NCBI GenBank assembly: GCA_038869735.1
Contig: JAWCQO010000003.1
Coordinates: forward strand, 27,696 to 91,695
Origin: Candidatus Anstonellales archaeon
Lineage (GTDB): Archaea; Micrarchaeota; Micrarchaeia; Anstonellales; CG1-02-47-40
Length of the DNA: 64,000 nt
Direction of reading: 5' to 3'
The notes below the pieces were generated by a model that did no database searches, had not been told where the DNA came from, and worked only from the letters and a program-made list of their open reading frames with translations. This document shows positions 1 through 64,000 of the stretch, one piece after another; the first letter of the stretch is position 1, and each line of letters opens with the position of its first letter. The position numbers and the translations under genes are program-made.

Positions 1-983
1 GAGGCGCCGGCAGACAAATAAACGTTCTTTCACCTTTTCTGGATGCTTATCTTCCAACAGGGGACAGAGTAAATGCAACTCTTTTTCCAATATCTTATTT
101 TGGAAATACAATCACAATAAGAAAATTTGCAAGAAAACCATGGACCATCACAGACTATCTAACTACTAAAACACTCTCTTTGGAAGTAGCTGCAATTCTT
201 TGGCTTGCAGTTCAATACGAAACAAATATCCTCATTTCTGGTGGAACGGGTTCAGGAAAAACTAGCCTACTCAATGTTCTCTCAATGTTTATCCCACCAA
301 ATCAAAGAGTTACAAGTATTGAGCAGACAAGAGAACTAACCCTCCCCCCTACCTTTCAGTGGGTACCTCTCGTCGTGAGAGAGCCGACAAGTGAAGGAAT
401 GGGTAAAGTGAGCATGCTAGACTTACTAATAAACTCTCTAAGAATGCGGCCTGATAGAATACTTGTCGGAGAGATCAGAAGAGAAGAGGAAGCGCAAGTC
501 CTCTTTGAAGCCATACATACTGGCCACTCCGTATGCGCGACAATGCACGCTGAGACGGTGTCAGAAACCGTCAAGAGGCTTCTCAATCCGCCATTTTCGA
601 TACCGCCGGTTATGGTTGAATCTCTCCATCTAATAATACCAATGTACCGTGACAGAAAAAGTAATATACGAAGAATTTTTGAGATAGGTGAGGTTCTCCC
701 AAGCGAGAGAGAAGGCATAAAGGAAAGAATAATCTACAGGTGGAGACCCTATAAAGATGCTATTGTTGCAGTTGAACCAAGCGTCCGCTTTATCGAAGCA
801 ATAAAAACCTATACCAACATATCGGACACAGAAATAAAAAGCGACTTAAAAGAAAAGGAGGAAGTCCTCCAGTTCATGGTCGAAAAGAACATAAACTCAG
901 TCGAGGGAGTTGGAAATATAATATCCGACTATTATGACTCCCAGTCCTCGTTGCTTACAAAGATTCGCAAAAAACAAATATAG
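1..983 (+). CDS. Type II/IV secretion (pilus) ATPase, 5'-truncated
   Basis: Three-prime part of a VirB11/FlaI/TadA-family hexameric ATPase that drives assembly of a type IV pilus-like fibre from the cytoplasmic side of the membrane. The frame is open to the left edge (first full codon at base 3), so the N-terminus lies outside the window. A TTG at 180 is not the start, because the conserved RVNATLFP and TIRKF segments are encoded before it. Visible motifs: Walker A GGTGSGKTS (about 239-265), Walker B-like RILVGEIR (about 455-480) and the His box ATMHAE (about 537-555). Two T2SF platform genes follow closely, as expected for one pilus operon. The substrate fibre cannot be told. Confidence 0.9.
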   Translation, partial: GAGRQINVLSPFLDAYLPTGDRVNATLFPISYFGNTITIRKFARKPWTITDYLTTKTLSLEVAAILWLAVQYETNILISGGTGSGKTSLLNVLSMFIPPNQRVTSIEQTRELTLPPTFQWVPLVVREPTSEGMGKVSMLDLLINSLRMRPDRILVGEIRREEEAQVLFEAIHTGHSVCATMHAETVSETVKRLLNPPFSIPPVMVESLHLIIPMYRDRKSNIRRIFEIGEVLPSEREGIKERIIYRWRPYKDAIVAVEPSVRFIEAIKTYTNISDTEIKSDLKEKEEVLQFMVEKNINSVEGVGNIISDYYDSQSSLLTKIRKKQI

Positions 984-1005
984 CCTCTGCAGGTGATGAG
1001 CGATA

Positions 1006-1929
1006 ATGATAGATTTTATTCCCTTTCTCCCTTTAAACCCTCGAGGCAGATTAACGAAAAACATAATAAGACATTTCTATCCCCTTTCGTCTCTTTTTGT
1101 AAAACTATTTCCTCACCTTAAAGCAGAGCTTGAAGAATCTGAGATTGCATTTGATGCATTAGAATACGTTAGCAGTGCGTTCCTTTCATTTCTTATTTGG
1201 CTTATAGCCACCCTCTTAATACTTCTCACTTACATTTATGCAACTGGTATCTACTCATATACACTAAAACAACTTTCCATTGCAGGTGTTTTCTCTTTTC
1301 TTCTTCCATTAGCTTTGTTCATATATACTATGCTTTATCCGCGCTGGATTGCAAGCAAAAGAAGATTAGAACTTGAATCTGACTTGCTTTTTGCACTGAG
1401 AGGCTTGTTGATACAAACAAGTGCAGGTGTTTCTCTTTACGATGCATTAGCTTTTCTAAGTGAAGGTTACGAAGACAAGAAAACAGGCTATGGGGAAGTA
1501 GGAAGGCAATTCCATCTAATTGTGCAGGAAGTGCGTGGAGGCAAAGAATTCACTCAAGCCCTTGAAGAAAATGCAGCAAGACACAGATCCCCTTATTATA
1601 GACGTGTGTTATGGCAACTTGCAAACGCAAACAAATCTGGAGCTAATATAAGCAGAGTTCTTCAAGAGATCGTTTATTCACTCTCAGATGAGCAGAGAAT
1701 CCTAATTCGCAACTATGGTTCAAAGCTAAACCTTCTCGCTCTCCTGTATATGATTTTTTGCATAATTGCTCCTACTATGGCAATCATTTTCCTTTCAATA
1801 GCAAGTTCCTTTGTTGAGACATCTTTTTTTAACGAGATAACACTTGGGACCATGCTTCTTGCACTTGTACTCTTTCAGATACTTTTCATGGGGCTTATAA
1901 AGACCAGCCGGCCAGTGGTGGCGCTATGA
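1006..1929 (+). CDS. Type II secretion F domain (TadB/TadC/FlaJ-like) membrane platform protein
   Basis: A 307-residue integral membrane protein of the T2SF family, the membrane platform that couples the pilus ATPase to pilin extrusion. Two hydrophobic hairpins (about residues 60-110 and 240-300) flank a cytoplasmic helical domain. That domain carries the family pattern LLFALRGLLIQTSAGVSLYD and later the SGANISRVLQEI helix. It starts 22 bp after the ATPase with a GGTGATG ribosome site just upstream, and its last codons overlap the next gene by 4 bp (ATGA), so the three are probably translationally coupled. The family is clear; the type of pilus is not. Confidence 0.85.
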   Translation: MIDFIPFLPLNPRGRLTKNIIRHFYPLSSLFVKLFPHLKAELEESEIAFDALEYVSSAFLSFLIWLIATLLILLTYIYATGIYSYTLKQLSIAGVFSFLLPLALFIYTMLYPRWIASKRRLELESDLLFALRGLLIQTSAGVSLYDALAFLSEGYEDKKTGYGEVGRQFHLIVQEVRGGKEFTQALEENAARHRSPYYRRVLWQLANANKSGANISRVLQEIVYSLSDEQRILIRNYGSKLNLLALLYMIFCIIAPTMAIIFLSIASSFVETSFFNEITLGTMLLALVLFQILFMGLIKTSRPVVAL

Positions 1930-2885
1930 GCTACTTAGAAAAATTGTACGACAACATAACCTCTCTCCTTTATGTCTGTGACATCAAATACACTACTTCA
2001 GAATTCATTCTCCGGATGTTTGCCTATGGAATTGTGCTAAGTCTAGTCATTTTTGCGGTGCTATCTGCTTATTCAACATCCCTGTCATTTTTCGGGTCTC
2101 TATTTATATTTGCTATCTTTGAGATATCAATTTACTTTTTCCTACTTGTCAGTGCAAATAAAAGAACTGCTCAATTAGAAGAGTCTCTGCCGGACTTTCT
2201 TGCTTTTATGGCAAGCAACATACGGTCAGGGATTACATATGACAGGGCTCTTCTGCTGTCTGCAAAGAAGGAGTTCGGTTACCTTTCACGTGAAATAGAC
2301 TATGCCGCAAAGGAATCTCTTGCTGGCAAGCCATTACAAGAAGTTCTTCTGGGGCTGGGAAGGAGAAGCCGTTCCGTGGCACTTTCCAAGTCAATGCGCC
2401 TTATAGTTCAAGGGTTTAATTCGGGGGGGAATCTTGCAAGCCTCTTGGACCAAACGGCCATCGAAATCCGCCGCTTCTCACTAATCAGAAAAGAAGTCCA
2501 ATCTTCGATTTTAGTCTATAAACTTTTCATCTTTGCTGCAATTGCTCTGGGTGCTCCTCTTCTATATTCGGTTGCGAGTTTTCTAATAGAACTGATCTAT
2601 GAAAGCAAACAAAGGATTTTCACTGAGGCATTTTTTGAGGGCGTTTCTTATCTTCAACTCACCCCTTCTTACAATCCAATAACTCCCTCTCTAGTATTCT
2701 CGTTTTCTCTTCTCGCAATCTTAATAACGTCATTTTTTGGTTCACTTACCTCAGGAATAATCTCAAAAGGAGAAGAATCGGAAGGCATTGCTTATTTTCC
2801 ACTAGTAATCACAATATCTATCGCCGTTTTCTTTTTAAGCAGATTCTTGTTGGAATCATTTGTTAAAAAGATTTTCCTCTTGTAG
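1926..2885 (+). CDS. Second type II secretion F domain platform protein of the same operon
   Basis: A 319-residue T2SF-family membrane protein, paralogous to the preceding gene. It has N-terminal membrane helices (about 28-75), a cytoplasmic domain with the family pattern LEESLPDFLAFMASNIRSG (about 87-105) and SGGNLASLLDQTA, then C-terminal helices. Its ATG overlaps the stop of the previous gene (ATGA). Pairing of two single T2SF proteins with one ATPase is the TadA-TadB-TadC arrangement, here in an archaeal form. No prepilin peptidase is seen nearby. Transcription probably ends in the A/T-rich gap that follows. Confidence 0.85.
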   Translation: MSYLEKLYDNITSLLYVCDIKYTTSEFILRMFAYGIVLSLVIFAVLSAYSTSLSFFGSLFIFAIFEISIYFFLLVSANKRTAQLEESLPDFLAFMASNIRSGITYDRALLLSAKKEFGYLSREIDYAAKESLAGKPLQEVLLGLGRRSRSVALSKSMRLIVQGFNSGGNLASLLDQTAIEIRRFSLIRKEVQSSILVYKLFIFAAIALGAPLLYSVASFLIELIYESKQRIFTEAFFEGVSYLQLTPSYNPITPSLVFSFSLLAILITSFFGSLTSGIISKGEESEGIAYFPLVITISIAVFFLSRFLLESFVKKIFLL

Positions 2886-2992
2886 TAAAATTAGTTTATC
2901 ATTAGACCATTAATTTTTTCATCGTCCCCACATCAAAATCGATGTAGCAACTTGTAGAGTGAAACTTGTAGTAGAAATTAGTTTATCATTAG
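2881..2992 (+). repeat. Pair of about 25-bp direct repeats in the pilus/pilin gap
   Basis: Nearly the same string occurs at 2881-2905 and 2967-2992. Both copies begin TGTAGTA and end TTAGTTTATCATTAG; the second has one extra G inside. The first copy overlaps the stop codon region of the T2SF gene. Between them are further copies of the short word CTTGTAG. The function is unknown: it may be a duplicated gene end left by rearrangement rather than a binding site. Confidence 0.6.
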
Positions 2993-3012
2993 CCTACCAA
3001 CTGCCTATCACT

Positions 3013-3468
3013 TCACCCTACTCTCCCAGTAAGAGTTCCGGAATCCACATACACAAATCCACTTACAAGGTCTCGATAAGTAATTTCAACCTTCAAGCTG
3101 TAACCCCCTCCCTTTGCAGGCGCTCCTGGCAACGTTCCAACACTTATCGTACTTGATGTTCTCCCAGCAGAGATATTCATTGGAGTGGCATACACCACTG
3201 AGTTTCCTCTAAACGTTGCATTTATCTTTACTACTTCTATATCTGACCCAACGGCATTTCTAAGCTGTATGCTCATAGCTCCTCCTTCTTCAATTCTCCA
3301 CGCCGATACTCCCACTTGAGTAAACCCTATGGCCTTACTTCCTATAAAGTTCTCCATATCAAAAACGCCAAGAGCAAAAAGAGCCCCTACGACAAGTACT
3401 ATCAAAAGGAGAGCCCATCCATACGTCATCAAAAAATCAAGTCCTGCTTGTGCTCTTAGAATACGCAT
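3013..3468 (-). CDS. Archaeal type IV pilin-like protein (class III signal peptide)
   Basis: A 151-residue secreted or membrane-anchored pilin subunit. The N-terminus has the archaeal class III layout: a short basic stretch MRILR, then AQAGLDFLMTYGWALLLIV, a glycine-rich hydrophobic helix to about residue 37, and a beta-rich C-terminal domain. Processing by an FlaK/PibD-type peptidase near RAQAG is expected from the family. The ATG at 3468 is chosen over an upstream GTG at 3474, because extension adds only two residues and a TATA-like box sits about 33 bp upstream of it. It is convergent with the pilus ATPase operon and is a plausible substrate of that machine or of the one at 6.8-9.9 kb. Confidence 0.8.
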   Translation of the reverse strand: MRILRAQAGLDFLMTYGWALLLIVLVVGALFALGVFDMENFIGSKAIGFTQVGVSAWRIEEGGAMSIQLRNAVGSDIEVVKINATFRGNSVVYATPMNISAGRTSSTISVGTLPGAPAKGGGYSLKVEITYRDLVSGFVYVDSGTLTGRVG

Positions 3469-3497
3469 AAACACACAGCCTACTAATCACAATATGA

Positions 3498-3507
3498 ATT
3501 TATAAAT
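3498..3507. promoter_or_regulatory. Symmetric TATA-like box between pilin and membrane-protein genes
   Basis: The string ATTTATAAAT is self-complementary and lies in the 93-bp divergent gap. It is centred about 33 bp upstream of the pilin ATG on the minus strand, a normal distance for an archaeal TATA box with a very short leader. The plus-strand gene starts 55-60 bp away, so it would have a longer leader if it used the same box. Confidence 0.5.
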
Positions 3508-3561
3508 ATTATTACTGTATTGAAACTCAAACCTACAATCCAAGCGGCAGGTTAGGTGTTT

Positions 3562-3876
3562 ATGATTTGGCACGTCCTCCTATTTATCCTATACTTCTTG
3601 ACACTTCTCATTTCTCTTCACATAGGCAAAAAAATGCACGGCGGTCCATTCACTTCGGTATTGCCATTCTTTATATCTGCAGTTGGCATTTTGGCTGCAA
3701 AGCACTTTTTTGAGCTTATATTCGTGCTTTTTTCTTTTCAAGTAGAAAAAGACTTAGATTCTCTGAGATTTTCAACACAAGCTCTCCAGCTTGTTGCAGG
3801 CATAATGCTAATGACTGCCCTCTATCATTTTTACCATATGGGCCATATTTTTAGTGAGTGGAAGAAGGTGCGCTAG
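3562..3876 (+). CDS. Small membrane protein of unknown function, paired with the next gene
   Basis: I do not recognise a named family. The product is about 104 residues with roughly three hydrophobic segments (about 3-22, 33-60 and 75-95) and ends in a basic tail EWKKVR. ATG 3562 is preferred over GTG 3556 because AGGTG lies just upstream of it. The stop codon abuts the ATG of the next gene, which encodes a similar-sized membrane protein. A KaiC-like pair follows, so the four genes may form one membrane-associated signalling module. That role is inference from neighbourhood only. Confidence 0.6.
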   Translation: MIWHVLLFILYFLTLLISLHIGKKMHGGPFTSVLPFFISAVGILAAKHFFELIFVLFSFQVEKDLDSLRFSTQALQLVAGIMLMTALYHFYHMGHIFSEWKKVR

Positions 3877-4188
3877 ATGGGGGAAGAAACATTAATTGGA
3901 CTTGCAATTGGAGTAAAACTTGCAGTCTTCTTGGCAATTTTCTTTTATTCCCTTCTAATAGCAGAGCTTGGCAGGTTAAGGGAATTCTGGCTTTTTATTG
4001 TCTTTGGTGCAGCCTATGCCATTGTAGCCTCCCTTGAATTTATAGCTGTCTTTTCATCATTTTCTCAAGGACTTGTGCTATCCTTGGATAGTATACAGAC
4101 AGCAATATACATTCTTGAAGGAATCGGCGCTATCTCCCTTTTGGCAATCCTCTACTCGATTGACAAAAATATAAAGAACTACAAATAG
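3877..4188 (+). CDS. Small membrane protein of unknown function, second of a pair
   Basis: A 103-residue protein with about three hydrophobic segments (residues 5-28, 36-60 and 78-97) and a short lysine-rich tail. It begins at the base after the stop of the preceding gene and ends 14 bp before the P-loop-less KaiC-like gene, so all three are very probably co-transcribed. No catalytic motif is visible. A subunit of a small membrane complex, perhaps a sensor anchor, is possible, but the sequence does not show it. Confidence 0.6.
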   Translation: MGEETLIGLAIGVKLAVFLAIFFYSLLIAELGRLREFWLFIVFGAAYAIVASLEFIAVFSSFSQGLVLSLDSIQTAIYILEGIGAISLLAILYSIDKNIKNYK

Positions 4189-4202
4189 GGGATAGAAGGT
4201 AG

Positions 4203-4751
4203 ATGTCAAAACATTTCTCTCTCTCTTATCTCAAGCCGAACTCAGTTACTCTTTTTATTGTTCCTGCAAGCAGGTACATAAATATAAACAATAAAATTTT
4301 GAAGCACTTCATAAATAAGCTTAAGTTTTTCTGCATTTACGTATCTGTCAGTAGGTCTGCGGTTGAAATAGAAAAAATACTCAAAAAAGCAAGTATCCAG
4401 ACAAAGAATATCTTTTACATAGACGCAATCTCACGCTCGCCAATAGGAATTCAGCGAATAGGCAATGCCATATTGTTAGAAAACCCTAAAGATTTAACAC
4501 ATATAAGCATAGCACTCTCAAAAGCGGTCTCCTCCTCTCCCGGAAACAAAAGAACACTTATTTTTGTAGACAGCCTCTCAACTCTAGTTATATATAACGG
4601 CATCGATACTGTTACTAAATTTATGCATTATCTAATAAATCAATCAAAAAGGTGGGGGGTATCAGGAGCCTTCATATCTGTAGAAGAAGAAGCTAATACT
4701 GCGCTTCTCTCAAAACTTGAAAATCTCGTTGATCATTACATTAAGGTCTGA
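4203..4751 (+). CDS. KaiC/RAD55-like protein lacking Walker A
   Basis: A 182-residue soluble protein that resembles the RecA/KaiC fold but shows no GxxxxGK[ST] motif. What is visible is a Walker B-like strand TLIFVDSLSTLVIY (about 120-133), then KFMHYLINQSKRWGVSGAFI and an acidic stretch VEEE. This is the pattern of archaeal KaiC-like proteins that have lost the P-loop. GGGGATAGAAGG precedes the ATG. It converges with a genuine KaiC-like ATPase at 4769-5548, suggesting a catalytic and non-catalytic pair. It may bind signalling partners rather than hydrolyse ATP (inference). Confidence 0.65.
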   Translation: MSKHFSLSYLKPNSVTLFIVPASRYININNKILKHFINKLKFFCIYVSVSRSAVEIEKILKKASIQTKNIFYIDAISRSPIGIQRIGNAILLENPKDLTHISIALSKAVSSSPGNKRTLIFVDSLSTLVIYNGIDTVTKFMHYLINQSKRWGVSGAFISVEEEANTALLSKLENLVDHYIKV

Positions 4752-4768
4752 CTACTTTTCGAGTTCAC

Positions 4769-5548
4769 TTAAAAAACTTCTGCATCAGGATAAATCTCTA
4801 TCCCCTTTTCTGTTATCTCCATTGGGATAAGTCTAATCTCGTGTTTGCTTTCAGTCATCTTTCTTACAAATATTGTTCTTACAAATGTTCCGCTTTCCTT
4901 CTTTTCGGTGAGGCTAAAGACGATCACTCCATCAGCTACAAACTCTTCAAAGCCTGTTGAAGAAAACCCATGGGCGCCTTCTTTTATATCCGTAATTGCA
5001 AGCAAGGTTATCTTAAGCGATTTTATCTGTCGCCTTATATCTGAAAGGGCTTTTCGAATATCATAAACATTTTCAAAGTAAGCTGTAATTAGACTAAAAG
5101 GATCGATAACAATCCGTTTTACCCCATAACGCTCAGTATGGTCCTCTATTATCTCTTTTAGCACATCGAATCTATAAACTTCAGGTTTGACAACAACAAG
5201 TTTGTTTTCTTGGATGAGTCGAGAGGCAGCCTTGCAAATTCTTTTTGCCTTGTTTATAATTTCTATTGGTTCATCTTCTAACGTGATATATAATCCAGGC
5301 TCACCCTTTGTCGCCCCCCAGCAAAGGAACTGCAAGGCAAAGGTCGATTTTCCAGTTCCGCAAGTCCCAGACAAGAGTGTGAGGCTTGAAGCCGGGATTC
5401 CGCCACCGACAATTCTATCAAACTCAGGAATGCCAGACTCAATTCTACTTGTATCCTTGACCAATATTCTAAAATTACCTCTCCTATCTATTCTCTTAAG
5501 TCTCTTTTCTTTACCACCAATCCTTTTTCTATTCCTCGTTGATGCCAT
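4769..5548 (-). CDS. KaiC/RAD55-family RecA-like ATPase (single domain)
   Basis: A 259-residue RecA-superfamily ATPase of the KaiC/GvpD/RAD55 group. After a very basic N-terminal tail (about residues 1-25, many Lys/Arg) come SGIPEFDRIVGGGIP, Walker A SGTCGTGKSTFALQFL, the LEDEP motif and the Walker B strand RIVIDPFSLI. Only one KaiC domain is present, unlike the double-domain clock protein. The start is ATG 5548 rather than TTG 5554: a CTTTATAAG box is centred 28 bp upstream, so the transcript is probably leaderless. Such proteins are regulatory ATPases in archaea, often near motility or signalling genes. The exact target is unknown. Confidence 0.85.
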   Translation of the reverse strand: MASTRNRKRIGGKEKRLKRIDRRGNFRILVKDTSRIESGIPEFDRIVGGGIPASSLTLLSGTCGTGKSTFALQFLCWGATKGEPGLYITLEDEPIEIINKAKRICKAASRLIQENKLVVVKPEVYRFDVLKEIIEDHTERYGVKRIVIDPFSLITAYFENVYDIRKALSDIRRQIKSLKITLLAITDIKEGAHGFSSTGFEEFVADGVIVFSLTEKKESGTFVRTIFVRKMTESKHEIRLIPMEITEKGIEIYPDAEVF

Positions 5549-5571
5549 AAACAAATAATTCTTCTGAAAAG

Positions 5572-5580
5572 CTTATAAAG
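5572..5580 (-). promoter_or_regulatory. TATA box of the KaiC-like ATPase gene
   Basis: On the minus strand this reads CTTTATAAG, centred about 28 bp upstream of the ATG at 5548. That spacing puts transcription initiation at or within a few bases of the start codon (a leaderless mRNA). Confidence 0.6.
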
Positions 5581-5597
5581 TAAAAAGAATGGCCATT

Positions 5598-5684
5598 TTA
5601 TTGTCTGGACGTGCAGGAGGGAGAAGCAAGGCAAACCAGTTCATCAAATTCGAGGCAGTCGAAGAATTGCTCAAAATCATCCAT
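5598..5684 (-). other. Possible 28-codon small reading frame in an otherwise empty gap
   Basis: The gap 5549-5784 holds no clear gene. On the minus strand an ATG at 5684 opens a 28-residue acidic frame (begins MDDFEQFFDCLEFDE, contains three Cys, stops at 5598). No good ribosome site lies in front of it, and no family is recognised. It may be chance; the region could instead hold an unrecognised RNA or only leader sequence for its neighbours. Confidence 0.2.
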
Positions 5685-5784
5685 CTGTTGTGCACTTCAA
5701 ACCCCTTCCTGCTTTTCTCCTTCCGCGCAAGGGCATTATTTGTGTTCGCGCCAAATTTGGTTAGTGCTTAGTACGTGGGTAAAG

Positions 5785-5902
5785 TGCAGGAGGAGGGATT
5801 TGAACCCACGAAGGCCTAAGCCACGGGATTTCAAATTAAACTGTTTTTGTTACAGCATTAATCTTAAGTCCCGCCCATTTGACCAGGCTCTGGTACTCCT
5901 GC
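5785..5902 (-). tRNA. tRNA-Leu (anticodon UAA) with intron
   Basis: On the minus strand the sequence folds as a class II tRNA. Acceptor arms are GCAGGAG and CTCCTGC with discriminator A. The D arm contains GAGCCTGGTCAAA, the anticodon arm is CGGGA-CTTAAGA-TCCCG after splicing (anticodon TAA), there is a long variable arm around GGCTTAGGCC, and the T loop is TTCAAAT. A 33-nt intron (5830-5862) interrupts the loop after position 37; exons are 5902-5863 and 5829-5785, giving an 85-nt mature tRNA. The T stem shows one T-T mismatch. CCA is not encoded. Confidence 0.9.
5830..5862 (-). other. 33-nt tRNA-Leu intron
   Basis: Insertion between tRNA positions 37 and 38, the standard archaeal site cut by the splicing endonuclease. 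The intron can form a small hairpin (CTGT pairing with ACAG around an A-rich loop), and its flanks contain TTAA words that could pair with the anticodon TTAA. The exact bulge-helix-bulge geometry was not resolved by eye. Confidence 0.75.
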
Positions 5903-5996
5903 AGAAATAATTTTTGTAAAAAGATGTTTATAGATTTTTATATTGGTGTCTTTAGCGCTTTCAAATCAACTTCTCATAACTCAACCATTCGTTAGT

Positions 5997-6749
5997 CTAA
6001 CCATACATACTTCCTATGCCGTAATCCTTTCCCTCAGCTTCTTTATATTTATTATGAACTGATTTTGCTTTTTCTATTAATTCCTTCATCTTGTCTTGGA
6101 TTTCGGTAGCTTCTCTCTCCAATTCCGAGGTATCTACATTTATCCCGACAAGTTTATTTAATGCTTCGATAACCATTGCAGCACCCTTGGGATCCATAAA
6201 TTCAGCGTGAGCTTCTGCAAGTAGAGAACTTACGGGATATCCAAGGCCAGCTCCGATTGAGAGGAGAACGGCAGCAACGCCTGTAGTCGCACCTTCCTTT
6301 ATAACAGACACCCCTTTTATCTGCGATAATCTTTTTACAAGTGAAGGTGTGCTTGCAATTGCATAAACAGTATCCTGTTCTCCTTTTATTGTAATTCCAC
6401 CAAGTGAAATAATCTCCCTTGCCTTCTTCTCTTTTGCGTACTCAAAGATTACCTCTGCTAGGTTTCTTACTTTTATCATAGGAATTACAAATTCCGAGAG
6501 TATTACAATAATTCTTTTACTAGGCGAAGCATAGACCCTTGCAGGGTGCATTGGCAAATAATTGTGCACTGCCGCCAAAGGTGGAAATGCGCGGCTTGTT
6601 ACATACCCTACTTGTTCCATCTTGAGCTTCTCAACAAGATACGATGCGGCAACTGTTCCAACCAAACCTATTCCCGGAAATCCTTCGACTATAATAGAGT
6701 TTTTTATAGAATACTTTTTCGTTTCAACTATCTTTACGTCATCTATCAT
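5997..6749 (-). CDS. PAC2-family proteasome assembly chaperone homologue
   Basis: A 250-residue cytosolic protein of the PAC2/PbaB family (archaeal relatives of eukaryotic proteasome assembly chaperones). The N-terminal family core is visible: VEGFPGIGLVGTVAASYLVE (about 22-41), SRAFPPLAAVHNYLP and SLGGITIKGEQD, followed by the ATTGVAAVLLSIGAGLGYP loop. A predicted coiled coil (about 205-240) leads to the very C-terminus, ending Met-Tyr-Gly. That fits the HbYX tail (hydrophobic, Tyr, any) by which such proteins dock on the 20S proteasome. The gene lies 23 bp after the pilus platform gene at the end of a long operon. Confidence 0.85.
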   Translation of the reverse strand: MIDDVKIVETKKYSIKNSIIVEGFPGIGLVGTVAASYLVEKLKMEQVGYVTSRAFPPLAAVHNYLPMHPARVYASPSKRIIVILSEFVIPMIKVRNLAEVIFEYAKEKKAREIISLGGITIKGEQDTVYAIASTPSLVKRLSQIKGVSVIKEGATTGVAAVLLSIGAGLGYPVSSLLAEAHAEFMDPKGAAMVIEALNKLVGINVDTSELEREATEIQDKMKELIEKAKSVHNKYKEAEGKDYGIGSMYG

Positions 6750-6772
6750 ACAATGAATTATCTGAGTAAAAA

Positions 6773-8482
6773 TTAAAAACCTACTTTAAGTGGATTTGCG
6801 TCCATGGCAAAAGAGAACAAGAAAAGAGAGGAAGCAGCCATCAGCAAAAAATATGGAAAAAATTTGGATTTGTCCCCTTCAATATGTCCAACCATAAGAG
6901 ATGAGAAGAGACAGCATATTACTAAATAAATGCGATTTGCCAGAGGAAGAGCATTTTTTATTTCAGCCCCACCCAAACTACTCTCTCTCCCCAAGAAGTT
7001 CGTTTTCCCAATATCAAGCGAGTTTGCCATAGACAACACACTTCCAAGAATAAGGGGCACTAAAACTCCTCCCCCAATAATAATAGTGTATTTTTGAACA
7101 GCCAGGAGACTGGCTCTTTCTCTTAGCAGAGAGAGAAACAAAAAGACATTCTCTGCACCCTCACGCAAAGCTCTTCGAACTTCACCACCGCTTTTGTACC
7201 CGTGTAACATAAGAAAGTTTACTCTTTCAAGAAGCTTGGAGCTGTTTCTTTCAGCCATGTCTGAAAGAGCAGAAGATACGCTCATCCCAGCCCTTATCTG
7301 ATTGCTTGCTGCAGAAAATTCCTTTGAAAGTTCTCCATAGCCTCCTTGGGCAATAGCCTCAATTATTTTTTCTTCTTTTGCAATATTCTGAAGAGACGCC
7401 GCATGAAATAGCGCGTCAGGTATAGCGTTTTCAATTTCCTGGTTTCGCCTGCTTTCGACATATTCAAAAATCCAATAAGCGCAGATTGGAAAAATAATTA
7501 AAAGACAACCCAGATAAAGAAGAGGAGCCCAAAAAATTCCACTTATGAGCAGCAAAACACCTATAACGATAGACGCAGCAGCTGCCATAAATGCAACCTG
7601 AGGCTCTACTCTCATCCTTTTCAAGTATCCTCTAATATCAAACTTCTTAGTTCCTGTCTTGGCGGGGGGCATCATCTTCCATACTAAAATAAGAACCAAG
7701 AGGTTAATCAAAGGAAATACTATCAAAAAACCAATCCATAACTGATAAAGCGAAATATCAAACTGAGGCAAGGAGGAAAAAACAACTAACATTACCTGAA
7801 AAAAAGCCGGTAACAAGGCAGATACTGCTATAAAAAAAAGTCCAACGAAAGATAATCTTGAAGAATACTCCCTATTCCTTGTTTTCTGGATATCCACAAG
7901 GTCATCTGCAAGCCTACGTAAATTTTCACCCTTCGTCCCATACTCATATGCGGAGACAAGCAAATTTACTGCCCTGAGTACATGGCGAGAGTCTACTCTA
8001 GTTGCAATGTTGGATATTGCAGAAATTGCAGATGAACCCCCTCTTATCTCCCCCATGGCACGTCTAAACTCCTCTGATACCGCATACTTCCCTTCTGAAA
8101 TTTTTTCTAATGCCTTCTCAAACGGCATCCCCAAATCAATAAAAAGTGCAATCTCCCTTAGCACAAACGCAAGCTCAGATTCAATTACCTCCGCCCTTTT
8201 TTTTGCAAGCACCGCTGGAAAATGCAGACATCCATAAAGCGCAATTCCAAAGAAAACAAGAACACTTCCAACTACAAAAATAATCTCTCCTGTAATTGTA
8301 ATCGCAATCAAAAAAACAAAAATCAAAACAAGAATTGAGAACAGAACAGAGAATAAAAGATATCTCCTAACATTTATTCCAATTGCGGACTTTTTAAGAA
8401 GTGCGCTAATCCTTGCCTCTGTTTTCTGGGAAAATATCCCGAGTTCAGGCAGAAAGTTACCTACAGTTTCAATCAAACCCAA
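6773..8482 (-). CDS. Double-length type II secretion F domain (FlaJ/TadC-like) platform protein
   Basis: A 569-residue polytopic membrane protein with two T2SF modules in tandem (about residues 95-270 and 340-490), each with the pattern LAFVLREIALFIDLGMPFEK or PDALFHAASLQNIAKEEK followed by membrane hairpins; a hydrophobic tail follows. Fused T2SF pairs are typical of archaeal FlaJ-like platforms. The start appears to be TTG at 8482, just after the stop of the ATPase gene at 8485, with GGGGATGAC upstream. With that ATPase it forms a second pilus or secretion motor in this window, independent of the one at 1-2885. Confidence 0.85.
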   Translation of the reverse strand: MGLIETVGNFLPELGIFSQKTEARISALLKKSAIGINVRRYLLFSVLFSILVLIFVFLIAITITGEIIFVVGSVLVFFGIALYGCLHFPAVLAKKRAEVIESELAFVLREIALFIDLGMPFEKALEKISEGKYAVSEEFRRAMGEIRGGSSAISAISNIATRVDSRHVLRAVNLLVSAYEYGTKGENLRRLADDLVDIQKTRNREYSSRLSFVGLFFIAVSALLPAFFQVMLVVFSSLPQFDISLYQLWIGFLIVFPLINLLVLILVWKMMPPAKTGTKKFDIRGYLKRMRVEPQVAFMAAAASIVIGVLLLISGIFWAPLLYLGCLLIIFPICAYWIFEYVESRRNQEIENAIPDALFHAASLQNIAKEEKIIEAIAQGGYGELSKEFSAASNQIRAGMSVSSALSDMAERNSSKLLERVNFLMLHGYKSGGEVRRALREGAENVFLFLSLLRERASLLAVQKYTIIIGGGVLVPLILGSVLSMANSLDIGKTNFLGRESSLGGAEIKNALPLANRIYLVICCLFSSLMVGHIEGDKSKFFPYFLLMAASSLFLFSFAMDANPLKVGF

Positions 8483-8484
8483 TA

Positions 8485-9900
8485 TTAGTCATCCCCATAA
8501 GTGAATTTTTGAATTAGTGCGAAGCTTTCTTCATAAGTTGGTTTTCTTCTTGCAAGTTTTCTGATAAATTCCTCTCTTCTACTAATCTCAGACAAAACTT
8601 CGTTCTTACTTATTCCTAAAAATGACGCTATCCTGTTAAATGTAGTAGAATTTAGATACTGTGGAATTAAACAATCCTTCTTTTCATCATATTGAAATAA
8701 CATCTTAACCCCAATCTCCCCCTCTTTTTTTACTTCTGCAATCTCAGTTATCCTTCTTTTTTCACCGACCCTCTTTGTTTTTGCATCATAAAAAGAAATT
8801 CTCCTCTGGCATATAGTAAGGTCAAGGGATCTACAGTCCATATCCGAGACACCCAAATTCTTCATCCTCTGGATGGCTTCCTGGGAACTTTGGGCGTGCA
8901 TAGTCGCATAACTCCCTTTTGCTTGTCCGGAAAGCATTGTCTCAACTAGTCCGCTCACTTCCTCACGGGTTCTTACTTCTCCAACAATAACCCTATCTGG
9001 TCTCATGCGCAAGCTGTCCCAAACCATCTCCTTTATTCCGATTCCAAGTTCCTCGTTTGCAATCATTCTTACAAAATGAGGTTGTAATACCCTAATCTCA
9101 GGAGTATCCTCAAATGCAACAACTCTTTCATTTTTTGGTACAAATGAAAAAAGCGCATTTAGAGTAGTAGTTTTTCCGCTGGCGGTATTGCCGCACACAA
9201 GCATTCTCAAGTCAAACTGCATTGCACACCAGAGAAATGATAACGCTTCAAAAGTCAGTGTTCCATTGAGCGCAAGCTCCCAGGGAGCAAACGGTGAGCT
9301 CGAAAACTTTCGTATTGTAAGCTCCCCTTGAGAAAGGGGCGGGATGCTTGCATGAATTCTCGAGCCTCCTGGAAGAATAGCGTTTAATTTTGGTTTTTGG
9401 TACGTTACTCTTCTTCCCATTTCACGACCCATCTTATTTATGACTTCAATCAACAATTCCTCGTCGCTGAAAACTAGATTCGTTCTTTTCCACCCCGAAT
9501 TTCTAAGATAGATATAAACAGGCTTTCCAAGACCAATAACTGATACCTCCTCAACATCACTGTCAGATATAGGACATTCGAGCCCGCAAAATCCGCTTAT
9601 ATGAGAAAGGCATGCCTCCAGAATATCCCTATACTGGTCTTCTCCAAGCTCTATCTGATTCTCGCGGCAATTTTGTTCTATAATCTCTCCAATAGCCCTC
9701 TCAATCTCCTCTTTCTCAATCGTTTCGTGTTCTCGTGAATATTCCGAAAATTTTGTGATTATCTCTTTTGCAAACTCTCTTTCCTCATTAGAAAGTGGAG
9801 GTAAGGGAATTTGATACTCTGCCTTTACGGGTAATATCCGCCAGCCAATGTCTGTTGTTTTTTGTTCTCCCACTAAACTACCGATATTTTCTCTCCACAT
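8485..9900 (-). CDS. Type II/IV secretion (pilus) ATPase, FlaI/TadA family
   Basis: A 471-residue hexameric secretion ATPase, full length. The N-terminal domain (about 1-210) has a Cys-rich segment GFCGLEC and IHASIPPLSQGELTIRKF. The C-terminal motor domain has Walker A GNTASGKTT (about 230-240), FEDTPEIR, Walker B-like RVIVGEVR and the His box YATMHAQ. ATG 9900 overlaps the end of the DUF192 gene by 28 bp in another frame. The platform protein follows at 2 bp. It is only a distant paralogue of the ATPase at the left edge, so two different fibres or secretion systems are likely. Confidence 0.9.
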   Translation of the reverse strand: MWRENIGSLVGEQKTTDIGWRILPVKAEYQIPLPPLSNEEREFAKEIITKFSEYSREHETIEKEEIERAIGEIIEQNCRENQIELGEDQYRDILEACLSHISGFCGLECPISDSDVEEVSVIGLGKPVYIYLRNSGWKRTNLVFSDEELLIEVINKMGREMGRRVTYQKPKLNAILPGGSRIHASIPPLSQGELTIRKFSSSPFAPWELALNGTLTFEALSFLWCAMQFDLRMLVCGNTASGKTTTLNALFSFVPKNERVVAFEDTPEIRVLQPHFVRMIANEELGIGIKEMVWDSLRMRPDRVIVGEVRTREEVSGLVETMLSGQAKGSYATMHAQSSQEAIQRMKNLGVSDMDCRSLDLTICQRRISFYDAKTKRVGEKRRITEIAEVKKEGEIGVKMLFQYDEKKDCLIPQYLNSTTFNRIASFLGISKNEVLSEISRREEFIRKLARRKPTYEESFALIQKFTYGDD

Positions 9901-10226
9901 TTTATTTTAAATTTTCTTGCAAAACCCGCAGGCATTTCAAGCAGAAATCGACACTTTCTCCGAGGTCTTATATAAAGAGTAAATGGCTTGACCGACTGAA
10001 AAACATCCACCACAACGTAATTAGCATCTAGAAATACTGCGTCAAATGAAAAAAATACAAAAAGCGAATGTATAGCCCAACGCTTATCTTCTTCAAACTC
10101 AAACAGGATAGGGGCTGCTTTTTTTCTGAACATCAATCCTAACACTTTACTAATGGAACTTGCAGCGACTTCAGCGTTCTTTGCTATTGTCTGTCTTCCC
10201 TTCTTTATTTTAACCATGAGGTACAT
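9873..10226 (-). CDS. DUF192 family protein
   Basis: A 117-residue small protein of the DUF192 family, whose biochemical function is not established. Seen in the sequence: the family entry SISKVLGLMFRKK (about 23-35), then IHSLFVFFSFDAVFLD, VVDVFQSVKPF and the closing LLEMPAGFARKFKIKCGE. The usual FWM motif is degenerate here (WAIHSLF). No clear signal peptide is seen, although many family members are exported. ATG 10226 is used; ATG 10217 is an alternative. It sits 8 bp after the cis-prenyltransferase gene and overlaps the secretion ATPase by 28 bp, so it is translationally embedded in this operon. Confidence 0.75.
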   Translation of the reverse strand: MYLMVKIKKGRQTIAKNAEVAASSISKVLGLMFRKKAAPILFEFEEDKRWAIHSLFVFFSFDAVFLDANYVVVDVFQSVKPFTLYIRPRRKCRFLLEMPAGFARKFKIKCGEKISVV

Positions 10227-10234
10227 TCACGTCT

Positions 10235-10912
10235 TTATTTTCCAAATCTCCTCTTTCTTTTCGAATACTCTAGGAGTGCCTTCTTAAACTCTCGTTTATC
10301 AAATTCCGGCCATAATTTTTTTGAAAAATAAAATTCCGAGTATGCTGATTGATATGGCATAAATCCAGAAGTTCTTATCTCTCCAGAAGTTCTTATAATT
10401 AAATCGGGGTCAGGTAAGTCATTTGTATAAAGAAGCTTCTGAAAGCTTTTTTCATTTACTCGGATCCCCAATTCAACCGCCTTATTAACCGCATCCACAA
10501 TCTCTTGTCTGCCCCCATACCCAAAAAATAGATTCAGGAAATATTTTTTGTTTTTTGAAGTCCTCTGCTCTATCTCAGCCATCTTCTTTTGAATACTCTG
10601 CGGAAAAATCTCCCTTCTTCCATAGAATCTTACCCTTATTTTGTATTTTGAATAGTCTTTCTCCTTTTCCCCTTCTTTGAGCTTTTCTTCGAATAACCTA
10701 AAGAGATAATTCACCTCCTCTTTGCTTCTTGTAATGTTTTCAGTTGAGAATCCCCAAAGAGAGACCATCTTAACTCCCAATTCCCTGCACCACTCGAGGG
10801 TTTTTTTCATATTTTCTATTCCCTTTTTGTGACCTTCAAGCGTTGGCAGACCATTTTTTCTTGCCCACCTGCGGTTTCCGTCAGGAATTATTGCAACGTG
10901 GTATGGTTTCAT
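10235..10912 (-). CDS. uppS: Polyprenyl diphosphate synthase (cis-prenyltransferase, UppS family)
   Basis: A 225-residue cytosolic or membrane-peripheral enzyme that extends an allylic diphosphate with isopentenyl units in cis configuration, making the long polyprenol or dolichol carrier for glycan assembly. Signatures: IIPDGNRRWA with the catalytic Asp11, GHKKGIENM, LWGFSTENI (about 52-60), and the C-terminal RTSGEIRTSGFMPYQSAYSE block. Length is near the family norm. It lies 9 bp downstream of the geranylgeranyl reductase gene. That reductase family can also saturate dolichol in archaea, so the two may act on the same carrier (inference). Confidence 0.92.
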   Translation of the reverse strand: MKPYHVAIIPDGNRRWARKNGLPTLEGHKKGIENMKKTLEWCRELGVKMVSLWGFSTENITRSKEEVNYLFRLFEEKLKEGEKEKDYSKYKIRVRFYGRREIFPQSIQKKMAEIEQRTSKNKKYFLNLFFGYGGRQEIVDAVNKAVELGIRVNEKSFQKLLYTNDLPDPDLIIRTSGEIRTSGFMPYQSAYSEFYFSKKLWPEFDKREFKKALLEYSKRKRRFGK

Positions 10913-10921
10913 AAAAACAAC

Positions 10922-12001
10922 TCAACCGAAAGCAATCATCTTGATATAATCAATTAGCTTTTCTTTTTCAATCATTTTGGTTGGCATATCCATATGCCCA
11001 TGCTTTTCCAAAAAGCGGTCTGTTTTTAATCCCTTTACAATTCTGAAGCCCATTTCAAGTGCACCATCCCCAATATTGTTGAGAAAGCAACGCACAATAT
11101 TGTGGATAGCGAGGTCAGCTTCATATCTTTTTCGCCATTCAGCCTCATATAATTTAGGCTTCTCCACACATCTTCCAGCTATTTTTCCACACAGGCAACC
11201 AAAAACAATCCCCCCTCCAGTACTTGCCTTTACTTGGCCAGCAGCATCTCCAACTAGCATCACGTTTCTGCCTTCAAATGTACCTGAAGTTTTTTTCCTA
11301 ACCTCAAGAGGAATGAGCGCTGACGACGTATTCCTCCTCTTCATGTCCTTAACCCCAAGTTTGCTTATGAATCTATCAAAAAATTTCTTGCTGTTATTTG
11401 GAAGACCAACTCCAACCCCTATTCTTGAATAGCCGTCACATGCTGGCACGACCCAACCAAAAAATCCTGGAAAGTCCTTTTGAGATAAGTACACATATAC
11501 TCTGTCTTTTTCGGGTGCGAAATCAACCTCTTGCTGATAAGTGTTCACAAAACGCCTTATTCTCGGAAAACGAAAATAATCTGCCACAAATGAATTCGGC
11601 CCATCAGCTCCCACAATCTCTCTTTTTGATGCAATATCACTTTTAGAGACTCTTTTTCCGTAGATAATTTTTACTCCCTCTTTCTCTGCCCTTTCGGCAC
11701 ATAAAACATCAAAATGCGCTCTGTCAATTACATATGCTGCTGTACTTTTACACTTTATTGCAATCTCTTCTTTTCCTGCAAAGATGCGAGCCCCGCTTAT
11801 CTGAGAGAGAACACACTTTCTGTAATCTATAAACTCTGAAAGCTCGTCCAAACCTGTCTTTGAAACAAGACCGGTGCAATTAACGGGATTTCCTATTTGT
11901 CTATGCTCTTCATAAACTACTACATCATGTCCACTCATCGCTGCCGAAATTGCGCAAAAAAGCCCTGCAGGCCCTCCCCCCACGACGTCCAGTTTTGCCA
12001 T
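10922..12001 (-). CDS. Geranylgeranyl reductase family flavoprotein
   Basis: A 359-residue FAD-dependent reductase of the digeranylgeranylglycerophospholipid reductase family, which saturates isoprenoid chains of archaeal lipids or of dolichol. Visible: N-terminal dinucleotide site VVGGGPAGLFCAISAA (about 6-21), GNPVNCTGLVS with the family Cys, VGADGPNS, and the second FAD motif NVMLVGDAAGQVKASTGGG (about 244-262). The ATG at 12001 has a TTTAAA box 18-24 bp upstream, so the leader is very short. It heads a minus-strand operon running through uppS, DUF192, pilus ATPase, platform and PAC2 genes. Confidence 0.88.
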   Translation of the reverse strand: MAKLDVVGGGPAGLFCAISAAMSGHDVVVYEEHRQIGNPVNCTGLVSKTGLDELSEFIDYRKCVLSQISGARIFAGKEEIAIKCKSTAAYVIDRAHFDVLCAERAEKEGVKIIYGKRVSKSDIASKREIVGADGPNSFVADYFRFPRIRRFVNTYQQEVDFAPEKDRVYVYLSQKDFPGFFGWVVPACDGYSRIGVGVGLPNNSKKFFDRFISKLGVKDMKRRNTSSALIPLEVRKKTSGTFEGRNVMLVGDAAGQVKASTGGGIVFGCLCGKIAGRCVEKPKLYEAEWRKRYEADLAIHNIVRCFLNNIGDGALEMGFRIVKGLKTDRFLEKHGHMDMPTKMIEKEKLIDYIKMIAFG

Positions 12002-12018
12002 GTCCTAGCTAAGTAGCA

Positions 12019-12025
12019 TTTAAAG
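12019..12025 (-). promoter_or_regulatory. TATA-like box of the lipid/pilus operon
   Basis: CTTTAAA on the minus strand, about 20-24 bp upstream of the reductase ATG at 12001, in the 63-bp gap divergent from the glycan island. Position and composition fit an archaeal TATA element for a nearly leaderless transcript. Confidence 0.45.
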
Positions 12026-12064
12026 TTAAAAAACAATACAATAACAATAAAACCGTTTGATTGT

Positions 12065-13591
12065 ATGCTTCAGAGAGAAAGTGCAAGAAGTGTGATTTTA
12101 ATACTGCTCTTTTCATTACTTATCCGACTTGCTCTCTTTCTCATTGTTCCTATAACTGGCGACGCTGTCTTTCACTATAATTTTACCAAATTCATTGCTT
12201 CAAATCTTTATATCCCTTCATTTGAGATTGAAGTCGGAGCAGGTGCACTCCCTTATTTCCATCCGCCTCTACACCACTTGCTCGGTGTTCCGCTTTACTG
12301 GATAGACCCTAAACTACCATTTCTTGCACCCCTCGTCTATGGGGTAATCGGCCTATTCTTTGGCTATAGGTTACTAACATTACTTTTTGGCAAGGAGATT
12401 GCGTTCTACTCGCTTATTTCTGCTGCTATCCTCCCACCGCTTCTCTATTACTCAGCCATAAATTATACTGATTCGCTTATGTTTTTGACGATAACAGGAG
12501 CTCTTTATTTTTACTTCAAATATTCTAAAGAACACCTAAAAAGACACTTCATCTATTCAATAATATTCTCAGCTTTCTCACTCTTAACCCATTATCATGG
12601 CATCGCAGTACCATTAGGTATTGCCTTTCACTCTATTTTTTCAAGGAAAAACAAAACAGACGCAATTCTATCCCTAGTCGTCCCTCTTCTCCTCTCTTCC
12701 CCATGGTATGTCCGCAACTATCTTCTCTATGGTAACCCAGTTTTCCCAGTATTTGATTTAGGTTTTTATCCAGGAGCACAATATGATGTTCCAACTTTTT
12801 TTGACTCCACAACGCGCCTTATTTCTCCTATCTTTTGGTTAAACATGCTTCTTGAATTTATGATTGGTGCTCCTAATTCTGGAGATTCTTATTCTTATAT
12901 CTCACAAAACCAATCAGTATCTCCCCTTTTGCCCGCCCCCTTTGTTCCGGCTGCACTTGTTTTTTGGTTACTAGCTTGGGGGTACGTCCTATTAATAATG
13001 CTTTATGGCCTCCATTCTCTTCTTTCAAAAGAAAAACATCTAGCAACATTATTTATCTTTCTTTTTTTACTTTCTCTATTTTTTTCTATTCAGACCCCAT
13101 ATCCTCGAATGTTTTTTTCTACTTTTCCATTTCTAATCGCTGGAGCAGGATTCGGAATAAATCATCTTTTGGTCCGCTTTAAGATAAAAGCATTAATCAG
13201 TCTTGTAATTGCAGGGCTTTTAATTGTCGCCGTTCCATTTGCCTATGCGGTTACTTACAAGAAACTTTTTGAAAAACACCTCGAGTATTATTCCCTTATC
13301 AAAGAAAAAATCCCAAAAGATTCAATTATCCTTTCGACCTCTCCAGAAAGAATAATCTTCTATTCTGGAATACTCTCAAACTATTTTGGTAATGTAAAAG
13401 GGCGAATCCCAGCTGACATTCTCTACTCCAAAAACTATCCTGCACTAAAAGAGTACAACATAACTCACATATGCGAGACTACTCTTCTTCACCTAAGTCC
13501 AGTTGAAAAGGAATTTTTTGATAGCATAGAACAAGAGCCACTCTTCATATACAAGAGCAATGGATACTTCGGCAAATGCTGGAAAATCTAG
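12065..13591 (+). CDS. GT-C family membrane glycosyltransferase (PMT/ArnT-like)
   Basis: A 508-residue polytopic membrane protein with about a dozen hydrophobic segments. It has the GT-C hallmark of an acidic residue in the first outward loop (PITGDAVFHYNF, about 30-41), then YFHPPLHHLLG. The C-terminal 120 residues form a small soluble domain. This family transfers sugars from polyprenyl-phosphate donors to lipid-linked glycans or proteins on the outer face of the membrane. It is the first gene of the glycan island and immediately precedes AglB, so a role in N-glycan maturation is plausible. Donor and acceptor are unknown. Confidence 0.75.
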   Translation: MLQRESARSVILILLFSLLIRLALFLIVPITGDAVFHYNFTKFIASNLYIPSFEIEVGAGALPYFHPPLHHLLGVPLYWIDPKLPFLAPLVYGVIGLFFGYRLLTLLFGKEIAFYSLISAAILPPLLYYSAINYTDSLMFLTITGALYFYFKYSKEHLKRHFIYSIIFSAFSLLTHYHGIAVPLGIAFHSIFSRKNKTDAILSLVVPLLLSSPWYVRNYLLYGNPVFPVFDLGFYPGAQYDVPTFFDSTTRLISPIFWLNMLLEFMIGAPNSGDSYSYISQNQSVSPLLPAPFVPAALVFWLLAWGYVLLIMLYGLHSLLSKEKHLATLFIFLFLLSLFFSIQTPYPRMFFSTFPFLIAGAGFGINHLLVRFKIKALISLVIAGLLIVAVPFAYAVTYKKLFEKHLEYYSLIKEKIPKDSIILSTSPERIIFYSGILSNYFGNVKGRIPADILYSKNYPALKEYNITHICETTLLHLSPVEKEFFDSIEQEPLFIYKSNGYFGKCWKI

Positions 13592-13630
13592 CACTGTCAT
13601 GTTTTTTATACTTAAAGCTCAAAGTATCTC

Positions 13631-13637
13631 AGGAGGT
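13631..13637 (+). promoter_or_regulatory. Strong ribosome binding site of aglB
   Basis: AGGAGGT, 8 bp before the ATG at 13646; it matches the archaeal anti-Shine-Dalgarno sequence well and fixes that start codon. A TTTTTATACTT stretch at about 13603-13615 could be the TATA element. Confidence 0.65.
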
Positions 13638-13645
13638 TTATTCTC

Positions 13646-16600
13646 ATGTTTCAGTTTGACGCAATAAAATTGCTAGCTATAATACTATTGACATCATTTT
13701 TTCCAGCTCTCCCTCTTACATTTGCCATCCTTAGAAAAACACACTTCCATATAATTGAAAAGTTGCTCTTTGCCTTTACAATAGGTTTCTGTCTTATACC
13801 GCTCCTTTCTTTTTTTGAATTCTTCTTTTTTGGAATCAGTTTCTCAATTTGGCTGATTTACACAAACATCCTACTCACATTCCTAGTTGGGCTGTTAGCA
13901 TGTTGGAAAATAGGTATTTTTTCAGATATAAAAATCAATCCCTCTCTTATTAAAACATCAAATGAATTCCGTATTCAGAATGTAGCACCACATTTATTTC
14001 CGCATCTTGCTCCAGCTTCAATACTCGTTCTTTCATTTATTGCCTTTTGGATACGGTTACAATCATACACTCCAATATACCAGGAACTTGATCCCTATTT
14101 TTATATGTATGGCGCACGACAAATTATAACTGATGGAGCAGCTCCCCTTTTTGACGATACTGCCTGGTATCCTTTTGGAAAGCCAAACCACCGTACGGCC
14201 CCTCTTACAAGCTATCTCGAGGCTCAGTGGTATTTGCTTTACACAAATTCGTCGGAATATTATAACTACCTTCTATCCGTAGTCTCATCCTTTTATCCAC
14301 CCATTGTTGCCGGCTTGTTAGTATTTTTTGTCTATCTACTCATATCTCAAGAATATGGAAGGAGGTATGGCCTTGTTGCTGGCGCTTTATCCGCCTTTTT
14401 GCCGGCTACTATAATAAAAATGGCTGCAGGTGTAAATGAGATACAACCTTTCAATTTCTTTGCAATCTTTTTCCTATTCTCATCTTATTCCCTTGCAATA
14501 AAATACAAAGAAAATTGGGTTTACTACCTCCTTACCGCCTTTGCTGTTGTAGTTCTTCTTTTCGGATCAAATGCAAACCAAATAATGGTTTTGGTAATCC
14601 CCTCCTTCACTATTATCTATTCGCTGTTTCTCATTTACAAAAAAGAGAATATATACTACTTTATGATTCTTTCACTCCTTTATTCGTTTATTGCCCTTGT
14701 GTCGACATTAATGTTTGACTTATATCAACTTGGTAAGATATCTGATATCCCTTACCAATACCTCTTTTCTCTTGCAATTTCTGTTTTATTTTGTGCAATC
14801 CCCTACTATCTCCAAAACTATGTGAAGGACAAGGAGTTTCGTATATATGTGGTTGGAGGTATTGTGTTAGTCGCCCTTGTTGGTGTTGCTTTTACTCCAC
14901 TCTTCTCAAAATTCCTAGAGGCTGGAAGAGGAGCGGTCTCAACAATATCATTTGAACAGCCACTAACTCGTACAATACAGGAACAAGGTATTGCTGGCGG
15001 TTCATTTGAAGGTGAGGCAGGACTTCTAGCAGCCAACCCTAGAAGCGTTAAGATCCCCTACCTCTCCTTTCTTGATAATTTTGTTCAGACACTAGTACTC
15101 TTATTTGCTGTTCCGTCGACACAAGCTATCAACACGCTCCTTTCAATTTTGGATTTTGCAGTTGGAGTTGTCTTTGGTTTGCAAACTAAGACCATTCAAA
15201 AAGATGTTAGCCTTGGAATGTTCTTTCTTTTTGGTTCTTTCCTTGCAATTCTGTTTGCATTTGTTAGATCAGTTCAGAGGGGATACAATACACATCGATC
15301 AGATTTGTTTGCTCTCTACGCCCTTATAATCTTTCCAATATCCTATGTAGGACTAAATAGGACAAAATATACTATCTTCTTTGCATTGATGCTAGTCCTT
15401 GCTGCAACTATTTTAATTGCTGAATTTGAAATATTTCTGGGCTATTTAGTAAACCATTTTGCTAAACTAAGGAGTTGGCCAGAGGAGAAAAGAAGCAAGG
15501 CTCTTAAAACTATTCTCTTTGGCATGTTTTGTTTTGCGTTTTTATTTGCACTCTACAGTGCTTTTTCACCAACCCCCCTTGCCTCTTCTATATTGCTAGA
15601 ATCATCAAAGGTCCGATATCAAGACAACCCAATTGCGATTTCATCCAAGTTCCAAGAGATATGTGGTCGGTTAAAACTGGTTGGTCAGTACGATGAAGAA
15701 ATATGTAAGGCTGGAGCTTTGGATGAAGCATTTCTCTCTGATATAAACAACCAGTTTTCTTCACGCCTATGCTTCCTTTCTTTAGTTTCTGACATTTTTA
15801 GGGGGCCAACAGAATCAGAAAGATATGCCGCTTCGTTTCGTTGTACTCGCATTTCTCCTTACTGGATAGAAGTTATGGACTGGATTGAGCATAACGTTTC
15901 CGATAGCGATAGAATTACTTCATGGTGGGATTACGGGCACTGGACAAACTTTTTTGGTAACAAAAAAACCGTCCTTAGAAACGAACACACCTCGCCAAAA
16001 ATGATTGGAATGATAGCAAGCGCATTCATTGCAGAGTCGCCGGAGGATCTAGCTAAAAAGATGCAATTCTTTGATTCGCGATACTTGATGTTAGACCAGG
16101 AGATAATAAGTGGAGGGGGCTACTCCTTCGGAGGAAAGTTTGGAGCTCTAAATTATCTTTCGTGCGCAAACCTCAATCAGACCGACGTCTCCCGTTATCC
16201 TGGAGAGTCAGACTGTGAATTTGAACATACTTGGGAGTCAGTATACGTCCCTCGAAACCCCTCTTGGCAAGAAAAATGCACCATATCCTTCTCCCAGAAC
16301 ATTAGAGGCACAACTGCGTATGTGCCAATTCGCCAGAAAACATCAACCGGTACTCAGACGATACTTGCTCCCAGGTATTGCATAGGACAAGCTAAGATGG
16401 CTGACGGGTCCATCAATCCACTTGCGACATATAAACTTGACACAAAAACCCAAAGTGGAGACCTCGTCCTAAACAAGGCCCTACTTTTTCAACCAGTGGA
16501 ACAAACTGAAAACTTTTACATTTTTCATTCCTTTTATACAAAGGACAATATCTGGCCTGGCCAAAACGGAACAGCTGCGAGTGGGTGGGAAGACAGAAAA

Positions 16601-16735
16601 GGAAAATTCTATGACTCAGTCCTTTATCAAGGCTTCTACTTAAAAGAACTACCGGGTTTCGAATTAGTCTATGAGACAAAGGAGGGGGAAGTGAAAATTT
16701 ACAGATTGATAAACTTTACAAGCCCATTTAAGTGA
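13646..16735 (+). CDS. aglB: Oligosaccharyltransferase AglB (STT3)
   Basis: A 1029-residue oligosaccharyltransferase that moves the assembled glycan from its polyprenyl carrier to Asn in N-x-S/T sequons on the outside of the membrane. The N-terminal 600 residues hold about 13 membrane helices. The first outer loop has the catalytic acidic motif ELDPYFY (Asp149), and the long fifth loop has TIQE (443-446), the archaeal TIxE motif. The C-terminal soluble domain begins with the invariant WWDYG (760-764), and YLMLDQE with the KFGALNYL segment follows. This is a long-type AglB with all key motifs intact. It leads an operon of flippase and sugar-nucleotide genes. Confidence 0.96.
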   Translation: MFQFDAIKLLAIILLTSFFPALPLTFAILRKTHFHIIEKLLFAFTIGFCLIPLLSFFEFFFFGISFSIWLIYTNILLTFLVGLLACWKIGIFSDIKINPSLIKTSNEFRIQNVAPHLFPHLAPASILVLSFIAFWIRLQSYTPIYQELDPYFYMYGARQIITDGAAPLFDDTAWYPFGKPNHRTAPLTSYLEAQWYLLYTNSSEYYNYLLSVVSSFYPPIVAGLLVFFVYLLISQEYGRRYGLVAGALSAFLPATIIKMAAGVNEIQPFNFFAIFFLFSSYSLAIKYKENWVYYLLTAFAVVVLLFGSNANQIMVLVIPSFTIIYSLFLIYKKENIYYFMILSLLYSFIALVSTLMFDLYQLGKISDIPYQYLFSLAISVLFCAIPYYLQNYVKDKEFRIYVVGGIVLVALVGVAFTPLFSKFLEAGRGAVSTISFEQPLTRTIQEQGIAGGSFEGEAGLLAANPRSVKIPYLSFLDNFVQTLVLLFAVPSTQAINTLLSILDFAVGVVFGLQTKTIQKDVSLGMFFLFGSFLAILFAFVRSVQRGYNTHRSDLFALYALIIFPISYVGLNRTKYTIFFALMLVLAATILIAEFEIFLGYLVNHFAKLRSWPEEKRSKALKTILFGMFCFAFLFALYSAFSPTPLASSILLESSKVRYQDNPIAISSKFQEICGRLKLVGQYDEEICKAGALDEAFLSDINNQFSSRLCFLSLVSDIFRGPTESERYAASFRCTRISPYWIEVMDWIEHNVSDSDRITSWWDYGHWTNFFGNKKTVLRNEHTSPKMIGMIASAFIAESPEDLAKKMQFFDSRYLMLDQEIISGGGYSFGGKFGALNYLSCANLNQTDVSRYPGESDCEFEHTWESVYVPRNPSWQEKCTISFSQNIRGTTAYVPIRQKTSTGTQTILAPRYCIGQAKMADGSINPLATYKLDTKTQSGDLVLNKALLFQPVEQTENFYIFHSFYTKDNIWPGQNGTAASGWEDRKGKFYDSVLYQGFYLKELPGFELVYETKEGEVKIYRLINFTSPFK

Positions 16736-16771
16736 GTTTATACCTCAAACATATCCGCGCAGGTAGTCGAG

Positions 16772-18022
16772 GTGAAATTACTACAATATAAAAAACTAAA
16801 ATTCTTTTTTGATAGTGGGATTACATTTGCTGGGGTAGTAATCCTAACTTTCTTTGCTTATCTATATCATTTTCTTATGGTTAGATTCTTATCTCCAAGA
16901 GATTACGGCGAACTCTCAGTTTTAATCGGAACATTCGCTATAATTACATTTCCAGCAACAAGCATACAATCTCTCCTTTCCACTGAAGTCTCCCGTCTTC
17001 ATTTAAAAAGAGAAGAAGAAAAAATGACGTATTTTATTTTTAAGCATCTTGGACTTTTTGCGTTTATATGTTCAATACCTTTTTTTCTTTCTCTCATTTT
17101 TATTTTTCTATTTAAGGATGCAGCAGTTCCTTATGTTCTAATGCTCCTTGGCACTATTATTATCTATCTCATAGCAATTCCCAGTGCTTACTTTCAAGGA
17201 ACAGAAAACATAGTCATAGCCTCATTTATTCAAGGCTTTATAGCTTTTATAAGATTCATAGTATCTGGAATAATGGTAATTCTCGGGTTAGGCTTATTCG
17301 GAGCGATTCTTGCCTTTCCGCTGTCCTCATTATTTGTCCTCTCACTTCTGCTTATACCATTCATTGGCAAAAAAAGAATCGAGAAGTATAGCATAAACTT
17401 TAATTATCGCATAGGTTATGTATTTGTAACGGGCATGCTTTTTACTATCTTTATGTATCTTGATTTGTTTGCTACAAAACTTTTTATTGGTGCCGAAGCG
17501 GCAGGAATATACAACGCAGCTGCGATAACTGCAAGAATATTATACTTTCTTTCTAGCGGGCTTGTACTAGTTTTCATGCCAACAAGCTCAAAATTATCAA
17601 AAAAGGAACCCCCCGGAAAAAGACATCTCATCCTACTTGGAAAGTCTGCTTTCATGTTGTTGTTGCCACTCCTATTCTTTCTTGCCGTTCCTTCTCAGAT
17701 ACTTTCTTTTTTCTACACACCGCAGTTTTCATCTCCTCTTGTCTTTTCCATCCTTTCTATAGGCGCCTTTTTCTTTTCACTATTCTTTCTTTCTATAAAC
17801 ATATTCTGGTCATATGGAGATGAAAAAACGCCCTTCCTTCTATCCCTCCTCGGAGTATTCTTACACTTTCTTATCCTATGTTTTTTGGGGTTTTATTATC
17901 CTTCTATTGAGAACTTTTCGCTTGCAACGTTGTTGTCCAGCATAACACTATTCTCTCTTTCTTTTCTCTTTCTCTTTGGATATCCAAAAAGCCTTTTGGG
18001 TTATCACACATCAGAATTTTAA
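16772..18022 (+). CDS. Polysaccharide/lipid-linked glycan flippase (Wzx/MOP family)
   Basis: A 416-residue membrane protein with about 12 hydrophobic segments and few charged residues. It shows the typical N-terminal Wzx pattern YHFLMVRFLSPRDYGELSVL (about 30-49). MOP-superfamily exporters flip polyprenyl-linked oligosaccharides across the membrane before AglB acts. The start is GTG at 16772, preceded by a weak GTCGAG. It lies 36 bp after aglB in the same operon. A second flippase gene occurs at 32959, so two glycans or two stages may be served. Confidence 0.8.
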   Translation: MKLLQYKKLKFFFDSGITFAGVVILTFFAYLYHFLMVRFLSPRDYGELSVLIGTFAIITFPATSIQSLLSTEVSRLHLKREEEKMTYFIFKHLGLFAFICSIPFFLSLIFIFLFKDAAVPYVLMLLGTIIIYLIAIPSAYFQGTENIVIASFIQGFIAFIRFIVSGIMVILGLGLFGAILAFPLSSLFVLSLLLIPFIGKKRIEKYSINFNYRIGYVFVTGMLFTIFMYLDLFATKLFIGAEAAGIYNAAAITARILYFLSSGLVLVFMPTSSKLSKKEPPGKRHLILLGKSAFMLLLPLLFFLAVPSQILSFFYTPQFSSPLVFSILSIGAFFFSLFFLSINIFWSYGDEKTPFLLSLLGVFLHFLILCFLGFYYPSIENFSLATLLSSITLFSLSFLFLFGYPKSLLGYHTSEF

Positions 18023-18067
18023 TTTTATCTAGCAAATTCTTTTCATTTGAAATAAGGCGATTTTTCT

Positions 18068-19063
18068 ATGGAAGTCCTTGTGGTTGGAGCCGGAGAGTGG
18101 GGGAGAAATCATATAAGAAACTACCTCAAACTTCCGTCGATTAATGTCACTGTGTGCGAACCAAATTCCCGCAATGCAGAAATTGCAAAGAAAATGTTTG
18201 GAGTTGAGATAATTTCAGATTACACTAAAACCTCGCCTGACGCAGTTTCTATCTGCACTCCAGCTTCCACACATTCACAGATAGCTGCTTACTTTCTTTT
18301 AAAAGGCATCCCTACTCTAGTTGAAAAGCCGCTTTCTCTGAAATGGATCGAGGCTCAGAAGCTTGTTGATATTGCAAAAAAACAACACGCTGTTCTGATG
18401 GTCGGTCACACTTTTCGTTTTGATGGGGGAATAACTTGGTTAGCAAAGAAGGTCAAAGAGAATTATTTCGGGAAAGTCGCCTTTGTTTCTCTCTCAAGAA
18501 TGGGTTTCAAAAACCCTCGCGAAGATTGCGGTGTGATATTTAATTATGCAGTCCATGATTTTGATATAATGTGTAATCTATTCTCATCCAGGTTTCCAGA
18601 TGAGGTTTCAACCATTATGACCCATCCGCTCGGAAGGCAAAACTTTGAAGATTTTGCAATAGTTTCTGCCGTTTTTGGAGAATCTTTTGCTTATTCACAA
18701 GTTAGCTGGCTGACTCCTATTAAGATGCGGGAAATTATTGTAGTGGGTGAGAAAAGAAGCGCAGTTCTGGATCCCTTAAAATTTGAAGTTGAGGTTTTCG
18801 AACAAGGAATCTACCCCGAATACGACAGCTTCGGAAAATATAGATTAATAAAACATGAAGGAAAAAAATTAACTTTTAAAGTAGATGCAAAAGAACCTCT
18901 AAGGTTAGAGCTTGAACATTTTCTTGAGTGTGCTAAAACAAACTCTGAGCCAATAACAAACGGTCAACTTGGAGCGGATATAGTGAAAATATGTGAAGCT
19001 GCGATTGAAGCCGGAAAGAGAAAAAAATCAATCTTCTTTGATAAAAATGGAGATTGGAGATGA
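18068..19063 (+). CDS. WbpB/WlbA-like UDP-GlcNAcA 3-dehydrogenase (Gfo/Idh/MocA family)
   Basis: A 331-residue NAD(P)-dependent oxidoreductase. It has an N-terminal Rossmann site VVGAGEWG (about 5-12), the family EKP motif (86-88) and GHTFRFDGG, then a C-terminal sheet domain with YAVHDFDIM. In the bacterial Wbp/Wlb pathway this enzyme oxidises C3 of UDP-N-acetylglucosaminuronate. That assignment rests on the family plus the neighbours: the next gene is a fused acetyl- and aminotransferase, and a WbpI-like epimerase follows. SD-like GGCGAT lies before the ATG. Confidence 0.82.
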   Translation: MEVLVVGAGEWGRNHIRNYLKLPSINVTVCEPNSRNAEIAKKMFGVEIISDYTKTSPDAVSICTPASTHSQIAAYFLLKGIPTLVEKPLSLKWIEAQKLVDIAKKQHAVLMVGHTFRFDGGITWLAKKVKENYFGKVAFVSLSRMGFKNPREDCGVIFNYAVHDFDIMCNLFSSRFPDEVSTIMTHPLGRQNFEDFAIVSAVFGESFAYSQVSWLTPIKMREIIVVGEKRSAVLDPLKFEVEVFEQGIYPEYDSFGKYRLIKHEGKKLTFKVDAKEPLRLELEHFLECAKTNSEPITNGQLGADIVKICEAAIEAGKRKKSIFFDKNGDWR

Positions 19064-19069
19064 AATAAA

Positions 19070-20827
19070 ATGATTTCAAAAGAAAAGCTTCCAAAAAACG
19101 TGAAAGTTGGAAGCGAAGGGTTTATAGATAATAATGTAGTTCTGGGAGTCATGCCTGCAAATACAAAAGATACACTAACTCTTGAGATAGGTAAAAACTG
19201 CTACATACGCTCAGGCACAGTTATATATGCTGGCACAAAAATCGGCGACAACTTTCAGACAGGCCACGGTGCAACGATTCGTGAACGTTGTCTTATTGGG
19301 AATAACGTAAGTATAGGGACAAACGCCGTCGTTGAACGGGATACTATCATAAAAGATAATGTGAGGATACATTCAGGCGCGTTCATACCCGAGTATGCTT
19401 TTTTAGATGAGGGTGCTTGGATAGGTCCTAACGTCGTACTTACAAATGCTCCATATCCTACTTCACCTTATGCAAAAAGCCACATGATGGGACCAAAAAT
19501 TGGGAAATATGCAAAAGTTGGTGCAAACTCTACAATCCTTCCGTACGTTTTTGTAGGTGAGAATTCAATAGTTGGAGCCGGTTCAGTGGTAGTCTCAGAC
19601 GTACCTCGAAATTCGGTCGTAGTTGGAAACCCTGCCCGAAAAATAAAAACAGTTCACGATTTAAAAATACCAGGAGGTCTTCATGCTTATCCTGAACTAC
19701 TATCAGCCAATATCTCCTCACCTCCAAAGTTACAGATACCTCGTTCGTATCCATTTATAGATGGAGAAGAGCGCAGAGCAGTTCTTGAAGTACTTGCAAG
19801 TCGTCAGTTTGTAAAAGGCCAGAAAGTAAGACTTTTGGAAGAGGAGTTTGCAAAGTACTGCGGAGTAAAGTATGCTATCGGAGTGAACTCCGGTACTTCT
19901 GCTCTTCTTATCTCACTAATGGCAATAGGCATAAAGGGAAAAGAAGTTATTACCCCTTCCAATTCCTTTCTTGCGTCTGCAAATGCAATTGAACTTGCAG
20001 GGGGAAAAGCAGTATTTGTCGAGCCTGATCCAAAGACATTCACTATTGACGTAGAAAAAATAAGAGAAAAAATAACAGATAAAACAGCAGCGATAATGCC
20101 TGTCCACCTCTATGGCCAACCCGCGGACATGGACAAAATAAACTCGCTTGCCAAAGAATATTCATTAACGGTGATTGAGGATGCATGTCAGGCTCATGGC
20201 GCACTCTATAAGAGAAAGAAGACCGGGAGTTTGGGCGAGGTCGGCTGTTTCTCATTCTATCCAACAAAAAATATGATGTGTGCAGGTGATGGAGGGATAA
20301 TAACTACTAACAATGAGGATATTGCAAAGTGTGCAATCATGCTTCGTGATGCAGGAAGGGAAGGCAATAATCCAGACAATTGTAGTATTTTTGGATTTAA
20401 CATGCGCCTTGGAGAGATACAGGCAGTCGTTGCCTTAGCCCAGCTAAAAAGGCTTGATTCATGGAATGAGAAGAGAAGAACCTTTGCAAAGATTTATACG
20501 GAAGAGCTCTCCTCATTAGTTGATACGCCTTATGAGGCCGATTATGCATATCACATCTATCACCTCTACACCATTAAGACAAAGAAAAGGGACAAATTGA
20601 AGAACTTCTTAAAAGAACGCGGTATAGAAACAAGTGTAAGCTACAGTATCCCTCTCCCCTTAACGGATGCATACGCAAAAAAATACGGATATAGAAAAGG
20701 AGATTTTCAGGTCACTGAGAAGCTGTGCAGTGAGATTTTGTCTCTTCCAATGTTCCCTCAGCTTTCAGAAGAAGAGGTTAGACTTGTCTGTTCGTCAATC
20801 AAAGACTTTTTTAGGGATGAGGTATGA
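19070..20827 (+). CDS. Fused WbpD-like N-acetyltransferase and WbpE-like DegT aminotransferase
   Basis: A 585-residue bifunctional enzyme. Residues about 10-195 are a left-handed beta-helix acetyltransferase (hexapeptide repeats such as IGDNFQTGHGATIRE, ending VVVGNPARKIK). Residues about 215-585 are a DegT/DnrJ/EryC1 PLP aminotransferase with [20 protein letters not shown] and the PLP lysine in SFYPTKN (Lys400). In the UDP-diacetamido-uronate pathway these are successive steps: amination of the 3-keto group, then N-acetylation. In the bacterial systems I know they are separate proteins. It starts 6 bp after the WbpB-like gene with GGAGATGA upstream, and overlaps the next gene by 4 bp. Confidence 0.88.
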   Translation: MISKEKLPKNVKVGSEGFIDNNVVLGVMPANTKDTLTLEIGKNCYIRSGTVIYAGTKIGDNFQTGHGATIRERCLIGNNVSIGTNAVVERDTIIKDNVRIHSGAFIPEYAFLDEGAWIGPNVVLTNAPYPTSPYAKSHMMGPKIGKYAKVGANSTILPYVFVGENSIVGAGSVVVSDVPRNSVVVGNPARKIKTVHDLKIPGGLHAYPELLSANISSPPKLQIPRSYPFIDGEERRAVLEVLASRQFVKGQKVRLLEEEFAKYCGVKYAIGVNSGTSALLISLMAIGIKGKEVITPSNSFLASANAIELAGGKAVFVEPDPKTFTIDVEKIREKITDKTAAIMPVHLYGQPADMDKINSLAKEYSLTVIEDACQAHGALYKRKKTGSLGEVGCFSFYPTKNMMCAGDGGIITTNNEDIAKCAIMLRDAGREGNNPDNCSIFGFNMRLGEIQAVVALAQLKRLDSWNEKRRTFAKIYTEELSSLVDTPYEADYAYHIYHLYTIKTKKRDKLKNFLKERGIETSVSYSIPLPLTDAYAKKYGYRKGDFQVTEKLCSEILSLPMFPQLSEEEVRLVCSSIKDFFRDEV

Positions 20828-21765
20828 AGAAAAAAGAAATTTCAATAATAATTCCTGCATGCAATGAAGAGTCAAATCTTCCTGTCTTGGTTGAACGCAT
20901 CGATGAGACATTTAAGAAAAACAACATAAAAGGAGAAGTTATAATAGTCGATGATGGAAGCACCGACAACACATGGCGCACTCTAGAAGCTCTCAAAAAG
21001 CGCTATTCGTATCTCTATCCACTTAAGCACCCCCACAAGTTAGGTATAACCGCTGCTCTAAATACTGCAACTTCTGCTTCAAAAAACGATATTTTAATTT
21101 TCTTACCCGCAGATCTACAATCAGATCCACGGGAGGATGTACCCAAACTTCTTTCAAAAATGAATGAGGGTAATTATGACATAGTTGTTGGAAGACGAGA
21201 CGCCTGGAATCGCCCTCTTACAAAGATTATAGAATCAAAAATCTACAGCTTAATCCTTCGCTTCTTATTTCGTGTCCCCATCAATGACTTTAATTGGGTT
21301 CGCGTCTTTAAGCGAGAAACAGCCAAACACCTTCACCTAAGAAAAGACTGGCACAGGTATTTTGTTGTGATTGCTTCAAAAATGGGTTTTAAAGTGGGTG
21401 AAGTAGGCGTGAACGAATATCCGCGAATCTCTGGAAAATCAAAATTTAATTTTTTGAGAGTTATCACCGGCTTCTTAGATCTTCTTGTAATATGGTTCTA
21501 CTTACACTTTACCAAGAAACCAATGTTATTTTTCGGAACAATAGGCATTCTCAGTTTTGCAATAGGTTCTGTTCTTGGCCTTCTACTAATCTATCTCTAT
21601 CTAATTGGAAGCCAAGAAGTTACAACGCGACCTATCCTATTCCTACTAACAATACTCATACTTGGCGGTATCCAGTCCTTCATTTTTGGTTTTCTTGCAG
21701 AATTGCATGCAACTACCCAAGACGAGATACACTCACTCTTTGAGCAACTTCGAAAAAAGGGCTGA
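20824..21765 (+). CDS. Family 2 glycosyltransferase with C-terminal membrane helices (DPMS/ArnC-like)
   Basis: A 313-residue GT-A fold enzyme: SIIIPACNEESNLP at the N-terminus, nucleotide-binding VDDGSTDNTW (about 41-50) and the metal-binding segment FLPADLQSDP (about 94-103). Two hydrophobic helices (about 228-290) anchor it in the membrane. Such enzymes usually charge polyprenyl phosphate with a single sugar or add a sugar to a lipid-linked acceptor. Its ATG overlaps the upstream stop. The operon suggests it uses the diacetamido-uronate made by its neighbours, or another sugar of the same glycan. Confidence 0.82.
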   Translation: MKKKEISIIIPACNEESNLPVLVERIDETFKKNNIKGEVIIVDDGSTDNTWRTLEALKKRYSYLYPLKHPHKLGITAALNTATSASKNDILIFLPADLQSDPREDVPKLLSKMNEGNYDIVVGRRDAWNRPLTKIIESKIYSLILRFLFRVPINDFNWVRVFKRETAKHLHLRKDWHRYFVVIASKMGFKVGEVGVNEYPRISGKSKFNFLRVITGFLDLLVIWFYLHFTKKPMLFFGTIGILSFAIGSVLGLLLIYLYLIGSQEVTTRPILFLLTILILGGIQSFIFGFLAELHATTQDEIHSLFEQLRKKG

Positions 21766-21770
21766 TTTTC

Positions 21771-22823
21771 TTGAAGGTTGCAACTTTTATAGGCACCAGA
21801 CCAAACATAAGCAAAGAATTTGCAATGCATCGAGCATTTTCAAAATTAGGAATAGAGGAAGTTTTAGTCCACACAGGTCAGCATTACGATTACGAAATGT
21901 CGGGCATCTTTTTTAAGGAGTTTGAGCTTCCAACGCCTTCATATCACTTAGGGGTTCGAAAGGGTAGCGAATGCGAACAGATGTCAAAAATAATAAAAAC
22001 ATCAGAAAAGGTTTTAACCAAAGAAAAACCCGACATGGCGGTAGTTTATGGAGATGTAACCTCAACATCAGCGCCGGCAATATCTGCCGTAAAGTGCAGG
22101 ATACCAGTAGCTCACATAGAAGCAGGCATCAGAGACAGAAACTTATATAATTCTGAAGAATCAAATCGACGCATTGCAGACACGCTATCCGACCTTCTTT
22201 TTCCTCCTACAAAGGAAGCATATCAAAACCTTGTAAATGAAGGCTTTTCAGAAGAGCGAATTAAAAATTGCGGTGACGTTATGCTCGACTGCATGAATCT
22301 CATTCTAAAAAAAATGAATATTAAACCAAAAAGAGGAGATTATATCCTCTCAACTATCCATAGACAAGAAAATGCAGACAATATGCAACGCCTTTCTGAA
22401 ATTTTTGAAGCTTTCTCTGAATGCGGACAAAAAGTAATAATACCACTTCATCCAAGAACACGAAAAAATCTAAAGCGCTTTGGGCTTTTGAATCATATCC
22501 AAAACTCTGAAAATATAGAAGTACTCCCTCCTCTTGGTTATTTTGAATTTGTTTCACTTCTCGCAGGGGCAGATAAAGTTGTAACTGATTCGGGGGGTGT
22601 AAGAAGAGAAGCTTATTTTCTCCACAAACCAGTCATTGTGCCTATCAACATAGTCTGGTTTCCTGAGCTAGTAGAAGCTGGCTGGATGAAAGTAGCAATT
22701 ACTAAAAAAGAAATTTTAGATGCACTAACTTCGTTTGAGCTCCCATCTGCTCACCCAGAACTTTTTGGTGATGGTCACGCTGCCGAAAAAATTGCAAATG
22801 AAATTTTAAATTTCGAAGGTTGA
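21771..22823 (+). CDS. UDP-N-acetylglucosamine 2-epimerase family (WbpI/WecB-like)
   Basis: A 350-residue non-hydrolysing C2 epimerase. Family signatures: ATFIGTRPN (about 4-12), TGQHYDYEMS, VYGDVTST, HIEAGIRDRN, STIHRQENADN and the substrate loop TDSGGVRREAYF (about 268-279). The start is TTG at 21771. Next to the WbpB and WbpD/E-like genes it is best read as the WbpI-type enzyme that turns UDP-GlcNAc(3NAc)A into the manno epimer, rather than plain WecB. This preference is inference. A second family member lies at 52874. Confidence 0.87.
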   Translation: MKVATFIGTRPNISKEFAMHRAFSKLGIEEVLVHTGQHYDYEMSGIFFKEFELPTPSYHLGVRKGSECEQMSKIIKTSEKVLTKEKPDMAVVYGDVTSTSAPAISAVKCRIPVAHIEAGIRDRNLYNSEESNRRIADTLSDLLFPPTKEAYQNLVNEGFSEERIKNCGDVMLDCMNLILKKMNIKPKRGDYILSTIHRQENADNMQRLSEIFEAFSECGQKVIIPLHPRTRKNLKRFGLLNHIQNSENIEVLPPLGYFEFVSLLAGADKVVTDSGGVRREAYFLHKPVIVPINIVWFPELVEAGWMKVAITKKEILDALTSFELPSAHPELFGDGHAAEKIANEILNFEG

Positions 22824-22828
22824 TATCA

Positions 22829-24709
22829 ATGTGCGGAATAGCTGGTTTTTATCTTCCAAAAAATCTAAGAGCTCAACCTTCCATACTCAAAAAGATGGCA
22901 GATGCCCTTGTCCATCGTGGGCCTGATGCCGAAGGCTTCTTTCTAGAAGGTCCAGTAGGACTTGCAAGCAGACGTCTATCCATTATAGATATAAAAGGCG
23001 GAAATCAGCCAATTTATTCCGCTGATAAGAACTATGTTATTATTTATAACGGCGAGGTGTATAACTTTCGTGAAATACGCAAAGAACTCGAGAGGGATGG
23101 AGTAGCTTTTGCTACTAACTCGGATACAGAAGTGATTCTTCAGTCTCACGCATTTTGGGGGGATGACGCCGTAAAAAAATTTAATGGAATGTTTGCTTAT
23201 GCCCTTTACGAACGCATGTCTTCAAGACTCCTTCTTGCTCGAGATAGACTCGGTATAAAACCTCTCCATTATTCTCACCAAGAAAACGGCATTTTCTTTG
23301 CTTCTGAAATAAAATCACTTCTTGCAAGTGGCGCAGTGGAACCTAAACCCAACTATCAAGCTATTCTTGAATATCTCGCTTTTCAAAACATTTTTTCAGA
23401 CAAGACCTTTTTTGATGGAGTAAAAAATCTCCCTCCAGGCCATATAGCTATCATTGAACACGGAAAGATTCAACTAAAGAAATATTTTGAACCCTCGTTT
23501 TTTTATGCAAACAGGACCGTTGAAGAGGACGCATCCCTTTTTTTAAAGACTGCAAGAGAAGCTGTAAAACGCCATATGATTGCAGATGTCCCCGTAGGTT
23601 GCTACCTATCAGGTGGATTTGATTCTACAACTGTAACTGCACTTGCATGCGAAGTTGGAAAAAGCAGAATAAACTCGTTTACAGGCTATTTTGGAGATAA
23701 GCGATACGATGAAATTGACTGTGCTGAGGCAGTTGCAAAAAAATCAGGAGCAAAAATGCACAAAATAAAAATCACTCCGAAAGATTTTGTGGAGGATATC
23801 GAGAAAATCGTTTATTATATGGATGAACCAATTGCAGCAATGACTGCATTTTCCCACTATGAAGTAGCAAAAGCAGTGTCAAAACACGTAAAAGTTATTC
23901 TAACTGGACATGGAGGAGATGAGTTTTTTGCTGGCTATCCAATTTACAAATTATGTCTATACAACACTCTTGTAAAAAAATCCCCACTTTCGCTAATTAC
24001 GGCGCTAGTAGAGGGCTTTGATTTAAGAGAAATACCAAGACTTTTTTATTTTCTTTTTTTTCCTCTTCTCTCTCCTGAGGCCTCAACAGGTCTATTCGTT
24101 CTTTTTGATGAAAACGAGCGGCGTCTCCTCTTAACAAATGACTTTTATGAAAAAACTAAGAATTTTTCCCCAAAAAAAGAGCTTGAAAAAGAGGTTGGAA
24201 AAGCAGACTTATACGACCCCGAATATCTAACCAGACTTTATATAAAATGTTATTTACCTTCCCTGTTTTTCGTTGAAGACAGAGTAGGAATGGCTCACTC
24301 TATAGAATCTAGAACCCCTCTCTGTGACAATGAATTAGTGGCCCTCTCCTGTAGTATTCCAATTGAAAGAAAACTTCACAAAAACCGGCTCAAATACATA
24401 GTAAAAGAGGCAATGAAAGGAATTCTACCGGAAATTCTTTACAGGCAATCTAAAAAGGGATTCCCAACTCCACTTGCTGATTGGTTCAGGCGCAGTCCTA
24501 TCAAGGATTATGTCTATTCAATCTTTACAAGCGATAAATTTAAGTCACGAGGTATCTTTAACCCAGATTATTGTCTACATCTTCTCAATTCTCACTGCAA
24601 ATCAAAACCACTTTTTCTGGATTCAGAACTTGTAACTGCCAATAAGCTTTGGTCAATTCTTATGGTGGAGTTGTGGTTTAGAACCTTTATAGATAAACCT
24701 TCAACCTAA
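22829..24709 (+). CDS. Asparagine synthase-type amidotransferase (glutamine-dependent), glycan-associated
   Basis: A 626-residue AsnB-family enzyme. ATG 22829 is chosen because the glutaminase nucleophile must be Cys2 (MCGIAGFY) after Met removal; a longer frame to 22820 would bury it. The N-terminal Ntn glutaminase domain (HRGPDAEGF, NGEVYNF) is followed by a synthetase domain with PP-loop SGGFDSTTV (about 261-269) and LTGHGGDEFFAGYP. Bacterial O-antigen clusters use close relatives (WbpS type) to amidate uronic acids. Its place directly after a diacetamido-uronate pathway suggests the same here. A housekeeping asparagine synthetase cannot be excluded. Confidence 0.85.
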   Translation: MCGIAGFYLPKNLRAQPSILKKMADALVHRGPDAEGFFLEGPVGLASRRLSIIDIKGGNQPIYSADKNYVIIYNGEVYNFREIRKELERDGVAFATNSDTEVILQSHAFWGDDAVKKFNGMFAYALYERMSSRLLLARDRLGIKPLHYSHQENGIFFASEIKSLLASGAVEPKPNYQAILEYLAFQNIFSDKTFFDGVKNLPPGHIAIIEHGKIQLKKYFEPSFFYANRTVEEDASLFLKTAREAVKRHMIADVPVGCYLSGGFDSTTVTALACEVGKSRINSFTGYFGDKRYDEIDCAEAVAKKSGAKMHKIKITPKDFVEDIEKIVYYMDEPIAAMTAFSHYEVAKAVSKHVKVILTGHGGDEFFAGYPIYKLCLYNTLVKKSPLSLITALVEGFDLREIPRLFYFLFFPLLSPEASTGLFVLFDENERRLLLTNDFYEKTKNFSPKKELEKEVGKADLYDPEYLTRLYIKCYLPSLFFVEDRVGMAHSIESRTPLCDNELVALSCSIPIERKLHKNRLKYIVKEAMKGILPEILYRQSKKGFPTPLADWFRRSPIKDYVYSIFTSDKFKSRGIFNPDYCLHLLNSHCKSKPLFLDSELVTANKLWSILMVELWFRTFIDKPST

Positions 24710-25579
24710 CTCCTCACTAATACTTCTGATAGTTGCTATCACTTTTTCCCTTAGTTCAGGTCTTTTTAGTGCAAGTCGAAGGGTTGCATTAATATAATCC
24801 GCTTTATCCCCCAAATCATATCTTTTTCCAGAAAACTCATAAGCATAAATCTCTTTTTTATCTGAAATCATCATGCTTAATGCATCAGCCAGCTGAATCT
24901 CACCATCTAATCCCGGTTTAGTTCTTTTTAGATAATCAAAGATATCAGGTGTAAATATGTACCTCCCGATTACTGCTAAATTTGAAGGAGCTTCGTTGTG
25001 CTTCGGTTTTTCAATAAGATTTTTTATACGCTTCACCCTCCCTTCTCCTTCTACAGTCACTATTCCGTACTTTGAAACGTCTGAAAAGGGCACAGCCGTT
25101 ACTGCAATTATGGGCTTATTCATCCTTTCAAACTCCTTTGCTAATTGGAGTATGCAGGGCATTTCTGAGTCAACTACTATATCATCTCCAAGGAGTACAG
25201 CAAATGGTTCATTCCCGACGAATTTTTTGGCGCAACTTATTGCATGACCAAGTCCTCTTGGAAAACTTTGCTTCGCATACCTTATATCCGCAATTTTATT
25301 TAAGCCGTTAAGATCATTAATTACTTCGGCTTTTCCTCTCTTTTCAAGTAACCTTATAACCCTTTTATTAGCAGTCCTAAAATGTTCCCTTATAGCCCGT
25401 TTCCCTTCACCAGTTATTATGAGTACTTTTCTTATCCCCGAACATGCAGCTTCCTCTACTACATACTGAATAGCCGGTTTGTCTATTACTGGAAGCATTT
25501 CTTTTGGCATTGCCTTTGTTGCTGGGAGAAATCGCGTTCCAAGACCCGCGGCAGGAATGACTGCTTTCTTAATCCTCAC
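24701..25579 (-). CDS. galU: UTP-glucose-1-phosphate uridylyltransferase (GalU family)
   Basis: A cytosolic nucleotidyltransferase that makes UDP-glucose from UTP and glucose 1-phosphate. Motifs: PAAGLGTRFLPATKAMPKEM at the N-terminus (G-rich loop and conserved Lys), LLGDDIV (metal-binding Asp), VEKPK-like EKPKHNEAPS, and the Lys/Asp residues of GKRYDLGDKADY. The start is taken as GTG 25579, with GGGTGAT five bases upstream; GTG 25588 is an alternative. It overlaps the 3' end of the amidotransferase gene by 9 bp tail to tail and is divergent from the UDP-sugar dehydrogenase gene that would use its product. Confidence 0.9.
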   Translation of the reverse strand: MRIKKAVIPAAGLGTRFLPATKAMPKEMLPVIDKPAIQYVVEEAACSGIRKVLIITGEGKRAIREHFRTANKRVIRLLEKRGKAEVINDLNGLNKIADIRYAKQSFPRGLGHAISCAKKFVGNEPFAVLLGDDIVVDSEMPCILQLAKEFERMNKPIIAVTAVPFSDVSKYGIVTVEGEGRVKRIKNLIEKPKHNEAPSNLAVIGRYIFTPDIFDYLKRTKPGLDGEIQLADALSMMISDKKEIYAYEFSGKRYDLGDKADYINATLRLALKRPELREKVIATIRSISEELG

Positions 25580-25658
25580 AACTATCACCCAACTTTAAAA
25601 AACTTATAATCAGCTATTATCAACTTTCCTTAAAAATAATACCTAATATAATAATCAC

Positions 25659-26918
25659 ATGAAAATTGCAATATTCGGGGCGGGATATGTTGGCCTAGTA
25701 ACAGGTGCATGTCTTGCAGATATGGGCAATAAAGTTCAATTTATAGACGTATCTAAAGAAAAAGTAGCCCAGATAAATTCATACTGCTCTCCTGTCTATG
25801 AACCAAAACTTCCAGAACTTCTCAAAAAGAATAAAGCAAGGATATCCGCAACTACAGATCCACAAAAAGCGTTATCTGACTCGGAGATTATTTTTATTTG
25901 CGTTGGAACTCCATCCTTATCAAATGGGACAACTGATATGAGCTATCTTATCTCCGTTTGCAGAGAGGTCGGAAAGGCAATATCAAATATCAATCACGTA
26001 CCATTAATAATTCTTAAAAGCACTACCCCCCCACAGCAAATAGATTTTCTTATATCCATCATTGAAAAAGAAAGTGGAAAAAGCGAGGGAGAAGGCTTCT
26101 ATTTCTGCACAAATCCAGAATTCCTTCGCGAAGGAAGTGCAGTGACGGACTTTATGAATCCTGACAGAATAGTTGTTGGATGTAAAAAAACAAAACCGAA
26201 AACTATTTTTAGTTCTCTCTACAAGTCCATCAAGGCACCCCTCCTCTTTTTTGACCCAAAAACTGCAATGATGATAAAATACGCTTCAAACGCCTTTCTT
26301 GCAACTAAAATTTCTTTTGCAAACGAAATTGGAAACATCTGCAAGAAACTTGGAATAGATTCTTACGAAGTTGCAGAAGGCATGGGCTATGATAAACGCA
26401 TAGGACGCCAATTCTTAAATTCAGGATGTGGATTTGGAGGAAGCTGCTTCTCAAAAGATATCCTTTCACTTATTTCGCAAGCTAAACAGTTAAATATAAA
26501 TCCGAGAATCCTTATTTCAACGCTCGAAGTCAATCGCTATCAGCCAGCCGTCTTAATATCAATTCTGCAAGAGCGTATAGGTTCACTAAAGGGAAAAAGA
26601 ATAGGGCTTCTCGGGCTATCATTTAAACCAAACACGGATGACATCAGAGAAAGTCCGGCTATAGCTGTCTCAAAAATGCTCCTGTCATCAGGTGCGAACG
26701 TTATTGCTTATGACCCAGCTGCGAGTGAGAACTTCAAAAAAGCAGTGCCGGAGGTCAAATGCTCCAAATCAAAGGAGGAAGTTATCCAAAACTCAGACGC
26801 TATCCTTATATTGTCTGATTGGAAGGAATTCGAAGACATAGACACTGACAAATATGTGCTTGAGGGAAAACGCATATTAAAGAAAAAAAAGAATAATTAC
26901 GAAGGCATTTGCTGGTAG
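25659..26918 (+). CDS. UDP-glucose/UDP-sugar 6-dehydrogenase
   Basis: A 419-residue enzyme of the UDP-glucose/GDP-mannose dehydrogenase family, which oxidises C6 of a nucleotide sugar twice to give the uronate. Seen: NAD site IFGAGYVGLVTGACLA (about 5-20), ICVGTPS, TNPEFLREG and catalytic Cys263 in FGGSCFSKD; the C-terminal domain has GLSFKPNTDDIRESPA. With galU divergent next door, UDP-glucuronate is a likely product; UDP-GlcNAcA is also possible. A TAAAAATA box lies 21-28 bp before the ATG, suggesting a leaderless mRNA. It overlaps the next, convergent gene by 22 bp. Confidence 0.88.
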   Translation: MKIAIFGAGYVGLVTGACLADMGNKVQFIDVSKEKVAQINSYCSPVYEPKLPELLKKNKARISATTDPQKALSDSEIIFICVGTPSLSNGTTDMSYLISVCREVGKAISNINHVPLIILKSTTPPQQIDFLISIIEKESGKSEGEGFYFCTNPEFLREGSAVTDFMNPDRIVVGCKKTKPKTIFSSLYKSIKAPLLFFDPKTAMMIKYASNAFLATKISFANEIGNICKKLGIDSYEVAEGMGYDKRIGRQFLNSGCGFGGSCFSKDILSLISQAKQLNINPRILISTLEVNRYQPAVLISILQERIGSLKGKRIGLLGLSFKPNTDDIRESPAIAVSKMLLSSGANVIAYDPAASENFKKAVPEVKCSKSKEEVIQNSDAILILSDWKEFEDIDTDKYVLEGKRILKKKKNNYEGICW

Positions 26919-28402
26919 CTATTCAATTGATTATGCGCCTTAAGCAAAATCAGAACTGCCCCGCTAAACACAAAAAATCCGCTCAAGAGCGTATTGAGTG
27001 TTTTTATCAAATAGCTGTGTATTGTCTCAACACCAAAACTTGCATCAGGAACAAGAATGGAAATCAGAGGTTTTAGTACGTATAAGGGACTTGCGTCATT
27101 TACTGCAAAAAGAGAACAACCCAAAACAAATATGGATATCCCAGACGCAAAACCAGTTTTTCTAAAAACGCTATAAGTCCCAACAACAGCTAAGACTACA
27201 AACATGGCAAATAAACTTCCCTCAATGAGATTTTGCGGAGCCCGCTCCCTATAAAACAACGAAAAAATAATTATTGCCATCATTATGATGCCAAAATACG
27301 CAATTTCTGACCTTCTATACTCAAATTCCTCCAAATCTTTTTTTAACGAAGCAATTAGAATAGTCAACGCCGGTATAGCGTATAAAAATAATAAGTCAGT
27401 CAAAACTTTCGATGAGAGAAGAGAAAAAAATATCAAGAAAACTATGTTTCTAAAAAGTTCAATCTCCGGATTCTTCATCTTAAATAGATAGGCATAAATT
27501 ACAAAAGCCAAAAAAGACAAATAAAATAGAGGTTTAGATAAAAAAACAAAAAAATCGTTTACAGGAGTCTTATTAGTAGTTTTTAGTGGGTTTTTTTCAA
27601 AGGGGATAAATTCTCCGTTTTCTAAATAAAATAAGACGTTCTCCATCCCCCCCGCAACAATCCTTCCGAGGTTTATTGGAGCAATCCCTCCAGCACCAAA
27701 ATACTCAAAATTTACTGTTAACGTGTAAGGTACAAGTGCACGTTCGCCAGATTCAAGATAAAATGGAACTAATATTATCAAAAATGTTAGAGCCGAAATA
27801 ATTCCAAACTTTACTGCATCCGAAATCCCCCTCTTCCTATAAACATAATACATAATAAGCGGAGCCATAGCTATTGGAACAGGTTTAAAGCCAGAAGCCA
27901 GTCCTACAAGGACCCCACTGAGAGCAATTCTATGTTCAATAGCCATAAAAATCCCGCATAATAGAAAAAACATAAATATATGGTCGTCATTTCCCAATGC
28001 TCCTGAGGAAATGAGAACAAGATAAAATGATGCGTAAAAGAAAGAAGCGTACTCAGCCTTTAGCCTTCCAATAATATTTTTTGCGATGAAATAAATCACC
28101 ACTATTGCAGCCAAATCAAACACTATTGGCATAATCTTTAGAGACAAAAAGTCACTTCCAGCAATTTTGCTCCAACCCCAGTAAAACACAAGAGTTGCAG
28201 GACCATAAACTACGGGAAGCTTATTACTTTGGATTTTGTCATAAGGCTTCCCTTCGTCAAAAAATTTTGCATATTCAACGTAGTACCCCATATCGTGAGG
28301 TATAGTTGGTTCTTCAATGAAAAGAAAAGCAGCTAACAATCTTACAATTAGGGAAATCACAAGAAGCGGTGCCAAAAACAAAACGTCATTTCTGTCCATC
28401 AA
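26897..28402 (-). CDS. GT-C-like membrane glycosyltransferase
   Basis: A 501-residue protein with about 12-13 membrane segments. Its first outer loop contains acidic and aromatic residues in the GT-C style (EEPTIPHDMGYYVEYAKFF, about 30-48) and later PVVYGPATLVFYW. It resembles archaeal DUF2029/PMT-type transferases, which take sugars from polyprenyl phosphates. The start may be ATG 28402 or ATG 28399. It is a single-gene unit between converging and diverging neighbours. The acceptor is unknown, and the family call is based on architecture and one loop only. Confidence 0.65.
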   Translation of the reverse strand: MMDRNDVLFLAPLLVISLIVRLLAAFLFIEEPTIPHDMGYYVEYAKFFDEGKPYDKIQSNKLPVVYGPATLVFYWGWSKIAGSDFLSLKIMPIVFDLAAIVVIYFIAKNIIGRLKAEYASFFYASFYLVLISSGALGNDDHIFMFFLLCGIFMAIEHRIALSGVLVGLASGFKPVPIAMAPLIMYYVYRKRGISDAVKFGIISALTFLIILVPFYLESGERALVPYTLTVNFEYFGAGGIAPINLGRIVAGGMENVLFYLENGEFIPFEKNPLKTTNKTPVNDFFVFLSKPLFYLSFLAFVIYAYLFKMKNPEIELFRNIVFLIFFSLLSSKVLTDLLFLYAIPALTILIASLKKDLEEFEYRRSEIAYFGIIMMAIIIFSLFYRERAPQNLIEGSLFAMFVVLAVVGTYSVFRKTGFASGISIFVLGCSLFAVNDASPLYVLKPLISILVPDASFGVETIHSYLIKTLNTLLSGFFVFSGAVLILLKAHNQLNSYQQMPS

Positions 28403-28481
28403 AAAGCACCCGTTAGCCTAAATTAAGAAGCTTACGTTTTAAACCATTAAAAACTTAATAGACGGTAAAACTGCGCTAGGG

Positions 28482-29231
28482 GTGTTTTGTATAAAAAAAA
28501 CAGTTTCAATAATCCTCCCAACAAAAAACGAATCAGAGACTCTCGAACAGATTTTATTATCTATACTTTTCGAATTCTCAAACTCCAACTATACTCCACA
28601 AATAATTATAGCCGATGACAACAGCACAGATGGAACAAAAGAGATTATGGAAAAGTTTGCAACACGATATCCTAACAAGATAATCCCTCTTCACCGTTCT
28701 CCACCATACGGATTTGGCTTATCTGTTGCCGAAGCTATCAACAAAGCTTCAGGCTTTGCAACTATCATCATGATGGCCGATTTCTCAGACAGGCCTTCTG
28801 ATGCAATTAAAATGGCAGAAAAAATAGAGGAAGGATTTGATATAGTATTCTCCACGAGATTCTCAAAAGGGGGCAAAGCACACAAGTATCCTCTCTTAAA
28901 ATACCTTGCAAATCGATCTTTTAACAATGTACTTCGCATTCTATTCCTTATCCCCTACTCTGATACGTCCAATGCCTTTAAAGCGTATAAAACAGAACTC
29001 ATAAAATCACTTACCCCCACATCTAAGGGTTTTGAGATTACAATTGAGTTACCACTTCTTGCGATTATGAACGGAGCTAAGGCATGTGAGATTCCGGTTT
29101 TTTGGTCAAACAGGGACAGAGGTGTACCCAAATGGAATATTCTGAATGCATTTATCAGATATTCAACAAAACTCACAGAACTTTTTTTTCTGCGATTCGT
29201 CTCTTCAAAGACAAAAATTAGTCGATCCTAA
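28482..29231 (+). CDS. Family 2 glycosyltransferase (polyprenyl-phosphate hexose synthase-like)
   Basis: A 249-residue GT-A enzyme with SIILPTKNESETLEQIL at the N-terminus, IIADDNSTDGT (about 42-52) and the metal-site segment MMADFSDRPSDAI (about 96-108), where DPM synthases carry DxD-type residues. There are no clear membrane helices, so it is probably peripheral. It likely charges polyprenyl phosphate with a hexose for the GT-C enzymes encoded on either side. The start is GTG at 28482 and is uncertain, as no good ribosome site is present. It overlaps the next, convergent gene by 14 bp. Confidence 0.78.
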   Translation: MFCIKKTVSIILPTKNESETLEQILLSILFEFSNSNYTPQIIIADDNSTDGTKEIMEKFATRYPNKIIPLHRSPPYGFGLSVAEAINKASGFATIIMMADFSDRPSDAIKMAEKIEEGFDIVFSTRFSKGGKAHKYPLLKYLANRSFNNVLRILFLIPYSDTSNAFKAYKTELIKSLTPTSKGFEITIELPLLAIMNGAKACEIPVFWSNRDRGVPKWNILNAFIRYSTKLTELFFLRFVSSKTKISRS

Positions 29232-30687
29232 AAATATACCATCTGCTATCGCCAAAAACTACTCTATCTTGCTCTTTCAGTAGTTTATTCTCTTCAGCCT
29301 TCTGCACCATATATTTAATCCCATATTTTTTTGCAGTTTCCATAACTTTTTGGTTATTTTCATGTGGAGTTATAAAGCAAGTTCTACCCGTATAAAAGGA
29401 AATTTCAAGGCAGTCTTTTGACATTATCCTCTCTTCCATCCCAACATTTTTTTCAATCCACGCAACTATACCTGGTTTTTCAGTAGGCCTGCCCAAAAAT
29501 ACCACAAACTGCAATAAGAGACAAATCAATACTATCATAATCAAAATAATCCTCCTTCTTTTATCCTCCTCCAAAATTCTTCTCGTTCCAAGAATAATAA
29601 TAAGAAATGAGACTCCAAATAGAAAGGAGTAAGTGTAAGCTGCTGGAAAGTGCGCAGCTAGTGTAGCAACTATTAATCCTCCAGCAGAGAGACAGCAAAA
29701 CAATTTTTCTCCTTCCTCAAGTTTCTTTTTCCACCTTGCCCGAATCCATAGTAAGGCCAGAACCAGTAGTACGATAGTCGTTACTGAAGAAAGAGAATTG
29801 TAATTTAAATTAGGATTATTAATAAAGTCAAAATTTAATCTAACCAAACCATCTTCTCCTCTGGAAAGGGGCAGTGGCAACACGCTTCTAACTATATTCT
29901 GAACCGTATTGCTTACAGCAGATTTAAAGTCAAACTCAAATAGGTTTGGAGGTTCAAGTTTTTCCATCTGTTCCCATTCTGTTATAAAAGGAACATACAC
30001 AGACGCAGAGCTTGTAAAATTAAATAAAAATAAAATTATGAGAGCCAACAGAGACGACGAGAAAAAAAGAAGGAATCTTCTAATATTCAGAAAAGCGCCG
30101 TCCTTCTCAAGAAGCATCATAATTCCAAAGCCGACAGCAAGTGCAAATCCCATCTGGTGAGTTAGAATTGCAATCCCACAAAAAATTCCAGAAATATCCT
30201 TCTTTTTGCAGATCCAGAAGTAAACAGACAAAAGAAAAATTACAGCAAAGAACATTCTACTCTCACCGCCAATAGAAAGCGAAATAAAAATAGGATTAAT
30301 CGCTGCGAATAATCCAGCCAATATGGCAGTTGGTTCTCCATACATCTTTTTTGATATTAAATACAAAATCCAAACAGCTATAGTCCCCGCAACTACATTA
30401 ACGATTTGCATTACATAAAATGAGTTTCCAAAAAAATCCATAACCGCGCCGGCAATTACTACAAATAATGGTGGCCTATAAGTTGCAGGAAAAGGTACTC
30501 TGACCTCACCCCAATAATTATCAACATAAGGGGAAGAAAACCCTAAACCAGACGCAAAATTTTTAGCTGCCAAAAAATGCCACATCTCGTCTCCTGACAG
30601 GGGAAGAGAAAACAAAAAGGAGAACACTAATCTTATAACAAATGCAAATAAGACTACAAAGACAATTTTTTTGTTGATTGCAAGCAT
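29218..30687 (-). CDS. GT-C family membrane glycosyltransferase (PMT_2-like)
   Basis: A 489-residue polytopic membrane protein. The first outer loop has the GT-C acidic motif PLSGDEMWHFLAAKNF (about 28-43), then ATYRPPLFVVIAGAVMDFFG; the C-terminal domain (about 400-489) is soluble. The family uses polyprenyl-phosphate sugars on the outer face of the membrane. ATG 30687 is chosen because GAGGAGAG sits just upstream; a longer frame to 30744 would start inside the shared promoter region. It is divergent from the UDP-sugar dehydrogenase operon. Confidence 0.75.
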   Translation of the reverse strand: MLAINKKIVFVVLFAFVIRLVFSFLFSLPLSGDEMWHFLAAKNFASGLGFSSPYVDNYWGEVRVPFPATYRPPLFVVIAGAVMDFFGNSFYVMQIVNVVAGTIAVWILYLISKKMYGEPTAILAGLFAAINPIFISLSIGGESRMFFAVIFLLSVYFWICKKKDISGIFCGIAILTHQMGFALAVGFGIMMLLEKDGAFLNIRRFLLFFSSSLLALIILFLFNFTSSASVYVPFITEWEQMEKLEPPNLFEFDFKSAVSNTVQNIVRSVLPLPLSRGEDGLVRLNFDFINNPNLNYNSLSSVTTIVLLVLALLWIRARWKKKLEEGEKLFCCLSAGGLIVATLAAHFPAAYTYSFLFGVSFLIIILGTRRILEEDKRRRIILIMIVLICLLLQFVVFLGRPTEKPGIVAWIEKNVGMEERIMSKDCLEISFYTGRTCFITPHENNQKVMETAKKYGIKYMVQKAEENKLLKEQDRVVFGDSRWYIFRID

Positions 30688-30766
30688 TCTCTCCTCTAAA
30701 CCTATAAATACCTTAACTTTTAAACATCTAACCTTTATAATCAACCCTTACGTGGGTGATTCTTAC

Positions 30767-31987
30767 ATGCGAATATCTGTTATCGGAATTGGCAGAGTAG
30801 GTCTACCTCTAGCACTGGCATTTGCATCAAAGGGTGTGCAAGTAATAGGTATGGATATAAATGAAAAATATCTTCAGATTCTGCGCTCAAAGAAAATGCC
30901 ATTCATGGAAGAAGGAGCAGAAGAAATACTCGTTAAAGAATTAGGTAAAAATTTTACCGTAACTTCAAACCTCGCTGATGCAATGGTCTCTGAAAATATA
31001 ATTTTAACTCTCGGAACCCCTGTAGATGAACACATGAATCCAGATTTTTCTCAGATAGATTCCGTCCTCGAAAAGATGCTTCCCTATTTAAGAAAGGGGC
31101 ACCTCATAATCCTGAGAAGCACCGTTTCTCCTGGCACTATAGACTACATCACAGCCTATATAGAAGAAAATTCTCCCTTTAAGGTAGGAAAGGATATTTT
31201 TCTTGCATTTTGTCCAGAAAGGCTTGCAGAGGGCAAAGCTATAAAAGAGCTTTTTTCACTTCCAGAAATAGTTGGCGCAAATGATAATAAGAGTAAGGAG
31301 CGGGCAGTCGAGATATTTAAAAGAATAAAAAAGGAGATTTACACGACTACTGCTATAAATGCGGAACTGTTAAAACTATTTACTAACATGTACCGCTACA
31401 TAAACTTTGCAATAGCAAATGAATTTATGATAATCGCCGAGCAGTTTGGAGCCGATATCTACCAAATAGTAGAACTTTCAAACAAAAATTACCCACGCGG
31501 AGGCCCAAAAAACCCGGGTCTTACCGCAGGTCCGTGTCTGTTTAAAGACGGTTTTTTTCTCACCAGTAAAATAGCGTTTCCTGAGCTAATTGCAGCCGCT
31601 TGGAAAATAAACGAAACTATCCCCTCCTACCTAGTGGAAAGAATAAAGGACTTTACTACCATTAGAGGTAAGAAAGTGGCGCTGCTGGGACTTACATTTA
31701 AGGCAGATTCAGACGATACACGAGAATCTCTTTCTTTCAAATTAATAAAAATACTAAAACGGGAAAGAGCAAAGGTCGTTTTGCATGACCCATTTGTAAA
31801 AAATGACGAGTCAATCGACTCTGTGATAAGTGGAGCAGACGTTTTAATAATCGCAACAGCTCATTCACAATACTCTAAACTTGGTTTTCAATATTTCAAA
31901 TCCAAGATAAAACCCAACTGCATTATTGCAGATATATGGAACATGTTTGGAAAATCATCTATTGTATACCAATGTCCTGTGGGATGA
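30767..31987 (+). CDS. Nucleotide-sugar 6-dehydrogenase (WbpA/WecC/TviB-like)
   Basis: A 406-residue UDP-sugar dehydrogenase, second of its family in the window. Seen: SVIGIGRVGLPLALAFA (about 3-19), LTLGTPVDEHMN, LRSTVSPGT, FCPERLAEG and catalytic Cys257 in LTAGPCLFKDG; the C-terminal domain has LTFKADSDDTRES. The GxAGPCL type of active site is usual for enzymes acting on UDP-HexNAc, so this is the better candidate for making UDP-GlcNAcA for the diacetamido-uronate pathway (inference). ATG 30767 follows GGGTGATTCTT; longer frames run into the promoter. It heads a six-gene operon. Confidence 0.86.
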   Translation: MRISVIGIGRVGLPLALAFASKGVQVIGMDINEKYLQILRSKKMPFMEEGAEEILVKELGKNFTVTSNLADAMVSENIILTLGTPVDEHMNPDFSQIDSVLEKMLPYLRKGHLIILRSTVSPGTIDYITAYIEENSPFKVGKDIFLAFCPERLAEGKAIKELFSLPEIVGANDNKSKERAVEIFKRIKKEIYTTTAINAELLKLFTNMYRYINFAIANEFMIIAEQFGADIYQIVELSNKNYPRGGPKNPGLTAGPCLFKDGFFLTSKIAFPELIAAAWKINETIPSYLVERIKDFTTIRGKKVALLGLTFKADSDDTRESLSFKLIKILKRERAKVVLHDPFVKNDESIDSVISGADVLIIATAHSQYSKLGFQYFKSKIKPNCIIADIWNMFGKSSIVYQCPVG

Positions 31988-31990
31988 AAA

Positions 31991-32962
31991 ATGGCTAACG
32001 TCCTTGTTACCGGCGGTGCTGGCTTTATCGGAAGCGCAGTTGTAAGGCGTCTTGTTGCTCTTGGACACTCAATTAGGGTTGCTGACAATCTTTCAAAAGG
32101 GGACGTTTCAAACATAGATACAAATATCGTAGAATTTATGAAGGTTGATTTACTGAAGCCAGAAGAGGCTAAAGCCGCACTTAGCGATATTGACTATTGC
32201 TTCCATTTTGCTGCAAAAATAGGGGGAATAGGCTACTTCAACAAATACCCTGCAGACATCTTACGCGACAACACAGCTATCCTTTCTAATGTGCTTGAAG
32301 CCGCAAGGTCTTCGAAAACAATCAGAAAAGTGGTCTATATTTCTTCCTCAATGGTTTTTGAGCGTACCACTAAATTTCCTTCCGCAGAAGAAGACGTCTT
32401 TTCATCACCACCGCCGATAACTCATTATGGTTTTTCAAAGTTGGTTGGAGAGTATTTTTGCAAAGCCTATTTTGAACAATATGGCCTTAAATATTCCATC
32501 TTTAGGCCGTTCAACGCTTATGGTCCTGGTGAGGTCCCAGAGAATGAGGTTGGAATAGCCCATGTAATTCCAGATCTAATAAAAAAAATATATATAGACA
32601 AGCAATACCCTGTTGAGATACTTGGTGACGGTAATCAGATCCGCGCATATACTTTTGTTGCTGACCTTGCAGATGCAATATCCACATGCGGTCTTGACAG
32701 CAGATCCGACAACGAAGACTTTAACGTAGCAGATCCGCATCCAATTTCGGTGAGAGAACTTGTCCAAAAGATATGGAATTTAAAAAAACACGACAAACCG
32801 CTTAGGCTTGTCCATCTTCCTCCTTTTAAGGACGATGTTCAGAAGCGCATCCCCGATACAAAAAAAATTCGCTCTGTATTTGGCTGGAAGCCAAGCGTAT
32901 GTTTAGATGACGGATTAAAACTCACGGCAGATTGGATAATAAAAAAGAAGGGTGTGCAATGA
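31991..32962 (+). CDS. NAD-dependent sugar epimerase/dehydratase (GDP-mannose 3,5-epimerase-like)
   Basis: A 323-residue extended-SDR enzyme: TGGAGFIGSAVV (about 7-18), catalytic Tyr and Lys in HYGFSKLVGEY, and RPFNAYGPGE. The segment AAKIGGIGYFNKYPADILRD resembles GDP-mannose 3,5-epimerases and related GDP-sugar enzymes more than GalE. It follows the dehydrogenase by 3 bp and overlaps the flippase gene by 4 bp. Its position just ahead of the heptose genes raises the possibility that it acts on a GDP-heptose or GDP-mannose. Substrate is not certain. Confidence 0.75.
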   Translation: MANVLVTGGAGFIGSAVVRRLVALGHSIRVADNLSKGDVSNIDTNIVEFMKVDLLKPEEAKAALSDIDYCFHFAAKIGGIGYFNKYPADILRDNTAILSNVLEAARSSKTIRKVVYISSSMVFERTTKFPSAEEDVFSSPPPITHYGFSKLVGEYFCKAYFEQYGLKYSIFRPFNAYGPGEVPENEVGIAHVIPDLIKKIYIDKQYPVEILGDGNQIRAYTFVADLADAISTCGLDSRSDNEDFNVADPHPISVRELVQKIWNLKKHDKPLRLVHLPPFKDDVQKRIPDTKKIRSVFGWKPSVCLDDGLKLTADWIIKKKGVQ

Positions 32963-34383
32963 GAGACAAAATAATTGAGCTGGCAAGAAAAAGCGGAGGA
33001 CTCTTTTTTGCAAGCTCGATTGCTACTTTTTTCAACTTCCTCTTCGTTTTTTCCCTTGCACGCCTTCTTGGAGCAGCCGAATATGGATATATCCCCCTTG
33101 CGCGGGGAAGCCAACTCTTTATCGAAGCCTTTTTGGAGCTTGGACTTGCAGCAGCATTAATAAAACGAATTTCAGAAAAACCAGCTTCGCTGGAAAAAGT
33201 AGTCGGTACTTCTCTTTCACTCAAACTGTTACTAGGGCTTTTTTCATCGCTCATCTTGATTTTTCTTTCCACGAAGCTATCCTCACCCTTAGACCTGTAT
33301 ATCCTTGCCATTTCCCCCTTTCCTCTTTTTTCATTTGCTTTTTCTAATATGCGTAGCATTTATTCAGCGAAGATGGACCTTTTCAAAACTTCAATTCTTA
33401 CAATATTACCTGATGCCCTCCGTTTTTTTCTTGGTCTTCTACTTTTTTTTGCAGGATTTGGGGTCCTCTCAGGAATTCTTGGCTTTACATTCAGCGCTGC
33501 CGTTTCATTTGCAGTAGCTCTGCTCATCCTCTGGCGAGATAAATTACTGTCCTTTTCATTTGATACGGAAGAGGCAAAACGCCAGCTTGCGATTGGCCTT
33601 TTTCTAAATACTCAGCAAATCTCAAACTACTTCTTTCCATCATTTGTTACGATTCTCTGTGCCCTCCTGCTTTCAATAGCAGACCTAAGTGTAGTTGCAG
33701 TCTCCATTTCTTTTGCATCACTTATTTATTTTTTCATATCCCCTCTTACTTCATTTTTTTACCCGTTTGCCTGCCAAAATAACCAAGAAGAGGGATTTTA
33801 TCGATTTCTTAGCTTCCTCCTTAGATATTGGTTCTCATTCGTTATACTTTCAATTCTTGTGGTGTCTTTTGCGGCTGAGTTCATTTTTTCACTCCTTGGA
33901 AAGTCGTTTCTTTATGGAAGCAGAGTGTTTTTCTTGATTGCTATTGCCGTTTTTCTTGATTCCTTTAAATCTATATCTGATTACTACTTTTCAGCAATAG
34001 ATAAATCAAAATTAATTGTTTTGGCAGAAGCCTCAAAGTTCGTATCATTCTTTGTCATATTGCTCGCTCTCCTGTTTACTGGTGCTTCATTATCCATCTC
34101 AGATATTGCCTTGGCGATTCTTTTGTCTTTTGTATTGTCATTCCTAATTAGACTGTTTTGGATGTACAGCTCAACGCAAATTGAGCTAAGCCTAATAATA
34201 AAATCAGTTGCTATTTTCTTTGTTTTTGCGCTTATAGCCCTACATATACGCGACGTAAAAGTTGGTCTAATCTCATTAATAGCGGCCGCACTTGTTCTTT
34301 ATCTTTCCGGCCTCATTACTAAAAAAGATTTTAGATACGCATTAGAAATTGCTGGAATAAGAACATTTAAGCATGGAAGATAA
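32959..34383 (+). CDS. Polysaccharide flippase (Wzx/MOP family), second copy
   Basis: A 474-residue membrane protein with about 12-14 hydrophobic segments. It opens with the family pattern FASSIATFFNFLFVFSLARL and LGAAEYGYIPLA (about 17-48). ATG 32959 overlaps the upstream stop as ATGA, a coupled start; an upstream in-frame ATG at 32932 lies inside the epimerase gene. It is divergent from the first flippase at 16772 and belongs to the heptose operon, so it may export a different lipid-linked glycan. Confidence 0.8.
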   Translation: MRDKIIELARKSGGLFFASSIATFFNFLFVFSLARLLGAAEYGYIPLARGSQLFIEAFLELGLAAALIKRISEKPASLEKVVGTSLSLKLLLGLFSSLILIFLSTKLSSPLDLYILAISPFPLFSFAFSNMRSIYSAKMDLFKTSILTILPDALRFFLGLLLFFAGFGVLSGILGFTFSAAVSFAVALLILWRDKLLSFSFDTEEAKRQLAIGLFLNTQQISNYFFPSFVTILCALLLSIADLSVVAVSISFASLIYFFISPLTSFFYPFACQNNQEEGFYRFLSFLLRYWFSFVILSILVVSFAAEFIFSLLGKSFLYGSRVFFLIAIAVFLDSFKSISDYYFSAIDKSKLIVLAEASKFVSFFVILLALLFTGASLSISDIALAILLSFVLSFLIRLFWMYSSTQIELSLIIKSVAIFFVFALIALHIRDVKVGLISLIAAALVLYLSGLITKKDFRYALEIAGIRTFKHGR

Positions 34384-34385
34384 AC

Positions 34386-35120
34386 ATGAGGACAAAGCAA
34401 GCAGCAATCCTGGCAGGTGGCCTTGGAACACGCCTCAGGCCATTAACCCACAAAATACCAAAGCCAATGATAGAAATTCACGGGAAGCCATTTTTGGAAT
34501 ACCAGCTCAAATATCTCAAAAAAGAAGGAATTAAAAAAGTTGTATTGCTAACCGGCTACCTTCATGAGCAAATACGTTCATATTTTGGAGATTATTTTGA
34601 AGGTATAAAACTTACATATTCAATAGAGCAAAAACAGCTTGGAACAGCTGGTGCACTCAAAAAAGCAGAAAAGCTCCTTGAACAGACCTTCTTTGTTCTA
34701 AACGGAGACACCTATTTTCCGCTAAAACTTCATCGTCTTGAATCGTTCTTTCTCAAAAAGCCAAATGCAATAGGCGCTCTTTCTGCCTACTCTGGGAGAA
34801 GTAGAGTTGCTACCTACAACCTTCTAATTGAAAAATCTGGTTTGGTTCTTGCATATTCAAAAAATTCACCATCGACCAACTTTAATTCAGTGGATGCAGG
34901 AGCTTCCATCTTCAAAAAAGAGCTCTTGTCGTTTATAACCCACACTCCATGCTCGCTTGAAGATGAAATTTACCCAAAGCTTATTCACGACGGGTTGCTT
35001 TATGCAATCAAAACGTCTCTACGCTTCTATGATATAGGGACATTTAAGAGATTGGACATGGCAAAAAAATTCTTTAAAAGAAGTGTGATGGAACGTGATA
35101 ATTTCAACAGCTCCCCTTAG
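34386..35120 (+). CDS. Sugar-1-phosphate nucleotidyltransferase (HddC-like)
   Basis: A 244-residue short-form nucleotidyltransferase: AAILAGGLGTRLRPLTHKIP with the basic loop KPMIEIHGKPF, then VLNGDTYF holding the metal-binding Asp. There is no C-terminal beta-helix. It precedes a GHMP heptokinase and a phosphoheptose-isomerase-like gene, so it is best read as the enzyme activating heptose 1-phosphate with GTP (HddC role). The family alone would also allow mannose- or glucose-1-phosphate. It overlaps the kinase gene by 26 bp. Confidence 0.75.
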   Translation: MRTKQAAILAGGLGTRLRPLTHKIPKPMIEIHGKPFLEYQLKYLKKEGIKKVVLLTGYLHEQIRSYFGDYFEGIKLTYSIEQKQLGTAGALKKAEKLLEQTFFVLNGDTYFPLKLHRLESFFLKKPNAIGALSAYSGRSRVATYNLLIEKSGLVLAYSKNSPSTNFNSVDAGASIFKKELLSFITHTPCSLEDEIYPKLIHDGLLYAIKTSLRFYDIGTFKRLDMAKKFFKRSVMERDNFNSSP

Positions 35121-36084
35121 AATATCGCTCGGGGGAGGCGGAACGGACCTTCGTTCATATTATTCGAAATTTGGAGGATTTGTATTAAGTGCAGCAATAA
35201 ACAAATACGTTTATCTCCTTGTCCACAATCGATTTGACGGTATGATAAAAGCAAGCTATGCAAAAATGGAAATTGTAGATTCTCCCAATAAGATTGAGCA
35301 CCCTATAATTCGTGAAGCACTCAAAATGACTGGCATCAACAATTCAATTGAGATATTCTCTATGGCAGACATCCCTGCAAATTCAGGCCTTGGTTCCTCT
35401 TCCTCTTATACCGTCGCGCTCTTAAATGGTCTCTATGCTTTTAGAAAAAAGGAACTTACTCCAGAAGAGCTTGCAGAAAAAGCATGCAAGTTAGAGATAG
35501 ACATTCTTGGCCAGCCTATTGGAAAGCAAGACCAGTACATAGCTGCTTTTGGTAGTCTTTGTTCCTTTGAGTTTCTTCCTGATGAGTCGGTCAAAATTCA
35601 GAGACTCAACATCAGTACATCTACTCTGGAAGAGTTAGAAAAAAACCTTTGTCTTTTTTATACAGGCATCCAGCGAACCTCCACCGATATTCTATCCGAA
35701 CAAAATAGCCAAACCGCAAAAAATGATCCGAAAGTACTTGCAAATCTTCACGAGATAAAAAACATCGGCTATGCACTTCGTGATTCAATACTTAGCGGAG
35801 ACTTAGATTTTGTTGGTCGAGCCTTAGCTTTAAACTGGGAAAAAAAGCGGAATCTCTCAACAAAAATATCAAATGACCGCATAGATAAATGGTACGACAT
35901 CGCCATCTCAGCAGGCGCCATGGGAGGAAAGCTTCTTGGGGCGGGAGGAGGCGGCTTTCTCCTTTTTTACTGTCATCAACAAAAACAGCCATCTCTTAAG
36001 AAAAGAATGAGAGCTGCAGGGCTTCGGGAGGTTAAGTTTAGTTTTTCAAGAATAGGGGCAAAACTATTTAGAAACTTCATATAA
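35095..36084 (+). CDS. GHMP-family sugar kinase (HddA-like heptose 7-phosphate kinase), copy 1
   Basis: A 329-residue GHMP kinase: N-terminal STAPLRISLGGGGTDLRSYY, ATP loop PANSGLGSSSSYTVALLN (about 95-112), GKQDQYIAAFG and C-terminal GGKLLGAGGGGFLLFY. The GGGGTDL opening is typical of D-glycero-D-manno-heptose 7-phosphate kinase, which makes the 1,7-bisphosphate. The start is GTG at 35095, inside the end of the nucleotidyltransferase gene (26-bp overlap), because the family begins exactly at this MIIS-type N-terminus. A paralogue lies at 48489. Related kinases for other sugars cannot be fully excluded. Confidence 0.8.
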   Translation: MIISTAPLRISLGGGGTDLRSYYSKFGGFVLSAAINKYVYLLVHNRFDGMIKASYAKMEIVDSPNKIEHPIIREALKMTGINNSIEIFSMADIPANSGLGSSSSYTVALLNGLYAFRKKELTPEELAEKACKLEIDILGQPIGKQDQYIAAFGSLCSFEFLPDESVKIQRLNISTSTLEELEKNLCLFYTGIQRTSTDILSEQNSQTAKNDPKVLANLHEIKNIGYALRDSILSGDLDFVGRALALNWEKKRNLSTKISNDRIDKWYDIAISAGAMGGKLLGAGGGGFLLFYCHQQKQPSLKKRMRAAGLREVKFSFSRIGAKLFRNFI

Positions 36085-36095
36085 AACTAAATTAT

Positions 36096-36725
36096 ATGGC
36101 CATACCCTCAGATTCAGCTCAATTCAACTCAGAACAGTCTGCACTTCACTTCTTTAGCGAGCTAAAAAAAGCCCTAGATGGAGTTTCTCTATCAAGTTTG
36201 TTAGCAACTTGTGACGAGATTTTTAACTGTTGGAAGCGTGGGGGAGTCGTTTATGTGATGGGGAATGGTGGGTCTGGCGCAACAGCAAGTCATTTTGTTT
36301 GCGATTTATCCAAATGGACAGCGTCAGAAGGAAAACTGCGTATAAAAGCGATATCCCTGAATGAAAACATGCCATTAATATCTGCAATCTCAAACGATAT
36401 TGGATTTGATGCTGTCTATGTAGAACAGCTAAAGAACTATGACGTCGGAAAAAACGATATCTTAATAGGATTCAGCACTCTTGGCTCAAGCCGCAGAGAC
36501 AAACGTACTATCAGATCGAATAATCTTATAGAAGCACTAAAGTATGCAAAGTCAAAAGGGGCAAAAACTATTGGATTTATTGGCTTTGACGGTGGACTTA
36601 TGAAAGATTTCTGTGACATTTCAATAATAGTTCCAGTAAATTCTGTGATTCATACTGAATCAGTTCACGTCTGTCTTTGTCATTTTATAGCACAAAATCT
36701 AAAACAAAGAATAAATAGTCTTTAG
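36096..36725 (+). CDS. SIS-domain phosphoheptose isomerase-like protein (divergent GmhA)
   Basis: A 209-residue SIS-fold protein related to GmhA, which converts sedoheptulose 7-phosphate to heptose 7-phosphate. Seen: VMGNGGSGATASHFVCD (about 54-70) and the phosphate loop GFSTLGSS at 125-132. Three features are odd. About eight residues (near 133-140, RRDKRTIR) are inserted right after the phosphate loop. Asp70 stands where GmhA has its catalytic Glu. A Glu near 188 stands where GmhA has Gln, although the last catalytic His seems kept. It may use a different phosphosugar or be a regulatory relative. It ends the operon 30767-36725, abutting a convergent gene. Confidence 0.72.
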   Translation: MAIPSDSAQFNSEQSALHFFSELKKALDGVSLSSLLATCDEIFNCWKRGGVVYVMGNGGSGATASHFVCDLSKWTASEGKLRIKAISLNENMPLISAISNDIGFDAVYVEQLKNYDVGKNDILIGFSTLGSSRRDKRTIRSNNLIEALKYAKSKGAKTIGFIGFDGGLMKDFCDISIIVPVNSVIHTESVHVCLCHFIAQNLKQRINSL

Positions 36726-37865
36726 TTACTCCCTCCCAAATTTATCGCTTTTCTTTTTTGTAACTTGCATATAAACATCCAAGTACTGCTTAGCACATTC
36801 ATCCCATGAATAACTCTCCGCCACTCTTCTTCCCTCAATCCCCATTAACCTTGCCTTATGCGGATTTGCAATCATCCACGTAATGCATCTTGCAAGTTCA
36901 TGTGGAGTCGGTTTGCATAAAAGACCGGTAATGCCATTCCTAACCATTTCAGATACGCCGCCTACATCCGTAGCAACAACAGCTTTTCTTGAAGCCATAG
37001 CTTCCCATACAACTAAGCCAAGAGGCTCCTCTCTGGAAGGAAGAACAAAAATAGTGCACTCTCTAAAAAGCTGACGTAACATCTCTCTCTTAACAAATCC
37101 TGGCATTTCTACCTTATCCTTAATTCCGAGTTTTTCTGCAAGAGAGATACATCTCTGCCTCTCCGGCCCATCACCAGTAATTATTAACTTAACATCAGGT
37201 GGTATATCCGCCAACGCAAAGGCTTTCAAAAGCAAATCAAATCCTTTTTTGTAGACAAACCTTCCTGTGGAATAAATAAACCTTTCAGGAAGCTTATGAT
37301 TGGTAAAAGGTGCAGAATCAAACTCGGTTACATCTATCGCACTCCTTATTGGAAGTGCTCCATCTGTAAACCCCTCTTCATCAAGAAGCTTCTTTGCTAT
37401 AAACTCCGAAACCGCAGTAACGGCCGAAGCGTTTCTTATAAGATATGTTCCAAAAAACCACGATATCCACGAGCGCTTCATAAAAACAGCATCATTTCCA
37501 TGAAAGGTAACTACAAAAGGAATATCTCTAAATAAGCTTATTGCAACGCAACTTGCAAGGGCATTTGAATGTGGAAAATGCACATTGATAACATCTGGAT
37601 TTTCTTCCTTGATTATTTTTATTAGGGCAGGGATTGCCGTAAGTCCAAGTAACCATTTTGGGTTCAGCTGTGGCCTTATAAAAAAGAGCCGCTTTACTCG
37701 GATACCCCTAATCGTTTCCTCCTTAGGAAGTGTCGGTGGATTTCTTGCTGCAACAACTAGCACTTCATGGCCCATCTTTTGAATATGTGACATTATTCTT
37801 TCAAGGCTATCCTCAAGCCCTCCAATTCTTGGAGCATACAGATCCGTAATGGCTATCACTTTCAT
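36726..37865 (-). CDS. GT4-type glycosyltransferase (GT-B fold)
   Basis: A 379-residue cytosolic glycosyltransferase. It has the N-terminal glycine-rich loop YAPRIGGLEDSLERI (about 10-24). The C-terminal nucleotide-sugar domain has STGRFVYKKGFDLLLKAFA, ITGDGPERQRC and the EX7E motif within SREEPLGLVVWEAM. Retaining enzymes of this group add hexoses to lipid-linked glycans from UDP- or GDP-sugars. ATG 37865 lies in a divergent gap opposite a sugar epimerase gene. Donor and acceptor are unknown. Confidence 0.82.
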   Translation of the reverse strand: MKVIAITDLYAPRIGGLEDSLERIMSHIQKMGHEVLVVAARNPPTLPKEETIRGIRVKRLFFIRPQLNPKWLLGLTAIPALIKIIKEENPDVINVHFPHSNALASCVAISLFRDIPFVVTFHGNDAVFMKRSWISWFFGTYLIRNASAVTAVSEFIAKKLLDEEGFTDGALPIRSAIDVTEFDSAPFTNHKLPERFIYSTGRFVYKKGFDLLLKAFALADIPPDVKLIITGDGPERQRCISLAEKLGIKDKVEMPGFVKREMLRQLFRECTIFVLPSREEPLGLVVWEAMASRKAVVATDVGGVSEMVRNGITGLLCKPTPHELARCITWMIANPHKARLMGIEGRRVAESYSWDECAKQYLDVYMQVTKKKSDKFGRE

Positions 37866-37922
37866 AGTCTACACAACCATTCTTAATCAATGAAATAATC
37901 CTCCTTCATATAAAAACATAAT

Positions 37923-37930
37923 CTATAAAA
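37923..37930 (+). promoter_or_regulatory. TATA box of the GalE-like epimerase gene
   Basis: CTATAAAA centred about 27 bp before the ATG at 37954, which places the expected start of transcription on the start codon itself; no ribosome site lies upstream, consistent with a leaderless message. Confidence 0.6.
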
Positions 37931-37953
37931 TAACTTCATCCCAAAGACACCAT

Positions 37954-38919
37954 ATGCGAATTATTGTTATCGGAGGGGCAGGTTTTATAGGAAGCGAAAT
38001 GGCAGGCTTCCTTATAGATAAAGGCCACCATGTCTCCGTAATTGACAATCTAAGGACAGGAAAAGAAAGATATATTACTGAGGCAGGAAAAGGAAAGATA
38101 AATTTCATTTATGGGGATATCCTGAATTTACAAAAAGTTAGAGAAGCTATACGAGAAGTTGATGCTGTGTTTCACTTTGCGGCAAATGCAGACATACGAG
38201 GGGGAATGGAAAACACGTTTCTTGACCTAGAACAAAACCTAATCGGCACATATAATGTCTTAGAAGCTATGAGGCAGGAAGGGGTAAAAAAAATAGTTTT
38301 TGCATCTTCTTCTGGAATATATGGAGAACCTGAAAAAATTCCAACTCCAGAATCATACGGACCTCTTTTTCCTACCTCTCTATATGGCGCAAGCAAACTC
38401 GGAGCCGAAGGCTACATTTCTGCGTTTTGTGAAGCATTCGGAATTCAAGCTTGGATCTTCCGTCTTGTAAACATAGTAGGCGCAAGAAACAGCCATGGAG
38501 TAATCGGAGATTTCATAAGAAAACTGAGAAAGAATCCACATAAACTTGAAATACTAGGAAACGGTAAACAGCAAAAATCTTATCTCCACGTAAGCGATTG
38601 CATTTCTGCAATATACTTCGCGTTTAACAAAGCTAATAACAAAATAAACGTCTTCAATCTTGGGAATGAAGACACAATAAGCGTAAAGGAAGTTGCAGAC
38701 ATAGTATGCGAAGAAATGGGACTTAAAGATGTAACCTACTCCTATACAGGAGGTGAACGAGGCTGGATTGGAGATGCTCCGACAGTCTTACTTTCAGTAG
38801 AAAAGTTAAAGCAACTCGGCTTTAAGTTCTCTGGAAACTCAGCAAGCGCCGTGAGACGCGCAACAAGAGAAATGCTAAAAGAAACAGAGATATATGACAA
38901 AAAGAGAAGTGAAAGTTAA
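37954..38919 (+). CDS. NAD-dependent sugar epimerase (UDP-glucose 4-epimerase-like)
   Basis: A 321-residue extended short-chain dehydrogenase: IGGAGFIGSEMAGFL (about 6-20), VFHFAANADIRGGMEN, SSSGIYGEP, and catalytic Tyr/Lys in LYGASKLGAEGYI. The C-terminal part has YLHVSDCISAI and NLGNEDTISVKEVA, usual for archaeal and bacterial UDP-hexose 4-epimerases. It probably provides a UDP-galactose-type donor. It is a single-gene unit with its own TATA box, and its stop abuts the convergent rmlB gene. Confidence 0.82.
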   Translation: MRIIVIGGAGFIGSEMAGFLIDKGHHVSVIDNLRTGKERYITEAGKGKINFIYGDILNLQKVREAIREVDAVFHFAANADIRGGMENTFLDLEQNLIGTYNVLEAMRQEGVKKIVFASSSGIYGEPEKIPTPESYGPLFPTSLYGASKLGAEGYISAFCEAFGIQAWIFRLVNIVGARNSHGVIGDFIRKLRKNPHKLEILGNGKQQKSYLHVSDCISAIYFAFNKANNKINVFNLGNEDTISVKEVADIVCEEMGLKDVTYSYTGGERGWIGDAPTVLLSVEKLKQLGFKFSGNSASAVRRATREMLKETEIYDKKRSES

Positions 38920-39873
38920 TTACACAAGTTTTTCCCACCATTCCCTATTTTTCTCATACCACTTTACAGTATCCGCCATTCCTTCCTCAAATCCTATTTT
39001 TCTCCTCCACCCTATTTTCTTTATCTTTTCAGAAGAAAGCGCATACCTAAAATCATGTCCCTTCCTATCAGCCACAGATTCTATCCATGTTTCGTCAAAT
39101 CCCATCAATTGCGCCACCATCCGTGCCACTTCAATGTTTCTTCTCTCACACTCGCCCCCAATATTATAAATCTCACCTTTCTTTCCTTTTCTAATAACAA
39201 GCTCTATAGCTTCGCAGTTGTCATATACATGAATCCAGTCTCTTATCTGCTCTCCGCTTCCATAAAGAGGAATTTTTTTTCGTTGCAACAAATTAGTAAT
39301 CATCTTTGGTATAAATTTCTCCGGATGCTGATAAGGTCCATAATTGTTTGAGCTCCTTGTAATAATCGTAAATAGACCGTACGTCCTATTGTAAGCTCTC
39401 ACCAACATGTCCGCTGCAGCTTTGCTTGCAGAATATGGCGAATTTGGAAGAAGCGGACTATCCTCGTTGAAGACTCCTTTATCTATGCTGCCATATACCT
39501 CGTCACTACTAATCTGCACAAATTTTTCTACATCCAATAACCTACAAGCTTCAAGAAGGCGTTGCGTACCAAGAACATCAGTCCTAACAAACTTCTCAGG
39601 GTCTTCTATACTTCTGTCTACATGGGTTTCAGCCGCAAAATTTACGGCGATGTTACAATCCTTTAGTAACTTCTTTACAAGCCCAAAGTTGCAAATATCT
39701 CCACGTACAAACGAATAATTTTTGTTTTTCTCAAAATCCTTGCAGTTTTCCAAATTTCCTGCATAGGTCAGCTTATCAAGGTTTATAATCTCCCAGTCTC
39801 CGTGCTTTGCAAGTACTTTTCGTATGAAATTACTACCTATAAATCCAGCACCGCCACTTACGAGAATCTTCAT
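38920..39873 (-). CDS. rmlB: dTDP-glucose 4,6-dehydratase
   Basis: A 317-residue extended-SDR enzyme that converts dTDP-glucose to dTDP-4-keto-6-deoxyglucose. Seen: ILVSGGAGFIGSNFIRK at the N-terminus, NLDKLTYAGN, FAAETHVDRSI, QISSDEVYGSI, catalytic YSASK, and the family-specific SSNNYGPYQHPEKFIP. ATG 39873 is used because the Rossmann motif begins there; a longer frame to 40002 would run through the promoter into rmlA. It is divergent from rmlA across 72 bp. No RmlC or RmlD homologue was seen, so the keto-sugar probably goes elsewhere than to rhamnose. Confidence 0.92.
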   Translation of the reverse strand: MKILVSGGAGFIGSNFIRKVLAKHGDWEIINLDKLTYAGNLENCKDFEKNKNYSFVRGDICNFGLVKKLLKDCNIAVNFAAETHVDRSIEDPEKFVRTDVLGTQRLLEACRLLDVEKFVQISSDEVYGSIDKGVFNEDSPLLPNSPYSASKAAADMLVRAYNRTYGLFTIITRSSNNYGPYQHPEKFIPKMITNLLQRKKIPLYGSGEQIRDWIHVYDNCEAIELVIRKGKKGEIYNIGGECERRNIEVARMVAQLMGFDETWIESVADRKGHDFRYALSSEKIKKIGWRRKIGFEEGMADTVKWYEKNREWWEKLV

Positions 39874-39945
39874 CTCAATGCCCAAGATATCTTTCTTATG
39901 AAAGTTATTAAAAATGCAAATGCCCCTAATTAAGAGGTTTTCTTT

Positions 39946-41028
39946 ATGAAAGGCGTGATACTTGCCGGAGGGAAGGGCACGCGCCTTCGTCCTCTCACTC
40001 ACAGTGGCGCCAAGCAGCTCATTCCTGTTGCAAATAAACCAATCATCTATTATGCGATAGAAGATTTAGTCTCAGCAGGTATAACTGATATTGGAATAAT
40101 TGTAGGCCACAGCCCAGAACGAATCCAGAGTATAAAAGATGGAATAGGGGACGAGTCAAAGTTTGGCGCAAGAATAACTTATATAGAACAAGAAGCACCT
40201 CTTGGTCTTGCCCATGCCGTTTTGTGCGCAAAAGATTTTGTCTCTGATGACCCCTTTGTAGTTTATCTTGGAGATAACATGCTTGAAAATGGTATCTCCC
40301 CATTTGTCAAGGCGTTTGAGAACTCTGACTCGGATGCCTCAATCCTCATCACTCCGGTTCAGGAACCAGAACTTTATGGTATAGCCTATCTTAACAGTAA
40401 TGGAAACCTTATTAGAGTAGAGGAAAAACCAAAAAACCCCTCCTCAAATATGGCCATAATCGGAGTCTACTTTTTTACAAAATCTATCTTTGAGGTTATC
40501 CCAAGAATAAAGCCTTCCAAAAGAGGTGAGCTTGAGATAACGGATGCAATACAAGAACTAATAATGGCTGGTAAAAAGGTTACCTCATATATTGTAGACG
40601 GTTGGTGGGACGATACAGGTACGCCCAAATCAATTCTTTTGGTAAATAGCAAAGTCCTTGAAAGCGACAAGATTAAGTCAAAGAATGAAGGGGACGTAGA
40701 CAAAGAAGCAATAATCGAAGGAAAAGTCTCTATCGGAAAAGGAACGAGAATAGGCCCGGGGTGCATCATAAAAGGGCCAACCGTAATAGGAGAAAACTGC
40801 CATATACACAACGCAAAGATAGGACCATACGTTAGCATAGGCAACGCATGCAGAATTGAGAACGCAAAGTTGTCCTGGTCCCTTATCCTTGACGGCGTTG
40901 AATTAGTCACAAATATCACATTTATAGATACTATAGTCGGAAAACATACTAGAATTGTTTCAAGATCCAAATCACCTCACCAACCGGCGCAGGTGATTAT
41001 AGGAGAAAACTCAACAATCATATTATGA
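39946..41028 (+). CDS. rmlA: Glucose-1-phosphate thymidylyltransferase, long form
   Basis: A 360-residue nucleotidyltransferase. The N-terminal catalytic domain (about 1-240) has ILAGGKGTRLRPLTHSGAKQ, YLGDNML (metal-binding Asp) and VEEKPKNPSSNMA. A C-terminal left-handed beta-helix domain (about 245-360, SIGKGTRIGPGCII) makes it the long-form type seen in archaea and actinobacteria. It supplies dTDP-glucose to the divergent rmlB. GAGGTTTT precedes the ATG. It heads a plus-strand operon of GT4, methyltransferase, epimerase, aminotransferase and a second GT4. Some long-form relatives use UTP, so the base is not certain. Confidence 0.88.
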   Translation: MKGVILAGGKGTRLRPLTHSGAKQLIPVANKPIIYYAIEDLVSAGITDIGIIVGHSPERIQSIKDGIGDESKFGARITYIEQEAPLGLAHAVLCAKDFVSDDPFVVYLGDNMLENGISPFVKAFENSDSDASILITPVQEPELYGIAYLNSNGNLIRVEEKPKNPSSNMAIIGVYFFTKSIFEVIPRIKPSKRGELEITDAIQELIMAGKKVTSYIVDGWWDDTGTPKSILLVNSKVLESDKIKSKNEGDVDKEAIIEGKVSIGKGTRIGPGCIIKGPTVIGENCHIHNAKIGPYVSIGNACRIENAKLSWSLILDGVELVTNITFIDTIVGKHTRIVSRSKSPHQPAQVIIGENSTIIL

Positions 41029-41058
41029 AAATAATTTTTTTATAGGGGAGATATACTC

Positions 41059-42294
41059 ATGCGCGTCTGCATGTTCACAAGGACAGTGGCTCAGCAAGGC
41101 AAAGGAGGAGTAGAAGACCACATAAATATGCTTTGCCAAGGCCTTTCAAAAGAAGGGATAGAGGTTGAAGTTATTACTACAAGCCATCCCAACAGCTTAG
41201 TATACGAAGAGATAAATGGCGTAAAATATCATTATGTGCCGGGTAGCCAACCAAAGCGGTATTCTCGGCAATGGTGGAAAAACTCCGCGAAGAAGTTTCT
41301 TGAACTCCACCTAAAAGAGCCATTTGACATTGTTCATTCTCAATCTGCAGGCGGTCTTGGCTTTGTTCTTGATAGTCAGTGCAGCTCACTTAAACTTCCT
41401 TTTGTCACTTCTCTTCATGGAACCACATATGATGAAATTCAGACGCAGTTAAATAAACTTAAGAATCTATTAGAAGTTCGCACCATCTCTGATTTTTTTG
41501 ATACATTAAAAATTTTTCCAAAACTTCTGTTTCAGCTTTATAATTACTTTTTTCTAGATCCAAAATACCTCTCTAAATCAGACATAATAATCGCGACAAG
41601 CAATGAACAGAAAAAAATCCTTATAGAGACATTTGCGTTAGATACAAAAAAGATAAGGCTGGTTTACAATGCAGTAGATGAAAATCTTTTCTCTCCGTTG
41701 CCACGCCACTTAGCAGTACAAAAGACAGATTTACTTGGCTCACCTGTCCTTCTTTGCGTTGCTCGACTCGAGCGTGAAAAAGGAGTCCAAAACGCAATAA
41801 TGGGATTGCATTCAATAATAAAAGAATACCCTACTGCATTACTCGTAGTAGTCGGAGACGGAAGTTATCGTCCACGTTTAGAGTCTCTTGCAAGAGACTT
41901 AAACATCAATCATAATGTTAAATTCACCGGATTTGTTCCATATGAATCCCTTCCCTATTATTTTTCATCCTGCGATATTTTTCTCAATCCAACCATACGC
42001 CAGAATGGTTATGATCTAACTGTTCTTGAAGCAATGTCCTGTGAACGACCAGTCATTGCATCGAATATAGGAAGCATGCCTACAGCTATATCAAATGGAA
42101 TTGACGGCATCCTCATAAAACCAGGCTCGGCATCTGACCTTGCTCTTGCGGTGCTAGACTTGCTAAAAAATAAAGAGAAGGCAGACAAAATAGGAAAAAA
42201 TGCGCGCCAAAAAGTTCTTTCGCTCTTTTCATTAAAAAGCATGGTCTCAAGTACGGTTGCTATATATAAAGATGCTTTAGCGCAAGTGAGATAA
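41059..42294 (+). CDS. GT4-type glycosyltransferase with altered EX7E motif
   Basis: A 411-residue GT-B enzyme: N-terminal AQQGKGGVEDHINMLCQGLS (about 10-29), then SLHGTTYDE, VARLEREKGVQNAI, VVGDGSYRPRLES and PYYFSSCDIFLNP. In the nucleotide-sugar site the usual first Glu of EX7E is an Asn (QNGYDLTVLEAM). The same form occurs in some archaeal GT4 enzymes, so activity is still expected. A strong GGGGAGAT ribosome site precedes ATG 41059. It follows rmlA by 30 bp in the operon and may transfer a deoxysugar made nearby (inference). Confidence 0.82.
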   Translation: MRVCMFTRTVAQQGKGGVEDHINMLCQGLSKEGIEVEVITTSHPNSLVYEEINGVKYHYVPGSQPKRYSRQWWKNSAKKFLELHLKEPFDIVHSQSAGGLGFVLDSQCSSLKLPFVTSLHGTTYDEIQTQLNKLKNLLEVRTISDFFDTLKIFPKLLFQLYNYFFLDPKYLSKSDIIIATSNEQKKILIETFALDTKKIRLVYNAVDENLFSPLPRHLAVQKTDLLGSPVLLCVARLEREKGVQNAIMGLHSIIKEYPTALLVVVGDGSYRPRLESLARDLNINHNVKFTGFVPYESLPYYFSSCDIFLNPTIRQNGYDLTVLEAMSCERPVIASNIGSMPTAISNGIDGILIKPGSASDLALAVLDLLKNKEKADKIGKNARQKVLSLFSLKSMVSSTVAIYKDALAQVR

Positions 42295-42298
42295 TAAT

Positions 42299-42967
42299 AT
42301 GGTCAACGGCCCTACCCTTTCCATCCCACCTTACTCAAATTATGGTTATAAGCACCCAGATGAAGCTGAAAGCACAACAAACAGGTTTGAATACCCTATA
42401 ATTGTTAGTATGGTTAAGGAGGGCTCAACAGTTTTAGATATCGGATGTGGAGATGGCTCTCTTGGAAAGCTTTTGATTACTAAGGGATGCAAGGTCTTTG
42501 GTCTTGAGATAGATCCTAATGGCGTGGCTCAATCACAAAGAAAAGGGGTGGATGCAAAAATTTGCGATATTGAAAGCGGCTTACCCTATCCCGACAACTC
42601 GTTTGACTATGCAATAATAAACGTAACTCTTCAGATGCTTTATCGTCCACTATACGTTCTAGAAGAAGCAGTCAGAGTTTCTCAGAAGCAAGTTGTCAGC
42701 TTTCCAAATTTTGCTCACCTTCCCGCAAGAATTGAGATGCTTATCTACGGAAGGATGCCAAAAACAGCGCTCTTTGGTTATGAATGGTATAACACTAGAC
42801 ATATCCATCACATAACTTACAATGATTTCGTCTCCACCATCAAGAAACTAGGTTTAAAAATTTTAAAAGTAAAAACACTTGATCTTCGTGGCAGAAAGGA
42901 AGATTGGCTTTCGCGCTTCTTCCCCTCACTTTTCTGCGGAACAGCCATATTCCTTTTGGAGAAATGA
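42299..42967 (+). CDS. MetW-like SAM-dependent methyltransferase
   Basis: A 222-residue class I methyltransferase fold. Motif I is VLDIGCGDGSLGKLL (about 45-59), LEIDPNG follows, then CDIESGLPYPDNSFDYAI (about 84-101) and the MetW-type segment VSFPNFAHLPARIEML. MetW itself is linked to methionine synthesis, but here the gene sits between a glycosyltransferase and a sugar-nucleotide epimerase, so methylation of a glycan or sugar nucleotide is more plausible. It lies 4 bp after the GT4 gene. Confidence 0.78.
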   Translation: MVNGPTLSIPPYSNYGYKHPDEAESTTNRFEYPIIVSMVKEGSTVLDIGCGDGSLGKLLITKGCKVFGLEIDPNGVAQSQRKGVDAKICDIESGLPYPDNSFDYAIINVTLQMLYRPLYVLEEAVRVSQKQVVSFPNFAHLPARIEMLIYGRMPKTALFGYEWYNTRHIHHITYNDFVSTIKKLGLKILKVKTLDLRGRKEDWLSRFFPSLFCGTAIFLLEK

Positions 42968-42969
42968 AT

Positions 42970-43959
42970 ATGTACAGCTTCGCTGACTTTTACAGGGGAA
43001 AGCGCATCCTTATAACAGGAGGACTTGGCTTCATAGGAAGCAACCTGTCTATCCGTCTCTGCCAGTTTGGTTCAAAGGTACATATACTAAACAAAAAACC
43101 GACAAATCCTTCTCAGGCCGCATTCAACATAGAACCCGTGAAAAACCAGGTGATAGTGACCTATTCCGATACAAATGATTTCCAGACGCTTGATGAATGC
43201 GTTCAGGAGAAGGATATAATCTTTCATCTTGCCGGAAGAGGGAGCCACGTTGATAGTATACTTGACCCAATCGGAGACGCAAGTGCAAACGCGCTGTCTG
43301 CACTTTATCTTCTCAAATCAATAATCAAAAAAGAAAAAAAACCAAAGATAATATACTCCGGTACAAGAGGGCAGTACGGTAACGCCAAAACCTTACCTGT
43401 TAACGAGGACCATCCAAAACAACCTGTCGACATTAACGGAATAAACAAGCAGGCAGCCGAAGATTATCTCCTTCTTTATTCTAGAATTGGTGCCATACGC
43501 GCGTGTTCACTTAGAATGGGCAACATATATGGGCCGCGAATGCAGATGCAAAATCCAAACCAAGGATTTATATCCTGGTTTATACGTCTTGCGATAGACA
43601 ACAAATGTTTAAATGTTTTTGGTTCCGGGTCTCAGAGGAGAGACTTTACATACATAGATGACTTAATTGATGCTCTACTACTTTGTGGAATGAGTGATAG
43701 CACCGACTCTGAAGCTTATAACGTCGGTGGCGACGTTTATAGTGTTCTAGAAGTAGCAAAACTCATCGTAGAAGTTGCAGGAAGCGGTTCTGTTAGCATA
43801 ACCCCCTACGCCGAAGGGCACAAAAAGGTGGAAGTTGGAGATTTTGTTCCTGACGTCTCAAAAATTAATAAGCTTGGCTGGAAACCTAAAACACCTTTCA
43901 AGGAGGGGTTAAAAATGACAATTGATTACTATAGAAAATATAAAGAGTTTTATTGGTGA
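42970..43959 (+). CDS. NAD-dependent nucleotide-sugar epimerase/dehydratase
   Basis: An approximately 329-residue extended-SDR enzyme: ILITGGLGFIGSNLSIRL (about 14-31), IIFHLAGRGSHVDSILDP, YSGTRGQYGNAKTLPV, RMGNIYGPRMQM, and DFTYIDDLIDALLLCG. The catalytic Tyr/Lys pair is not the standard YxxxK: the expected place reads DINGINKQAAEDY, keeping Lys but with Asn/Ile instead of the usual Tyr context. That may mean altered chemistry. ATG 42970 has GGAG eight bases upstream; ATG 42964, overlapping the previous stop, is an alternative. It is probably an epimerase or decarboxylase acting on a dTDP- or UDP-sugar. Confidence 0.75.
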   Translation: MYSFADFYRGKRILITGGLGFIGSNLSIRLCQFGSKVHILNKKPTNPSQAAFNIEPVKNQVIVTYSDTNDFQTLDECVQEKDIIFHLAGRGSHVDSILDPIGDASANALSALYLLKSIIKKEKKPKIIYSGTRGQYGNAKTLPVNEDHPKQPVDINGINKQAAEDYLLLYSRIGAIRACSLRMGNIYGPRMQMQNPNQGFISWFIRLAIDNKCLNVFGSGSQRRDFTYIDDLIDALLLCGMSDSTDSEAYNVGGDVYSVLEVAKLIVEVAGSGSVSITPYAEGHKKVEVGDFVPDVSKINKLGWKPKTPFKEGLKMTIDYYRKYKEFYW

Positions 43960-43963
43960 CTGA

Positions 43964-45055
43964 ATGGTTCCATACATTGATTTAAAGACAGAATATTTAT
44001 CAATAAAAAACGAGATAGAAAAAGCAATCTTTTCAGTTCTTGAGAATTCAAAGTTCGTACTTAGTGACAACGTCTCGAGTTTTGAGCGTGAGTTTTCGTC
44101 TTACATAGGAACAAAATATTGTGTTGGGACTGGCAACGGATTGGATGCACTTCGCTTTGCGCTCCTCTCTATTGGAATAAAAGCAGGCGATGAAGTCATC
44201 TGCGTTTCTAATTCTGCATTTGCCTCAGCGCTGTGTGTTTCAACAATAGGTGCCAAACCAATCTTTGCAGATGTAGAATACGACACGCATAATATGGACC
44301 CCTCCGATATACGGAGAAGAATAACCAAAAAGACAAAAGCGATCGTCCCCGTTCATCTTTATGGACAAACCGCAGATATGGACCCTATACTGGAGATTGC
44401 AGATGAGCACAACCTCCTAGTGGTTGAGGATGCATGCCAAGCTCATGGAGCAGAGTACAAAGGAAAAAAGGCCGGTTCAATTGGACAGGTAGGGTGCTTT
44501 TCGTTTTACCCTACAAAAAACCTTGGTTGTTATGGGGACGGAGGAGCTGTACTAACTAACGATTACGAGATTGCAGAAAAAGTAAAAATGTTACGCAATT
44601 ATGGACAGATAAATCGCTATGAGCACGAGATAGAAGGTTTTAACTCACGTCTTGACGAGTTGCAAGCCGCAATCTTAAGGGTAAAACTTAGACACCTTGA
44701 CAGGTGGAATGAAAAAAGAAGGTCGACTGCACGAAGATACAGCGAGCTTATAAGTCACAAAGACATTACTTGTCCAAATGAAAAAGAATACGCAAAGCAC
44801 GTGTACCACATATACGCTATAAAATCTGCAAAGCGCGATAGTCTTATGGAGCATCTTAAGCGTGCAGGAATTTCAACCATCATACATTACCCTATTCCTG
44901 CTCACCTCCAAAAAGCATATGCACATCTTGAGATTCCAAAAGGCTCACTTCCAGTTACAGAGAAGGTCTGTTCAGAGGAGCTTTCACTTCCTATGCACCC
45001 ATTCTTAACAGATGAGCAAATAGAAGAAGTCTCTTCAGCCATAAATTCTTTCTGA
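43964..45055 (+). CDS. DegT/DnrJ/EryC1/StrS sugar aminotransferase (QdtB/FdtB-like)
   Basis: A 363-residue PLP enzyme that aminates a keto-sugar nucleotide. Motifs: [17 protein letters not shown] at the N-terminus, [30 protein letters not shown] and the PLP lysine in SFYPTKNLG (Lys185). In the rmlA operon its natural substrate would be a dTDP-3-keto-6-deoxyhexose, giving a 3-amino-3,6-dideoxyhexose as in QdtB/FdtB, but no QdtA-type ketoisomerase was found. The related domain fused at 19070 probably serves the uronate pathway instead. Confidence 0.84.
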
Positions 45056-45067
45056 GCGGTGAATTCG

Positions 45068-46195
45068 ATGAAGATATCCATCCCACTTCGAGCCTTCCAC
45101 AATTACGGTGGAATATCAAGGTGCATCTGGGAGCTTTCCAAAAATTATTCTCATTCACACGAAGTCCACATTTTTTCAAGCCAGTTTGAATCCCCTCCAT
45201 TTAAAGTATCCCACCATCCCGTTTTTTCGTTTTCGTCTCCCCCCTTCCTTGCTGAGCTTTCTTTTGCAATCAACTCTCAAAAGGCTTTGGATTCATTTTT
45301 TTCCGATATTGTGTATTCTCCAGCTACAGCATGCTATAAAGCAGATGTCTTTACTGCAAACTCTTGCCATAAGGCAGCAGTCGAGCTCTTTTCACAACAA
45401 AGAGGCCATATGTACTCTTTTTTAAAGGCGCTTGAACCAAAATCTCGCATTGTTATTGAAATAGAAAAACGCAATTATCAACAAGATAACTACCAAAAAA
45501 TAACTGCCATATCAAAGCGCACAAAAGAGGAACTGATGCAATACTATAACGTTCCCGCAGATGACATAGTCGTGATCTATCCTGGAGTAGATACAGACAT
45601 CTTTAAGCCATCGACAAAAAGTCGCATTTTGATACGCAAAAAATATTCCATTCCAGCCAACATCCCCATCCTTCTTTTTTGCGGTCATGAGTTCAAGAGA
45701 AAAGGCCTTGCTCAGCTAATAACCGCACTTGCAAAAGTAAAGCGAGACTGGAGGCTTATAGTAATTGGTGGCGACAAAAAAGACTACTATGAAAATCTTG
45801 CTCGGAAACATAAGATTTTAGACAAAATACTATTCTTAGGCTTTGTTAAAAGCCTTGCAGACGTTTTCAATGGTTCTGATGTTTTTGTTTTTCCTACAAC
45901 CTATGAACCTTATGGAATGGTAATAACAGAGGCACTATCCTCCGGCCTTCCAGTTGTTACTTCAAAAATTGCAGGAGCGGCTGAGCTTATGACTCATGGC
46001 AAAGAAGGCTTTCTTCTTGACGATCCCTTTGATATCTTAGGCATTTCAGAATACATAGACACCCTTCTAGCTGACGAGAAATTAAGAAAAAGAATGGGAA
46101 AATATGCCAGGAATACGGCTACAAAATATAACTGGAAGAAAATATCTATGCAAATGATGAGCGTTTTTGAAAAAGTAATAAATGAAAAAAGGTGA
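45068..46195 (+). CDS. GT4-type glycosyltransferase (GT-B fold)
   Basis: A 375-residue glycosyltransferase: N-terminal FHNYGGISRCIWELSKNY, linker AISKRTKEELMQYYNVPADD, then YPGVDTDIFKPS, CGHEFKRKGLAQLI, VIGGDKKDYYE and the EX7E motif in TTYEPYGMVITEAL (Glu residues intact). The start is set at ATG 45068, nine bases inside a GTG at 45059, because GGTGA lies immediately upstream of it. It is the last gene of the rmlA operon and converges with another GT4 gene across 9 bp. Sugar specificity is unknown. Confidence 0.82.
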   Translation: MKISIPLRAFHNYGGISRCIWELSKNYSHSHEVHIFSSQFESPPFKVSHHPVFSFSSPPFLAELSFAINSQKALDSFFSDIVYSPATACYKADVFTANSCHKAAVELFSQQRGHMYSFLKALEPKSRIVIEIEKRNYQQDNYQKITAISKRTKEELMQYYNVPADDIVVIYPGVDTDIFKPSTKSRILIRKKYSIPANIPILLFCGHEFKRKGLAQLITALAKVKRDWRLIVIGGDKKDYYENLARKHKILDKILFLGFVKSLADVFNGSDVFVFPTTYEPYGMVITEALSSGLPVVTSKIAGAAELMTHGKEGFLLDDPFDILGISEYIDTLLADEKLRKRMGKYARNTATKYNWKKISMQMMSVFEKVINEKR

Positions 46196-46204
46196 CAAAG
46201 GCTT

Positions 46205-47365
46205 TCAACCATTTGTCTTCTTCTTAATTAAATCTAGACATACCTCCTCGTATCTTTTCATAAATAAATCCCAGTTGAATCTTTTGTAGCAAAACTCTTT
46301 TCCCTCCCTTCCCATCTTCTTTGCCATCTCACTGTTGGTAGCAAGCAGTTCCATTTTTCTGCTCATTTCTTCTTCATTTTCAACTAGAAAACCAGTCTTT
46401 CCGTCGATTATGGTTTCTGTTGGTCCACCTTCCTTTACGGCGATGCAAGGTTTAAGAGAAGCTGCGCTCTCTACTGGAATAAGTCCAAAATCCTCATTTA
46501 GCGGGGTATAGAGAGTTGCCGTACAGTTTGCATACAACTCATAAATCTCACTGTCTTCGACATTTAGCTTTATCTCTCCCGCGTTGCCTAAGAGGTTTTT
46601 GATTTTCTCGTAGTATCTGACATGCTCTTCTCTGTTTTGCAGAAGCGAGCCGGCAATTATTAACCTCCATTCAGGATGCTTTTCCCTAAATTTGAGAAAT
46701 GCCTTAATTGCAAATTCATATCTTTTTTCAGGGGTAATCCTTGAAGGATAAAGAAAGTATGGTTCAAAGTTCTTACAACTGTATCTTTCAAATTGTACGC
46801 CAGAGTACAAAACTTCACTATCCCTATGAAGATACTTTCTAATTCTTTCCTTTACAGCTTTACTATTTGCAAACACGTGCTCTATTTTAGGAACAATCGA
46901 AGATTCGACCGACCTAAAAACAGCAGCGCTTCCTGCAAAAAGCATTTTTTGCCATATATCCCGTTGTCTCATCCTCCATTCATACAAATCGTAAATTTCT
47001 CGTGCAGGGGAGTGACAATACCAGACCATTGGAAAGTTATGTCTTCGTCCCCATTCGGAAGGAGAACTCGAAGCTCCAAAAACGTCAAATTCTCCTTTTT
47101 TTAATTTTAAATTGTAAAAGGTAACCCCCGAAGAAAAACCGTCATACAACCTTTTTGGGAGTACCTTGCTCCACAGAGGCCTCTTACCTTTAAGAGGCCT
47201 TATATCTACTTTTTCGAGTTCTGGAAAGGTAGATTCTCGGTTATATGAAATACAAAAGATAGTGGCATCAAATCTCTCAGCAATCCTCAACATGCATTTT
47301 TCAGCACCACCTTTAACTTCAAAAAAAGGGTGAAAGATTGCCAATGAAAACTTTTTAACAGCCAT
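46205..47365 (-). CDS. GT4-type glycosyltransferase of the heptose operon
   Basis: A 386-residue GT-B enzyme: IFHPFFEVKGGAEKCMLRIA (about 10-29), WYCHSPAREIYDLY, PSRITPEKRYEFAIKAF and the EX7E motif in YTPLNEDFGLIPVESAA. The segment YCHSPxR is common in mannosyltransferases of this family. As the distal gene of an operon with TalC, HddA, GmhA and GmhB, it is a good candidate for a heptosyl- or mannosyltransferase (inference). Confidence 0.82.
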   Translation of the reverse strand: MAVKKFSLAIFHPFFEVKGGAEKCMLRIAERFDATIFCISYNRESTFPELEKVDIRPLKGKRPLWSKVLPKRLYDGFSSGVTFYNLKLKKGEFDVFGASSSPSEWGRRHNFPMVWYCHSPAREIYDLYEWRMRQRDIWQKMLFAGSAAVFRSVESSIVPKIEHVFANSKAVKERIRKYLHRDSEVLYSGVQFERYSCKNFEPYFLYPSRITPEKRYEFAIKAFLKFREKHPEWRLIIAGSLLQNREEHVRYYEKIKNLLGNAGEIKLNVEDSEIYELYANCTATLYTPLNEDFGLIPVESAASLKPCIAVKEGGPTETIIDGKTGFLVENEEEMSRKMELLATNSEMAKKMGREGKEFCYKRFNWDLFMKRYEEVCLDLIKKKTNG

Positions 47366-47382
47366 CTAAAAAACCTCATTCT

Positions 47383-47931
47383 CTAATTGCGGCCAGTAAT
47401 TTTTTTTGCAGCTTCAAGTAGGCTACTTGCTTCCATATGGGGTTTTATCTTGTATGCTCCGTCCCTTCCTCCAAGACCTGTCCTAACAAGCACAGTGATG
47501 CATCCGGCATCGCGCCCCATCTTTATATCCTTGGTGCTATCGCCTATAACATATGAATGTTTCAAGTCGATGTCAAATTCTCGCGCAGCATCTAAAATAA
47601 AGTGGGTTTTTGGTTTTCTACATTTGCAATTATCAGATTCAAGATGGAGACAATAATAAATGCGTTGAACATTTATTCCATTGTTTTTAAATGTCTCTTC
47701 CATATGCTTATCAATTTCTTTAAGATTCTCCAATTTAACTTCCCCCTTTGGAACTCCTTGCTGGTTGCTTACAATAAAGAGAAGATAGCCGCATTGATAA
47801 AGCATCCTCATTGCTCGCAACGACCCTGGAATAAAGTAGAACTCATCTCGGCTTTTTACATATCCTTCCCTATTCTCGTTTATGACACCATCCCTGTCAA
47901 GAAAAACAGCAACTCTTTTTTTTACTCTCAC
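47383..47931 (-). CDS. gmhB: D,D-heptose 1,7-bisphosphate phosphatase (GmhB-like)
   Basis: A 182-residue HAD-superfamily phosphatase that removes the 7-phosphate from heptose 1,7-bisphosphate. Seen: the DxD nucleophile motif FLDRDGVIN (Asp12, Asp14), VSNQQGV, the zinc loop with Cys94, His96, Cys102 and Cys104 characteristic of GmhB, KPKTHF, and GDSTKDIKMGRDAG. The start is GTG 47931, directly after the stop of the isomerase gene, with GGTGAC upstream. Together with GmhA and HddA it completes the route from sedoheptulose 7-phosphate to heptose 1-phosphate. Confidence 0.9.
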   Translation of the reverse strand: MRVKKRVAVFLDRDGVINENREGYVKSRDEFYFIPGSLRAMRMLYQCGYLLFIVSNQQGVPKGEVKLENLKEIDKHMEETFKNNGINVQRIYYCLHLESDNCKCRKPKTHFILDAAREFDIDLKHSYVIGDSTKDIKMGRDAGCITVLVRTGLGGRDGAYKIKPHMEASSLLEAAKKITGRN

Positions 47932-48501
47932 TCAGAGGTCACCCTCAACAATTTCGCATATTACATGCCCTATAAATATATGCATTTCTTGAATTCTTTG
48001 TGTGTCAGTTGACGGGACATGTATGCACAGATCGCAGATTGTATCCATCTTTCCTTTCCTCTGACCAGTGAGACCTATACAAAAGCACCCGATTTCCTTT
48101 GCCTTTTCCAGACCTAAAATAACATTTTGTGACTCCCCTGACGTTGAGATTCCTATAACTACATCTCCTTTTTTTGCCAGCCCTTCGAGTTGGCGAGAAA
48201 AGACATTGTCGTATCCAAAATCATTGGCAATAGCTGTAAGCGACGGAACATTTGACACAAGAGCCATAGCCGGAAGAGCATGTCTATTTTTGGTAAATCT
48301 CCCTACAAATTCGGCTGCGATATGTTGAGCGTCGGAAGCACTTCCTCCATTTCCAAATAAAAAAACCCTCCCGCCTTTTTTTATACGTTCTGATATTCTT
48401 TTTCCAGCTTCCATCACAACGTCAGAAAGTCCGTTGCTTTCTTGGCGGACAACAATACTCTCCCGAAGCCTTTTTAGGTATAGGGTGTCTAAGTCTCCCA
48501 T
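47932..48501 (-). CDS. gmhA: Phosphoheptose isomerase (sedoheptulose 7-phosphate isomerase)
   Basis: A 189-residue SIS-domain enzyme that makes D-glycero-D-manno-heptose 7-phosphate. All expected motifs are intact: LFGNGGSASDAQHIAAEFVGRF with the catalytic Glu, the phosphate loop GISTSGESQNV, and RIQEMHIFIGHVICE with the catalytic Gln and His. Length is normal for the family. It overlaps the upstream kinase gene by 13 bp and abuts gmhB. This is the canonical copy; the SIS protein at 36096 is the divergent one. Confidence 0.9.
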   Translation of the reverse strand: MGDLDTLYLKRLRESIVVRQESNGLSDVVMEAGKRISERIKKGGRVFLFGNGGSASDAQHIAAEFVGRFTKNRHALPAMALVSNVPSLTAIANDFGYDNVFSRQLEGLAKKGDVVIGISTSGESQNVILGLEKAKEIGCFCIGLTGQRKGKMDTICDLCIHVPSTDTQRIQEMHIFIGHVICEIVEGDL

Positions 48502-49505
48502 GTTTCCAATCCCCCAAAGTCAAACCTTATCCATTTCGGCTCCAATCCAAGCCCCTTTAGTCTTTCTGCTACTTTATGCTCTTTGTTTGGTTCGCAATAA
48601 AAAAACATAAACCCTCCTCCACCAGCACCGGAGATTTTCCCTCCAAGTGCACCAGCCTTCTTCGCTTCTTCATATATCTTATCCACTCTCCTGTTCGTTA
48701 TAAGCGGACTAAACATCTTTTTTATTTTCCAGCTCTCATCAAGAAGTTTTCCAAATTCGTTTAAATCCCCTTTCTCAAGAACCTTTCTCATTTCAAGTGC
48801 AGTTTCCTTTGCTTTATCCAGCGCCCATACCGTCTCACTTTTTCCATCCGAGTATCTCTTTATTTGGTCAGCTATTATATCTCCAGAAGACTTTCTTTTA
48901 GCTACATAAACCATAACAAGACTTTTCTCGAGTTCAAAAACATGCGCTCGGCTTATTCTCACCTTATTTACTCTTACTCTTCCTTCTCCAAATTCAAGAA
49001 AATTTATTCCCCCAAAAGCTGAAGCGTACTGATCTTGCCTCCCTCCAAAATTTCCAAGCTCTTCCCTTTCTAACTTTACAGCAAGTTCTGCGATCTCCTG
49101 CCTGCTTAATTCGACCCCATTCATACTGTTGAAAAGGCCTATAAGGGCAACAAACGCGCTTGCTGAACTACCAAGACCTGACTTCGGAGGAACATCGCTT
49201 CTAATGTATAACTCGACGCCCCTTTTCCCTCTATTCATTTTTCTTATTACTGCATTTACAAGCTCCATTCTGCCATCCATTGCCATTTCATTCTTGTCAG
49301 GATGAAAAAGAAGAAGCTCTTGAGCGTATTCCCCATCTTCAATTACAATCCTTTCATCCGTTCTAAAAGAACCCGCGGCGTAATTATACCTACTTATAGC
49401 TGCGTTTATTACACACCCGCCTTTCTCTTCAGCGTAGGGAGAAACGTCAGTTCCTCCACCACCAAAACTTATTCTGACAGGTGCTCTACTTCTATAAGCA
49501 ATCAC
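48489..49505 (-). CDS. hddA: D-glycero-D-manno-heptose 7-phosphate kinase (HddA-like), copy 2
   Basis: A roughly 338-residue GHMP kinase: RAPVRISFGGGGTDVSPYAE near the N-terminus, the ATP loop PPKSGLGSSASAFVALIG, GGRQDQYASAFGG and C-terminal GGKISGAGGGGFMFFY. It phosphorylates heptose 7-phosphate at C1 for GmhB. The start is GTG 49505 with GGTGA five bases upstream; GTG 49514 is possible. Being flanked by transaldolase and gmhA makes the heptose assignment firm. Copy 1 at 35095 is clearly a paralogue rather than a recent duplicate, since the sequences differ throughout. Confidence 0.88.
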   Translation of the reverse strand: MIAYRSRAPVRISFGGGGTDVSPYAEEKGGCVINAAISRYNYAAGSFRTDERIVIEDGEYAQELLLFHPDKNEMAMDGRMELVNAVIRKMNRGKRGVELYIRSDVPPKSGLGSSASAFVALIGLFNSMNGVELSRQEIAELAVKLEREELGNFGGRQDQYASAFGGINFLEFGEGRVRVNKVRISRAHVFELEKSLVMVYVAKRKSSGDIIADQIKRYSDGKSETVWALDKAKETALEMRKVLEKGDLNEFGKLLDESWKIKKMFSPLITNRRVDKIYEEAKKAGALGGKISGAGGGGFMFFYCEPNKEHKVAERLKGLGLEPKWIRFDFGGLETWET

Positions 49506-49516
49506 GCAGTTCACCG

Positions 49517-50164
49517 CTATGTCTTAACTGTTTTTTTCCAATCATCCAAAAACCTGGTTATTCCGTCGTCAGTCATCTTGTGCATGAATAGTTTTTCGAA
49601 TACTTCGGGAGGGACAGTGCAAGCGTCGGCTCCTAACAGCGCTGCTTCTACCACGTGCATAGGATGTCTCACGCTTGCCACAAGGACTTGTGTCTCAAAA
49701 TCGTAGTTTGAATAAATTCCCAATATTTCCTCAACAACCCTCATTCCGCTTTCACCCATGTCATCCAGTCTTCCAACAAATGGGCTTACGTAAGTAGCAC
49801 CAGCCTTTGCTGCTATAAGCGCCTGGGCTGCAGAAAACACAAGAGTCACATTTGTGTCTATCCCTTCACTTTGCAGCTTTTTGACAGCTTTCATCCCTTC
49901 AAGGCTCATCGGAACCTTTACCACTACGTTTTTTGCCCACGAGGCAAATAATCTTCCTTCTTTGACTATCTCCTCACTCTTCATCCCAATACCCTCTACA
50001 CTAACCGGCCCCTTTACGATGGAGCAAATCTCCTTAACTGCCTTTTCGTGCTCAACACCTGCCTTTGCAATCAGCGTCGGGTTTGTTGTAATTCCATCTA
50101 CCAAACCACTGTTGGCAAGTTTTCTTATTTTTTCTATATCAGCAGTATCTAGAAATATCCTCAT
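49517..50164 (-). CDS. Transaldolase (small TalC/FSA type)
   Basis: A 215-residue aldolase of the small transaldolase/fructose-6-phosphate aldolase family. Seen: [30 protein letters not shown], the Schiff-base lysine in VVVKVP (Lys83), [20 protein letters not shown] and [11 protein letters not shown]. Transaldolase interconverts fructose 6-phosphate plus erythrose 4-phosphate with sedoheptulose 7-phosphate plus glyceraldehyde 3-phosphate. Its place ahead of hddA, gmhA and gmhB suggests it feeds sedoheptulose 7-phosphate to heptose synthesis. Family members can instead act as fructose-6-phosphate aldolase; one active-site residue decides this and I did not resolve it. Confidence 0.88.
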
Positions 50165-50210
50165 ACGCTACACACCTCCCTACATTCCTTCTTTTTCTGA
50201 CAAACCAGCT

Positions 50211-51398
50211 TTACGACGCGCTCTTCATGCCTTCTTTTTTCTTAATCAAACTCTTATAAACTTTGATATATTCTTTTGCAATGTGTTGCCACGAATACTT
50301 CTCCTCTGCTTTCTTTCTGTTTTCTTTTCCAATGCGCAAGCGAAGGTTTTCATCTAGAAGAAGCGTTTCTATTCCCTCTACCATCTCCTCTGGAGTTGAG
50401 AAAAGAATCGCATTCTTTCCATGCTCTAACAGCTCCTCTATCCAAGAAAGCTTTGTTGCTACAATAGGCTTTCCTGCACCCATATATTCTAATATTTTTA
50501 TCGGGCAGAACCCGTACGGCTCAGCTGGGTTTAATGCTTCATGAAAAGGAGCAAGGCAAATATCTGCCATTCCCAGATACAGCGGCAGTTCTTTGTCAGC
50601 GATTCTTCCGGCAAAAATTACGTTTGACGGAGCTTTGCTCTTAATCCTTTCAATGTAGTCTATATATTTTTCAATTCCTCCAACAATCACAAACCTTGCC
50701 TCAGGAAATTCCTTTTCAATCCTCGTGGCAGAATAGACTATGCTATCAAGGCCATGTCTCGGGCCAAGGCCTCCCACAATCTCAATTACGGGTCCTGTGA
50801 TATCAAGCGATTTTTTTAGCTTCTCAACAGCTCTCTTGCTACTCATACCAAATCTTTTGACATCCACACCGTTTGGGATAACATAAAAGTTCTTTTTTAT
50901 TCCATGCCTTTCTAATGCCTTTTTGGTAACTTCTGATACACAACATATTGCATCGGCTCTTGAGAGAAAGAACTTTGCCCACAATATTCTGGGGTAGTAC
51001 TGCACTGCCGGCTTCACTGCGTCTGTAAGTATTCCTCCCCTCCTCTCAAATGAGAATGGATTAAAATTTATTTCAGCAACAAGCGGAACACCGGCTTTCT
51101 TTGCTGCAAAAGTTGAAAAGCCGCTCCCTGGGTCCATTCTCTTGTGGATTACATCTATCCCCTCTTTCTTGCAGATTTCAACTATCTTCCAAATGGTATT
51201 ATATGAAAGGAGGGGTCTGGGGAATTTCGTATTAACTGGATGCACCTTTGCGCCTCCGATGCTTTTTTCTGTGCTATCCGCAATGATATGTACCTCAACT
51301 CCAGCTTCGGTTAGAGCCTTTGCAAATTCCATGTGATGAGCTGCAGCTCCTTCAAAACCAGGTATCTTAACCCATTGGGCTACAATAAGAACCTTCAT
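50211..51398 (-). CDS. GT4-type glycosyltransferase heading the heptose operon
   Basis: A 395-residue GT-B enzyme: VAQWVKIPGFEGAAAHHMEF (about 6-25), HKRMDPGSGFSTFAAKKAGV, VIPNGVDVKRFG, VGGLGPRHGLDSIVY and the donor-site segment AEPYGFCPIKILEYMGAGKP. ATG 51398 lies 27 bp from the centre of a TTTAAATTT box shared with the divergent mutase gene, so its message is probably leaderless. It is the first gene of the operon containing TalC, HddA, GmhA, GmhB and another GT4. It may be a heptosyltransferase or mannosyltransferase (inference). Confidence 0.82.
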   Translation of the reverse strand: MKVLIVAQWVKIPGFEGAAAHHMEFAKALTEAGVEVHIIADSTEKSIGGAKVHPVNTKFPRPLLSYNTIWKIVEICKKEGIDVIHKRMDPGSGFSTFAAKKAGVPLVAEINFNPFSFERRGGILTDAVKPAVQYYPRILWAKFFLSRADAICCVSEVTKKALERHGIKKNFYVIPNGVDVKRFGMSSKRAVEKLKKSLDITGPVIEIVGGLGPRHGLDSIVYSATRIEKEFPEARFVIVGGIEKYIDYIERIKSKAPSNVIFAGRIADKELPLYLGMADICLAPFHEALNPAEPYGFCPIKILEYMGAGKPIVATKLSWIEELLEHGKNAILFSTPEEMVEGIETLLLDENLRLRIGKENRKKAEEKYSWQHIAKEYIKVYKSLIKKKEGMKSAS

Positions 51399-51421
51399 AA
51401 TAGACTTAATTCAAAAAGATC

Positions 51422-51431
51422 AAATTTAAAC
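51422..51431. promoter_or_regulatory. Bidirectional TATA box between heptose operon and phosphohexomutase operon
   Basis: The string AAATTTAAAC reads TATA-like on both strands. It is about 27 bp upstream of ATG 51398 (minus strand) and about 44 bp upstream of ATG 51471 (plus strand). The minus transcript would be leaderless, while the plus transcript would carry a short leader containing a GGTG ribosome site. Confidence 0.5.
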
Positions 51432-51470
51432 CATTATCCTACAAATAAATCGGCATCTAAGGTGCTATTA

Positions 51471-52862
51471 ATGGCCAAATATTTTGGGACTAATGGCATA
51501 CGTGGTCTTTACGACTTTCTGACTCCACATTTTGCGCTAAAGGCAGCTTTTGCTTTCTCACAGTGGACCAAAGAAAAAATCAGCAGTAGAGCAAAAAAAG
51601 TCAGGATTGGTATAGGGAGAGACATGCGCATTACTTCTCCATCTCTTCACTCCGCTTGCATAGCAGGTATTCTTGCTTCAGGTTCAGATGCAATCAACAT
51701 GGGCTTAGTTTCCTCTCCAACAGCAGAATTAATGATTAAACGCCTCAATTTGTCCGGTCTAATAATAGTGACTGCTTCTCACAATCCGGCAGAATGGAAT
51801 GCACTCAAATTTGTTGATTGGAACGGAGTAGCAATCTCAAAAGAGCGCGGAGCTGAAATAGAATATTTGATAGACAAATACAACACGATTCCGGCTACTC
51901 CCCAATCTGGAAAAATGTTCGACTACAAAGCTGCAACAGAGCAGCACATCTCCCTTGCCTTGAAGAAAATAAACACTAAGTCTATACAAAAACGAACTCC
52001 TCACATAATAGTTGATTGTGGAAACGGTACTGCCGCCTTAATTGCACCACGGCTTTTTACTCTCCTTGGTTGCCAAGTACACACTATAAATGGAAAAATT
52101 GATGGGACCTTTCCAGGACGCCAATCCGAGCCGACCCAAGAAAACATTCGAGGCCTCCTTTTAGAGGTAAAAGAAAAGAAGGCAGATATTGGAATTGCAT
52201 ATGATGGAGATGCTGACAGAGTGATATTTGTAGATGAGAAGGGAATTTTTGTATCAGGTGACATGAGCTTTGCTCTTTCCGCAAGGCTTGCTTTGGAACA
52301 GAGCAGCTCAAAATCTAGTAAGGTTGTAGTTACGACAGTGGCTACAACCAACGCAGTCCGTGATATCTGCGTACAATATGGAGCCAAGCTCCACTACACC
52401 AAAGTTGGAGCGCCGTATCTTTCAGAAGAGACGTATAAGACAGCCGCCATTTCCGCAGGAGAGGAAGTTGGCGGCATCATCTGGCCATCATTCTCATTAG
52501 CAAAAGATGGAATTTTTGCTGCAGCAAAAATAATAGAGGCTATATGTGAGAAGGAGACTACCCTTTCAGCACTTCTAAAACAGATTCCGATATATTATAG
52601 CTCAAAAACAAAAGTGCCCTGCAAGCCAGGAATAAACAAAACAAAAGTTATAGAAGAGATTGCTACGTACTTTCAGCTTCAACATTTCACTCCCAACACC
52701 CTCGATGGAGTTCGAATTGATTATAAAGATTCTTGGTCAATTATAAGGGCCTCTGGAACCGAAAACTATTTTCGCGTGTTTGCAGAGGCAAAAAGCCAAA
52801 AAGAAGCAGATGAACTGATGGAAAGACACAAGAAATTACTTCAGGAATTAATCAACAAGTGA
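51471..52862 (+). CDS. Phosphomannomutase/phosphoglucosamine mutase family
   Basis: A 463-residue alpha-D-phosphohexomutase: FGTNGIRGLYD at the N-terminus, the catalytic phosphoserine in TASHNPAEWN (Ser103), the Mg-binding loop DGDADRVIF, the sugar-binding EEVGG and the C-terminal phosphate loop RASGTENYFRV. It interconverts hexose 1- and 6-phosphates. The family includes GlmM and ManB, and archaeal members may be bifunctional. It is followed at once by a UDP-GlcNAc 2-epimerase family gene and a nucleotidyltransferase, so a hexosamine 1-phosphate role is favoured. ATG 51471 has GGTGCT upstream; longer frames enter the promoter. Confidence 0.87.
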   Translation: MAKYFGTNGIRGLYDFLTPHFALKAAFAFSQWTKEKISSRAKKVRIGIGRDMRITSPSLHSACIAGILASGSDAINMGLVSSPTAELMIKRLNLSGLIIVTASHNPAEWNALKFVDWNGVAISKERGAEIEYLIDKYNTIPATPQSGKMFDYKAATEQHISLALKKINTKSIQKRTPHIIVDCGNGTAALIAPRLFTLLGCQVHTINGKIDGTFPGRQSEPTQENIRGLLLEVKEKKADIGIAYDGDADRVIFVDEKGIFVSGDMSFALSARLALEQSSSKSSKVVVTTVATTNAVRDICVQYGAKLHYTKVGAPYLSEETYKTAAISAGEEVGGIIWPSFSLAKDGIFAAAKIIEAICEKETTLSALLKQIPIYYSSKTKVPCKPGINKTKVIEEIATYFQLQHFTPNTLDGVRIDYKDSWSIIRASGTENYFRVFAEAKSQKEADELMERHKKLLQELINK

Positions 52863-52873
52863 GTGGCGATTAT

Positions 52874-54016
52874 ATGAAAATAGCACTTGGTTTCGGCACA
52901 AGGGCCTGCTCAATAAAGATGGCTCCTCTTATTCGAGAATCTCAAAAAAGGGGACACGAAACATTAATCCTTTACACCGGACAACATTACTCACCAAACC
53001 TCTACGAAGATCTTTTTGATGATTTGGAAATACCGCGACCGACTCTGGATATAATGGCAAGGGGTGAACCAGAAGAGCTTGGAGCAAAAATAATCCCTTC
53101 AACCGTTAGTTTTTGCAGGAGATACAAACCAGATGTCCTTCTTACTCATGGCGACACATTTAGTGCAATGTACCTCTCCATAGGAGCGGCATTAGCTCTA
53201 ACTCCTGTTGGTCACGTAGAAGCTGGCTTGAGAACTTACTCCTGGGAACCATATCCCGAGCAAATATGTACAAAAACAGCAGACGCCTGCTCTTCGCTTT
53301 TTTTTGCTCCAACCGAAAAAAATAGGCAAGACCTACTTTCAGAGCATCAGCCTGATGAGAGAATTTTTGTTGTTGGGAATACTGTAGTTGATGCCGCACT
53401 TCAACATTCAGAGCTAGCAATGAAAAAGAGCAGGATTGTTGAGAAGTTCAAGCCAAAGCATCCGTTTGTTTTTTGGTCATGCCACCGAAAAGAAAATTTG
53501 CTTCACGAGCAGCGGATGAGGGGAATCTTTGAATCAATTTTAGAGCTTACTGATGTGCATTTTTTTTGCTCAGTCCTTCCAAGCACGCAGATAGCAGCAG
53601 AAAAATGGGGCTATGCAAAGAAGCTTGAAACGGCTTCCCATATATTTTGGGAACCTTGCTTGCCAAAGTATACTGACTCGCTTCGCCTAATGCTGGAGTC
53701 AGACCTTATACTAACTGACTCTGGAGGAATGCAGGAAGAAGCCGCCTCCCTACACATACCTTGTCTAACGTTGAGGTATGTTACTGATCGCCCAGAGTCC
53801 GTCCAAGCAGGCGCCAACAAATGCATCGGCTGTGAAAAAAAAACCATAAAAGAAGAGGTTAAAAACGTGCTTAAAAACAAGGAAATCGCTGACAGGATGC
53901 GCTCCGCCAAGAATCCATATGGAGACGGAAAAAGTAGCGAAAGAATAATAAGAATCATTGAGCAATTTGAAGGCAGGATGGATAGATGGGAAAGCAAAAT
54001 TGTGAACCAGAGCTGA
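52874..54016 (+). CDS. UDP-N-acetylglucosamine 2-epimerase family (WecB-like), second copy
   Basis: A 380-residue GT-B-like epimerase: LGFGTRACSIKMAPL near the N-terminus (the usual GTRPE is GTRAC here), TGQHYSP, LLTHGDTFSAM, HVEAGLRTYSW, SCHRKENLL and TDSGGMQEEAASL with the conserved substrate loop. The normally conserved PEExNR stretch reads YPEQICTK, so substrate may differ from UDP-GlcNAc. ATG 52874 is used; the GTG at 52859 lies in the previous gene. It probably makes a ManNAc-type sugar nucleotide for the glycan. Confidence 0.8.
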   Translation: MKIALGFGTRACSIKMAPLIRESQKRGHETLILYTGQHYSPNLYEDLFDDLEIPRPTLDIMARGEPEELGAKIIPSTVSFCRRYKPDVLLTHGDTFSAMYLSIGAALALTPVGHVEAGLRTYSWEPYPEQICTKTADACSSLFFAPTEKNRQDLLSEHQPDERIFVVGNTVVDAALQHSELAMKKSRIVEKFKPKHPFVFWSCHRKENLLHEQRMRGIFESILELTDVHFFCSVLPSTQIAAEKWGYAKKLETASHIFWEPCLPKYTDSLRLMLESDLILTDSGGMQEEAASLHIPCLTLRYVTDRPESVQAGANKCIGCEKKTIKEEVKNVLKNKEIADRMRSAKNPYGDGKSSERIIRIIEQFEGRMDRWESKIVNQS

Positions 54017-54022
54017 TGTCTT

Positions 54023-54730
54023 ATGAAAAAAGCTTTTGTTTTGTGTGGAGGAAAAGGAACACGCCTTCGCCCTCTTACTTACGCAGTACCAAAGCCGATG
54101 CTTCCTGTTGGAAGAAAACCAATTCTTGAGTTCGTGCTTGCAAACCTCAAGCGAAACGGCTTTAATGATGTTACTCTTGCTGTCGGATACCTCAAAGAGC
54201 ATATAAAAAATTATTTTGGGGATGGCTCGAAGTTCGGCGTCAGAATAGACTATCTGGAAGAGGCGAGCGAATCGGGCACTGCAGGCTGTATCCTGCCGGC
54301 AAAAAGCAAGATAAAGGATACCTTTTTAGTCGTTATGGGGGACCACCTTACAAATGCAAATCTTCGTGAGTTATATGAACACCACAGGAAGAACAATCCT
54401 CTTGCAACCATAGGTCTAAAGCGCCAAGGGATGCCACTTGAATACGGCATTGCAAAAGTAAATGAAACGAACAACCAGATCCTATCCTTTGAAGAAAAAC
54501 CTATACTAGAGAATCTTGTTAATGCAGGCATCTATGTATTTGAGCCAGAGATATTTGACTATATCTCTCAAGGTTCTGACTTTGCTCGTGACGTTTTTCC
54601 TCTACTCTTAAAAAAGAAAAAGAAGCTCTTAGCCTACATTTTTGATGATTACTGGATGGATATAGGAAGAATGGAAGACTATGAAAGCGTCCACCGAATA
54701 ATGAGCATCCTTGAAATAACCAAAGAATAA
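54023..54730 (+). CDS. Sugar-1-phosphate nucleotidyltransferase (short form)
   Basis: A 235-residue enzyme: FVLCGGKGTRLRPLTYAVPK with KPMLPVGRKPILEFVL, VVMGDHLTN (metal-binding Asp), SFEEKPILENLVNAGIY and DDYWMDIGRMEDYE. It lacks a C-terminal beta-helix. Related proteins are mannose-, glucose- or heptose-1-phosphate nucleotidyltransferases. With the mutase and the epimerase it forms a three-gene operon. It could also be the nucleotidyltransferase missing from the heptose operon across the shared promoter. Specificity cannot be read by eye. Confidence 0.8.
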   Translation: MKKAFVLCGGKGTRLRPLTYAVPKPMLPVGRKPILEFVLANLKRNGFNDVTLAVGYLKEHIKNYFGDGSKFGVRIDYLEEASESGTAGCILPAKSKIKDTFLVVMGDHLTNANLRELYEHHRKNNPLATIGLKRQGMPLEYGIAKVNETNNQILSFEEKPILENLVNAGIYVFEPEIFDYISQGSDFARDVFPLLLKKKKKLLAYIFDDYWMDIGRMEDYESVHRIMSILEITKE

Positions 54731-54812
54731 AAAACGAAAAACGTTGAGCCTTCGTGCTATCAAAAGCTTTAAATACCTCCAATAATAGAAATTATACCCT
54801 CCATAATAAAAG

Positions 54813-54821
54813 TTATATATA
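54813..54821 (+). promoter_or_regulatory. TATA box of the orphan coiled-coil gene
   Basis: TTATATATA centred about 24 bp before ATG 54841, after a 110-bp A/T-rich gap. Spacing points to a leaderless message and favours ATG 54841 over the GTG at 54832. Confidence 0.55.
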
Positions 54822-54840
54822 ATCAATTAGTGTGTATTAT

Positions 54841-56382
54841 ATGCAAGTCTACAGATTCGTTAAACCTGATAGAAAACTCCAGCTCGAGCAAGCGCATAAA
54901 GAGCAAAAATTATTTGAAAAGCAACTTTCTGTTAAGCTATCACACGTCGAAACAGCTGTGAGCTCCTACGACGATCTCTCCATTATTCTAAAAAAAATTG
55001 AGCTAATCCTCCCACATGTGATAATCCCATTGTTTAGCTCCCTCGAAGAAGTTGGAAAAAATCCATCTAAGCGCACTATATCAGATTTACTTGCAATTCT
55101 TAAGTCTACTAAAGAAGAAAGAAAAGTACTGTATGGACTCCTAAATGAACTTAATACTACCTTTAGTAATCTCAGAATTTCCATAAAAAAACTTAATCAA
55201 ACCGACTTCAACTGGGTTTCAAACGGCATCTTAGAAGAACTCCCTTCAGATTTAGAGATCAAAATAAAAGAAATATACCGTCTAAGCGGCTTTGTAGAGA
55301 CAATTGGCTCTTTATCAAACACCACTTCAAAAGTTCTTTCTACCTTTGACTCTCCTTTACCGCCAAACGAGATAAAAAGCATCAGAAAAAAATTAAACAA
55401 TGATATGCTGAATCTCTCTAAATACAGTTCGATGCTTTCGCATATTATAAATTATTCATTGAAAGGTCTAATTCAAGAAACTCTAAACGGCAATTATCAA
55501 TTTTCACGATTTTTTATATCCGAATTTGAAAAAAAATATGAATGGTTATACTCTGACCCAAGAATTCAGAATTTAATCTCTGAATACGAGAGAAGTAATG
55601 TAATAATTTATATGGACCTTGTATCAACACTTCTTGAGATAACAAAAGAACAATTCCTTAAAGAGAACTGGAAAAAACTCCTCTCCAAATTAGCTACCTC
55701 TAATATTCGAAATCCCACTTTTCAAAAAGTAAAGCCTCTAGTTGAACGTCCTCTCATAACCAACCAAAACACCCCAGCCAAGAACCCCCCAGAAACCTCC
55801 ACTGAACTTTTCTATCGCCACCTAATTGAAGCCACCCCAGCCAAGAACCCCCCAGAAACCTCCACTGAACTTTTCTATCGCCACCTAATTGAAGCAGGAG
55901 CAACCCCCCAAGAAGCGCACGAATTACTTAAAATTAAGACTACGCTCAGAAGATTAAATTTCTTCAGCCTAGAGGAAGCGGTTAAGTTTATTCGATCAAA
56001 ACTTGAAAATGGGCTTTCCTTAAACCACGCTGCCCTGAAATTATCCAACCGAGATTCCTTTAGAACAAGAACAATGGATTTCCTAATCCCTATCTTAAAA
56101 GCTGGAGGTATAAGCGATTTTGCTTCTCGCGCGTTGGCCGATTCTTGCATCCATTGCGCTGCTTCCATCTCTCCTAAATCCATAACGCCGGACAAAATTA
56201 GACAGTTTGCCATTCAAAACTCAGAACTTATCGTTCGTGAAGCTTCAGAAAAATGCCCAGAGATAAACTTAAACGTTGAACATCATCATCGTCTTTTTGT
56301 GGATTCCCTTAGCCATAAACCCTCTCAATCGTCCTCTGAAAAAAACAATCAAACAATTACATATACGCAGAAAATAAGATGA
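54841..56382 (+). CDS. Orphan alpha-helical protein with a duplicated linker; function unknown
   Basis: A 513-residue protein of no recognised family. Residues about 1-300 are predicted helical and rich in Leu/Lys/Glu/Ser with coiled-coil character. Two exact copies of a 21-residue Pro/Thr-rich unit (TPAKNPPETSTELFYRHLIE plus Ala) follow at about 310-351. A second helical part (about 355-480) ends in a polar Ser/Gln/Asn-rich tail with three consecutive His (EHHHR). There is no signal peptide or membrane helix. It is a single-gene unit inside the glycan island yet has no sugar-enzyme motif. A structural or scaffold role is possible but unsupported. Confidence 0.7.
   Translation: MQVYRFVKPDRKLQLEQAHKEQKLFEKQLSVKLSHVETAVSSYDDLSIILKKIELILPHVIIPLFSSLEEVGKNPSKRTISDLLAILKSTKEERKVLYGLLNELNTTFSNLRISIKKLNQTDFNWVSNGILEELPSDLEIKIKEIYRLSGFVETIGSLSNTTSKVLSTFDSPLPPNEIKSIRKKLNNDMLNLSKYSSMLSHIINYSLKGLIQETLNGNYQFSRFFISEFEKKYEWLYSDPRIQNLISEYERSNVIIYMDLVSTLLEITKEQFLKENWKKLLSKLATSNIRNPTFQKVKPLVERPLITNQNTPAKNPPETSTELFYRHLIEATPAKNPPETSTELFYRHLIEAGATPQEAHELLKIKTTLRRLNFFSLEEAVKFIRSKLENGLSLNHAALKLSNRDSFRTRTMDFLIPILKAGGISDFASRALADSCIHCAASISPKSITPDKIRQFAIQNSELIVREASEKCPEINLNVEHHHRLFVDSLSHKPSQSSSEKNNQTITYTQKIR
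55771..55896 (+). repeat. Perfect 63-bp in-frame tandem duplication inside the orphan gene
   Basis: Unit 1 is 55771-55833 and unit 2 is 55834-55896. They are identical except for the last base (GCC against GCA, both Ala). Because even synonymous sites agree, the duplication is recent. The length is a multiple of three, so the frame is kept. Confidence 0.92.
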
Positions 56383-56531
56383 ACGTAAAGAGTGTTTCTA
56401 AACCATTATTTCACCAATTTGTTTAGCTATCCATTAAAAAACGAACAACACCCTCTAAGGAATCTTTCTCAAACAAATGAGAGGGAACGCGCCCTGATGA
56501 ACTAGTATAACTCTTACTAAGCTAACCTAAG

Positions 56532-57419
56532 CTAAAGCATCCTAAGTCCATCTTCCAATGCAATTTTTGCCTCCCACGACAAAAGAAGTTTAGCGTTCCT
56601 CACGTCTGCAATGCTATAGCGTATGTCTCCTTTCCGTTCAGGCTCAAAAATAGGTTCAAGTCCTTCCATATTGCAAGTTTTTATAATCATCTCTGCAAGT
56701 CTGATAACACTCGTACCCACACCTGTTCCTATGTTGATGGCGCATCCAGAGACATCTGAGTCATATGCCTTGATAACCGCGTTACAAACATCCAGAACAT
56801 GAACAAAATCTCTTACTTGTTTTCCATCACCATATATCACTGGCGGTTTTCCAGACATAACCCTACTAAAGAATTTTGTTATTACTCCTGAATAGGAACT
56901 CTTACTAGACTGCCCTTTTCCATAAACATTAAAAATCCTAAGCGCAATTGCGCTCAATTTGTGGATTTTTGCATAATTGAGCACATATCTCTCAGCTGTA
57001 AGCTTTGAAATTCCATATGGCGATATCGGTATAGGCTCTTCATCTTCACTTACAGGAGCTTGGCGAGGTTGCCCGTAAACTGCAGCAGAAGAAGAATAGA
57101 CAAATCTTTTAACTCCGAATTTTTTTGCAGCTATAAGGCAATTAAGCGCCCCAATCGCGTTTTCTTCGAAATCATATAATGGATCCTCAAGCGACTTTCC
57201 AACATCAATCTGTGCAGCAAGGTGAATTATTCCATCACATCCAGAAACTGCCCTCTCAACATCCTCAAGTCTCCTTATGTCGCCCTCTACAAATTCTAAT
57301 CTGTCATCTTCAAGCGCCATTTCGCGTATATCAAACGCCCGCACCCTTTCGCGCCTCTCAATCAGACTCCTAACCACATAACTACCTATAAACCCACTTG
57401 AGCCGGTTACAAGAATCAT
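56532..57419 (-). CDS. NAD-dependent epimerase (UDP-glucose 4-epimerase-like)
   Basis: A 295-residue extended-SDR enzyme: LVTGSSGFIGSYVVRSL (about 3-19), IIHLAAQIDVGKSLEDPLYD, SSSAAVYGQPRQAPV, catalytic Tyr/Lys in PYGISKLTAERYV, NVYGKGQSSKS and DFVHVLDVCNAV. It is a short, complete member of the GalE-like group. It is the distal gene of the operon HMG-CoA reductase, AglB-like protein, AglH-like transferase, epimerase. It probably supplies UDP-GalNAc or UDP-Gal to early glycan assembly (inference). Confidence 0.83.
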   Translation of the reverse strand: MILVTGSSGFIGSYVVRSLIERRERVRAFDIREMALEDDRLEFVEGDIRRLEDVERAVSGCDGIIHLAAQIDVGKSLEDPLYDFEENAIGALNCLIAAKKFGVKRFVYSSSAAVYGQPRQAPVSEDEEPIPISPYGISKLTAERYVLNYAKIHKLSAIALRIFNVYGKGQSSKSSYSGVITKFFSRVMSGKPPVIYGDGKQVRDFVHVLDVCNAVIKAYDSDVSGCAINIGTGVGTSVIRLAEMIIKTCNMEGLEPIFEPERKGDIRYSIADVRNAKLLLSWEAKIALEDGLRML

Positions 57420-57429
57420 ACTACCATCT

Positions 57430-58419
57430 TCATATCAGCAATGGTTGAAATCCCCTCGAAAAGATTATTAGCACAGCAACTGCGCATATAACTTCAAACC
57501 CTATAAATACAATAACAAGATTTCTTTCGCTTATGCCTCCAGTAATTTTCATAACAAGCTGTGCAAATCCACGAACCTTTCCCCCATACGGATAAAGCTT
57601 TCCGTCCTTCTCCTCACCCCACCAATAATCTGTGGGAAATCTGTTTGCAAGTTTTATAAAAAAGTCAATAATATGCGGGATAACAAGAATTGCGCCAGCG
57701 CTTTCAAAATTACCTAAAATAACCGCACAAGCAAGCGCACTTCCAATTGAAAGCGTTCCAATATCCCCCATAAATATCCTTGCAGGATACCAGTTAAAGA
57801 TTATAAAAGCCAGGAGTGATCCTAACATTGCAAATGAGATAACTGCCGATTCTACTTTCCCAAGCATAATAGACAATGCAGCAGTACACGCAAACATAAC
57901 CATTCCCATCCCAGCCTCCATCCCGTTGAATCCTGCAAGCATATTTGTCAGATTAGAGGCCACTGTAATCCCAAGTGGGATAAACACGACTACATATAAG
58001 AGTCCAAAATCAACCTCACCAAAAAACGGAATAAACATTACGGTTGTACCAGCTTTCACTGCAACCAAAGGAATCGATGCAAAAATAGGAATAATTGCCT
58101 TTATTATCTGCTTCATATTAAATAAGTCATCAAAAACTCCAATAAGAGAGGTTGCAAGTATCGTTGCAAGCGCTCCAAGAGTGTAGACAAGATGAAACTC
58201 AAATCCAAAAAACGTATTCATGCTCACTGCCAATAGAATTCCCGCCCCTACACCCATAATTATCATCATACCGCCCATTTCTGCAACTTGTCTTCCACTT
58301 TTTTTGTTTACATCCTTGCCTACAATACCAGCGGCCTCAAACTTTCTGATAAGCCTTGGAGTTGTTATGAACGTAACAAAAAACGAGACTAGAAAAATAG
58401 CAGCAATTTCAGCTATCAT
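57430..58419 (-). CDS. UDP-GlcNAc:polyprenyl-phosphate GlcNAc-1-phosphate transferase (AglH/WecA/MraY family)
   Basis: A 329-residue membrane enzyme with about 10 helices that transfers HexNAc 1-phosphate from UDP-HexNAc to the polyprenyl carrier, the first step of glycan assembly. Signatures: IGVFDDLFNMK (Asp-Asp pair, about 112-122), NMLAGFNGMEAGMG (Asn/Asp-rich loop) and the nucleotide-site FMGDIGTLSIGS. Archaea usually lack peptidoglycan, so an N-glycan role fits best. ATG 58419 follows GGTTGAT; TTG 58428 is an alternative. It overlaps or abuts the stop of the upstream membrane protein gene at 58425. Confidence 0.88.
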   Translation of the reverse strand: MIAEIAAIFLVSFFVTFITTPRLIRKFEAAGIVGKDVNKKSGRQVAEMGGMMIIMGVGAGILLAVSMNTFFGFEFHLVYTLGALATILATSLIGVFDDLFNMKQIIKAIIPIFASIPLVAVKAGTTVMFIPFFGEVDFGLLYVVVFIPLGITVASNLTNMLAGFNGMEAGMGMVMFACTAALSIMLGKVESAVISFAMLGSLLAFIIFNWYPARIFMGDIGTLSIGSALACAVILGNFESAGAILVIPHIIDFFIKLANRFPTDYWWGEEKDGKLYPYGGKVRGFAQLVMKITGGISERNLVIVFIGFEVICAVAVLIIFSRGFQPLLI

Positions 58420-58424
58420 TACAA

Positions 58425-60209
58425 TCAACCCAAACGAAAGACCCTAACTTGGCTATTGCCATAAATCTTTTTAACACCATCAATTTCATCGAAGAATAAC
58501 TTAAATGCGTTGGTGTCGTAGATCCCCTGAACCCAAACCATCCTCTGTTTTGGATGATAAAACGGCAATGACTCATCAAGAGCAAGTATACTTGAGTAAG
58601 GAATAGTACCTATCGGCACTCCAAAAGAATCGAAATACACCGCATCCTCTATAGGAAAGGTGCCGTCAGGGTCTATTCGCCGGCTTATATATCTCCCTTC
58701 ACTAGACTTAAACAGAGCTGCCTTCCCGCCGTTTGATGTTATGTTTGCAAAGAAAGAAAACGATTCGGCCCTGAACGTGGAACCAGAAACATCTCTAAAT
58801 CTTCTTGAAAAATCAAAAATGTCCGAAGAAACGACGATGTACCCAAATCCTTCTTTTTTCAACTCGTCTATGGATTCATTTCCCGCGAGAAATCTCAAAA
58901 ATGCCCTATTAAGGCCCTCTACCTTCCGCTCAGTAAGAAACCTAGCCGCCTCTTCATTCCATAGAACGGCAATCTTGGCATCTTTCTCAACGTTTTTGTT
59001 AATCCAAACGTATGCGTTGTACTCATCCCCACCTATGCCTCCGACATATCTTCCACCTATCTCCTCACCGTTAGCTGAAGTCGAAGAAGATAACAAAATA
59101 CCTCCTGCCACGGAAGAAAGTGTCAGAAAAGACACCAAAAGTGGAGCAAGCCAGACAATCCTAAACTTATATATGTAGAGTATGGCGCTAAAAAGAATCA
59201 ACGAAGTTATAGAAAGAACCATAGCTGAGACAACCTCAGAAAATCCTGAAAATGAAAGAGAAAGAAAAAAGAAAAATGAGCCATAACCGGCTAAAAGCTC
59301 CTTAACTTCCCTCTTTTCCTCAGAAAGCAGCCAGCTTATTCCCGCTGTAGTGCAAAGTGCGATAAGAGGAAGCGAAGCATAAGTTGTCAGAAATGATATC
59401 ACGGTCCCCAAAATAAAAAGTAAAAGGATAAATGCATCTCCCTCCTTTTCAAATCTTCGTCCAAAAGCAATTAGAGAAATAGCCCCTAAAGGAATCAAAA
59501 ATCTAAAATCAAAAAGAGAGTTTTTAAATGAACTTAAATTTAGACTCAGATAAAATTTTTCAGCCTCTAAAAATACAAAAGGTATCGTCAATGCAAGAAG
59601 AACAGCTGGAATGACAAATGCGCCTAATCTCTTCTCATTCCTATTCCTCCCTGCTTCAAAACCCAAAGCCATTGCAATTCCAATGGCTGTAGTTGCAAAA
59701 TCTGACGAAACAACGGCAGCTAATACAAAGAGGACGCACCCAACCAAAAATAGACTTTTTTTATACCTTAATAACGAAAATGCAGCCATCCCAGCAACAC
59801 AAAGAAAAAGACCAAACGTATATCGCGAATAATGAGGAGGGGCAAAGGCAAAGAATGCAGCAGGCGAAGTTAAAAATAGCATCGTACCAAAGAGAGAAGA
59901 GTTTGGGTCAAATCCGTAACTTCTAACCACCAAGTAAAACAGAATAACAGTAAACACACCAAAAACTAACGAAAGCAAACCTAGTGTCTCTATCAACTTC
60001 TCTGGTTCAAATTCTCCTTCAACAATGCGATATATACTTGCAGTTACTCTATAATAAATATCGCCTTTATCTTCAATCATCGCTTCCTTTATCATGTTTG
60101 CCTCTGAGAATAGCGCACTTGAGGGAAGCTCTTTCTTGGAAATAACCCCAATTGAAAGAAAAAGCAGAGTCAAAACCACTACGTTTAAAATTTCTCTGTA
60201 CTTATCCAT
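58425..60209 (-). CDS. AglB-like GT-C membrane protein lacking the WWDYG motif
   Basis: A 594-residue protein with about 12 membrane helices (1-375) and a C-terminal extracytoplasmic domain (380-594). The start of that domain aligns by eye with the catalytic domain of AglB in this window: WINKNVEKDAKIAVLW (402-417) lies opposite WIEHNVSDSDRITSWW, and an AFLRFLAGNESIDELKK segment follows at 436-452, opposite AFIAESPEDLAKK. However, WWDYG is replaced by LWNEE (416-420) and no TIxE or DPY loop is obvious. It may be a non-catalytic oligosaccharyltransferase relative or a GT-C enzyme of another specificity. It lies in an operon with HMG-CoA reductase and the AglH-like gene. Confidence 0.72.
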   Translation of the reverse strand: MDKYREILNVVVLTLLFLSIGVISKKELPSSALFSEANMIKEAMIEDKGDIYYRVTASIYRIVEGEFEPEKLIETLGLLSLVFGVFTVILFYLVVRSYGFDPNSSLFGTMLFLTSPAAFFAFAPPHYSRYTFGLFLCVAGMAAFSLLRYKKSLFLVGCVLFVLAAVVSSDFATTAIGIAMALGFEAGRNRNEKRLGAFVIPAVLLALTIPFVFLEAEKFYLSLNLSSFKNSLFDFRFLIPLGAISLIAFGRRFEKEGDAFILLLFILGTVISFLTTYASLPLIALCTTAGISWLLSEEKREVKELLAGYGSFFFFLSLSFSGFSEVVSAMVLSITSLILFSAILYIYKFRIVWLAPLLVSFLTLSSVAGGILLSSSTSANGEEIGGRYVGGIGGDEYNAYVWINKNVEKDAKIAVLWNEEAARFLTERKVEGLNRAFLRFLAGNESIDELKKEGFGYIVVSSDIFDFSRRFRDVSGSTFRAESFSFFANITSNGGKAALFKSSEGRYISRRIDPDGTFPIEDAVYFDSFGVPIGTIPYSSILALDESLPFYHPKQRMVWVQGIYDTNAFKLFFDEIDGVKKIYGNSQVRVFRLG

Positions 60210-60228
60210 AACTTAACACTTCTTTTTG

Positions 60229-61500
60229 TTATCGTTTGTCATTGAATCTCTCAATAAGTTTCTTTGCCATCTCTACACTTATCTTTTTTTCTCTAATCAT
60301 CTCCTCAGCGATTCTATCTACAAGTTCGCCAGACGCTCCGGCGGTTGCTGCTATATTTCTTGCCGCAAGCCTCATATGTCCCCTCTGAATTCCTTCTGTT
60401 GAGAGCGCCCTTAGAGCCGCAAAATTCTGTGCAAGACCAACAGCAGCAAGCACACATCCGAGTTCTTTTGCACTCTTTACCCCCAAGATCTTTAGAGCAA
60501 CTCTTGCAACAGGATGAACTTTAGTAGCACCTCCAACAGTTCCAACGGCAACAGGAATTTCAATCTCTCCTTCCAAATCACCTTCAGAGTTCTTCCAATA
60601 TCGCGTAAGCGGTCTGTATCCACCACTAAGTGAAGCAAATGAGTGAGCGCCCGCTTCAATAGCTCTAAAATCATTTCCAGTTGCAATCACTACTGCATCT
60701 ATACCGTTCATTATTCCTTTATTGTGTGTAGCACACCTATAGACATCATTTGCAGCAAATTCGTAAGCATCAAGTATTCCTTCAATTGCATCTTCCCCTA
60801 TCTCTTCTCTTTTCCATACCGCCCTAGCTTTCGCAGTTCTATATACTGCGAGATTTGAAAGAATCCTCAACCTCACCTTTCCGCCAGTTATCTTCTCAAT
60901 CTCAGGAGAAATGGACTCAAGAAGAGAATTGACTGAGTTTGCCCCCATCGCATCGCAGACATCTACTAAAAGCTCAATTATGAGCATATCGCCTCTTCTT
61001 GTCTCAATAAGCCGATACCTCAACTCTCTAACCCCTCCACCATACTTTGTCATCCCATCATTCTTCCTTGCTAATTCTAGAATCTTTCCAGAATTTTTTC
61101 TTACAGCTTCGATTGCCCGTTTTGCATCATCCAACTTCACAATCTGAATTTGTCCGACCATTACCGATGACGAACACTCAGCCCTAAATCCGCCACCCGA
61201 GCGTGCAAGCTTTGCTCCATTTGACGCAGCTGCCACAACCGATGGTTCCTCTATCGCCATAGGAATAAGATATTCCTTTCCATTAATAACAAAATTAGTA
61301 GCAATACCAAGCGGAAGAGGAAAAGAGCCTATAACATTTTCAATCATACGGTCTGCGACTTCTTCATCTAAACCTCCAAATTTCTTTAGGATTTCAACTT
61401 CGTCAGGCTCCAAACCAACCTCTTTTGCTATTATCTCCCTTCTCTCCTCTGTAGAAAGCTTATACAATCCAGAGATATCTGACTTTACCATTCCAATCAT
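60229..61500 (-). CDS. Hydroxymethylglutaryl-CoA reductase, class II type
   Basis: A 423-residue enzyme of the mevalonate pathway. It shows class II (MvaA-like) features: it begins ISGLYKLSTEERREII, then ENVIGSFPLPLGIATNF, EEPSVVAAASNGAKLA with the catalytic Glu, VDVCDAMGANSVN, GIMNGIDAVVIATGND with catalytic Lys just upstream, GTVGGATKVHP, and RGHMRLAARNIAA with the catalytic His region. Many archaea use class I; class II occurs in several lineages and may reflect transfer. ATG 61500 or 61491 can start it; a TTTATAC box lies 20-26 bp upstream. It heads an operon with glycan-assembly genes and supplies the isoprenoid precursors for their carrier lipid. Confidence 0.92.
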   Translation of the reverse strand: MIGMVKSDISGLYKLSTEERREIIAKEVGLEPDEVEILKKFGGLDEEVADRMIENVIGSFPLPLGIATNFVINGKEYLIPMAIEEPSVVAAASNGAKLARSGGGFRAECSSSVMVGQIQIVKLDDAKRAIEAVRKNSGKILELARKNDGMTKYGGGVRELRYRLIETRRGDMLIIELLVDVCDAMGANSVNSLLESISPEIEKITGGKVRLRILSNLAVYRTAKARAVWKREEIGEDAIEGILDAYEFAANDVYRCATHNKGIMNGIDAVVIATGNDFRAIEAGAHSFASLSGGYRPLTRYWKNSEGDLEGEIEIPVAVGTVGGATKVHPVARVALKILGVKSAKELGCVLAAVGLAQNFAALRALSTEGIQRGHMRLAARNIAATAGASGELVDRIAEEMIREKKISVEMAKKLIERFNDKR

Positions 61501-61532
61501 TCATTCTCTTCAAAATAAGTATAAATAAATAT

Positions 61533-61652
61533 GGTGTCAGCAGCAATGTGCTTTCCCGCCAACAAGGCAGTACACTGGCAACATCGTGGGAGGGCTTAAC
61601 TTCCAAGTTCGGGATGGGTTTGGGTGTTTCCCCTCCCCTATGGCCGCTGACG
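61533..61652 (-). rRNA. 5S ribosomal RNA (isolated)
   Basis: On the minus strand the 120-nt sequence has the conserved 5S core: GGGGAAACACCC, CATCCCGAACTTGGAAGTTAAG and CCCTCCCACGA. Its ends GTCAGCGGC and GCTGCTGAC pair to form helix I. No 16S or 23S sequence lies within the window, so the gene is unlinked from an rRNA operon. A TTTTTAAA box is located about 25-30 bp upstream. The end positions are good to a base or two. Confidence 0.95.
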
Positions 61653-61722
61653 TTACTTACTATATATATTGAAGTTTAAAAATCTACTTTTTAAACATGC
61701 TTTTATAAAAATAAGACGTGCT
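61653..61722. promoter_or_regulatory. Divergent promoter region for 5S rRNA and tRNA-Val
   Basis: A 70-bp A/T-rich gap with two TATA-like elements. TTTAAA-type sequence at about 61676-61683 faces the 5S gene (about 25-30 bp from its 5' end), and CTTTTTAAAC at about 61687-61696 faces tRNA-Val (about 27-35 bp). TTTATAAA at 61702-61709 is closer and could be an alternative. Confidence 0.55.
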
Positions 61723-61794
61723 GGGCCCATAGTCGAATGGTAAGACGTCTGCTTGACGTGCAGAAGATTAGGGGTTCGATTCCTCTTGGGCCCA
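61723..61794 (+). tRNA. tRNA-Val (anticodon GAC)
   Basis: A 72-nt class I tRNA: acceptor GGGCCCA paired with TGGGCCC, discriminator A, D arm GTCGAATGGTAAGAC, anticodon arm TCTGC-TTGACGT-GCAGA giving anticodon GAC, and T arm AGGGG-TTCGATT-CCTCT. No intron. CCA is not encoded (the next bases are TGG). Confidence 0.95.
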
Positions 61795-61811
61795 TGGGTA
61801 TACTCCTAGTT

Positions 61812-61865
61812 CCCACTGCCCCCAGTCTACTACCAAAACCCACTGCCTCAAGTCCACTACCAAAA
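61812..61865 (+). repeat. Two tandem copies of a 27-bp unit downstream of tRNA-Val
   Basis: Units 61812-61838 and 61839-61865 both start CCCACTGCC and end ACTACCAAAA, differing at only a few positions between. The surrounding gap 61795-62029 has no recognisable gene. It may be slippage-derived non-coding sequence. Confidence 0.8.
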
Positions 61866-61965
61866 CTAACCCACAATTTATTCTCTATTAATCCAAATTA
61901 ATCTAAAGGCAAGGGGTTTTGGCTTTCCAATAGTCCGCTCCTCTCCAAAAGCCGAAAATTTTTAC

Positions 61966-61995
61966 CTATTTATAACTATTTATAACTATTTATAA
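61966..61995 (+). repeat. Three perfect copies of a 10-bp unit CTATTTATAA
   Basis: Three exact tandem units (61966-61975, 61976-61985, 61986-61995) in an A/T-rich gap just downstream of the small membrane protein gene on the minus strand. The 10-bp period equals about one helix turn. No spacers or cas genes are present, so it is not a CRISPR array. It could hold multiple TATA-like sites or be neutral slippage. Confidence 0.85.
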
Positions 61996-62029
61996 CTAAA
62001 TCCGCCTATTCACACCTATTAATTTTCAT

Positions 62030-62380
62030 CTATTCGAATTTACTCCCCGTTTTTTTCTCTTCAACCGTATACTTTTGCGAGAGAATGGTTTTTTCCATCT
62101 TTAAAATAGCCATATAAACCAGAACCATGAAGAATAACTCTATCGCAAGCCTTATTATTTTGGAATAAAAAGCTGGAAGAAGCTCTGAAATATCCACAAT
62201 CTCCAAGAGAAAAAATAGCAAAAAGGCAAAAGAAATCAACTGTACTGTATTCTTTAGGAAAATTCTTTTCTTTGCAAGCTCAATTAATTTAAAAAACTTC
62301 CAGAAGAGGTAAAGCGAAACAACTAAATTTATAAGGTGCATTATTCTTTCAAAATTCACACTTTCGAGAAAAGTCACCAT
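62030..62380 (-). CDS. Small membrane protein of unknown function
   Basis: An approximately 116-residue protein with three or four hydrophobic segments (about 12-32, 40-63 and 78-100) and a charged C-terminal tail (EEKKTGSKFE). No named family is recognised. The start is uncertain: ATG 62380 is used, TTG 62386 or an internal ATG before HLINLV are possible. It is divergent from the adenylosuccinate lyase gene, whose leader it faces. Confidence 0.5.
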   Translation of the reverse strand: MVTFLESVNFERIMHLINLVVSLYLFWKFFKLIELAKKRIFLKNTVQLISFAFLLFFLLEIVDISELLPAFYSKIIRLAIELFFMVLVYMAILKMEKTILSQKYTVEEKKTGSKFE

Positions 62381-62458
62381 TCCCAACCATCCCCATGCAA
62401 AAGCATTTCTTTACCTTTAAATAAAAAGGTTTTGTATCCAATAAATAGGGTGGTTGAT

Positions 62459-63778
62459 ATGCCCACATGCCCTTTCGAGGATAGATACCGAACAGATATG
62501 AATGAATTATTTGAAAAAAAACATATCATAAATACGTGGATGAAAGTTGAGCTTGCTCTCGCGCGTGCCAACGCAAAGCTTGGGCTCATACCAAAAGATG
62601 CTCCTGCGGATATCGCGAAAGCTATGGAGAGCGTTTCTATTGAGGAAATAGAGAAGGTGGAGTCAGACATACATCATGACCTAATGGCAATGGTCAATGT
62701 CTTATCCTCAAAATGTAAAAAGTATGGTGGTTTTGTTCATTTGGGCGCAACCTCATACGATATAGAAGATACTGCTACTGCTCTTATTTTCAGAGATGCC
62801 ATCTCTCTATTGCAAAGACGCCTTGAAACACTAAAAAAAATTCTAAAAAAGCTTGCAATAAGGCATAAAAAAACTGTTTGTGTAGGTAGAACGCACGGAC
62901 AGCATGCGGTTCCAACAACCTATGGGATGAAATTCGCTCTCTATTACCAAGAGCTAAAACGCCACATGGATAGACTCACCTGGGCAAACCACCGCATAGC
63001 TGTTGGAAAAATGTCAGGTGCTGTAGGCACGATGGCAACTTTTGGTGAGTACGGACCTCAGATTCAATCTCTTGTCTGTAAGGAACTAAACCTACGAGAA
63101 GCAGTCATAACCAATCAGGTAATACAGAGAGATTCCCATTCAGAAGTCTTATTCGTGCTCGCGCTTATTGGTACAACTCTCGAAAAAATTGCCAAGGAAA
63201 TACGTAATCTACAAAGAACAGAAATAGGGGAAGTTCTTGAGCCTTTTTCAGAAAAGCAGGTTGGCTCTTCAACTATGCCACAGAAGAGAAATCCGCACAA
63301 GTCTGAGCGTATATGCTCTCTTGCACGGATACTTAGAGCTAACTTGCAAGTTGCTCTTGAAAATGTTCCACTTGAACATGAAAGGGACCTAACCAATTCA
63401 GCAAATGAGCGCTATATCTTCCCTTCCTCATTTATAACCCTTGATTATATGCTTCTGCAGATGTGCTCAATCTTGGAGGGCCTTCAAATAAATGTTGATG
63501 CAATAAATAGAAATCTTGAGCTTACAAGAGGTCTTTTTCTTGCTGAAAGAGTTATGATGGCTCTCACCAAAAAGGGAATGGGAAGACAGGAAGCACACGA
63601 ACTTGTGCGAAAGTGCGCTCAGGAAGCATACAAAAAAAACATACATCTTAAAACAGCTTTAGAAGCAGACCCCAAATGCATGGAACTTCTATCTTCTTCT
63701 GAGCTTTCGTCTCTTTTTGATCCTTCTACTTATATAGGAAAGGCAGAAGAGATAATAGACAAAGCTCTTGCCGATTAG
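62459..63778 (+). CDS. purB: Adenylosuccinate lyase
   Basis: A 439-residue fumarase/aspartase-superfamily enzyme for purine synthesis. It cleaves SAICAR to AICAR and adenylosuccinate to AMP, releasing fumarate. Seen: EDRYRTDMNELF near the N-terminus, HLGATSYDIEDTA, VGRTHGQHAVPTTYG with the catalytic His, the superfamily signature GSSTMPQKRNP with the mobile-loop Ser, and ERDLTNSANERYIFP. ATG 62459 follows GGGTGGTTGAT; a CTTTAAATA box lies about 40 bp upstream. Longer frames run into the divergent gene and are not used. Confidence 0.95.
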   Translation: MPTCPFEDRYRTDMNELFEKKHIINTWMKVELALARANAKLGLIPKDAPADIAKAMESVSIEEIEKVESDIHHDLMAMVNVLSSKCKKYGGFVHLGATSYDIEDTATALIFRDAISLLQRRLETLKKILKKLAIRHKKTVCVGRTHGQHAVPTTYGMKFALYYQELKRHMDRLTWANHRIAVGKMSGAVGTMATFGEYGPQIQSLVCKELNLREAVITNQVIQRDSHSEVLFVLALIGTTLEKIAKEIRNLQRTEIGEVLEPFSEKQVGSSTMPQKRNPHKSERICSLARILRANLQVALENVPLEHERDLTNSANERYIFPSSFITLDYMLLQMCSILEGLQINVDAINRNLELTRGLFLAERVMMALTKKGMGRQEAHELVRKCAQEAYKKNIHLKTALEADPKCMELLSSSELSSLFDPSTYIGKAEEIIDKALAD

Positions 63779-63975
63779 TGATCCTCCTTTTCCATCATCC
63801 GTTGCAATATCAATTCATACATAAATCTTAAACTAAATACCTCAACATTTGCGTACAGCCAAACCAGCTTAATAAGTTCTTCCAATTGTGCTGAAATCTG
63901 CCAAAAACCATTATCGGTGTCATTATATTCGTTTCTTTTCAAATGTTCGAAGATTTCATAAGACCGGTTAAACAT
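63775..63975 (-). CDS. Hypothetical small protein
   Basis: A 66-residue acidic, helix-rich frame (MFNRSYEIFEHLKRN and later LEELIKLVWLYANVEVFSLR) with an in-frame stop just upstream of its ATG, so it is complete within the window. Its stop overlaps the end of purB by 4 bp. I recognise no family. It is supported only by its size and amino-acid composition, and by the lack of any alternative gene in this stretch. Confidence 0.4.
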   Translation of the reverse strand: MFNRSYEIFEHLKRNEYNDTDNGFWQISAQLEELIKLVWLYANVEVFSLRFMYELILQRMMEKEDH

Positions 63976-64000
63976 GCTGTTTGAAATTCTTTAAGTTACC

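Follow-up and report, generated by a model that had tools for sequence, protein, structure and literature searches.

Gene content of the operon and its surroundings

Six genes, all intact, were confirmed on the minus strand of the window (the whole stretch of DNA analysed, 64,000 nucleotides of a Candidatus Anstonellales archaeon) at 46205-51398, in the order GT4–talC–hddA–gmhA–gmhB–GT4 (Table 1). GT4a and talC are 46 bp apart and talC and hddA 2 bp, hddA and gmhA overlap by 13 bp, gmhB follows gmhA at 0 bp, and GT4b comes 17 bp after gmhB. The six genes are presumably co-transcribed, and a Pfam search agrees with their family assignments. In G001, the sole other genome of the family that was searched, the operon order is kept with one gene inserted between gmhA and gmhB, and the products are 55-75% identical to those of the window. 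Judged from gene order, the arrangement is not due to chance, because it is kept in G001 and because the adjacency of transaldolase and HddA genes recurs in other genomes.

Table 1. Positions and family assignments of the operon genes and of related features in the window
Feature	Position	Strand	Basis
GT4a, GT4-family glycosyltransferase, operon gene 1	50211..51398	-	PF13439/PF00534; orthologue in matching G001 position, 60%
TalC, small transaldolase	49517..50164	-	TIGR00875 299.7 bits (above cut-off 246)
HddA-like GHMP kinase (heptose 7-phosphate kinase)	48489..49514	-	Best family NF049969, 238 bits (far below strict cut-off 600); best PDB match 3k85, D-glycero-D-manno-heptose kinase
GmhA, sedoheptulose 7-phosphate isomerase	47932..48501	-	TIGR00441 193 bits (cut-off 209); catalytic H/E/Q/H motifs
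GmhB, heptose 1,7-bisphosphate phosphatase, HAD	47383..47931	-	PRK08942 173.7 bits (cut-off 178); PDB 4pnh, 2gmw
GT4b, GT4-family glycosyltransferase, last operon gene	46205..47365	-	PF00534; orthologue in matching G001 position, 72%
Divergent intergenic region, candidate operon promoter	51399..51470	-	TATA-like TTTAAATTT ~30 bases before GT4a ATG, by eye
HddC-like nucleotidyltransferase, strongest candidate for the guanylyltransferase that the operon lacks	34386..35120	+	Best NCBIfam HddC NF049965, 138.9 bits (cut-off 300)
HddA2, second HddA-like kinase	35095..36084	+	NF049969 188 bits
GmhA2, second, divergent GmhA-like SIS isomerase	36096..36725	+	TIGR00441 98 bits; without parts of the canonical GmhA motif
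Sugar-1-phosphate nucleotidyltransferase, weaker HddC alternative	54023..54730	+	man-1-P GTase 170, Arch_glmU 162, HddC 139.6 bits, all below cut-off

The isomerase matches GmhA of C. jejuni and B. pseudomallei at 49-53% and keeps the catalytic motifs AQHIAAEF and RIQEMH..IGH, and is thus a canonical GmhA; the cysteines and histidine of the zinc loop (C-x-H...C-x-C) are present in GmhB. The presence of the GmhA, HddA and GmhB families bears out the preliminary description of the locus, which had recognised a heptose-type operon in an archaeon, here a member of the Micrarchaeota. As in GDP-heptose biosynthesis operons, these families stand together with glycosyltransferases in one operon, the GmhA motifs are canonical and an HddC-like gene lies in the same glycan island. 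The locus is unlike those operons in having a transaldolase as its second gene, HddC outside the operon and a micrarchaeon as its host. The HddC step would most likely be carried out by the HddC-like product listed in Table 1. This gene also opens a second HddC-HddA-GmhA-like cassette, at 34386-36725 on the plus strand, which the preliminary description had not mentioned.

TalC and the pentose phosphate pathway

The reading of TalC as a fructose 6-phosphate aldolase draws on the name of TIGR00875, whose cut-off the protein passes and which is called fructose-6-phosphate aldolase, but this family takes in TalC transaldolases as well. The Schiff-base lysine, a glutamate and a phenylalanine are present in TalC, with E60, K86 and F132 of the T. 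acidophilum transaldolase conserved, and all 13 active-site positions checked match that enzyme. Glutamate and phenylalanine occupy the positions of the aldolase Gln59 and Tyr131 in E. coli FSA numbering, the two positions that are changed to Q and Y in PDB 4xz9. The closest PDB entries are the transaldolases of T. maritima and T. acidophilum, and TalC scores up to 282 bits against solved transaldolases as compared to 116 bits against E. coli FSA. The aldolase reading was rejected on these transaldolase-type residues and is very improbable; the residues likewise disfavour an activity as fructose-6-phosphate aldolase only, which the preliminary description had named as the case against its proposal.

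A search of the whole genome with PF00923 returned TalC as the only match, which makes it the only transaldolase of the genome. The genome also encodes RpiA, Rpe and both halves of a split transketolase, the enzyme that the preliminary description had suggested looking for. The family searches of the genome, on which the gene absences are based, detected no oxidative branch (no G6PDH match) and no hexulose-phosphate synthase or ribulose-monophosphate route; the only OMPdecase-family match has a PyrE-like gene as its neighbour and is read as an OMP decarboxylase. With RpiA, Rpe and transketolase present, the idea that the pathway is missing was rejected, and the earlier premise that a standard pathway is lacking as the source of sedoheptulose 7-phosphate (S7P) does not hold beyond the undetected oxidative branch. 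A full pathway elsewhere had been counted against the proposal; the rest of the non-oxidative pathway does lie elsewhere, but the transaldolase does not.

Orthologues of talC in relatives of the same order adjoin the split transketolase, and in the tree the TalC of the window is nested inside this transketolase-linked clade. In related Micrarchaeota the non-oxidative pentose phosphate operon has the form tktN-tktC-talC, and its transaldolase is orthologous to TalC of the window, whereas in the family of the window talC has left that operon, and no talC is left at the transketolase locus of G000. The position of the relatives' orthologues and the nesting in the tree suggest that TalC was most likely relocated from a transketolase operon into the heptose operon. 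As the sole transaldolase, most likely relocated, it should serve ribose synthesis too, and the idea of an extra, dedicated transaldolase belonging to the operon has to be given up. Transaldolase requires erythrose 4-phosphate, which transketolase supplies. The operon does not hold the full enzyme set from glycolytic sugars to heptose, and it is not self-contained as had been proposed, since the transketolase genes are on a different contig and the operon has no guanylyltransferase gene of its own.

Transaldolase and hddA in other genomes

A transaldolase gene lies directly upstream of hddA in 7 of the 301 Micrarchaeota genomes, as compared to about 0.07 expected, and in the tree these seven adjacent pairs stem from three transaldolase lineages, some of them independent lineages in families other than that of the window. 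Across the same 301 genomes the co-occurrence of HddA and transaldolase is no better than chance (p = 0.47), and that of GmhA and transaldolase is weakly positive (p = 0.03); the idea that transaldolase and heptose genes generally occur together was accordingly rejected. The link between transaldolase and HddA is one of neighbourhood and not of joint presence. In the co-occurrence check proposed in the preliminary description it is thus adjacency that carries the signal, and the link of transaldolase to the heptose kinase itself is real and recurrent. In 17 Micrarchaeota genomes GmhA and HddA are found with neither transketolase nor transaldolase, so the presence of the two does not prove heptose production.

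Such pairings seem to recur in Micrarchaeota and to be rare elsewhere. Outside the phylum, a transaldolase lies near hddA in 3 of 80 named loci, all from Bacteroidetes, on the opposite strand and none adjacent. Each of the seven archaeal genomes of the named archaeal hddA loci has a transaldolase match somewhere, with none near hddA in the flanking DNA examined, and other archaea carry hddA-gmhA-gmhB without a nearby transaldolase. In four loci of relatives (L073, L074, L075 and L078) hddA1-gmhA1 is accompanied by gmhB/hddC and the surroundings hold no transaldolase, which suggests that the substrate of this pair does not need a linked transaldolase.

Proposed supply of sedoheptulose 7-phosphate and alternative readings

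The locus is probably a GDP-heptose operon into which the single transaldolase of the cell moved, TalC making S7P for both ribose and GDP-heptose; the substrates, the direction of flux and heptose as the product are those we infer for it. The split transketolase would convert fructose 6-phosphate and glyceraldehyde 3-phosphate to erythrose 4-phosphate and xylulose 5-phosphate, and TalC would form S7P by moving three carbons from fructose 6-phosphate onto erythrose 4-phosphate. From there one branch would lead through transketolase, Rpe and RpiA to ribose 5-phosphate, and the other through GmhA, HddA and GmhB to heptose 1-phosphate, which the HddC-like enzyme, most likely that of 34386-35120, would activate with GTP for the two GT4 enzymes to place heptose onto a surface glycan. 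Since no oxidative branch or ribulose-monophosphate route was found, TalC is, by the family searches, the only recognised enzyme here for S7P from fructose 6-phosphate, and its placement among the heptose genes would link S7P supply with the demand for heptose. If so, a central-carbon enzyme needed for ribose too would be expressed with a surface-sugar operon, and central metabolism would be tied to surface-sugar production at the gene level by the location of talC. A point against this explanation is that transketolase and pentose phosphates suffice for S7P, without strict need of a transaldolase; others are the position of HddC outside the operon, with both candidates below cut-off, and the HddA score well below its strict cut-off. 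The 17 genomes with GmhA and HddA but neither transketolase nor transaldolase, and the chance-level co-occurrence of HddA and transaldolase across the phylum, weigh on the same side.

That talC is a housekeeping ribose gene whose arrival in a glycan operon was accidental, with no special link to heptose, would agree with its being the only transaldolase, with its descent from a transketolase-linked gene and with the need of the genome for TalC in pentose formation, if no other route exists. This reading is unlikely, as the position of talC is kept in both family genomes at 55-75% protein identity despite the insertion in G001, and hddA is adjoined by independent transaldolase lineages in other families.

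The main novel alternative is an octose product. The lincomycin octose set described in PMC4351081 and PMC12945683 comprises a transaldolase, isomerase, kinase, phosphatase and guanylyltransferase, and according to PMC5854111 LmbR takes its donor unit from F6P or S7P and has ribose 5-phosphate for acceptor. Similarly, TalC might put a three-carbon unit on ribose 5-phosphate to form octulose 8-phosphate, from which GmhA, HddA, GmhB and HddC would produce GDP-octose for a glycan. The enzyme classes, compared by class alone, match LmbR, LmbN, LmbP, LmbK and LmbO one to one, including the clustered transaldolase; four of the five are in the operon, with the guanylyltransferase candidate elsewhere. 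Within Micrarchaeota such cassettes are associated with transaldolases of three lineages; G173, G180 and G200 have such cassettes with transketolase not found, so that a route by way of erythrose 4-phosphate is not evident there, and G001, G153 and G238 carry a canonical GmhA set beside a divergent set with a transaldolase. However, the lincomycin/celesticetin pathway belongs to a Streptomyces antibiotic cluster with ribose 5-phosphate as acceptor, whereas GmhA and TalC of the window are of canonical kinds, TalC being of the housekeeping lineage; the octose argument best suits the divergent GmhA3 that accompanies TAL3, and the hddA1-gmhA1 pair occurs in relatives without a transaldolase. An octose from the operon of the window is quite unlikely, and it is equally unlikely that Micrarchaeota, the window operon included, repeatedly recruited transaldolases into GmhA/HddA-type cassettes for nucleotide-activated octose in surface glycans.

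In G238 and on a Lawsonia intracellularis plasmid, TAL3-GmhA3-GmhB-HddA-HddC clusters resemble the operon of the window in joining a transaldolase with isomerase, phosphatase, kinase and nucleotidyltransferase, but their transaldolase is of the TIGR02134 lineage and their isomerase is divergent, with the canonical GmhA motif incomplete. A Streptomyces plasmid match to TAL3 has no heptose-type neighbours. The literature yielded no experimental results for heptose or octose in the glycans of DPANN archaea; heptose is known in archaeal glycans from the N-glycans of Thermoplasmatales (PMC12448462). From the three independent pairings of transaldolase and kinase a testable rule may be drawn, by which the acceptor of a transaldolase adjoining hddA determines how long the glycan sugar is: C7 for erythrose 4-phosphate, C8 for ribose 5-phosphate.

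The heptose operon and its surroundings

All six genes of the minus-strand heptose operon proposed in the preliminary description are intact, with the order (GT4-talC-hddA-gmhA-gmhB-GT4) and family assignments claimed there, and are separated, 5' to 3', by 46, 2, −13, 0 and 17 bases. The short intergenic region between the operon and its divergent neighbour holds a putative TATA-like sequence, read by eye, about 30 bases upstream of the first gene. We infer that the six genes are co-transcribed. The surrounding glycan island codes for an STT3/AglB-like protein, flippase-like proteins, nucleotide-sugar dehydrogenases and a GlcNAc-1-phosphate-transferase-like protein; the genome comprises 884 kb in 15 contigs (completeness 96.9%). 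The counterpart of the second cassette of the window (Table) in G001, another genome of the same family, has its own GmhB, with an HddC and a transaldolase of the TAL2 lineage nearby (locus L070). A 516-aa protein of the window, with no Pfam match, carries the 21-residue stretch TPAKNPPETSTELFYRHLIEA in perfect tandem duplicate.

Coordinates of features in the window and in loci (L) and genomes (G) of other organisms
Feature	Coordinates	Strand	Remarks
Second cassette: HddC-like, HddA-like (HddA2), divergent GmhA-like (GmhA2)	34386-36725	+	genes overlapping or nearly so
516-aa protein	54832-56382	+	
Inserted gene of G001	L069:8913-10163	opposite to operon	416 aa
Transaldolase fragment of G036	G036:C44:32832-33062		86-aa frame
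GmhB-HddC fusion proteins	L074:7567-9012; L075:9093-10403; L078:8845-10125; L080:5113-6525; L082:7599-8891		426-481 aa; relatives
TAL3-GmhA3-GmhB-HddA-HddC sets	L200:12582-16305; L204:1674-3633; L210:10712-19063		Micrarchaeota and Lawsonia intracellularis plasmid

Type, ancestry and metabolic role of TalC

Among solved structures, the operon transaldolase (TalC) is closest to that of Thermotoga maritima (282 bits), with 243 bits for Thermoplasma acidophilum, whereas the match to E. coli fructose-6-phosphate aldolase is far weaker (116 bits). It agrees with the T. acidophilum transaldolase at 13 of 13 active-site positions checked, Glu60 and Phe132 among them. In the alignments, PDB 4xz9 has Gln and Tyr at the equivalents of these two, which are the aldolase residues (Gln59 and Tyr131 of E. 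coli FSA). The Glu/Phe active site and the transaldolase-like match scores thus indicate that TalC is, judged by sequence, of the transaldolase type.

Related families within the order have talC immediately next to the split transketolase (tktN-tktC-talC in locus L083). In a maximum likelihood tree of 53 transaldolases, TalC and the orthologous protein of G001 form a pair (support 100/99) nested inside this transketolase-linked clade (92/94), and no talC is left at the transketolase locus of the window genome. The simplest history is a single relocation of talC in the ancestor of the window genome's family, of which G001, a different genus, retains the same operon. A foreign-looking gene is inserted there between gmhA and gmhB, leaving the operon gene set unbroken; its SGPRRAGKSFF stretch suggests an ATPase-like product.

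The pentose phosphate pathway, which according to the preliminary description many archaea lack in its standard form, is not missing from this host, as split transketolase, ribulose-phosphate epimerase and RpiA are all present. The transketolase, a search for which had been suggested, has both halves on contig 4 together with the epimerase gene, and the RpiA gene lies on contig 2. Family searches of the window genome gave no match for glucose-6-phosphate dehydrogenase and a single match for the family containing hexulose-phosphate synthase, which adjoins a PyrE-like gene and reads as orotidine-phosphate decarboxylase. Since TalC is the only transaldolase of the genome, the non-oxidative branch is complete only with its participation. 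Transketolase and transaldolase occur in part of the genomes of a DPANN survey, and are thought to be bacterial in origin (PMC8407392).

As to substrates and product, we infer that transketolase and TalC most likely form sedoheptulose 7-phosphate from fructose 6-phosphate and glyceraldehyde 3-phosphate; one share would return through transketolase to pentoses, and GmhA, HddA, GmhB and an HddC-like enzyme would convert another into GDP-heptose, for use by the two GT4 enzymes of the operon. In one other genome, G036, only a short transaldolase fragment (Table) and no transketolase match were found, yet the HddA-GmhA-GmhB cassette is intact; the pathway may have been lost, or the assembly may have a gap. 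GmhA and HddA are both present in 17 Micrarchaeota genomes with neither transketolase nor transaldolase, a combination that leaves sedoheptulose 7-phosphate with no evident source.

Heptose or octose as product

Transaldolase, isomerase, kinase, phosphatase and guanylyltransferase also make up the octose-branch set of lincomycin (PMC4351081, PMC12945683), in which the acceptor for the transaldolase LmbR is ribose 5-phosphate (PMC5854111), and the window operon could on this likeness yield an octose. However, its isomerase is a canonical GmhA, at 49-53% to bacterial enzymes and with all motifs kept, and relatives carry the hddA1-gmhA1 pair of the operon together with GmhB and HddC, which are fused in some cases, and with no adjoining transaldolase (L073, L074, L075, L078). 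Both observations favour heptose, and an octose product is unlikely for this operon.

GmhA3, the isomerase of cassettes with the TAL3 lineage of transaldolases, is divergent and is devoid of part of the canonical GmhA motif. Such cassettes adjoin the canonical set in G153 and G238, and G173, G180 and G200 gave no transketolase match. Octose is an attractive guess for TAL3-type cassettes and for the latter three genomes. The TAL3-GmhA3-GmhB-HddA-HddC sets (Table) are similar in make-up to the octose genes of lincomycin clusters, and are possibly unrecognised octose cassettes.

Recurrence of the transaldolase-hddA pairing

Among 301 Micrarchaeota genomes, HddA is found in 70, transaldolase in 97 and both in 25. 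In seven of these 25 (the window genome, G001, G142, G153, G173, G180 and G200), hddA is immediately preceded by a co-directional transaldolase gene, against about 0.07 genomes expected by chance in a rough estimate that ignores shared ancestry. The tree resolves the seven pairs into three separate transaldolase lineages: canonical TalC (the window genome and G001), TAL2-like (G200, on a long branch whose placement is less sure) and TAL3, TIGR02134 (the remaining four). Three lineage events, rather than seven genomes, is still well above the chance expectation. Looser links are seen in G001, G024, G059, G223 and G238. Outside the phylum, a transaldolase lies within 10 kb of hddA in 3 of 80 named loci, some of them short, and adjacent co-directional pairs were found in none of the 80.

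Heptose operons also occur in other archaea (named hddA loci), and archaeal glycan heptose is already known from the D-glycero-D-galacto-heptose of Thermoplasmatales (PMC12448462). No mention of a transaldolase within a heptose operon was found in the open-access literature searched. Two features are new as far as that literature shows: a heptose operon harbours the sole housekeeping transaldolase, and the pairing recurs within a single phylum.
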